DNA of 32,847 nucleotides from Streptosporangiaceae bacterium. Its GTDB lineage: Bacteria; Actinomycetota; Actinomycetes; Streptosporangiales; Streptosporangiaceae. The first letter of the stretch is position 1, and every line of letters begins with the position of its first letter. A program made the position numbers and the translations under genes. Location: the NCBI GenBank assembly GCA_030041135.1, contig JASHOL010000468.1, positions 1-32,847 of the forward strand, read 5' to 3'. The notes below the pieces were generated by a model. That model was given only the letters and a program-made list of their open reading frames with translations. It did no database searches and was not told the origin of the DNA. Positions 1-32,847 of the stretch are shown in pieces.

Positions 1-285
1 GGCCCGGATGCCGCGGCCGCGCTCCTCGCCGACTCCGGCCTGCTGACCGGCGACGACGACGCGATGTCGGGTGTCAGCGCGTGCAGCGGCATGGCCTGCA
101 CCCGGTCGATGGCCGACGTGCGCACGCTCGCCCGGCCGCTCGCCGGTCACCCCAGGACGCACTGGGCGGGCTGCGCCCGCGGCTGCGGCGCGCCGTCCGA
201 CGCCGAACTGGTCGTCGCGGCCGGGCCCGATGAGCTCCTGCTCGACGGCGAGCCCGTGGGAGTTGCCATCGCCGGAGTGTCATGA
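1..285 (+). CDS. cobG: CobG, precorrin-3B synthase (C-terminal part, 5' end outside window)
   Basis: The frame is open from base 1 and ends in TGA overlapping the next start (ATGA). CobG is the sirohaem/4Fe-4S monooxygenase of the aerobic cobalamin pathway that turns precorrin-3A into precorrin-3B. The visible tail carries two paired-cysteine motifs typical of sulfite/nitrite-reductase-like proteins: ACSGMAC followed by an ADVR segment, then GCARGCG (Cx3C). The first pair is spaced Cx4C, whereas the family norm I recall is Cx5C, so one residue appears to be missing. Position directly before cobH and cobIJ supports the call. Only about 94 residues are present, so the N-terminal domains cannot be judged. 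Confidence 0.88.
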
Positions 286-977
286 CCAGGACAAGCTCGC
301 CGACCGGGACAGGCAGTTCCGGCGGGACAGGCAGTTCCGGCGGGACGGCGCGGCTGGACTACCAGCGGGACGGCGCGCTGATCTACCGCGAGTCGTTCGC
401 GATCATCCGGGCCGAGGCTGACCTGAGTGCGATCCCGGCCGACCTCGAACCCGCGGTGGTCCGGATGATTCATGCCTGCGGGATGACCGACTTGCCCGCC
501 GACGTCGCCTGGTCGCCTGGCGCAGGCGCTGCTGCCCGCACGGCTCTTGCCGCGGGCGCGCCGATCCTGTGCGACTCGGTGATGGTCGCCGGCGGAATCG
601 CCAGGTCCCGGTTGCGCGCCGGCAATCCGGTCGTCTGCACGCTGCGCGACACCAGCGTGCCTGACCTGGCGGCGCGCCTCGGCACCACGCGGTCGGCTGC
701 GGCGGTCGACCTGTGGCGCGACCAGCTCGACCGGTCGGTCGTGGCGATCGGCAACGCCCCGACCGCGCTGTTCCGGCTGCTGGAGCTGCTCGAATCCGGC
801 GCACCGCGGCCCGCTGCGATCATCGGCATCCCGGTCGGCTTCGTCGGCGCGGCCGAGTCCAAGCAGGCGCTGGCGTCCCGGTCCTTCGGCGTGCCTTACC
901 TCACCGTCCACGGCCGGCGCGGCGGCTCAGCGATGACGGCCGCCGCGGTGAACGCGCTGGCCGGAGGTCCCGAATGA
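282..977 (+). CDS. cobH: CobH, precorrin-8X methylmutase
   Basis: Encodes 231 aa. CobH (CbiC family) moves the C-11 methyl group to C-12, converting precorrin-8X to hydrogenobyrinic acid in the cytoplasm. The protein has the expected core: YRESF near the start, the RMIHACGM segment holding the conserved histidine, and [10 protein letters not shown] and GNPVVC in the middle. Length is close to the usual 205-220 aa. The excess is an N-terminal Ser/Gly/Thr-rich stretch with an imperfect duplication (GTGSSG then GTGSSG). The ATG overlaps the cobG stop by four bases, and the stop overlaps the cobIJ start by four, so the three genes are translationally coupled. Confidence 0.95.
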
Positions 978-2578
978 GCCGCCGCCCAGGGCAGGTCACC
1001 GGCGTCGGTGTCGGGCCGGGTGATCCCGACCTGATTACGGTCAGGGCGGCGCGGCTCATCACGGCGGCCGACGTCATCGCCTATCACTGCGGGACGCACG
1101 GCCGCAGCATCGCGCGCGCGGCCGCCGAGCCCTACCTGCGCGCCGGGCAGACCGAGGAGGTGCTCAGCTACCCGGTCACCACCGAGCCCGCGGATCATCC
1201 AGGCGGGTACGAGGGCGCGATGGCCGAGTTCTACGCCGAGGCGGCCGAGCGGCTCGCGCGCCATCTTCGGGCCGGCCGGGACGTGGTAGTTCTCTGCGAG
1301 GGCGACCCGTCCCTGTACGGTTCTTACCTGCATCTGCACGAGCGCCTCAGCGGGCAGTTCCGGTCGGTGATCGTGCCGGGCATCTCCTCGGTGTCGGCCG
1401 GTGCGGCGGCCGCCTCGGTTCCGCTCGTGCTCCGCGACGAGGCGCTGACTGTGCTGCCGGGCACGCTGCCCGGCGACGACCTCCGGGCCCGGCTGGCCGG
1501 CACCGACGCAGTGGCCGTGCTCAAGCTCGGCCGGATGTTCGGCAAGGTGCGCTCCGCGCTGGAACAGGCCGGGATGCTCGACCGAGCGCTGTACATCGAG
1601 CGAGCCGGCACCAGCCGCGAGCGGGTGCAGCCCCTGGCCGGAGTGGACCCGGCCGGGGTACCTTACATGTCGCTCGCGCTGGTACCAGGCCGCGGGCGCT
1701 CGCGGGAGGATCTGGGGGGCCGGCCTCCCGGCCAGCGCGGCGAGCCCGTAGCGCCGGGGGTCGTGATCGTAGGGCTCGGGCCAGGCGATCCCGCCTGGCT
1801 GACACCCGAGGCAGGCGCGGCCATCGCCGAGGCCACGGACCTGGTGGGCTACCGGCCCTACCTCGCGCGGGTCCCGGTGCGGCCTGGGCAGGCCCGGCAC
1901 GCCTCGGGCAACACGGTCGAGGCCGACCGGTCGGCGCTGGCGCTCGATCTGGCTGCCGACGGCCGCCGGGTCGCGGTCGTGTCGTCCGGCGACCCTGGCG
2001 TGTTCGCGATGGCGGCTGCCGTCCTCGAGCAGGCGGTGTCCGGCGGCGAGCGGTGGGCCGGAGTACCGGTGACCGTCCTGCCGGGCGTCACCGCCGCGCA
2101 GGCCGTCGCGGCCAGGGCAGGCGCGCCGCTCGGGCACGATTACTGCGTGCTCAGCCTGTCGGACCGGCTGAAGCCGTGGCCGGTGATCGCCGAGCGGGTC
2201 GAGCACGCGGCGGCGGCCGACCTGGTGCTGGCGCTCTACAACCCGGCCTCCAGGTCCAGGACCTGGCAGCTGGCGGCCGTTGCCGACCTGCTCCTGCGCC
2301 ACCGCAGCCCGTCCACGCCAGTGATAGTCGGCCGGGCGGTGGGCCGCGACTGCGAGCAGCTGCGGGTGATCACGCTGGCCGAGCTCGGCGCCGCGGAGGT
2401 CGACATGTCCACGCTCGTCATCGTCGGCTCCAGCGCGACCAGGGTGGCGGAGCGCGACGGGCGGGCGGTCGTGTTCACGCCGCGCCACTACGGGGAAGCC
2501 GGCGCAGCAGCCAGCTCTCGGCATCTGCGGCGCACGAACAGCGAAGCGCGCGGGCCAGCTCAGGACGGCGCACCATGA
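974..2578 (+). CDS. cobIJ: CobI-CobJ fusion: precorrin-2 C20-methyltransferase / precorrin-3B C17-methyltransferase
   Basis: Encodes 534 aa and two SAM-dependent tetrapyrrole methylases in one chain, a common arrangement in actinomycetes. Residues about 1-245 are CobI, with [21 protein letters not shown] and VPGISS. Residues about 265-510 are CobJ, with [29 protein letters not shown] and LYNPAS. A short Gly/Arg-rich linker joins them. The ATG at 974 is chosen because it overlaps the cobH stop (ATGA) and precedes the first methylase strand by a few residues; the longer ORF from 713 runs inside cobH. The last 30 or so residues are a non-canonical tail that overlaps the 3' end of cobK on the other strand by 104 bases. 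Confidence 0.95.
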
Positions 2579-3242
2579 CGACGGTGATGCCGAGGTCGCG
2601 GGCGGCTGCCAGCTTGCCGGCCGTCAGCTCGCCGCCACTGTTCTTGGTCACCAAGACGTCGATCCGGTGCTGGCGCATCAGCGCGAGTTCGGCCGCGGCG
2701 GCGTAGGGGCCGCGGGCCAGGATGACCTCGCGCAGCGGCGGCATCGGCCCGTCCGGCGGGTCCACGCAGCGGATCAGGAACCAGGTGTGCCGCAGCGGCG
2801 CGAACGCCGCCAGGCCCTGCCGTCCGGTCGTGAGGAACACCCGGCGTCCGAGGGCCGGCAGCAGGTGCGCGGCCTCGGTCAGCGAGCCGACCTCTCGCCA
2901 GTTGTCGTCGTCGCCTGGCTGCCACGGCGGGCGGACAACCCGCAGCAGCGGAATGCCGGTGAGGCCGCAGGCCGTGGCGGCGTTGGCCGACATGCCCGCG
3001 GCGAACGGATGCGTCGCGTCGATTACCGCGCTGATCTGCTGCTGCGTCAGCCACGCGGCCAGGCCCTCGGCGCCACCGAAGCCGCCGACGCGAACCTCGC
3101 CGGCCGGCAGCGCCGGGTCGCGGACACGGCCGGCCAGCGACGACACCACTCGCAGGCCTGGCCGGGCGGCTAGGCGCGAGGCCAGATCGCGCGCCTCACT
3201 GGTGCCGCCGAGGATCAGGACCGCCGGGCGGGCCGCGGTCAC
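2475..3242 (-). CDS. cobK: CobK, precorrin-6A reductase
   Basis: Encodes 255 aa. CobK reduces precorrin-6A to dihydroprecorrin-6 (precorrin-6B) with NADPH. Family marks seen are LILGGTSEAR at the N-terminus, DATHPFA, a TTGRQG segment and TKNSGG near the C-terminus, in the standard order and at standard length. The GTG start at 3242 overlaps the cobF stop (GTGA), so it is the last gene of the leftward cobL-cobM-cobF-cobK unit. Its 3' end lies inside the 3' end of the convergent cobIJ. Both frames are intact there, and no terminator is visible between the two units. Confidence 0.95.
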   Translation of the reverse strand: MTAARPAVLILGGTSEARDLASRLAARPGLRVVSSLAGRVRDPALPAGEVRVGGFGGAEGLAAWLTQQQISAVIDATHPFAAGMSANAATACGLTGIPLLRVVRPPWQPGDDDNWREVGSLTEAAHLLPALGRRVFLTTGRQGLAAFAPLRHTWFLIRCVDPPDGPMPPLREVILARGPYAAAAELALMRQHRIDVLVTKNSGGELTAGKLAAARDLGITVVMVRRPELARALRCSCAADAESWLLRRLPRSGAA

Positions 3243-4036
3243 TGCGGCTCCTCGGCCGGGCGAGCGGCCTCATCTGCGGGCCGGGTGGTTCGGCGCAGCA
3301 GGTAGGTGTCCATGATCCAGCCGTGCCGCTGCCTGGCCGCTTCGCGCTCGGCGACGATGCGGCCGGCGACGTCGGCGACCCGCCCGGCGATCAGGATCTC
3401 GTCCGGCGTGCCGACGTAGGCTCCCCAGTAGATCTCGTCGTCGCCGTCCGCGACGCTGAACGCCGTCCGCGCGTCGAGCATGACCACGACATCGTCGCTG
3501 TGGGCGGGGAAACCCTCGTCCGCCAGCCTCCGGCCGGTGGTGATGTGCAGCGGACGGCCGGTCCTGGTGAGGCTGACCCGGTGCTGGGCGGCCAGCGCCT
3601 GCACGCTGCTGATGCCGGGGATCACCCGGAGTTCGAAGCTGACGCGGCCGCGCGCCCGCACCTCGGCCAGCACGTGCAGCGTGCTGTCGTACAGCGCCGG
3701 GTCGCCCCAGGCCAGGAATACGCCCCGGCCGTCCTCGGCGAGTTCGTCGGTCAGCAGCCGCTCGTAGATGTCCGCCCGGCGGGCGCGCCAGTCCTCGACC
3801 GCCGCGGCATACTCGGCCGCGTCGCGGTCGCGCTGCACATCGGCGGCGGTGACGAACCGGCCGCCGCCGGTGACGTACCGATCGCAGATCTGCCTGCGCA
3901 CGTCCGTAAGGCTTTCCCTGTCCTCGCCCTTGTCCAGCATGAACACCACGTCGGCGGCGTTCAGCTCGCTGACGGCCTGGACGGTGACGTGCTCGGGATT
4001 GCCTGACCCGATGCCCACGACGGAGATGGTTCTCAT
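3239..4036 (-). CDS. cobF: CobF, precorrin-6A synthase (deacetylating)
   Basis: Encodes 265 aa. CobF methylates C-1 of precorrin-5 with loss of the acetyl group, a step specific to the aerobic pathway, so its presence fixes the pathway type. The tetrapyrrole methylase fold is marked by VVGIGSGNPEHVT, FLAWGDPALYDST and VIPGISSVQ. The family-typical C-terminal region around EIYWGAYVGTPDEIL is present. The ATG at 4036 overlaps the cobM stop and the TGA overlaps the cobK start, consistent with one leftward transcript. Length matches the family. Confidence 0.95.
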   Translation of the reverse strand: MRTISVVGIGSGNPEHVTVQAVSELNAADVVFMLDKGEDRESLTDVRRQICDRYVTGGGRFVTAADVQRDRDAAEYAAAVEDWRARRADIYERLLTDELAEDGRGVFLAWGDPALYDSTLHVLAEVRARGRVSFELRVIPGISSVQALAAQHRVSLTRTGRPLHITTGRRLADEGFPAHSDDVVVMLDARTAFSVADGDDEIYWGAYVGTPDEILIAGRVADVAGRIVAEREAARQRHGWIMDTYLLRRTTRPADEAARPAEEPQ

Positions 4037-4800
4037 GGCGCGCTCCTGTTGACGGGCAGGCCTCGGTCACGGCCCGCCGAGTACAGGTGACTCTCGTCGA
4101 AGCACGACTGCGCCAGCACCCGCCCGACAACGATGATCGCCGTGCGGCGGATACCAGCGGCCCGGACCCGGCTCGCGAGGTCGCCCAGGCTGCACCGGAT
4201 GACCTCCTCGTCCGGCCAGCTCGCCCTGGCCACGACCGCCACCGGGCAGTCCGGGCCGTAGCGCGGCAGCAGATCCGCGGCGACCTTGTCGATGCTCTGC
4301 ACCGCCAGGTGCAGCACGAGGGTGGCGCCGGTGACGGCGAGCGAGGCGAGGTCCTCGCCTGGCGGCATGGGCGTGGCCCGGGCGGCGGCCCTGGTCAGCA
4401 CGACCGTCTGCCCGACGCCCGGCAGCGTCAGCTCCTGCCGCAGCGCCGCGGCCGCGGCCGCGAACGCCGGGACGCCGGGAACGATCTGCCACGGCACGCC
4501 GGCGGCATCGAGCCGCCTGGCCTGCTCGGCAACGGCGCTGAAGATCGACGGATCGCCACTGTGCAGCCGGGCGACGTCCTCGCCGGCGCGGTGCGCGGAC
4601 ACCAACCGCGCGGTGATCGCATCGAGATCCAGGTCTTTGGTGTCCACGAGCCGCGCGCCCGGCCTGGCCCCGGCCAGCACCTCCGGCGGCACCAGGCTGC
4701 CGGCATACAAGACCACCGGCGCGGCCGCGATGATCCGCTGGGCGCGCAGGGTCAGCAGGTCGGCCGCGCCGGGACCCGCGCCGATGAAGTAAACGGTCAT
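4033..4800 (-). CDS. cobM: CobM, precorrin-4 C11-methyltransferase
   Basis: Encodes 255 aa and methylates C-11 of precorrin-4 to give precorrin-5. Sequence marks are VYFIGAGPGAADLLT at the N-terminus, VLYAGSLVP, RLHSGDPSIFSA, VPGVPAFAAAAA and a terminal VGRVLAQ block. The ORF track extends this frame to 5565, but that extension lies inside cobL in another frame. The ATG at 4800 is chosen because it starts exactly at the methylase fold and overlaps the cobL stop as ATGA. It sits between cobL and cobF in the leftward unit. Confidence 0.95.
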   Translation of the reverse strand: MTVYFIGAGPGAADLLTLRAQRIIAAAPVVLYAGSLVPPEVLAGARPGARLVDTKDLDLDAITARLVSAHRAGEDVARLHSGDPSIFSAVAEQARRLDAAGVPWQIVPGVPAFAAAAAALRQELTLPGVGQTVVLTRAAARATPMPPGEDLASLAVTGATLVLHLAVQSIDKVAADLLPRYGPDCPVAVVARASWPDEEVIRCSLGDLASRVRAAGIRRTAIIVVGRVLAQSCFDESHLYSAGRDRGLPVNRSAP

Positions 4801-6026
4801 GTCCTGGTCACCTGCCACTGCGTGACCGGGAGGGCGGGACGCCAGGTGGTGAAGCCGCCAAGCGGCTCCCGGTAGCTGATGCCTACCTTGACCAGCTCTC
4901 CCCCGAGTTCCTGCTGCCAGCCCTGCAGCAGCGCCTCCGACTCGATCGTGACGGCGTGCGCCACCAGCCGGCCGCCTGGCCGCAGCCGCTCCCAGCAGGC
5001 CGGCAGCACCCCGCTGGCCGTGAGCCCCCCGCCGATGAACACCGCATCGGGGTCGGGCAGCCCGTGCAGCGCGGCCGGCGCCGCGCCCGTGATCACCCGG
5101 AGGCCGGGCACGCCGAGGGCGGCCGCGTTGCGGCCGGCGCGTTCGGCCCGATCGGGCCTGGCCTCGATCGCGACGGCACGGGCAAGGGGATCGGCGCGCA
5201 TCCACTCGATGCCGACACTGCCGCTGGCGGCGCCGACGTCCCACAGCAGTGCGCCCGGCCCTGGCCGCAGCACGGCCAGCGCCAGCGCCCGTAGCTCGCG
5301 GCGGGTGACTTGCCCGTCGGTCTCGTAGGCGCTGTCCGGCAGGCCAGGCACACGGCCGGCGACTGCGCCTGGGTCCTGGACGGCCGTCACGGCAAGCACG
5401 CACAGGTCCGCCGATCGGCCCGTCGTTAGCTCCACGGCCTGGCCCGGCGGGCTTACGCGCTCGTCGGGTGCCCCCAGCTGTTCCAGCAGGATCAGCTCGC
5501 TTGCGCCCCAGCCGCGATCGGTCAGCACGCGCGCCACCTCGGGCGGGGTCCGGCGGTCGCGGCACAGCACGATCAGCCGGGCACCGGGCTGCATGGCGGC
5601 CAGCGTCGCCTCCGGCCGCTGGTTAACCAGCGACACGACCGTAATCTCCTGCTGGGGCCAGCCCAGCCGTGCGCAGGCCAGCGCTACGGAGGACACCGCG
5701 GGCAGGATGCGCACCGCCGCCGGGCCGAGCCGCCGGCTCAGCGTCGCGCCGATGCCGTGCAGTGTCGGGTCGCCGCTGGCCAGGACGCACAGGCCGGGAT
5801 TCTGGCCTACGAGCTCGTCCAGGTTCTCCAGCAGCGGGGACGGCAGCGGAACGCGCCGCGCAGCCAAGTCAGGCAGCAGCGCAAGCTGACGCTGGCTGCC
5901 GGCGATTACGGTCGCCGCGGTCAGGGCGTCACGAGCGTCCTGCGTCAGCGACGGCCAGCCGCCCGCGCCGATGCCGACGACCGTGATCTGGCCAGGCTGG
6001 CTCTGGCTGCGCTCAGCTGAAGTCAT
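4797..6026 (-). CDS. cobL: CobL, precorrin-6B C5,15-methyltransferase (decarboxylating)
   Basis: Encodes 409 aa with two domains. The N-terminal half is a CbiE-type methylase (ITVVGIGAGGW, VLASGDPTLHGIG, LPAVSSVALA). The C-terminal half is a CbiT-type Rossmann methyltransferase/decarboxylase (LLWDVGAASGSVGIEW, AVFIGGGLT). Together they methylate C-5 and C-15 and decarboxylate the C-12 acetate to give precorrin-8X. The ATG at 6026 is preferred to the in-frame ATG at 6098 because it puts the fold about 14 residues from the start; neither has a strong ribosome binding site. It is the first gene of the leftward unit and diverges from the riboswitch-controlled operon. Confidence 0.94.
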   Translation of the reverse strand: MTSAERSQSQPGQITVVGIGAGGWPSLTQDARDALTAATVIAGSQRQLALLPDLAARRVPLPSPLLENLDELVGQNPGLCVLASGDPTLHGIGATLSRRLGPAAVRILPAVSSVALACARLGWPQQEITVVSLVNQRPEATLAAMQPGARLIVLCRDRRTPPEVARVLTDRGWGASELILLEQLGAPDERVSPPGQAVELTTGRSADLCVLAVTAVQDPGAVAGRVPGLPDSAYETDGQVTRRELRALALAVLRPGPGALLWDVGAASGSVGIEWMRADPLARAVAIEARPDRAERAGRNAAALGVPGLRVITGAAPAALHGLPDPDAVFIGGGLTASGVLPACWERLRPGGRLVAHAVTIESEALLQGWQQELGGELVKVGISYREPLGGFTTWRPALPVTQWQVTRT

Positions 6027-6120
6027 CGACCGCACGGTATCGCGGCCGGCGTCCGCATGCGCGGCGGGCCGTGACCGCGAACCGCCGACAGGCACCATGC
6101 GAGCTTTTCGCCGGATCAGC

Positions 6121-6149
6121 TTGACCCTCTGTCGCCGCCCGCTTACAGT
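6121..6149 (+). promoter_or_regulatory. Predicted housekeeping promoter driving the riboswitch leader
   Basis: TTGACC and TACAGT are separated by 17 bases, a good sigma-70/HrdB-type spacing. Five of six -35 bases and four of six -10 bases match consensus. Transcription would begin near 6156, just upstream of the riboswitch aptamer. Inferred from sequence only. Confidence 0.55.
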
Positions 6150-6169
6150 ATCGCTGCCCCGGCTATCTA

Positions 6170-6275
6170 CGGCCTTGGGCCGATGCAGAACCAGCGAAGT
6201 CCGGTGAGATCCCGGCGCTGTCCCGCAACGGTAGTCCCCCCTCGGGGGCGAGCCCGGTCGCCTGCTCTGCGTCGC
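6170..6275 (+). promoter_or_regulatory. Cobalamin (adenosylcobalamin) riboswitch aptamer
   Basis: The conserved core is readable: CCGGTGAGATCCCGG followed by GCTGTCCCGCAACGGTAGT. A short CCCCC-CTC-GGGGG hairpin (6236-6248) follows, then the B12-box-like GAGCCCGGTCGCCTGC, matching the known GAGYCAGGA-ACCTGC consensus. It lies on the + strand about 60 nt before the import gene btuC, which fits its role of switching off corrinoid import and late synthesis when cobalamin is plentiful. The outer boundaries are approximate because the P1 strand was not folded. Confidence 0.9.
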
Positions 6276-6284
6276 CGAAGTTGG

Positions 6285-6326
6285 TCCTCGGAGTAAGGAC
6301 GGCTTGTGCGTCCTCCGAGGAGGGAG
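6285..6326 (+). promoter_or_regulatory. Riboswitch expression platform: hairpin reaching the btuC Shine-Dalgarno
   Basis: TCCTCGG (6285-6291) pairs with CCGAGGA (6315-6321), and AGGAC (6296-6300) pairs with GTCCT (6310-6314), giving a 7+5 bp hairpin with a small bulge. Its 3' arm runs into the purine-rich GAGGAGGGAGGG ribosome binding site ahead of the GTG at 6336. There is no U-tract, so this looks like translational control rather than termination. That is an inference from pairing alone. Confidence 0.55.
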
Positions 6327-6335
6327 GGCGCACGA

Positions 6336-7501
6336 GTGCGCGAGGACGATACTCGGCCCAGGCCGGCGCAGCCTGACACCGGTAGCGGCGGATCACTCAC
6401 GGCACGGGCAGCGGCCGTGCCAAAGCTGGCCCCGGCTGAACCCCTCACGCCGCGACCAAGGCCGCGCGGCCGGCGGCGGGATCGCGTCCCCCTGTCGATC
6501 GTGCTGCTCGCGTGCCTGGTGTTTTTGCTGACGACGATGACCGCGGGCGTCGCCATCGGCTCGGTGCCGCTCAGCCCGGCGCAGGTCTGGCATGTCGTCG
6601 TGGCCGGCCTGGCTGGTCACGCGCCGAACACCGTGGCCGGCATCATCGTGTGGCAGATCCGGCTGCCGAGAGTCCTGCTCGCAGCTGTCGTCGGGGCGGC
6701 GCTGACCACTGCGGGCGCGGTCGTCCAGGTTCTGGTCCGCAACGCCCTCGCCGACCCGTTCCTGCTCGGCGTGTCGTCGGGTGCCAGCGTCGGTGCCACC
6801 GCCGTGCTGCTGCTCGGGGCGTTCGCATCGCTCGGCCAGTGGGCGATCTCGGTGGGCAGTGTGCTTGGCGCCCTCGCCGCGATGGCAGCCGTGTTCCTGG
6901 TGTCCCGCACCGGATCCTCGCTGTCACCTACGCAGCTGATCCTGTGCGGCGTCGTGATGTCGGCCCTGTTCGAGTCCGTGACCAGCTTCCTGATCTTCCG
7001 CGGCAACCCGCAGGCGACGCAGTCGGTGCTGTTCTGGCTGCTGGGATCGTTCGGCCTGGCCAGCTGGAATCAGCTGCCGATCCCGGCGGTGGCGCTGGCC
7101 GCGGCGATGGTCTACCTGCTCGCGCAGGGCCGTACGCTGAACGCCCTGGCCATGGGGTCCGAGCCAGCCGCGGCCCTGGGCGTCGACGTGCACGCGCTGC
7201 GCCGGAACCTGTTCGTAGTGACCTCGCTGATGGCCGGCGTGGCCGTCGCGGTCAGCGGCATCATCGGGTTCGTCGGGCTGGTCGTGCCGCACATCGTCCG
7301 CCTCATGGTCGGCTCCGACCACCGCCGTGTACTGCCCACGGGCGCGCTGTTCGGTGCCAGCTTCATGGTCCTCGGCGACCTGCTCGCGCGGACCATCGTC
7401 GCCCCGCAGGAAATGCCGATCGGTGTGATCACCGCGTTCATCGGCGCACCCACCCTCATCGTGCTGATCCGCCGCCGCCCCTACCTCTACGGCGCGACGC
7501 A

Positions 7502-7505
<4 letters not shown>
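6336..7505 (+). CDS. btuC: BtuC-like corrinoid ABC transporter permease (FecCD family)
   Basis: Encodes about 389 aa from the GTG at 6336, which follows a strong GAGGAGGGAGGG ribosome binding site; the track start at 6306 lies within the regulatory hairpin. FecCD permeases form the membrane channel of B12 and siderophore importers. After a charged, Pro/Arg-rich N-terminal extension there are about ten hydrophobic segments. Family motifs include IRLPRVLLAAVVGAAL, NPLADPFLLG-type (here NALADPFLLGVSSGAS), GxxxxGxIGFVGLVVPH and a C-terminal IGAPTLIVLIRR. Substrate identity rests on the upstream cobalamin riboswitch and the following cobQ/cobD. It overlaps btuD by four bases. Confidence 0.88.
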
Positions 7506-8338
<833 letters not shown>

Positions 8339-8354
8339 CCCGAGAGGAAACCCG

Positions 8355-9428
8355 ATGCACCACTACGCCCGCAGACCCGTTCTCGCACTCCGGCAGCGTG
8401 CCTGGCGCGCCGTGGCGCTGCCTGCCGCGTTGCTGGCCGGGGTCAGCGTCCTCGCCGCCTGCGGCAGCAGCCCGTCCGGATCGTCCATCTCCGCCAAGGA
8501 CGGTACGTACCCGGTGACGGTGACGAGCTGCGGAACCGCCGAAACCTACACCAAGGCCCCGACCCGGGCCGTGGCCAACGACATCAACACCACCGAGGAC
8601 ATGCTCGCGCTGAGCCTGGAGCCGCGCATGGTCGGCACGTTCGGCGCGGTCGGTGACGGGCCGGTCAGCCAGCCGATCCCAGCGCAGTACCAGGCTGGCT
8701 TCCGAGAGGTCCGAGACGCATCGCCAGACAACTACTTCACGCTCGAGCAGCTGGTCGGGCTGCATCCGGATTTCCTGTTCGCCGGATGGAACTACGGGCT
8801 GCAGACGGGCACCAACCTGACGCCTCAGTACCTGTCCAAGTTCGGCATCAAGACCCTGGTGCTGGCCGAGTCGTGCGCCTGGGTCCAGCACAAGACATCC
8901 GTCAGCATCGACGACACCTATACCGACCTGCGCAACCTCGGCGCAATCTTCGGAGTTCAGTCCCGCGCCGACAAGGTGATCGCCAGCATGGAGGCACAGG
9001 TGGCAGCGGTCAGGGCCAAGATTGCCGGCCTGAAGCCGATCACGGTCTTCGACTACGACAGCGGCGAGCCCGCGCCCTTCACCGGGCCAGGACTAGCCAT
9101 GATCAATGCCCTCATCACGCTCGGCGGGGGGACCAACATCTTCGGGTCGCTGAAGCAGAGCTGGACCTCAGTTTCCTGGGAGCAGGTCGTGGCGGCGCAG
9201 CCGCGGTGCATCATCATCAACGACTACGGCACGCCGACGGCAGCGCAGAAGGAGAAGTTCCTGGAGACCTTCAGCGCGAGCAAGAACCTGCCGGCCGTGA
9301 AGAACCACTGCTTCCTGGTGCTCAGCTACGACGAGGTCACCCCCAGCCCCCGCAACGCCGAGGCGGTCAAGCAGATAGCACAATGGCTGCACCCGTCGGC
9401 CTTCGGCCTGCCCGCCGACGGATCCTGA
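8355..9428 (+). CDS. btuF: BtuF-like corrinoid-binding lipoprotein
   Basis: Encodes 357 aa. An N-terminal signal ends in a VLAAC lipobox with Cys36 as the predicted lipidated residue, so the mature protein is tethered outside the membrane. The body fits the helical-backbone (TroA/BtuF-like) binding-protein class: PTRAVA near the start, [16 protein letters not shown] in the first lobe and a [11 protein letters not shown] segment in the second. A GAGAGG ribosome binding site lies 16 bases after btuD. The riboswitch suggests a corrinoid ligand, but siderophore or other cofactor binders share this fold. Confidence 0.82.
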
Positions 9429-9475
9429 GCACGCCGACGGATTCGGCCGGTAGCGGAAGGGAGCGCGAGTCCCCG

Positions 9476-11008
9476 GTGACAACTGGTTCGGTGCTGGTGG
9501 CCGGCACGACGTCCGACGCGGGCAAGTCCGTGCTGACCGCCGGCATCTGCCGGTGGCTGGTGCGCCAGGGTGTCCGGGTAGCGCCGTTCAAGGCGCAGAA
9601 CATGTCCAACAACTCGGTCGTGGCGCCCGACGGGGCGGAGATCGGCCGGGCACAGGCGATGCAGGCGGCGGCGTGCGGCGTGCCCGCCGAGGCCGCCATG
9701 AACCCGGTGCTGCTCAAGCCGGGGAGCGACCTGACCAGTCAGGTGGTGCTGCTCGGCCGGGCCGTCGGCGACACCGCAGCCGACGGGTACTGGCGCGCCG
9801 GGGCGGGCCGCGAGCGGCTGATGGCCACGGTGCTCGATGCCTACGACGACCTGCGGTCCCGCTTCGATGTTGTCGTCTGCGAGGGTGCCGGCTCGCCGGC
9901 CGAGATCAACCTGCGCCGCGGTGACCTGGCCAACATGGGCTTGGCCAGGGCCAGGGACCTGCCGGTGATCGTCGTGGGCGACATCGACCGCGGCGGCGTC
10001 TTCGCCGCCCTGTACGGCACGCTCGCGCTGCTGGAGCCGGCCGACCAGGCGCTGATCAGCGGCTTTGTCGTCAACAAGTTCCGGGGTGACCAGTCGCTGC
10101 TGAAGCCCGGCCTGACCGATCTCACCGCGCGGACGGGCAGGCCGGTTCTGGGCGTCGTGCCCTACCTCACCAGGACCTGGATCGATGCCGAGGACGCCGT
10201 CGCGACCGAGAGTGGCTACGGGCCGGACGACAAGCCCGGCAGCGATCGGTCGCTGCGCGTGGCGGTGATCCGGCTGCCGAGGATCTCCAACTTCACGGAC
10301 GCGGACGCGCTCGCGCTGGAGCCGGGCGTCTCCGTCCGGTTTGTCACCTCGGCCGCGGCGCTGGAGGACGCCGACCTGGTGATCGTGCCGGGAACGAAGG
10401 CAACCGTCGCCGACCTGGCCTGGCTGCGCGCGCGACGGCTGGACGACGCGCTGGCGAGACGAGCCAAGGCCGGACGGCCGATACTCGGCATCTGCGGGGG
10501 CTACCAGATGCTCGGAACCGTCATTCACGATGAGGTCGAGAGCCGGGCAGGCACCGTCCGAGGGCTCGGCCTGCTGCCGATCGAGACACGCTTCGCACCG
10601 GCCAAGACCCTGCGGCGGCCGTCCGGCTATGCGGGCCAGACCCCGGTCGCCGGGTATGAGATCCACCACGGCACGGTCGAGGTCACCGACGGCCGGCCAT
10701 GGCTCACGACCCGCCCGGCCGACGAGGCTACGGCGCTGGACGGCTGCCAGGCTGGCGCCATCGCCGGCACCCTCTGGCACGGGATCTTCGAGAACGACGC
10801 GTTCCGCCGGTACTACCTGGCCGACATCGCCAGAGTAGCCGGACGAGACTTCGTTCCGGCGAAGGGCACCTGTTTCGCGGCGGCCAGGCAGGCTCAGTTC
10901 GACGCACTCGCCGACGCCATCGGCAGCAGCCTCGATACCGGCGAACTGCTTGGCCTGATCGAGAACGGGCCCGGCCGCGACCTGCCCGTCCTGCGGTCCT
11001 GGCTGTGA
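9476..11008 (+). CDS. cobQ: CobQ, cobyric acid synthase (glutamine-hydrolysing)
   Basis: Encodes 510 aa from GTG 9476, preceded by GGAAGGGAG. It amidates positions b, d, e and g of adenosylcobyrinic acid a,c-diamide using glutamine and ATP. The N-terminal dethiobiotin-synthetase-like domain begins with [11 protein letters not shown] and includes [21 protein letters not shown] and [10 protein letters not shown]. The C-terminal type-1 glutaminase has ICGGYQMLG with the nucleophilic cysteine and a YEIHHG histidine motif. The track start at 8786 reads through btuF and was rejected. Its stop overlaps the cobD start by four bases. Confidence 0.95.
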
Positions 11009-12015
11009 CCAGCAACCGGCCTGCCGGCCATGCTCCCGGTCACGACGCGCGGCGCGCCCGTCGCGCGCGCCGGGACTGGCCGCTGGCGGGCGGCTTGATC
11101 GGCGGCGCTGTCGCTGACGCCATCGCCGGGGACCCGGCCCGCGGTCATCCGGTCGCGCTGTTTGGCCGGCTCATGACCGCCGTCGAGCAGCGCGTCTATG
11201 CTGACCGCGAAGCGCCGGGCATCGCCTACGCGGCCGGAGGGGTCATCCTCGGTGCCGGGCCGCTGCTCGTTGCTGCCCGCGTCACCCGCGCCAGTCCCGC
11301 CGGGCGAGCCGCCGTCACCGCGGCAGCTGCCTGGGCCGCGATCGCCTCTCGTTCCCTTTCCGGCGCTGCCCGCCAGATCGCGACCGCCCTCGGCGCCGGG
11401 GACCTGGCCAGGGCCCGCGGCGCGCTCCCTTGCCTGTGCGGCCGTGACCCGCAGGACCTGGACTGCGCAGGCATCACCAGAGCCGTCGTCGAGTCTGTAG
11501 CCGAGAACACCAGCGACGCCATCGTCGCGCCGCTGATCTGGGGAGCGCTGGCGGGCCCGGCCGGCCTGTCCGGGTATCGGGCGGTGAACACCCTCGACGC
11601 CATGGTCGGGCATCACTCGCCGCGCTATGAGCGGTTCGGGCGGACATCGGCGCGCCTCGATGACGTCGCCAACTGGATCCCGGCACGGATCACCGCGCTG
11701 CTCGCGGCCGCCTGCTCACCCGCGGTCGGCGGGCAGCCCGCGTCTACCTGGCAGATGGCACGCGATTACGGCCCGCGCCACCCGAGCCCGAACGCCGGCT
11801 GGTGCGAGGCAGCGTTCGCCGGCGCGCTGGGCGTCCGGCTTGGCGGGGTGCTGAGTTACTCAGGCCGCACCGAGCACAGACCGGAGATCGGCACCGGACG
11901 CCCACCGCAGGCCGCAGACATCGCCAGGGCAGTCCGTCTCAGCCGCGCGGTCACGGCCAGCGCCACGGCTCTAGCTGCGGCGGTGGCTGCCGCGAGCCCG
12001 GCGGGCCGGGGCTGA
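11005..12015 (+). CDS. cobD: CobD/CbiB, adenosylcobinamide-phosphate synthase
   Basis: Encodes 336 aa from a GTG overlapping the cobQ stop. CobD is the membrane protein that joins cobyric acid to aminopropanol (or its phosphate). Landmarks are the N-terminal [18 protein letters not shown] block, [42 protein letters not shown] and [17 protein letters not shown], all standard for the family. Several alanine-rich hydrophobic segments fit an integral membrane protein. The first 25 residues are Arg-rich and extra to the family core. It closes the riboswitch-controlled operon. Confidence 0.94.
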
Positions 12016-12035
12016 CGCGCTTACAGCAGCGCGTC
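12014..12035. terminator. Bidirectional hairpin between convergent cobD and the SRPBCC gene
   Basis: GACGCGCT-TACAGC-AGCGCGTC is a perfect 8-bp stem with a 6-base loop. It spans the stop codons of both convergent genes, which are separated by only five bases. There is no U-run on either strand, so intrinsic termination is plausible but unproven. Confidence 0.5.
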
Positions 12036-12458
12036 CAGCTTGGTGAACGAGCTCTCCCAGCCGGCATGCGTGTCCGCGCCAAGCTGGCCGGTTGCGAACG
12101 GGCCCTGCCGCAGCTCGAGCCTGGTCTTACCTCTGCCCTCGTCGTGGAACTCGAGCCTCAGGTGCACGCGCAACGGCCCGGCGACGCCGGGAATGCCTGA
12201 GGCCTCCATCGCGGCCGCCAGCAGCTCGTTGTCCACGACCTCGGTGAACGTCGCGTCGACTGGACTTGGCCCGTCCGGCGCGGTCATTACGAACCGCAGG
12301 TGCCCGCCGACCCGCACCTCGACCTCGATGCTCTCGCGCGGCACCCAGCAGCCGACCGGCCCGAACCACCGTGCTAGCTGGTCGGGGTCGGTGAACGCCC
12401 GGTACACCAGCTCGCGCGGGGCGTCGAAGATCCGGGTCATCTCTATGTACTGACTCAC
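12021..12458 (-). CDS. SRPBCC/AHSA1-family protein
   Basis: Encodes 145 aa from a GTG that overlaps the arsR stop (GTGA). The fold is the START-like SRPBCC/AHSA1 type, recognised by the early FDAPRELVYRAFTDP and LARWFGP motifs, the GGHLRFVM strand, FTEVV, and a terminal GWESSFTKLDALL helix. Such proteins bind small hydrophobic ligands or act as stress-linked accessory proteins; the ligand here is unknown. Coupling to an ArsR regulator is a very common actinobacterial pair. The longer track ORF begins inside arsR in another frame and was rejected. Confidence 0.88.
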   Translation of the reverse strand: MSQYIEMTRIFDAPRELVYRAFTDPDQLARWFGPVGCWVPRESIEVEVRVGGHLRFVMTAPDGPSPVDATFTEVVDNELLAAAMEASGIPGVAGPLRVHLRLEFHDEGRGKTRLELRQGPFATGQLGADTHAGWESSFTKLDALL

Positions 12459-12796
12459 TGCCGGTCCCTCCCCCGCGCGGCCTGGCGCAGGTGCGCATCC
12501 AGCCGGTCGAAGCTGCCGTCCCAGAACCGCCGGTACCGCTCCATCCACTCGGCCGCCTCCTGCAGCGGCGCGGCCCGCAGCGTGCTGGACAGGTGCTGGC
12601 CGCGGCGGCTCCTGGAGATAAGCCCGGCCCGCTCCAGCACCTTCAGGTGCCGCGATATCGCCGGCATGCTGATCGGGAACGGGGCGGTCAGCTCGGTCAC
12701 GGTCGCCTCTCCGTCGGCCAGCCTGGTCAGGATCGCCCGCCGGGTCGGGTCCGCGAGCGCTGCGAAGATCACGCTGAGCCGGTCGTCGCCATTCAC
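12455..12796 (-). CDS. ArsR-family transcriptional repressor
   Basis: Encodes 113 aa. The winged helix-turn-helix is clear: FAALADPTRRAILTRLADG, then the recognition region MPAISRHLKVLERAGLI, then the wing around SRRGQH. There are no cysteine pairs of the metal-sensing type, which favours the SdpR-like autorepressor branch. The GTG start at 12796 follows an AGGA in the leader. A 6-bp inverted repeat lies immediately upstream, so the pair arsR-SRPBCC is probably self-repressed. The SRPBCC gene is translationally coupled downstream. Confidence 0.9.
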   Translation of the reverse strand: MNGDDRLSVIFAALADPTRRAILTRLADGEATVTELTAPFPISMPAISRHLKVLERAGLISRSRRGQHLSSTLRAAPLQEAAEWMERYRRFWDGSFDRLDAHLRQAARGRDRQ

Positions 12797-12804
12797 TTAA
12801 CCGT

Positions 12805-12824
12805 CCTGTTATTTAATGAACAGG
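12805..12824. promoter_or_regulatory. Probable ArsR operator
   Basis: CCTGTT-ATTTAATG-AACAGG is a perfect 6-bp inverted repeat with an AT-rich 8-base centre, in a very GC-rich background, starting nine bases before the arsR start. Flanking TTAAC/GTTAA extends the symmetry. Position and composition fit an autoregulatory operator overlapping the promoter. Confidence 0.6.
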
Positions 12825-12909
12825 TTAACAATAGCGCCGCGGGCGGGCACCGGTCAACCCGCCGGCTCGCCCGCGCAGCGCGCGCAGTTCAGCGGCCGCG
12901 CAGAAGCGA

Positions 12910-12941
12910 CGTCTCCGCCCTCGGACCCGGGGGCGGAGACG
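12910..12941 (-). terminator. Terminator hairpin after the ABC-transporter operon
   Basis: CGTCTCCGCCC (12910-12920) and GGGCGGAGACG (12931-12941) form a perfect 11-bp stem with a 10-base loop, 17 bases beyond the stop of the substrate-binding protein. No clear U-tract follows, as is often the case in actinomycetes. Confidence 0.7.
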
Positions 12942-12958
12942 CCTACCTGCCTGGGCCG

Positions 12959-14650
12959 TTAGCTAGCTGGGCTCAGATGCAGGATGACAACGAGATTGGT
13001 ACCAGAGCCGGGGCCGTTGTTGGTGCCAGACGGCTGGCCGGACTCATAGGGGTCGGACTGGGTGGGCCAGCCAACGAAATGATCTGAGTTGTACTCGAAC
13101 CACTCGGCCGCGGTCTCCACCGGGATGATCGGCAGGTTGGCCGCGACGTACTTCTCAAGTGGCACGAGGTCCTGGGCCTGCTGGGTCACCGTACTGGCGC
13201 CCGCCAGCGTGGTGAGGTCACTGTCCAGCGCCGGGTCGTCCAGCCGCTCGTAGTCACCGGTCGCGGCACTGCCGCTCGCGAGCGTGCTATTCAGCCAGCC
13301 GTTGTACTCGGCGAACGGCGAGATGCCGCCGTTGGACCAGTGCTCGGTCATCTGGAAGTTGCCGTCGGCGACGTCTGCGCTCCAGGCGTTCGTTGACAGG
13401 CCGTCGAAGGTCGCGTCGATGCCGGCGTTCCGCAGTTCCTGGGCGGCGATCGAGTCGACCTCAGCCATGTCGGTGTACGCCGTCGGACTGATGATCGTGA
13501 AGGCGACGGTCTTGCCGCCCTTCTGGAAGTAGCCGTTGCTGCCCTTGGTGAAGCCGGCATTCTCCAGGACTTTCTCCGCCGCGGCAGCATTACCCGTTGC
13601 CGAGATCGTCATGCTCGCCACCGGGGCGCTCCAGGCCTGGAAGGCAGGCAGCGTCAGCCCGGTCGCATTGGTAACCGGGTTCTCCAGGCCGGCCTCGCCC
13701 TCGGCGCCGAGGATGGTCCGGTTGACCGCGAGGCTGACCGCCTGGCGAACGGCGAGCTGGTTGGTTGGCCACTTGGTCAGGTTAGGCTCAAGGCTCTCGT
13801 CGCCGTTGGCTGCCTCGTAGTAGTGGTGGGTGGCCGGGTCGGTGTCCACGAAGTCCTTCTTCAGGCCAGGGATGTAGTTCCCTGTCCAGTCGATCTGGTT
13901 GGTGAACAGCGCCGCCAGCGCACCGGTGTTGGAGGTGTAGGCCGGGAAGTAGACCTTCGTGACCTTGACCTTCGACGGCTGCCAGTAATACGGGTTCTTG
14001 ACCAGCGTGAACCCCTGCGACGTAAAGGTGCCAAGCTCGTAGGGCCCGGTGCCGACCGGCTTCGGGTCCGTGAACGTCGCCGGGTTCCCGGCCTTGCTCC
14101 AGACGGATTGCGGCACGATCCCCACGCCCGCGATCTCCTCAAGGTCGGTGTACTGGGGCGTCGGGAAGTTGACCGTGACCGTGTCACCGGAGGTGGTAAC
14201 GCTGCTGATGGTGAGGCCGCCTAGGTTAACGGCCGCGTTCGCCTTCATGAGGTTGAAGGTGTAGGCCACGTCGGCCGGCGTGAACGGCGTGCCGTTGTTC
14301 CACTTCACGCCCGTCCGGATCGTGAAGGTGATCGACTTGCCGCCGTTGGACCACGTGTATCCCGTGGCCAGCCAGGGGTATTGAATGGTGGTGCTCGCCA
14401 GGTCGAACTCGACCAGCGGCTCATAGATAAGCCCGGTCGCACCCATGGCGTATGCAGCCTCGGTGGTGGCGTACGGGTTGAAATCGTCCGTGATCGCGGT
14501 CTCGGGAGAGCTTTCCACAACGAGTTCCCGATTGGCGTTCGCGCTCGACGACGTTGGGGCCGTGCTGGATCCGCACGCAGCAAGGCCGATCGCGAGGCCG
14601 GCCGCTGCCGCAAGAGTAATGAGCCTTTCCGCTCTTGCCAATCTCCTCAT
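12959..14650 (-). CDS. Family 5 extracellular solute-binding lipoprotein (peptide/oligosaccharide ABC importer)
   Basis: Encodes 563 aa. A signal peptide ends in a GLAAC lipobox with Cys26 as the lipid anchor, followed by a Ser/Thr/Ala linker. The body is an SBP family 5 (DppA/OppA-like) protein, with LIYEPLVEFD, WNNGTPFTPADVAYTFNLMK and GTGPYELGTF near the ligand cleft and VRQAVSLAVNR in the second half. It captures substrate outside the cell for the neighbouring permeases. It is last in the leftward operon, 73 bases after the second ATPase gene, with its own GAAGG-type ribosome binding site. Family 5 binders carry peptides, nickel or oligosaccharides; the LacI gene in the operon makes sugar more likely. 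Confidence 0.9.
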   Translation of the reverse strand: MRRLARAERLITLAAAAGLAIGLAACGSSTAPTSSSANANRELVVESSPETAITDDFNPYATTEAAYAMGATGLIYEPLVEFDLASTTIQYPWLATGYTWSNGGKSITFTIRTGVKWNNGTPFTPADVAYTFNLMKANAAVNLGGLTISSVTTSGDTVTVNFPTPQYTDLEEIAGVGIVPQSVWSKAGNPATFTDPKPVGTGPYELGTFTSQGFTLVKNPYYWQPSKVKVTKVYFPAYTSNTGALAALFTNQIDWTGNYIPGLKKDFVDTDPATHHYYEAANGDESLEPNLTKWPTNQLAVRQAVSLAVNRTILGAEGEAGLENPVTNATGLTLPAFQAWSAPVASMTISATGNAAAAEKVLENAGFTKGSNGYFQKGGKTVAFTIISPTAYTDMAEVDSIAAQELRNAGIDATFDGLSTNAWSADVADGNFQMTEHWSNGGISPFAEYNGWLNSTLASGSAATGDYERLDDPALDSDLTTLAGASTVTQQAQDLVPLEKYVAANLPIIPVETAAEWFEYNSDHFVGWPTQSDPYESGQPSGTNNGPGSGTNLVVILHLSPAS

Positions 14651-14723
14651 ATGCCTTCGTCTTTCCTATCGTGGATTCGTGGGGCGAATAGCCACCAGGC
14701 AACTGGTGACGTGCGGTGAGCTT

Positions 14724-15821
14724 TCAATCCATATCCACACCCCCCTGCGCCCCTGCGGTGAGCTCGGGAGCTGCGACATCCAGGCGCCAGCAGGCCGCCG
14801 ACCGTGAGGCCCCGATTGGCTGCATGGGCGGGACGTCGACGCGGCAGCGGTCCACTGCGAGCGGGCACCGTGGGCTAAAGGGACAACCGGTCGCCGCGAC
14901 CGAGGTGGCCGAAGCCTTGCGCCCATTTGCGCTGATGCCACCCCGCAGCGCGCCGCCCAGGTTGTCGGGGTCCGGCGCCGAAGCGACGAGCAGCTGGGTG
15001 TAGGGATGGGCCGGCTGCTGCGTCACGCCCTCCGCCGGACCGCGTTCGACGATCTGACCGGCATACATGACCAGCACCTCATCGGCGAAATAGCGCGCCG
15101 AAGCGATGTCGTGGGTGATATACAGCAGCGCCAGCTGGAAGCGCTGGCGCAGGTCGTCAAGCAGGTTCAGCATCTCCAGCCGGATCGACACGTCCAGCAT
15201 CGAGACCGGCTCATCGGCCAGCAGGACCCTGGGGCGGGCGGCGAGTGCCCTGGCAAAGGAGACTCGCTGGCGCTGACCCCCTGACAGCTCGTGCGGGTAC
15301 TTGTCGACGTACTGCGCCGCCGGCGTGAGGCGCACCTGCTCAAGCAGGGCGTCAATCTCCGCCCGGACGTCGCCGGTTGCGCGCTGGTGCTGATGCAGCC
15401 GCACCGGGCGCTCGAGGTGGTAGCGGACCGTGTGCACCGGATTAAGCGATGCGAACGGATCCTGGAACACAAGCTGGACATCACTCTTGTAGCGGCGGAA
15501 TGCGGCTCGTGTGGCCAGCTCGACTGGCTTCTCATCCAGCCGGATGGAACCGGAGGTGAGTCGCTCCTGCCCGGCAAGGAGCATGGCGGTCGTGGACTTG
15601 CCCGAGCCGCTCTCGCCGACTAGGGCAACGACGGCGCCCCGATACAGGCTGAACGACACATCGCGGACAGCGTGCAGGACATGGCCGCGGCCGATCCGGA
15701 AGTCCTTGCTGACGGAGATGGCCTCCATCATGAGCGCGCCGCGCACCGCCGCAGCCGAGGTGATCTCGCTCGTCGGTACTTCGGGTCTTGCTTCTCCGCC
15801 CGTTGCCCGCGGTTCGCTCAT
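14724..15821 (-). CDS. Peptide/oligosaccharide ABC transporter ATPase (DppF-like)
   Basis: Encodes 365 aa. Walker A is GESGSGKST near residue 70, the Q-loop is VFQDPFASLNP, the signature is LSGGQRQR, Walker B is VLLADEPVSMLD and the switch is ITHD. The C-terminal oligopeptide-transporter extension has the cysteine cluster GCPFSPRCP and DRC. That tail and the AHPYTQLL motif place it in the DppF/OppF class, which pairs with a DppD-type ATPase. The ATG at 15821 overlaps the stop of that partner gene. The first 30 residues, before the MEAISVSK core, are a non-conserved extension; an internal ATG there is an alternative start. Confidence 0.92.
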   Translation of the reverse strand: MSEPRATGGEARPEVPTSEITSAAAVRGALMMEAISVSKDFRIGRGHVLHAVRDVSFSLYRGAVVALVGESGSGKSTTAMLLAGQERLTSGSIRLDEKPVELATRAAFRRYKSDVQLVFQDPFASLNPVHTVRYHLERPVRLHQHQRATGDVRAEIDALLEQVRLTPAAQYVDKYPHELSGGQRQRVSFARALAARPRVLLADEPVSMLDVSIRLEMLNLLDDLRQRFQLALLYITHDIASARYFADEVLVMYAGQIVERGPAEGVTQQPAHPYTQLLVASAPDPDNLGGALRGGISANGRKASATSVAATGCPFSPRCPLAVDRCRVDVPPMQPIGASRSAACWRLDVAAPELTAGAQGGVDMD

Positions 15822-16927
15822 GGCGCCGGCTCCTCACGGCCTGCGGCAACTGGAACGGGCGGCGTGTCAGGCGATACGAACGGGCACGCCGTCAAGTGGT
15901 TCGTGCTGGCCGGGTGGTCCGCGGACGCCGTGACCGGAGCCAGGTTCATGTCGATGCTGGTGCAGGCGACCGTGCCGTACCCGCACCGTGGCAGGAACGG
16001 GCAGCCGGGCGGCGGGTTGCGCAGGTCGGGCGGTGAGCCAGGAATACCGGTTAGCTCGCGGCGCGGCCCGCGGAGTGAAGGGAAGGAGTTGAGCAGGCCT
16101 TTGGTATACGGGTGGGCCGGCTCGTGCTGGATCGCGTGAGCCGTGCCGATCTCCAGCAGCCGGCCAGAGTACATCACCGCGATAGTGTCGGCGAGCTCCA
16201 GCAGCAAGGAGAGATCGTGGGTGATGAACAGGATCGAGAAGCCGATGCGCTCCTTCAGCTCCACGATCTCGGCCAGGATGTCGCGCTGGACGACGACGTC
16301 GAGAGCGGTCGTCGGCTCGTCCATGATGATGACCTCGGGCTCGGTCGCCACCGCCATCGCGATCATCACGCGCTGTCGCATGCCGCCGGACAGCTCGTAC
16401 GGGTAGCTGCGCTCGCGCGAGCGCGGGATGCCGACCAGGTCGAGCAGGGTGCCCACCCTGTCCATCGCCTCTTTCCTGCTGACGCGCAGGTGGGCGCGGA
16501 TGACATCAAGCAGCTGGTCGCGAACGTCCAGCACCGGGTTCAGCGCGTTCATCGCGCTCTGGAAGACGATGGCGATCTCCCGCCAGCGCAGCCGCTGTAG
16601 CTGGTCCGAACTCAGCAACATGATGTCCGCCGGGCCGGTCATCCGCCGCCCGCAGTAGCTGACGCTGCCCGACGTGATCAGCGCCGGTGGCCGGAGCAGA
16701 CGGACCGCGCCGTAGGCGAGCGTCGACTTGCCCGACCCGCTCTCGCCGACGAGGCCGATGACCTCGCCGGCGTTGATGTCGAGGTTGAACTGGTCAACTG
16801 CGCGAACGTCGCCACCGGGAGTGCGGTACACGACCGAGAAGTCACGGATCTCGAGCACGGGCTGAGACGGCCGTTCGGCCGGCGGCCGGTCCCACGGCAT
16901 CGAGACGCTGTTGTGCTCGTCGGTCAT
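15818..16927 (-). CDS. Peptide/oligosaccharide ABC transporter ATPase (DppD-like)
   Basis: Encodes 369 aa. It has Walker A GESGSGKST, Q-loop VFQSAMNALNPV, signature LSGGMRQR, Walker B VIIMDEPTTALD and ITHDLSLL. The oligopeptide-type C-terminal extension includes GCPFLPRCGYG. LSGGMRQR and the NALNPV loop are typical of the DppD half of the ATPase heterodimer. It overlaps the inner-permease gene upstream and the DppF-like gene downstream by four bases each, so the two ATPases are made in fixed proportion. It would act at the cytoplasmic membrane face. Confidence 0.93.
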   Translation of the reverse strand: MTDEHNSVSMPWDRPPAERPSQPVLEIRDFSVVYRTPGGDVRAVDQFNLDINAGEVIGLVGESGSGKSTLAYGAVRLLRPPALITSGSVSYCGRRMTGPADIMLLSSDQLQRLRWREIAIVFQSAMNALNPVLDVRDQLLDVIRAHLRVSRKEAMDRVGTLLDLVGIPRSRERSYPYELSGGMRQRVMIAMAVATEPEVIIMDEPTTALDVVVQRDILAEIVELKERIGFSILFITHDLSLLLELADTIAVMYSGRLLEIGTAHAIQHEPAHPYTKGLLNSFPSLRGPRRELTGIPGSPPDLRNPPPGCPFLPRCGYGTVACTSIDMNLAPVTASADHPASTNHLTACPFVSPDTPPVPVAAGREEPAP

Positions 16928-18033
16928 CGCCGCTCACCGCCGGTCCAGCCACGGCCGGCCCGACGCGAGTCGGCCTCATCCGTGGCTAAGGGCTGGTAAG
17001 TGCCATCGGCCAGTGCACTGCGGGAGAATGTGTGCAGGAAGTCGGCCAGCCGACCGCGCCTCGGCGCCTCCGCCATCAACACCGGAGTGGGATCGGTGGG
17101 AAGAAGCCGGCGCCCGGCGATCCTACTGGCGGTGCTCGAGTCGCGCAGCCGGGGGTTGCCGAGCTCGTCGATGCCGGTATTCAGCAGGACAAGCGCCGTG
17201 CCCATGAGCGCCACCGCGATACCGGGCGGCGCGAACCACCACCACGCGCCGAGCTGCAAGGCCTCCTGGCTTTGCGCCCAGTAGAGTATCGTCCCCAGGC
17301 TCCAGCTGTTCAGGTCGGCGACTCCGATGAAAGCCAGGGCGACAGAGGCGCCAATCGCGAACAGCACGGTGTTCACGAAGCTCGCCGCGATCAGGCCGGT
17401 CTCGTTCGGGATGATCTCGAAGGCGATGATCCGCCAGGTCTTCTCACCGGTCTCGCGGGACGCGGCCACGAAGTCCCGGCCGCGGATCGCCATCGTCTGC
17501 GCGCGAATGAGCCGCGCCCCCCAGGGCCAGCCGGTCACGCTGAGCACCACGATCGTCGCGAGCTGGCCGCGCTGCGGCAGGAATCCGAGCAGCACGATCA
17601 GCAGCGGGAGCGCCGGGATGACCAGGAACACGTTGGACAGCAGCGACAGCAACTCGTCCCAGATCCCGCCAAGGAAGGCAGCCGATACCCCGACGATGAC
17701 CGACAGGACCGTCGCCACCACGCCGACGCTTAGCGCCAGCTCGAGGGTCAGCCGGATCCCGACCAGCAACTGTGAGAAGACGTCCTGGCCGCTCTCGGTC
17801 GTCCCGAGCCAGTGTGCGGCGCTTGGCGCCTGCATGGACAGGGCGGGCGAGGGATTCTGGTAAGAAGGGTCGTACGGCGCGAATAGCGGCCCGATCACGG
17901 CGATCAGGACGAAGATTCCCAGCAGGATCGCGCCTATCTTGGCATTGGCCGGCAGGCGCCGCCAGCGGCCGAACTGCTGCGGCGGCGCGGAGAGCGCGGT
18001 CTGCTCGACGCTGACCGGCATCGCGACAGTCAT
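16924..18033 (-). CDS. Peptide/oligosaccharide ABC transporter permease (DppC-like)
   Basis: Encodes 369 aa. It begins with an N-terminal cytoplasmic stretch and a first membrane helix (GAILLGIFVLIAVIGPLFAPYDP), the OppC_N pattern. LGTTESGQDVFSQLL and further helices follow, with the permease coupling region at RGRDFVAASRETGEKTWRI-type sequence. About 70 residues after the last helix are hydrophilic and Arg-rich, longer than usual for DppC. It pairs with the DppB-like protein to form the channel. ATG 18033 overlaps the previous stop. Confidence 0.92.
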   Translation of the reverse strand: MTVAMPVSVEQTALSAPPQQFGRWRRLPANAKIGAILLGIFVLIAVIGPLFAPYDPSYQNPSPALSMQAPSAAHWLGTTESGQDVFSQLLVGIRLTLELALSVGVVATVLSVIVGVSAAFLGGIWDELLSLLSNVFLVIPALPLLIVLLGFLPQRGQLATIVVLSVTGWPWGARLIRAQTMAIRGRDFVAASRETGEKTWRIIAFEIIPNETGLIAASFVNTVLFAIGASVALAFIGVADLNSWSLGTILYWAQSQEALQLGAWWWFAPPGIAVALMGTALVLLNTGIDELGNPRLRDSSTASRIAGRRLLPTDPTPVLMAEAPRRGRLADFLHTFSRSALADGTYQPLATDEADSRRAGRGWTGGERR

Positions 18034-19016
18034 CTGGCCCCCTCTCGCGCCCTGGCGCGCGGATCGACGAGGACGAGGACAAGGTCAACGAGCAGGTTGG
18101 CCAGCAGCACGGCGAACGTGATCACCAGGAAGATCGCCTGCATCAGCGGGTAGTCGTCCGACGAGACCGCGTTCAGCAGCAGCAGGCCGATTCCTGGATA
18201 GGAGAAGACGATCTCCATGATCAGGGCGCCGGAGACAACGAAGGCCAGGGCGAGGCTGAACCCCTGCAGCTGCGGTAGGAAGGCGTTGCGGGCTGCGTAG
18301 CTGAACACGACACGTCGGCTGGACAGGCCCTTGGCCTGCCCGGCGAGCACGTAATCCTCGCCGATGGTCGTGATCATCACGTTGCGCATCTGCAGCATCC
18401 AGCCGGCGACGGAGGTGATCACGATGGTCAAGGCCGGCAGGATCGAGTGATAGGCGGCGCTGGCGATGAACGGCCAGTTCAGGCCGGGAACTACGGTCTG
18501 CGAGTAGCCCTGTCCCAGCGGGAAGACGTGCAGGGTGACGGCAAACACCTCAAGCAGGATCAGGGCGAAGAAGAAATAAGGCATGGCCTGAAGGAACATC
18601 AGCCCCGGCAGCGCCCGATCCAGCCAGCCGCCGCGCCGCCACGCGGCCAGGATGCCGAGCCCGGTGCCGACGGCAAACGCGATCACCGTCGCGGTTCCCA
18701 CCAGGGCGAGGGTCCACGGGATGGTCTGGCCGATAAGGCTCGAGACCGAAGCGGGGTACTCGGTGACATCGGTGCCGAAGTTCAGGTGGAACACGTCGTT
18801 GACGTATGAGACGTACTGGCCCCAGAGCGAGCCGGCATGACCGATTCCGAGCATCGCCTGGATCGCCTTGTAGGCGGACGGCTGAAGATTAGGGAACTTG
18901 GCCATGATGGCCTCGACCGCGTTGCCCGGCATCGCCCGCGGGAGAAAGAAATCGATGGTGAGCGCCACCCAGGCGGCGACGGCGTAGAACACCAGGCGAC
19001 GGATCAGGAAAGACAT
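18030..19016 (-). CDS. Peptide/oligosaccharide ABC transporter permease (DppB-like)
   Basis: Encodes 328 aa. It opens with the DppB-type membrane start MSFLIRRLVFYAVAAWVALTIDFFLPR, then about six hydrophobic helices. The EAA-like coupling loop is DYVLAGQAKGLSSRRVVF. The GGAG ribosome binding site overlaps the lacI stop region, and the start lies ten bases after lacI, so both are on one transcript. It forms the membrane channel with the DppC-like protein. Confidence 0.92.
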   Translation of the reverse strand: MSFLIRRLVFYAVAAWVALTIDFFLPRAMPGNAVEAIMAKFPNLQPSAYKAIQAMLGIGHAGSLWGQYVSYVNDVFHLNFGTDVTEYPASVSSLIGQTIPWTLALVGTATVIAFAVGTGLGILAAWRRGGWLDRALPGLMFLQAMPYFFFALILLEVFAVTLHVFPLGQGYSQTVVPGLNWPFIASAAYHSILPALTIVITSVAGWMLQMRNVMITTIGEDYVLAGQAKGLSSRRVVFSYAARNAFLPQLQGFSLALAFVVSGALIMEIVFSYPGIGLLLLNAVSSDDYPLMQAIFLVITFAVLLANLLVDLVLVLVDPRARAREGAR

Positions 19017-19025
19017 CGCCGGCTC

Positions 19026-20222
19026 CTAACTCTCGATGGTCTCTGTTGGCCGCGAACGCGACCCTCGCCTGGGTCCGGCCGCGCACGCAGAGCCAGCCGC
19101 ACCGTTCGGTTTGCCCGGGTCGGCCGCGCCGCTCTTGGTGCTGCCGAACCTGCTCCCCCTCACCGGCTTCACCGGCAGGCGCATGGCTGTTCCTGGCGGG
19201 CAGCCGCAGCTGGACCGGAGCACGAGCTCAACCGGCAGGACCTCGGCCCTTGGCCGCAAGCCCGGCCTGATCATCCGGTCCATCAGCCGGATGCAGGCCC
19301 GCTCCCCGAGCCTGCGCATCGGCTGGTGGACGGTGGTGAGCGGCGGGTCACTGAGGCAGCCCGGGTAAATGTCATCGAAGCCGACCAGGGCGACGTCGTC
19401 AGGGACGCCCACCCCGGCTTCTGAGAGAGCCCGCAGGACACCGATGGCCATCTGGTCGTTGGCGGCGACTACAGCGTCGGGCAGCGAGGTGCCGTGGCTT
19501 GCGAGCAGGCTTTCGCCGGCTTCCACGCCGCTCTGCACGCTGAGCTCACCTACATAAGAACCGATCACACGGCAGCCGGGGTGCGCACTGATCACCCGCT
19601 CCAGCCCGAGCCGCCGCTCCCTGAGGTCGGCGAGGTGAGCAGGCCCGTCAACGTGGTAGAACCGCCGCCTGCCGTGCACCTCGATCAGATGAGCCACGAG
19701 GGCGGCCGAGCCGGAGCGATTGTCGGCTGTCACGACGTCGACGGTGGTCTCGCCAGGGGCGCCGGCGATGACCACGACTGGAACCCGCTCGGTGAGGCGC
19801 GCCAGCAGTGACGAGGGGACTACCGCATGGCCGATGAGCATGCCGTCCACCTTGCCTGACAGGTTCCTTAGCCGGGCGAAGTTCTGGCCGTTCTCGCCGT
19901 TCAGGTATGTGATCAGGAGCGACCAGCCGCTGTCGCTGACGCCGGCGCCGACACCCCGCATTACCTCGTCGTAATAGAGCAGGTTCATGTTCTCGACTTC
20001 GTACTGCCGGGCCCGGCTCTCGACGCAGACGAATCCGATGACCTCCTTGCGCCGACGCGACAAGCTCTGCGCAGCGCCGTCGGGGACATAGCCGAGCCGT
20101 TCGATCACTTCGTTCACGCGCAGCCTGGTGGCGTCGCGTACCCGGTCCTGACCGTGAATCACGCGGGACACGGTCGCGGTAGAGACCCCTGCCTCCCGAG
20201 CGACGTCATAGAGGGTTACCAC
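19026..20222 (-). CDS. LacI-family transcriptional regulator
   Basis: Encodes 398 aa. The N-terminal helix-turn-helix is TLYDVAREAGVSTATVSRVI, with a hinge near GYVPDGAAQSLS. A periplasmic-binding-protein-like sensor domain follows (IGFVCVE, VAANDQMAIGVLRAL, DVALVGFDDI). The last 65 or so residues, beyond the SCGCPPG motif, are low-complexity and probably disordered. Unusually for a regulator, it is the first gene of the operon it probably controls. Two palindromic LacI-type operators lie about 310 bases upstream at the predicted promoter. The GTG start has no strong Shine-Dalgarno. The effector is probably the imported sugar, which is an inference. Confidence 0.93.
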   Translation of the reverse strand: MVTLYDVAREAGVSTATVSRVIHGQDRVRDATRLRVNEVIERLGYVPDGAAQSLSRRRKEVIGFVCVESRARQYEVENMNLLYYDEVMRGVGAGVSDSGWSLLITYLNGENGQNFARLRNLSGKVDGMLIGHAVVPSSLLARLTERVPVVVIAGAPGETTVDVVTADNRSGSAALVAHLIEVHGRRRFYHVDGPAHLADLRERRLGLERVISAHPGCRVIGSYVGELSVQSGVEAGESLLASHGTSLPDAVVAANDQMAIGVLRALSEAGVGVPDDVALVGFDDIYPGCLSDPPLTTVHQPMRRLGERACIRLMDRMIRPGLRPRAEVLPVELVLRSSCGCPPGTAMRLPVKPVRGSRFGSTKSGAADPGKPNGAAGSACAAGPRRGSRSRPTETIES

Positions 20223-20496
20223 GTCTGCTCGCGGTTCAGCTGCCGTTGCGCTGACGAGGTCAGGAAGAGGGGACCATGACGGACGGTCAGCGAGATTTCG
20301 CCAGCTGACTTCACGTCAAGTCGGCTGCCCGCCGCCGACCCCGCCTCGCTGAGCAGGTCGCGGCGGTGCGGCGCGGCGCTGACTGACCGCAGGCTTGCGG
20401 AGCGAGGGCGGAGGTTCACGGCTATCGACCGCCTACTGCTCGGTGGCGTGCTCGGGAGGTGTGGCGGGCTTCGCTGCCCGGCCACCGGGCTTCGCA
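20223..20496 (-). other. Long leader between the predicted promoter and lacI
   Basis: About 275 bases of transcribed leader are predicted. It contains a possible 89-codon leftward ORF (GTG at 20485, TAA at 20216-20218) whose stop overlaps the lacI start by seven bases. Its product is Arg/Ser-rich and resembles nothing I recognise, so I do not call it a gene. No riboswitch motif was recognised. Confidence 0.3.
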
Positions 20497-20503
20497 GCCG
20501 AAC

Positions 20504-20532
20504 ATGTTAGCGAGCACACGATCGGCTGTCTA
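20504..20532 (-). promoter_or_regulatory. Predicted promoter of the lacI-ABC operon
   Basis: Read on the minus strand, TAGACA (-35, 20532-20527) and TAACAT (-10, 20509-20504) are 17 bases apart, each with four of six consensus bases. The -35 box overlaps the first LacI palindrome, which would explain repression. Confidence 0.45.
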
Positions 20533-20562
20533 AGCGCTTACATGTTGGAATCTAAGCGCTTA
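20531..20562. promoter_or_regulatory. Tandem LacI-type operators
   Basis: TAAGCGCTTA, a perfect 10-bp palindrome with the central CG typical of LacI/GalR sites, occurs at 20531-20540 and 20553-20562, each within TCTAAGCGCTTACAT or a near copy. The 22-bp centre-to-centre spacing is about two helical turns, so two dimers could sit on the same face. Confidence 0.75.
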
Positions 20563-20604
20563 CATTAGGACCGCTCGTAGAGGCGGTCAAGAGCTTGCCG
20601 CACC

Positions 20605-20994
20605 GTGATCGAAAAGTTTCGGCGCTACGCGAAAGCGGCACCGAGGTACTGCCAGGAGGGCGACATGCTCCCATCTGAGTCTGATTTGTGCCGGCAGTAC
20701 TCCGTCAGCCGCACCGTGCTCAGGCAGGCACTCGGCGAGCTCGAGGACGACAGGCTGATCCACAAGGTCAAGGGCAAGGGCACCTTCGTAACCGGCCGCC
20801 CGCTCACACCAGTTTCGTCAAGCACTCGCTGGGCTCGCTGACGCCGTTCGCCGGGTCATACGGTCCTGGTGGGCATGCGGACCGTCCGCAACGTCGCGCG
20901 CGACACCGCACTTGACGCTGGCCCCGACCTGACCGACGAGCAGCGCGCGATCCTGGTCGTGCACCGCTGGGAGAAGCGCTTTCACGTCGGCTGA
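20605..20994 (+). pseudogene. Degenerate GntR-family regulator
   Basis: From GTG 20605 the frame encodes a good GntR winged helix: LPSESDLCRQYSVSRTVLRQAL then a KGKGTFVTGRP wing. It then stops at 20841, only 78 aa long, with no effector domain. The expected continuation, FVKHSLGSLTPF (a UTRA-domain start in GntR/HutC relatives), appears in another frame from about 20808. That frame also ends soon. A further open piece, MRTVRNVARD, runs 20875-20994 in the first frame. I read this as a regulator broken by frameshift and deletion. A sequencing error or a functional DNA-binding-only fragment are alternatives. Confidence 0.65.
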
Positions 20995-21040
20995 CCGCGA
21001 GGTCACTCCAGTGGCTGCAGTGAGATGACGTCGGGTTCGC

Positions 21041-21075
21041 CGCCAGCCGCCAGCCGCCAGCCGCCGGCCGCCGGC
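21041..21075. repeat. 7-bp tandem repeat, five units
   Basis: CGCCAGC occurs three times, followed directly by CGCCGGC twice, then a degenerate CGCGCCGGCGG end. Simple GC-rich slippage repeat in non-coding DNA. Confidence 0.85.
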
Positions 21076-21209
21076 CGCGCCGGCGGCTCGGTCGAACTGG
21101 TCAAAGCGGCCGATGCGCCCACGGCCTAGCCTCGGACGTCAGGCACCCACCACCCGCTTCCTTTAGGCACACATCAGCCGCGGCACCCTTCGCCAACTCC
21201 CCGCAAAGG

Positions 21210-21228
21210 CTGGCCCGTCGCGGGCCAG
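21210..21228 (-). terminator. Hairpin downstream of the SDR gene
   Basis: CTGGCCCG-TCG-CGGGCCAG is a perfect 8-bp stem with a 3-base loop, about 105 bases beyond the SDR stop. On the minus strand it is followed by CCTTTGCGG, a very short T run. Termination is plausible. Confidence 0.4.
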
Positions 21229-21332
21229 TGGGCCGTCGCGGACCACGCCGCGCAGTCGTGCGGCCGTGGCCATGCCCGGTCCCCTTCCGCGATGGGTGAT
21301 TCGGATTCTCCCTGGACGCGTGGCCACGCGGG

Positions 21333-22079
21333 TCAGGGCAGTGGCCGCAGGCCGGCTGCCCCGAGCAAGTAAGCATTCTGCTCGGGATCTGGACCCGCGG
21401 CCAGGCCGGTGACGGCGTGCCCGACCTGCGCTGGCGTGAGCGGCGGGCCGCCGGCGCGACGGGCAGCGCCGTCGCCTTCCGTCGCGGCGTAAGCCCGGGC
21501 GAACACGGCGCCGAGCGCGGTCGCGGGGGTCAGCTGCGGGAGCAGCGATACGAACCGGATGCCGAGCTTTGCCCGTGCCGATTCCTCGGCGGCGTACGCA
21601 GTCAGCCAGCGGATGGCCGACTTGGCCCCGGAGTAGCCGCCCGACAGGGGCGAGCCGAAGAGCGCTGCCCCGCTGGAGAGGGCGACAACCGTACTTCCCG
21701 GCTCGAGCGGAGCCAGCAGCGCTTCGCGCGTCCAGTTGAATGCATGCTGGACATCGACATCCCAGTTCCGGCTGAACGTCTGCCAGGTGTACTGCTGCAG
21801 CGGCCGCGGCAACGGCGTGGCGCCGGCATTCAGCACGAGCACGCCTGGGTGGTACTTGTCGATGAGTTCGCCCGCCGCCACTGGGTCGGCCGCATCGGCC
21901 ACCGCTGCGGTGAACGACTCACCCAGCTCGGCACGCAACTCGTCCAGCGCGTCTCGATTTCTGGCGACCCCGACCACCTGCGCGCCTGCCTCGCTTAGCG
22001 CCGTGGCAATGCCACGGCCGAAGCCGCGGCTAGCGCCAGTGACAACTGCCGTCACACCCGCTAGGTCACTATCTGACAT
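21333..22079 (-). CDS. Short-chain dehydrogenase/reductase (SDR)
   Basis: Encodes 248 aa, the normal size for a classical SDR. The NAD(P)-binding TGASRGFG is near residue 15, LNAGA follows near residue 83, the catalytic serine is in VALSSGAA, and the active-site YSGAK supplies Tyr and Lys. VARNRD after the second strand suggests an NADP preference, which is tentative. GGAGGGAG just upstream of ATG 22079 confirms the start. No neighbouring enzyme indicates a substrate; it stands alone between a broken regulator and a YciI-like gene transcribed the other way. Confidence 0.92.
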   Translation of the reverse strand: MSDSDLAGVTAVVTGASRGFGRGIATALSEAGAQVVGVARNRDALDELRAELGESFTAAVADAADPVAAGELIDKYHPGVLVLNAGATPLPRPLQQYTWQTFSRNWDVDVQHAFNWTREALLAPLEPGSTVVALSSGAALFGSPLSGGYSGAKSAIRWLTAYAAEESARAKLGIRFVSLLPQLTPATALGAVFARAYAATEGDGAARRAGGPPLTPAQVGHAVTGLAAGPDPEQNAYLLGAAGLRPLP

Positions 22080-22380
22080 GACACTCCCTCCGTAATGCGC
22101 CTCGGCCCGGCTGCCGGGTCCGGCGGTCTGCCCAGACCGCTTGGGTCCGCGCGAGTCCCCTGGCCCGGCCGCGGGGATGCGTGGCTGATCACGATGACTT
22201 CCAGTGTGGATCGGCGCGGGAGAGCCAAGGCAGTGCCTGGCACATCAGTCAGGCGTGGGGTTTGCAACCTGTGAGCGTGTACTTTGCACAGGCCCGCCGT
22301 GGCCGCCTTGCCCCGGCCGCCGCCTGGCAGGCGCCGGGAGCCTGATTGACGGTCCGTCGGCGGGCCGGCAGACTCGGCGC
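22080..22380. other. Divergent intergenic region
   Basis: About 300 bases between the divergent SDR and YciI-like genes. It must hold both promoters, but I could not pick convincing -35/-10 pairs. The in-frame GTG at 22204 would extend the YciI-like ORF with unrelated sequence and is rejected. Confidence 0.4.
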
Positions 22381-22680
22381 ATGACGGAGTGGATCTACTT
22401 CATCCATGTCTCGCGAGCGGACTTCGCCGCGACCATGACCGCCGAGGAGCAGGCGGTGTGGGCGGAGCACTTCGAGAGATTGAAGACGATGCATGCTGCG
22501 GGGGACCTGATCCTTGCCGGACCGACGCTCGGCACCATCAACACGGGGCTGGTGATCTTTGAAGCCGCCGACGAAGAGACCGCTCGGCAGGTCATGGCCG
22601 AGGACCCGGTCATTCGCGGCGGCCATGGCCGCGGGGAGTTGCGTCCGTTCCGGGTGTCGCTCCTGCGTGGGAGGGACTGA
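22381..22680 (+). CDS. YciI-like (YCII domain) protein
   Basis: Encodes 99 aa from ATG 22381. It shows the ferredoxin-like YCII pattern: a short strand with a histidine (IYFIHVSRADF), the helix EEQAVWAEHFERLKTMHAAG, the strand LILAGPTLG, and EDPVIRGGHGRGELRPFRV near the end. YCII proteins are small, mostly uncharacterised, and some are suspected hydrolases using a His/Asp pair. The reaction here is unknown. It is convergent with the GNAT gene 21 bases downstream. Confidence 0.8.
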   Translation: MTEWIYFIHVSRADFAATMTAEEQAVWAEHFERLKTMHAAGDLILAGPTLGTINTGLVIFEAADEETARQVMAEDPVIRGGHGRGELRPFRVSLLRGRD

Positions 22681-22701
22681 GCTGACCGACCGGAGTGGAA
22701 C

Positions 22702-23205
22702 TCATCGGCCGGCGGCGACCGCGAAGGAGATCCACACATCGGGCGGAAGCCCCGGCTGGCCCGGCACCGGGCGGCGCTCCTCGCTCCACGCATCACCGGC
22801 GATCTCGGTCGCGACACGACGCCAGAAGCGCACGGCCGCCGGGTTGTTGTCCTGGAACGCAACTTCCCATTCGCCAGGATGGTGGCCGACCACCTCCCGA
22901 ACCGTACGCAAGCCGATCCCGGTTCGGCGCACCGCGCGGACGACGAAGAACCCGCTCAGCACGCGAACCTGGCTGGCCAGCCCGCGGACGACAGCCAGGC
23001 CGACCGGCCGGTCGTCGATCATGAGCAGGTACGCCTCCCAATCTGGGTCCGCGAATGCGGCCTGGAGCCTTTCACTGCGGAAGGTGCCGTCGGGACTGGG
23101 TAGCTGGCCACCGAACTCGGACATGTCGTGACGGAACATCAGCCACAGCCGTTCGAGCACGGGCTGATCGGTCGGGCTGGCCAGCCGAACCGAGACGTCA
23201 GGCAC
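22702..23205 (-). CDS. GNAT-family N-acetyltransferase
   Basis: Encodes 167 aa from GTG 23205, chosen because AAGGAG lies six bases upstream and VRLASPTDQPVLERL is a typical GNAT first strand and helix. The acetyl-CoA site is seen as FFVVRAVRRTGIGLRTVREV (the R/Q-x-x-G-x-G/A region), and the late NNPAAVRFWRR is the usual GNAT motif B. The acceptor substrate cannot be inferred. The track ORF starts 22 codons earlier without a ribosome binding site. Confidence 0.86.
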   Translation of the reverse strand: MPDVSVRLASPTDQPVLERLWLMFRHDMSEFGGQLPSPDGTFRSERLQAAFADPDWEAYLLMIDDRPVGLAVVRGLASQVRVLSGFFVVRAVRRTGIGLRTVREVVGHHPGEWEVAFQDNNPAAVRFWRRVATEIAGDAWSEERRPVPGQPGLPPDVWISFAVAAGR

Positions 23206-23348
23206 GACGCTCTCCTTGTCTGCCAGGCTGCACGCAGGACCAGCGCCGGCCGCGAAGCGCGCCAACCTCATCTGCGTCCTGGCCCGCCCTGAGCTGCGCT
23301 AGTCCGGCGTGGCGCGGAATGACGCGCAACCGGCTGGGGCGGGTGAGC

Positions 23349-25148
23349 TCACTCGGTCCACTCCTGCTCGGTATTGCTGGCGCAGGTCGCGATGCCGGCG
23401 GGGGACTCGTTCGTGGCGGGACTGTCCGCGTTGAGGCACAGGCTCGACGGCATTGCCGCAAGGTCGATCGTGGCCCCGTCCGTGTTCCAGACCTGGGCGT
23501 CGGACCCGGTGCAGGTCTCGATGACGACATCCCCGCCGCTGGCGACGGATTTGGTGGTCAGGCACAGGCCAGACTCCTCGTTAACGAACTCATAGCCGGC
23601 TCCGTCCTTCGCCTCCCGCCAGTCCTGATACCAGGAGGAGTTGCAATTGGCCACGTCGACCTGGGCAGTGTTTACGTGGTTCATGGCGTTGAGGCAGAGG
23701 TCGTGCGTCTCGTTCTTGACCGTGAAATAGGTCACGGTGGTTGGTGAAGGGCTGGGGCTGGCCGGCCGACTGGACGCGGGCGGCGCGCTCGGCGAGACTG
23801 ACGGGTCGCCCTCCGTTGCGTTACCCGGGCTGGTGGGTGCAGGGCGGGCCCGGGAACGGTGGGCGGGTGAAGGGCTGGAACGGGCCGAGGTGACGTTCTC
23901 AGAAGGACGGGCGCTCGCCGTGGGAGCGGGCAGTTTGAGGCTGCTCTGGCCCTGGCTACCTGCAGGCGCGTGGGTGACGAGGATGATGCCACCGACGACG
24001 CCGCCGGCCAGCAACAGCGACGTGACCGCGGCGACAGCAACTCGTCGGCTGCCGAGAGTGCGCAGCCCGCGTCTTCCCGGCAGCCGGACCTTCAAGCCCG
24101 TAGGCGGCTGAAGGCCGGTCGATGCATCCCAGCTCGGATGTAGATCCGTGCGCCGGCTACCGACAAGGCGCGGCGCACCTTTCTCCGCTGGCAGCGGGAC
24201 CTGCAAGTCGGCCTGCGGTTGCCGACCGGTTTGTGGCTCCAAGCTGGGGTTCGGGTCCTCGGGGGAGTTAGGCCGGAGCAGCTGCGATACCGGCTGGGGC
24301 ACCGGCCATTGGCCGGGGACCTGGCGCAGGCTCGCGCGAGCCTCCTCGATCGTCGCGCGCTCGCTCGGGTCGCGGCGCAGCAGCCCGGTGATGGCCACCG
24401 CCAAGCTCGGGTCGCAATGTGGGACGGGCAAGTCCTCGAACAAGATGGCACGCAGGGTGGCAGCGGAGCTGTCCCGGTTGAACGCGCCGTGCCCCTCGGC
24501 GGCGTGATACAGCGTCGCGCCGAGTGACCACAGGTCCACGGCGGGCGTGATCGGCCCGCCGTTGAACAGCTCGGGTGCAATGTATGCCTGGGTGCCCAGG
24601 ACGATCCCGGCTTTGGTCAGCCTCGGGTCCCCGACGGTGTGCGCGATCCCGAAGTCGGACAGCTTCGCGCGGCCGTCGGCCGTGATCATGATGTTCTCGG
24701 GCTTGACGTCCCGGTGCACGATGCCAAGCGCGTGCGCGGCCGCCAGGGCGTCAAGCACCTGCAGGCCGTAGCGGACCACCGTCGCGGCGGGCATCGGCCC
24801 GTCCCGCGCGATCAGCTGGCCGAGGGTGTTGCCTTCCACAAATTCCATGACGAGGTATATGGGGTCCTGCGCGGTATTGGCGGGAACGACCTCGTAGAGC
24901 GCGACCGCGTTGGGATGCTGAATGCGCGCGGCGCTGCGCGCCTCCTGAAGCGCGCGCTGCTCGTGGGTCTGCACGTCCGCGTGGGTGAGTCCCGCCGCTG
25001 GGCGCAGTTCCTTCATCGCCACCATGCGGCCGAGTAGCTCGTCGGCCGCCAGCCAGACCGTCCCCATCCCGCCGCTGCCGAGTTCGCGCACCAGACGGTA
25101 CCGTCCCGCTACCAGCCGACGCGGCGTTCTAGCCTCGCTGTCCGACAC
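23349..25148 (-). CDS. Membrane Ser/Thr protein kinase with extracellular ricin-type lectin domain
   Basis: Encodes 599 aa from GTG 25148, preceded by AAGGACGGGG. Residues about 17-275 are a PknB-like kinase: GSGGMG loop at 24-29, Lys46, HRDVKPEN catalytic loop, DFG and APE, with all catalytic residues intact. A Pro-rich juxtamembrane stretch precedes one membrane helix (VAAVTSLLLAGGVVGGIILV). Outside lies a Ser/Pro/Thr-rich linker and a C-terminal beta-trefoil with three repeats, each opening with LCLN or LCLT and ending in QDW, QVW or QEW, the ricin-B QxW signature. This suggests sensing of a carbohydrate or wall glycan, replacing the more usual PASTA repeats. Targets are unknown. Confidence 0.92.
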   Translation of the reverse strand: MSDSEARTPRRLVAGRYRLVRELGSGGMGTVWLAADELLGRMVAMKELRPAAGLTHADVQTHEQRALQEARSAARIQHPNAVALYEVVPANTAQDPIYLVMEFVEGNTLGQLIARDGPMPAATVVRYGLQVLDALAAAHALGIVHRDVKPENIMITADGRAKLSDFGIAHTVGDPRLTKAGIVLGTQAYIAPELFNGGPITPAVDLWSLGATLYHAAEGHGAFNRDSSAATLRAILFEDLPVPHCDPSLAVAITGLLRRDPSERATIEEARASLRQVPGQWPVPQPVSQLLRPNSPEDPNPSLEPQTGRQPQADLQVPLPAEKGAPRLVGSRRTDLHPSWDASTGLQPPTGLKVRLPGRRGLRTLGSRRVAVAAVTSLLLAGGVVGGIILVTHAPAGSQGQSSLKLPAPTASARPSENVTSARSSPSPAHRSRARPAPTSPGNATEGDPSVSPSAPPASSRPASPSPSPTTVTYFTVKNETHDLCLNAMNHVNTAQVDVANCNSSWYQDWREAKDGAGYEFVNEESGLCLTTKSVASGGDVVIETCTGSDAQVWNTDGATIDLAAMPSSLCLNADSPATNESPAGIATCASNTEQEWTE

Positions 25149-25337
25149 CGATCCCCGTCCTTGCTGATCTTCTAGCGCCACGAGCCCACAGCAGCCTATG
25201 ACCAAAACGCTTGATCTATCAGGAAAGGAGTAAAGGCTTGGTTGCGATAACGGGATTAGTGCAGGATCTGCCCGGATGGGCCAGAGTCCGCCAGTCGTGG
25301 AGTTTCCGCTGGTCGCCGCGAGCACAGCTGGTGGTGC

Positions 25338-25366
25338 CCTGCGGGAACTCGGCGCGTTCCCGCAGG
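25338..25366 (-). terminator. Terminator hairpin after the S53 protease gene
   Basis: CCTGCGGGAAC-TCGGCGC-GTTCCCGCAGG is a perfect 11-bp stem with a 7-base loop, 20 bases past the protease stop. It would insulate the kinase gene downstream. Confidence 0.7.
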
Positions 25367-25386
25367 ACGCTGAACCGGTCGGCGGA

Positions 25387-27183
25387 TCAGCCGAAGCCGA
25401 AACCTCCGACCTGGAACGAGATGGTCTGCGTCAGCAACAGCCCCGTGATCGTCACCGTGTATGAGCCAGGTGCCAGTCCCGCGGTGTCGACGGTGACGGT
25501 GACGGTGCCGTTGCCGTCCGGACCGCCGACGTTGAGCGACTGCGGCGAGGACAGGGACAATCCGCTGAGCGTGGCCGTCACGTCATCCCAGGTCTGTCCA
25601 GGCACCGTGGAGGCCGGGTTGGCGTACGGGCCGCTCGTCACCCCGTACTGCCCGGGAAGCGGCGGATACACGCCGAAGCCGTCCAGGATCGTGGTGCCGT
25701 TCGGAGTACGGCCTGGAATGAAGCCGTGCCCGGTGACCGTCACCGTCTGACCGTTAGCCACGTGAAAGGCGGACTCGCTGATATGAGATTCCAGCCGGTT
25801 CAGGTCGCGCTGCGCGATCCGACTCGGCTGGAACGGTCCGTGCTGCCTGTCGATCTGCCTGACCAGGGCGGGCACGAACGCGGGCGCGTAGATGGTGCCC
25901 CAGCCCGCGGCGATGCTGTAACCGGGCCCGGTCGAGTAGCCGGTCACGCCGTAAGCGCTGTCGGTATAGCCGGCCGGGACATCGATGATGCCGGCCGCCG
26001 CCCCACGCGGTCCGATCGCCGCCAGAGCCGGGTTCACCGTACCGAGATCGGCACCGCGTAGCTGCGTGGCCAGCGCGAGGACGCCCGCGAAGGTGGGCGA
26101 CGCCTGCGACGTCCCGTCAGAAGCATCCATCGAGATGTCGGGGAAGGCGCGGCCGGTGACGCCGCGCAGCGCCGGGATGCCTCGCTGCCACCACGGCTTG
26201 GGGTACACCGTGGAAATTCCGGCGCTCTCCGCGTCGGAGTCATTGTTCGGTGCGGTCCACAGCGCATCCGGGGCGGTGCGTCCGGTCGGAGTGGCCAGAC
26301 CCGGGTTCGGGATCGTGCCACCAACCGCGGTGACCCACGGGCTGTCGACGGGGTGACCTGCGGTGAGGCCGATCGGCGGCGTGCACTGGCCGGTGTCGCC
26401 GAGCACCGGTGGGTCGGTCGGGCCGCAGTCTCCGGCAGCGAAGCTCACCGGGATGTTGTGCGCGGCGGCGTCGAGGAAGGCCGGGTCTAGCGAGTGGATG
26501 GCCGCCTGCTGGGTGGCGGTCGGGTTCGTGGGGTCGTTGATGAAGTCGTTCTCGCCGTCACCCAGGCTTACCGTGATGACGTCCGCAAGGTGCTCGTTGG
26601 CGATCATCTCGATGGCCTGAGCTACCTGCGGCCACCCCTGCATGCCGATGGTTTCCGGCACCGGCGGGCTGACGAAGATGATGTTCGCGTACGGCGCCAT
26701 GGAGTGGATCGCCTCGGCGTCGAGCCGGTCTTCCCCTGGGCTGCACTCGACCTGGCAGGTCGCGGACGGGTTGGTCGGCGCCGGGAGCGCCATCTGGGTG
26801 ATGTTCGCCGGGGGCAGGTCCATGTCCGCGTCGTAAGACGCCATTGACGCGTCAAGGCCAGGGTCGGGGTTGGTAACGATGTAAGCCACGGTCACGCAGG
26901 CGCCGTCGATCCCCTGCTTCCAGAGGTTGTTGACGCCGTAGTCGATGATGTCCTCCTGCGCGGTCGGATCCGGGAAGCGCAGTCTGAGTGACTGCCCCGC
27001 GGCGACCTTCGCCTCGATCGCGTTATATGTCGCGGTCGTAGCCGCGATGCGCGCGGAGGGCGGTGGAACGCCCTGGCACTGGCCGGCTGGTGCAGGAGCG
27101 CTTGCGAGCGCCGGACCTGCGAGCGCGGTACCGGCAACTAATAAAGTGCCAGCACCAGCGATAAGAAGGGCTCTAGCGAACAT
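25387..27183 (-). CDS. Secreted sedolisin-type (S53) serine-carboxyl peptidase
   Basis: Encodes 598 aa from ATG 27183, eight bases after GGAGG. A signal peptide (RALLIAGAGTLLVAGTALAG) directs export. The S53 catalytic set is visible: Glu and Asp spaced Ex3D in GEDRLDAEAIHSMAP, the oxyanion Asp in FAAGDCG, and the nucleophile in DGTSQASPTFAG. VTVSLGDGEND precedes the substrate region. The C-terminal 130 residues hold a beta-rich module (GQTVTVTGHGF, GTVTVTVDTAG, GSYTVTITG) resembling an IPT/TIG-like domain. No long activation prodomain is evident before the catalytic part, unlike classical sedolisins. The 5' leader contains two small hairpins (27213-27234 and 27248-27266). Confidence 0.88.
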   Translation of the reverse strand: MFARALLIAGAGTLLVAGTALAGPALASAPAPAGQCQGVPPPSARIAATTATYNAIEAKVAAGQSLRLRFPDPTAQEDIIDYGVNNLWKQGIDGACVTVAYIVTNPDPGLDASMASYDADMDLPPANITQMALPAPTNPSATCQVECSPGEDRLDAEAIHSMAPYANIIFVSPPVPETIGMQGWPQVAQAIEMIANEHLADVITVSLGDGENDFINDPTNPTATQQAAIHSLDPAFLDAAAHNIPVSFAAGDCGPTDPPVLGDTGQCTPPIGLTAGHPVDSPWVTAVGGTIPNPGLATPTGRTAPDALWTAPNNDSDAESAGISTVYPKPWWQRGIPALRGVTGRAFPDISMDASDGTSQASPTFAGVLALATQLRGADLGTVNPALAAIGPRGAAAGIIDVPAGYTDSAYGVTGYSTGPGYSIAAGWGTIYAPAFVPALVRQIDRQHGPFQPSRIAQRDLNRLESHISESAFHVANGQTVTVTGHGFIPGRTPNGTTILDGFGVYPPLPGQYGVTSGPYANPASTVPGQTWDDVTATLSGLSLSSPQSLNVGGPDGNGTVTVTVDTAGLAPGSYTVTITGLLLTQTISFQVGGFGFG

Positions 27184-27390
27184 GTTGCGGCCTCCGGGAT
27201 CAGAGCTGCCTGCCACGGCGCGGCTTTGCCGTGGAGCGACCCACTAAGGACGCTAGGCCAGCGTCCGATTCGCGGCAAGACGTGGCAGCCCGGTGCTTCC
27301 GCTCCCACTGAGCAATGGAGTCTCATTTGCGGTGTTGTTCGACTCCGCACAATCCCGGCCGAAACCGAACGTGTTGTTCATGCCGCTCTC

Positions 27391-28095
27391 TTACGCGAGC
27401 CGCCAGGCCAGGAGCCCTTCGGGCGCCGCAGCAGGTGCGAAGCCGGCCCCGACCAGCTCCCGCTCGATCACGTCCCGTGCTGGCCGGTACGAGTAGGCGC
27501 GGTCTTCATCCTCGCTGATGATCTTGTCACCCTGGCTGATCCGGTAGACGAAGCGAGCCAGGCTCGCCTCGTCGTCCGACTCAAGGATCTCCGACAGCAA
27601 CGTATAGGTGTGCCGGCCCACCTGGCGCGAGTCCAGCTCCTGCAGCGGACGCCGCGTCGGCGGGCCGCCCTCCCGCCAGGTGAACACAAGCAGGCCGGCC
27701 GGCTCGAGCTGGGCCGCCAGCACCGGCCACAGGCGCTTGCGATAGTCGGGCTCGAGCGAATACAGCACGTTGATCATGACCACGGCCTCGACCGGCTCGT
27801 CCAGGTCTACGCTCAGCGCGTCGCAGGGCAGCACGGTTACGCGCTTGAGCAACTCGGGGTGCGAGCAGAGCCGCGATAGCAGCACTCCGCGCATGCCGGC
27901 CGAAGGCTCGAGCGCGAAGATCTCGGCCGGTGTCCAGTCGGCCAGCGAGATCGTGATCAACCCGGTCCCGGCGCCGATGTCCAGGATGCTCCGCCTGACC
28001 CCGGCCACGAGCGGGGGCAGCTTCTCGCGGATCTCCGGCACGTGCGCGTTCTCGTGCGTCAGGTCGTAGAACGGAAGGGAAGCGAAGTCAGTCAT
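27391..28095 (-). CDS. SAM-dependent methyltransferase (class I)
   Basis: Encodes 234 aa from ATG 28095. The Rossmann SAM site is ILDIGAGTGLI (motif I), with ALEPSAGMRG as the acidic loop, VLPCDALSVDL as motif II and VVMINVLYSLEPD as motif III. The substrate is not evident. The track extends the frame to 28701, but that part has low-complexity content, lies under the opposite-strand YCII gene and lacks a ribosome binding site. It stands alone, leftward, beside the secreted protease gene. Confidence 0.86.
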   Translation of the reverse strand: MTDFASLPFYDLTHENAHVPEIREKLPPLVAGVRRSILDIGAGTGLITISLADWTPAEIFALEPSAGMRGVLLSRLCSHPELLKRVTVLPCDALSVDLDEPVEAVVMINVLYSLEPDYRKRLWPVLAAQLEPAGLLVFTWREGGPPTRRPLQELDSRQVGRHTYTLLSEILESDDEASLARFVYRISQGDKIISEDEDRAYSYRPARDVIERELVGAGFAPAAAPEGLLAWRLA

Positions 28096-28296
28096 GCCGG
28101 GCACTATTCCAGAGCCCTGGCCCGGACCGCACCCGACCGCTTTCGCACTGCCATCCCGACAAATCACCGCGCGCTCGCGTGGCTGGGCGCCGCCGGAAAT
28201 CTCGGGCGTTGTCTCGTCACGGCGTCTGCCGATCGTCTTACCGGTAGAGGCGCCGACGGCCCCGGAGCGGGTTCCGCCCGGAATTACGCATCGTGA
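28096..28296. other. Intergenic stretch upstream of the methyltransferase
   Basis: No ORF with a domain or ribosome binding site was found here. Together with the VOC-like fragment that follows, it separates the leftward methyltransferase from the rightward DGPF-sigma pair. Promoters for both directions must lie here, but none is convincing. Confidence 0.4.
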
Positions 28297-28395
28297 TCCC
28301 TGGCCAAAGCCCACGCCGAGATCGAGATCGGCGACTCGGTCGTGATCGTCAAGGATGGTGTACGGGACTGGCCGGCGCGCGGCGGCCGGCAGTAG
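28297..28395 (+). pseudogene. Possible remnant of a VOC/PhnB-like (glyoxalase fold) gene
   Basis: A 32-codon open stretch, closed by TGA upstream and TAG at 28393, reads AHAEIEIGDSVVIVKDG. That resembles the strand of VOC/PhnB proteins often written HAE-IGDSVVML-D. No start codon or remainder of the fold is present. VOC genes commonly accompany DGPF and ECF sigma genes, so a deleted former operon member is plausible. Similarity is judged by eye only. Confidence 0.35.
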
Positions 28396-28414
28396 GTCAA
28401 GGAGGAGGCAACCG

Positions 28415-28774
28415 ATGAAGTACGTGCTGCTGTTCGTCGAAACCGAGGAATTTTCCCGCAGATTCGACGGCATGGACGCGATCGAGCGTGAACGTGCCCT
28501 GGCCCTGGTCAACGACTGGTTCGCCACGCACGCCGACAAGCTGGGTGGCGGCGGCAAGCTGCAGGCCGCGGAGACGGCGACGACGGTGCGACTCGACCGG
28601 GGCGAGCCGCTCATCACTGACGGCCCGTTCGTGGAGGGCAAGGAGGTAGTCAGCGGGTACGCGGAGATTGACGTCGCCGATCTGGATGAGGCCCTGCGCA
28701 TGGTCAGGACCTGGCCGGGCTGCCCGGTCGTCGAGATTCGCCCCCTGCAGCTCGAGATGCTGCCTACGGGATGA
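28415..28774 (+). CDS. DGPF/YCII-domain protein paired with an ECF sigma factor
   Basis: Encodes 119 aa. It begins MKYVLLF, contains the helix ERERALALVNDWF, and has the diagnostic ITDGPFVEGKEVVSGY (DGPF motif), then a DLDEALRM helix and VVEIRPL strand. A strong GGAGGAGG ribosome binding site precedes ATG 28415. The stop overlaps the sigma-factor start (ATGA). DGPF proteins are the usual genetic partners of ECF42-type sigma factors. Their biochemical activity is unsettled, and dependence of this gene on its sigma partner is inferred from the family. Confidence 0.9.
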   Translation: MKYVLLFVETEEFSRRFDGMDAIERERALALVNDWFATHADKLGGGGKLQAAETATTVRLDRGEPLITDGPFVEGKEVVSGYAEIDVADLDEALRMVRTWPGCPVVEIRPLQLEMLPTG

Positions 28775-29976
28775 GTGCTCAGAGGCCAGAAGCCTCAGGC
28801 GACCAGCTGGCGCGCGTGCTCCGGCAGCACGCAAGCCAGCTGGCCGCTTCGCTCGTGCACGTGACCGGTGACTTCGCTGCGGCGGAGGACCTGGTCCAGG
28901 ACGCCGTGGTTGCGGCGCTACAGCACTGGCCGACAGAAGGGATTCCGCAGCGGCCAGATGCGTGGCTGTTCACCGTGGCACGACGCCGTGGTCTCGACTC
29001 GATCCGGCGGGAAGCCAACTACCGGGCCAAGCTGGCGCAACTGCAATGGCCGGTGCAGCCGGCGGCCGACGAGCGACTCCGGCTGATCTTTACCTGCTGC
29101 CACCCCGCCCTGTCCCGGTCGGCTCAGATCGCCCTTACGTTGCGGGTCGTGTGCGGCCTGACCACAACTCAGGTCGCCCGGGCGTTCCTAGTGCCAGAAA
29201 TGACCGTCGCGCGCCGGATCTCGCGAGCCAAACGGAAGATCGCCGACGCGCGAATCCCCTACCGGGTTCCTGACGACGATGAGCTCGGCGCACGCCTGAC
29301 CGAGGTCCTGGCGGTGATCTACCTTCTGTTCAATGAGGGCTACCTGTCTACGAGCGAACAGGCGCGGGCTCGCGACCTCGCCGACGACGCCGACTGGCTG
29401 GCCAGCCTGCTGCACGGTCTCATGCCGGGCGAGCCCGAGGTGGCCGGCCTGCTCGCGCTGATCCGGCTGCACCGTGCCCGCGAGGCTGCCCGCTTCGACC
29501 AAGGCGGCCGACTGGTCCAGCTCGAACACCAGGACCGCTCGCTGTGGGACCGGGAGACGATCGCGGACGCGACCCGGTTGCTGGCCAGGGCGGCGCGGCA
29601 GCACTACCCCGGCCCATATCAGCTTCAGGCTGCGATAGTTGCCTGCCACGCCGAGGCCGGCCGCTGGCAGGACACCGACTGGGAGCAGATCGTAGTGCTG
29701 TACGACATGCTGCTCCACCTGGCACCCTCGCCGGTCACCCGCCTGCACCGGGCCATCGCCCTTCGCTACACCGCGGGTGCGCAGGCCGCCATGAGCGAAC
29801 TCGATGAGCTGGGGGACGCCTTGTCCGGATATCACCTGTACCACGCCAGCCGGGCCGAGTTCCTGCGCGAACTTGGCCACCCGGCTCGGGCGCGAGCCGC
29901 GGACCGCGCTGCCCTCGAGCTGACGGCGAACCCAGCCGAGCAGGCCGTGCTGCGGCAGCGCCTCACATGGGCGTAG
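28771..29976 (+). CDS. ECF42-like RNA polymerase sigma factor with C-terminal TPR-like extension
   Basis: Encodes 401 aa, about twice the size of a minimal ECF sigma factor. Region 2 is seen in GDFAAAEDLVQDAVVAALQHW and AWLFTVARRRGLDSIRR. Region 4 is the HTH around TLRVVCGLTTTQVARAF followed by VARRISRAKRKI. From about residue 175 a helical extension begins with EVLAVIYLLFNEGYLSTS and ends in TPR-like repeats (LHRAIALRYTAGAQAAMSELDEL and ARAADRAALELTANPAEQ). This architecture and the coupled DGPF gene are the hallmarks of the ECF42 group. There is no anti-sigma gene nearby, so the extension probably does the regulating. Confidence 0.93.
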   Translation: MSAQRPEASGDQLARVLRQHASQLAASLVHVTGDFAAAEDLVQDAVVAALQHWPTEGIPQRPDAWLFTVARRRGLDSIRREANYRAKLAQLQWPVQPAADERLRLIFTCCHPALSRSAQIALTLRVVCGLTTTQVARAFLVPEMTVARRISRAKRKIADARIPYRVPDDDELGARLTEVLAVIYLLFNEGYLSTSEQARARDLADDADWLASLLHGLMPGEPEVAGLLALIRLHRAREAARFDQGGRLVQLEHQDRSLWDRETIADATRLLARAARQHYPGPYQLQAAIVACHAEAGRWQDTDWEQIVVLYDMLLHLAPSPVTRLHRAIALRYTAGAQAAMSELDELGDALSGYHLYHASRAEFLRELGHPARARAADRAALELTANPAEQAVLRQRLTWA

Positions 29977-30046
29977 GCGCAACTCGGGCGCGGCGGGCTG
30001 CTGCCTGACGGGAGGATATCTGGTCAGCGGCACAGCTGCGTGCTTA

Positions 30047-30096
30047 GCTGGCCGCGGCGCCGACGACTGAGGCTGGCCGCGGCGCCGACGACCGAG
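30047..30096. repeat. 25-bp direct tandem duplication upstream of the UGSC gene
   Basis: GCTGGCCGCGGCGCCGACGA followed by CTGAG occurs at 30047-30071 and again, with one T-to-C change, at 30072-30096; a third copy begins (GCTGG). It ends just before the GGAGG ribosome binding site of the selenoprotein gene. Confidence 0.9.
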
Positions 30097-30113
30097 GCTG
30101 GAGGTAACCAGGC

Positions 30114-30656
30114 ATGGGCGCCGGACCAGAGCGGCTGCTCGATCCGACTGGCTTTGACGAGCGAGCCGTCGACACGACGCTCGCGCCCCGGCCCGCGAGG
30201 TTGCACGGGCTCACCGTCGGCCTGCTGGAGAACACCAAGGTGAACGCCGCCCTGCTCCTGTCCAGCATCGGGCGCGAGCTGCAGCGCGAACACGCAGTCC
30301 GGGCCGCGCTGATGTTCACGAAGAGCTACTTCGGCACGCCGACCGAGGAGAGCCTGATCCAGCGCATTCTGCACAGCTGCGATTTCGTGGTGGCGGGCAT
30401 CGGTGATTGAGGCTCATGCAGCGCGGCCAGTTTGGCCGACGGGATCCTACTGGAGCGGGCGGGAGTGCCTGCCGTGAGCATCTGCACGGAACCGTTCGTG
30501 CCGGCCGCCCAGGCGATGGCCAGGGTGTACGGCTTCCCGGCCTACCAGTTCGCCACCATGCCGCATCCGCTGGCCAGCCTCGACGAGGCCCAGATCCAGG
30601 CTCGCGCGCACGACCTGATGCCCAGGGTGCTGCGTATTCTCGGCGGGGAGTCCTGA
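30114..30656 (+). CDS. UGSC-family selenoprotein, in-frame TGA (30408-30410) read as selenocysteine
   Basis: ATG 30114 follows GGAGG by nine bases. The frame reads to TGA at 30408 and continues without indels to TGA at 30654. With codon 99 as selenocysteine (U) the product is 180 aa. The N-terminal part (LLDPTG, GLLENTKVNAALLL) and the centre (CDFVVAGIGD-U-GSC) match my memory of the UGSC (seleno)protein family, which has Cys or Sec at this place. After it come LLERAGVPAVSICTEPFVP and the MPHPLASLD segment, also family-like. UGSC forms a UxxC redox motif like that of GrdB-type reductases. A SECIS-like hairpin follows the TGA. Function is unknown. The alternative is a nonsense-mutated pseudogene; SelA, SelB and tRNA-Sec are not in this window. 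Confidence 0.85.
30422..30441 (+). promoter_or_regulatory. Bacterial SECIS-like element for UGA recoding
   Basis: CGCGGCCA (30422-30429) pairs with TGGCCGACG (30433-30441) as 8 bp with one bulged A, leaving the loop GTT. The loop G is 20 bases after the TGA. A G in the first two loop positions and a loop 16-37 bases from UGA are the known bacterial SECIS requirements, and both are met. Folding was done by eye. Confidence 0.65.
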
Positions 30657-31763
30657 ATGACCGGCCCGCCGCCCGCTGGCCCTCCACTCGCCGACGGCGC
30701 AGGGATCCGCGCGGCCATGGAGTATTACGCGGACCGGGAGTGGACCGACGGGCTGCCGGTGGTGCCGGTGACCGAGTCGTACCTGGCCGAGTTCCTCGCC
30801 AGGACGAGCATGCATCCCGACGACGTCGTGCTCGCGATGCCGCACCTGAACCGCGAGTGCACGGTCAGGCTCGCCGCCATCAACGCGGCCATGGCCGGCT
30901 GCCTGCCCGACTACTTCCCCGTCGTGCTGGCCGCCTGGGAAGCCCTCGGCGGCGACGGCTACCCGGTCAGGGGAATCTGGCAGAGCACGACCGGCACGGC
31001 GCCGCTTCTGGTCGTCAACGGCCCGGTCCGGGTGCGGATCGGCCTGAACTGCGCGGGCAACGTCTTCGGCTCGGGCTTCCGGGCGAACGCCACGATCGGC
31101 CGGGCCGTCCGGCTTACCGCCATCAACGTATTCGGCCTGCACCCGCACCTGCTTGACCAGGCGACTCAGGGCACGCCGGCCAAGTACACCGCCTGTATCG
31201 CGGAGAACGAGGAGCAGAGCCCGTGGTCGCCGCTGCATGTCGAGCACGGCTTCGATCCGGCTGACAGCGCCGTGACCGCGATCGTCATCAGGTCCTGCGT
31301 ACACATCGAGGCCCGTCACACGCAGGTCCCAGAGCAACTCGCCATTGACATCGCCGGCACGATCAGGCGCACCGGCGCCCTCGTTCACGAGACCATCAGC
31401 GCGCTGGTGGTGCTCGGACCCGAACACGCACGGCTGTTTGCCGGCGCAGGCTGGAAGAAGGACGACGTGCGGCAGTTCATCTACGCCCACGCCGCGAACA
31501 CCAGGGCCGACCTGGCGGCGGTGGGCAAGGACGCGGTCTCGCGGCACAGTCACTGGCGGCTGCCCGCCGACCACCCGGACGCCATGCCGGACCTGGCCAG
31601 TAGCGGCGAGAACCCCGATCTCGTGCCGGCCCTGAATTCCCCGGCCGCGGTGCAGCTCATGGTGGCCGGAGCCGACAACGCCGGCGTCTCCGCGGTGATC
31701 GAGACCTTCGGGCCGCGCGGCGGGCCGCCGTCCATCGCAAGGGTTGGTGGCATCGATGACTAG
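30657..31763 (+). CDS. Conserved protein of unknown function, operon partner of the UGSC selenoprotein
   Basis: Encodes 368 aa. Its ATG directly abuts the selenoprotein stop (TGA-ATG) and its stop overlaps the next gene, so the three are almost certainly co-transcribed and coupled. I do not recognise a named domain. There is no signal peptide or membrane helix. Notable features are YADREWTDGLPVVPVTE near residue 25, NRECTVRLAAINAAMAGC, GLNCAGNVFGSGFRANATIGRAVRL, CIAENEEQSPW and an HANTRADL-like C-terminal helix. Five or more cysteines occur, in the regions around REC, AGC, NCAGN, TAC and RSC, which could serve redox or metal roles with the selenoprotein. That link is inference from gene order. 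Confidence 0.85.
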   Translation: MTGPPPAGPPLADGAGIRAAMEYYADREWTDGLPVVPVTESYLAEFLARTSMHPDDVVLAMPHLNRECTVRLAAINAAMAGCLPDYFPVVLAAWEALGGDGYPVRGIWQSTTGTAPLLVVNGPVRVRIGLNCAGNVFGSGFRANATIGRAVRLTAINVFGLHPHLLDQATQGTPAKYTACIAENEEQSPWSPLHVEHGFDPADSAVTAIVIRSCVHIEARHTQVPEQLAIDIAGTIRRTGALVHETISALVVLGPEHARLFAGAGWKKDDVRQFIYAHAANTRADLAAVGKDAVSRHSHWRLPADHPDAMPDLASSGENPDLVPALNSPAAVQLMVAGADNAGVSAVIETFGPRGGPPSIARVGGIDD

Positions 31764-32046
31764 CGACGGCGCGCCAGGCACTCCCGCCGGAGCAGGTGCC
31801 GCGGATGCGGCCGGGCTGGAGACCGCGTTCCGGCGCTTCAGGGACATGCTTGCCTCTGACGGCTACACCCTCAGCTGGTCGGTGAACGGCCGGGACCGGG
31901 TTGTCGTGCAGATCGAGGCCGGGCCCGGCGCCTGCGCCGACTGCCTCGTCCCGCTGCCGGTCATGGAGGCCATCATGTCCGACGCGCTCGCCCCGACCGG
32001 CTACGCGCTCGACCACGTCGTCCTGCCGCCGCAAGCAGGCCACTGA
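31756..32046 (+). CDS. Small CxxC protein of unknown function in the UGSC operon
   Basis: Encodes 96 aa from ATG 31756, overlapping the previous stop by eight bases; TTG 31744 and GTG 31747 are in-frame alternatives. After a Gly/Ala-rich N-terminus comes a compact alpha/beta sequence: FRRFRDMLASDGYTLSW, a strand VVVQIEAG, then GACADCLVP with a CxxC pair, and a helix VMEAIMSDALAPTGY. The strand-CxxC-helix order vaguely recalls NifU C-terminal-like folds, but the match is weak. A thiol or metal-handling partner of the UxxC selenoprotein is possible. I do not recognise the family. Confidence 0.75.
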   Translation: MTSDGAPGTPAGAGAADAAGLETAFRRFRDMLASDGYTLSWSVNGRDRVVVQIEAGPGACADCLVPLPVMEAIMSDALAPTGYALDHVVLPPQAGH

Positions 32047-32125
32047 GCGAGCGTAGGTCCAGCCAGGCGTCCGGGCGCTGCGCGACAATGAACGCACCGC
32101 CAACCCGGACACCGCTGGAGGCACC

Positions 32126-32689
32126 GTGCAGCACGTCATCGCCCTCGCGCGGACCGCGATCACCGTGCGGCACTGGTTCGAGGTCGACCTCGAGGACTCG
32201 TCCATGGAACACGGGGCGCGGATCGAGCTGCGCGAGCTGGCCGCGCATCCGCGACGCGGCAGCGAATCGGCCGCCCAGCTGCTCGCGGTCGACCGCCCGC
32301 TGTGGCGAGCCGACCTTTTCGACCGGCTTGCCGACGCTCCCGGCAGTTTCGGCGTAGCCCATTACCACCCGAATTTCGTAGGGAACGAGCCGTGTCCCAG
32401 GGCATGGGATCCGCAGCTGAGCGCTAGTCCGTGGGATTGGCTCGGCGATCAGCTCACCGGGCTTGGCAACGGGACCTGGCAGCTCGACCAGGATGACGCC
32501 CGCGAGCTGAGCGGACTGGCACCGACTGTCGTCGCGCTAGCCCAGCAGTTCGGGCCGGGCCGCTGCCGCTCCGCCGCGCAGTGTCACGGGCTGACCCGCG
32601 ACGTCCAGGACGCGGTACGGTTGATGATCTCCGAGCTGCGCCGCCCCGACCTGCTGGACAGCGACTGGGTTTCGCCCTGGGCGGTCTGA
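32126..32689 (+). CDS. Unidentified cytoplasmic protein
   Basis: Encodes 187 aa from GTG 32126, with GGAGG ten or so bases upstream. No signal peptide, membrane segment or catalytic motif that I recognise. Conserved-looking pieces are FEVDLEDSSMEHGARIELRELA, AHYHPNFVGNEPCPRAWDP and SASPWDWLGDQL. Amino-acid use and third-position GC resemble neighbouring genes, so it is likely real. It starts 79 bases after the UGSC operon and may or may not belong to it. Confidence 0.65.
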   Translation: MQHVIALARTAITVRHWFEVDLEDSSMEHGARIELRELAAHPRRGSESAAQLLAVDRPLWRADLFDRLADAPGSFGVAHYHPNFVGNEPCPRAWDPQLSASPWDWLGDQLTGLGNGTWQLDQDDARELSGLAPTVVALAQQFGPGRCRSAAQCHGLTRDVQDAVRLMISELRRPDLLDSDWVSPWAV

Positions 32690-32753
32690 GCAACCCCAAC
32701 ATCGCCGGCACCGTCATCGAGACCGACGCCGGAGCCCGGCTGGTCGCCATCGG

Positions 32754-32847
32754 CTAAAGGGCGGCTTCTGGACCGGCGTTCCCCTCGTCGGCGGGCGGCA
32801 CCGGGGCGTCGGCCAGCCGGTCGATCGCCCTGGCCAGCGCCTTGAGC
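32754..32847 (-). CDS. C-terminal end of a leftward gene (partial)
   Basis: On the minus strand the frame is open from the window edge to TAG at 32754-32756, giving about 30 residues: LKALARAIDRLADAPVPP then an acidic Pro/Gly/Ala tail. It looks like an amphipathic helix followed by a disordered end. Too short to identify; its existence depends on sequence outside the window. Confidence 0.4.
   Translation of the reverse strand, partial: LKALARAIDRLADAPVPPADEGNAGPEAAL

Follow-up and report, generated by a model that had tools for sequence, protein, structure and literature searches.

The window, the whole 32,847-nucleotide stretch of DNA that was analysed, is one entire contig (G000:C467) of a draft host genome and very probably carries the gene for a UGSC-family selenoprotein. 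Comparative evidence strongly supports the insertion of selenocysteine (Sec) at residue 99, which we regard as almost certain. The gene is followed directly by the gene for a partner protein, to which the UGSC family is nearly always linked. The features under discussion are as follows.

30100-30105, plus strand: ribosome binding site GGAGGT, 8 nt 5' of the ATG, read straight from the sequence.
30114-30656, plus strand: probable UGSC-family selenoprotein gene, 180 residues with Sec as residue 99, ATG at 30114 and stop TGA at 30654-30656.
30408-30410, plus strand: in-frame TGA, very likely read as Sec; codon 99, U99 of the U-G-S-C motif, with C102 as its UxxC partner.
30422-30441, plus strand: probable bacterial SECIS hairpin, with CGGCCA at 30424-30429, loop GUU at 30430-30432 and UGGCCG at 30433-30438.
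30657-31763, plus strand: partner protein gene, 368 aa, its ATG directly after the UGSC stop (TGAATG).
31744-32046, plus strand: small conserved ORF of about 100 aa with a CxxC motif, 3' of the partner gene, no Pfam match.

The open reading frame at 30114-30656 contains a single internal TGA, and translation through it gives ...VVAGIGD-U-GSCSAAS.... The initial annotation had described two same-frame ORFs split by the TGA at 30408, and the six-frame ORF list contained the same pieces, 30114-30410 (98 aa) and 30432-30656 (74 aa, TTG start), served by one ribosome binding site. A 25-bp direct repeat (2.2 copies, 96% match) at 30047-30101 ends just 5' of this site. The TGA occurs at the same codon in the three nearest orthologues, which were assembled independently (L025, L029 and L026; 91, 82 and 75% identity), and in further orthologues within the same genus and family, indicating that it is neither a chance occurrence nor a point error; the next two orthologues (60 and 58% identity) have TGC. 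The dN/dS ratio was 0.18 5' of the TGA and 0.12 3' of it against L025, and 0.35 and 0.37, respectively, against L026. Judged by these ratios, both sides of the TGA are coding and under purifying selection.

The read-through product matched Pfam PF24696 over residues 8-177 (E=1.3e-61, 208 bits against a cut-off of 25), bearing out the earlier claim of a UGSC match on both sides of the TGA, and it scored 150.7 bits against a cut-off of 125 with NCBIfam NF041046 (UGSC_fam). Membership in the family thus follows from scores above the profile cut-offs across the whole domain and from the presence of the U99-G-S-C102 motif. Of 42 UGSC members sampled from the phylum, 26 have Sec (TGA) at residue 99, 15 have Cys and the remaining one has Met; D98, U/C99, G100, C102, D109, E114, H151 and P152 were nearly invariant. 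Wherever the motif is intact (41 sampled relatives), the site is Sec or Cys. The alignment of Cys or Sec at residue 99, which the initial annotation had put forward as a check, therefore held in 41 of the 42 relatives, the exception being the Met form. This form, at L059:1477-3195, is a degenerate 573-aa fusion of UGSC and partner with Met for Sec/Cys99 and Ser for Cys102, and is apparently one from which the redox pair has been lost. On the UGSC tree, whose bootstrap had not fully settled, the residue must have switched between Sec, Cys and Met five times or more. Besides the window gene, the host genome contains a second TGA-type UGSC gene and a Cys-type one.

The window's closest relatives in the sample were Streptosporangiaceae assemblies. 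The literature describes a family (PF24696, NF041046; the "UGSC-containing protein" of PMC2398784 and PMC13188914) with the same U-G-S-C motif and with both Sec and Cys forms. Actinobacterial UGSC was reported earlier from Geodermatophilaceae with a UAG codon (PMC5330540); the window member, with a UGA codon and Streptosporangiaceae relatives, differs from the known family in nothing essential. The gene therefore adds a member to a known, biochemically uncharacterised selenoprotein family, of which selenoproteins, including actinobacterial ones, are already known. The initial annotation also held that standard gene callers would miss the catalytic centre; the ORF list does split the gene, but the model NF041046, "UGSC family (seleno)protein", already names such genes.

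A hairpin was found downstream of the TGA at 30422-30441, with two outer CG pairs added across a bulge, a folding energy of -11.9 kcal/mol and a loop that begins 19 nt after the UGA. The published bacterial SECIS model (PMC13188914) specifies a spacing of 16-37 nt, a G in the first two loop positions, a loop of 3-9 nt and a minimum free energy of -7.5 kcal/mol or below, and the window hairpin lies within all of these limits. The six inner pairs and the loop G were present at the exact offset in 24 of the 26 TGA genes and in none of the 15 Cys genes; the two TGA genes without the hairpin are remote forms (L058 and L066). In a second gene set, fetched later from the same taxonomic family, all 21 TGA genes and none of the 22 Cys genes had the hairpin. 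Eighteen of these 21 TGA genes were new, and the other three (L217, L218 and L225) appear to be the contigs L026, L025 and L029.

Covariation was examined in 17 distinct TGA sequences. Ten cells were altered on both sides with the pair kept, and the covariation score exceeded those of all 500 shuffles and of all slid controls. A compensatory change from G-C to C-G was found in the stem of L212. The protein sequence fixes much of the stem, so that about 5-7% of the draws in synonymous resampling formed the hairpin; hairpin energy alone was not significant (z = -0.6 on 40 nt). Since the amino acids account for part of the stem, we place weight on the tracking of the hairpin with TGA and on covariation, not on energy. 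An Rfam search of the region gave chance matches only. The window's Sec clade encodes Ser-Leu (AGT TTG) just after the motif, whereas the Cys forms encode Thr-Val or similar residues and lack the loop G; this codon-wise comparison of TGA and Cys genes reveals a constraint of the SECIS hairpin on the protein.

The machinery for Sec insertion was also found. The host draft genome (6.58 Mb, 528 contigs, 91.9% complete, 7.9% contaminated) contains a tRNA-Sec with anticodon UCA (71.4 bits) together with selA, selB and selD, the full set for which the initial annotation had proposed a search. The host selA consists of two fragments at contig ends (L129:1-479 and L130:3-481, on contigs C418 and C291) that overlap with 81.5% DNA identity, which probably means that two strains are mixed in the assembly or that it contains two selA copies. 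Given this overlap and the contamination, the contigs may not all derive from a single strain, which leaves the selenoprotein conclusion unaffected. The tRNA-Sec was present in all 18 sampled TGA-UGSC genomes and in the three genomes of L025, L026 and L029 (21/21), and in 3 of the 11 genomes where every UGSC gene detected lacks the TGA. The selA gene was found in 17 of the 18 TGA-UGSC genomes; the exception, the draft G036, nonetheless carries tRNA-Sec. The tRNA-Sec of one genome lies <500 bp from the partner gene (L181, G124:C39:3897-3988).

Two other readings of the TGA were weighed. A pseudogene, nonsense mutation or sequencing error that leaves only a 98-residue fragment would fit the two pieces in the standard ORF list and the draft state of the assembly, but it is extremely improbable: the TGA is kept in independent assemblies of several related species, which disposes of the sequencing error that the initial annotation had named as grounds for refutation; the codons 3' of it are under purifying selection (the ratio of 0.12 against L025); a compensatory change keeps the hairpin; and the TGA stands at the same codon in two of the three paralogues of the host genome. 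Read-through of the UGA with another residue, such as Trp inserted by near-cognate decoding, has in its favour that the identity of the inserted residue is a prediction from sequence. It too is very improbable, if marginally less so, as the aligned relatives show Cys and not Trp, and as the SECIS hairpin and tRNA-Sec co-occur with the TGA. Sec at residue 99, as first proposed, agrees with relatives that have only Sec or Cys there, apart from the degenerate Met form, and with a covarying SECIS element that tracks TGA and not Cys. U99 and C102 would then form a UxxC redox centre.

We examined the predicted fold of UGSC. An AlphaFold2 model built from 42 sequences had a mean pLDDT of 92.5 and the element order E-H-E-H-E-H-E-H-E-H, with a strand at 91-97, Sec99, and a helix at 100-115. 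The better Foldseek matches were only Rossmann-like or flavodoxin-like and were modest (best E 4e-4, TM about 0.5), and none of them had a thioredoxin fold. The prediction for UGSC is thus a small Rossmann-like domain of the parallel alpha/beta type, in which Sec99 sits at a helix N-terminus and Cys102 one turn on. A "likely Trx-like fold" was suggested for UGSC in 2008 (PMC2398784), and the model and its matches do not support that suggestion.

UGSC is related in sequence to GrdB, the selenoprotein B of glycine/betaine/sarcosine reductase (PF07355, TIGR01917, TIGR01918). NCBIfam GrdB models were matched by 21 of the 42 members (best 1.2e-6), and a UGSC profile search found actinobacterial GrdB-like selenoproteins with a TGA of their own (motif UGTGTRC), Sec being aligned on Sec. 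A profile comparison of UGSC with the GrdB-like proteins (hhalign) gave a probability of 86%, with E=5e-6 for a single pair. In both families the aligned Sec motif (UGSC or UGTGTRC) is followed by E-x-x-G-[IV]-P and HP motifs, whereas UGSC lacks the roughly 330-residue N-terminal part of GrdB. The window protein scored 16.2 bits against a cut-off of 602 with the full-length GrdB model, which places it outside that family, and the Sec domain alone is common to both. We read these alignments as homology between the region around the UGSC Sec and the Sec domain at the C-terminus of GrdB, a shared domain and not GrdB membership. No PF07355 gene was found in the host genome. The small D-proline reductase protein PrdB likewise has a UxxC motif, and 6 of the 42 members, the window protein not among them, weakly matched the PrdB model TIGR04483 (best E 0.0018). 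Thirteen GrdB-like proteins of the phylum (L097-L109) have a UGTGTRC or UGTGTRS motif whose U is encoded by an in-frame TGA. The initial annotation had mentioned neither the GrdB relation nor the partner gene.

The partner family accompanies UGSC with few exceptions. A partner relative adjoins UGSC on either side, or is fused to it, at 39 of 41 informative loci; at two Nesterenkonia loci the partner lies 4.6 kb from UGSC. Among 297 genomes of the phylum, a partner of about 350 aa was present in all 22 with UGSC over the cut-off and in 2 of the 275 others. It also adjoined UGSC at all nine plasmid loci inspected, including those of haloarchaea and Proteobacteria. These loci show genetic linkage, from which we infer that UGSC works together with its co-encoded partner, presumably through physical interaction. 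The UGSC literature, in its available excerpts, mentions no linked partner gene and describes a fusion to an "Unknown_1" domain (PMC2398784); this domain may be the partner. Searches of the partner against Pfam, NCBIfam and the PDB, also with 40 members, yielded nothing consistent, and hhalign comparisons with GrdB and with UGSC showed no relation. Cyanuric acid hydrolase and class I fumarase were weak fold matches to the partner model (TM 0.2-0.27, E above 0.004) and were judged not meaningful as relatives. Locus L162 (G184:C272) carries several partner-family copies, and no UGSC gene was detected in that genome, G184.

On strong comparative evidence, the UGA at 30408-30410 is decoded as Sec99 by SelB and tRNA-Sec(UCA), guided by the hairpin at 30422-30441. 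In the mechanism that we propose, the partner would hold the substrate, a small metabolite; the Sec99 selenolate would attack it, and Cys102 would resolve the product as an Se-S bond. Thioredoxin and thioredoxin reductase would then recycle the Sec99-Cys102 pair as in glycine reductase, where electrons get to GrdB via thioredoxin (PMC3091704, PMC10298544). We give a GrdB-like mechanism for a two-protein, thioredoxin-fed UGSC-partner reductase a little less than an even chance. The partner resembles neither GrdB nor any other family searched, which counts against a glycine-reductase-like reaction. Somewhat more tentatively, UGSC and its partner could constitute a new two-component reductase of aerobic bacteria and haloarchaea, in which a free-standing GrdB-type Sec domain and a partner of no known family together carry out the reductive cleavage of a small organic compound, thioredoxin supplying the electrons; if true, this would place glycine-reductase-like chemistry outside anaerobes.

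The protein might instead be a selenoprotein of another kind, a thioredoxin-like oxidoreductase of the general thiol-disulfide or peroxide type by fold and activity, with the partner as its protein substrate or regulator. This rival draws on the fold proposed and the fusion to an unknown domain described in PMC2398784, and on the UxxC motif that such enzymes share, but we consider it unlikely, though far less so than the two readings of the TGA above: the best PDB matches of the confident model are Rossmann- or flavodoxin-like and none is a thioredoxin, the sequence resembles the GrdB family, and UGSC is surrounded by genes of metabolism and solute transport, not stress genes. The near-perfect linkage to one partner family together with the homology to the GrdB Sec domain gives a concrete, testable starting point that deserves follow-up.

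The wider neighbourhood of the pair was inspected. A trxB gene, in one case with trxA, lies beside or close to the pair on Arthrobacter, Roseovarius and Variovorax plasmids (three of the nine plasmid loci); in the chromosomal neighbourhoods sampled from actinobacteria, the queries used gave no trxB. Other neighbours include CoA transferases, dehydrogenases, isocitrate lyase-like enzymes and solute transporters, and this metabolic and transport setting suggests the catabolism of a small organic compound. Relatives of the small CxxC ORF at 31744-32046 adjoin the partner in L025, L027, L028 and L030 and lie near it in L034 and L037. A second small ORF 3' of the partner, at 32126-32689, has no Pfam match, and its order with the first is kept in L025. 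The host's Cys-type UGSC paralogue (L126, G000:C171) lies in a cluster with relatives of aldehyde dehydrogenase and LLM-type oxidoreductase, and similar clusters with aldehyde dehydrogenase, zinc-type alcohol dehydrogenase and amidohydrolase occur in Microbacteriaceae and Nesterenkonia (L031-L037). Elsewhere in the window, the region at 282-12015 has, by eye, the look of a cluster for cobalamin (precorrin) biosynthesis and metal/B12-type ABC transport.
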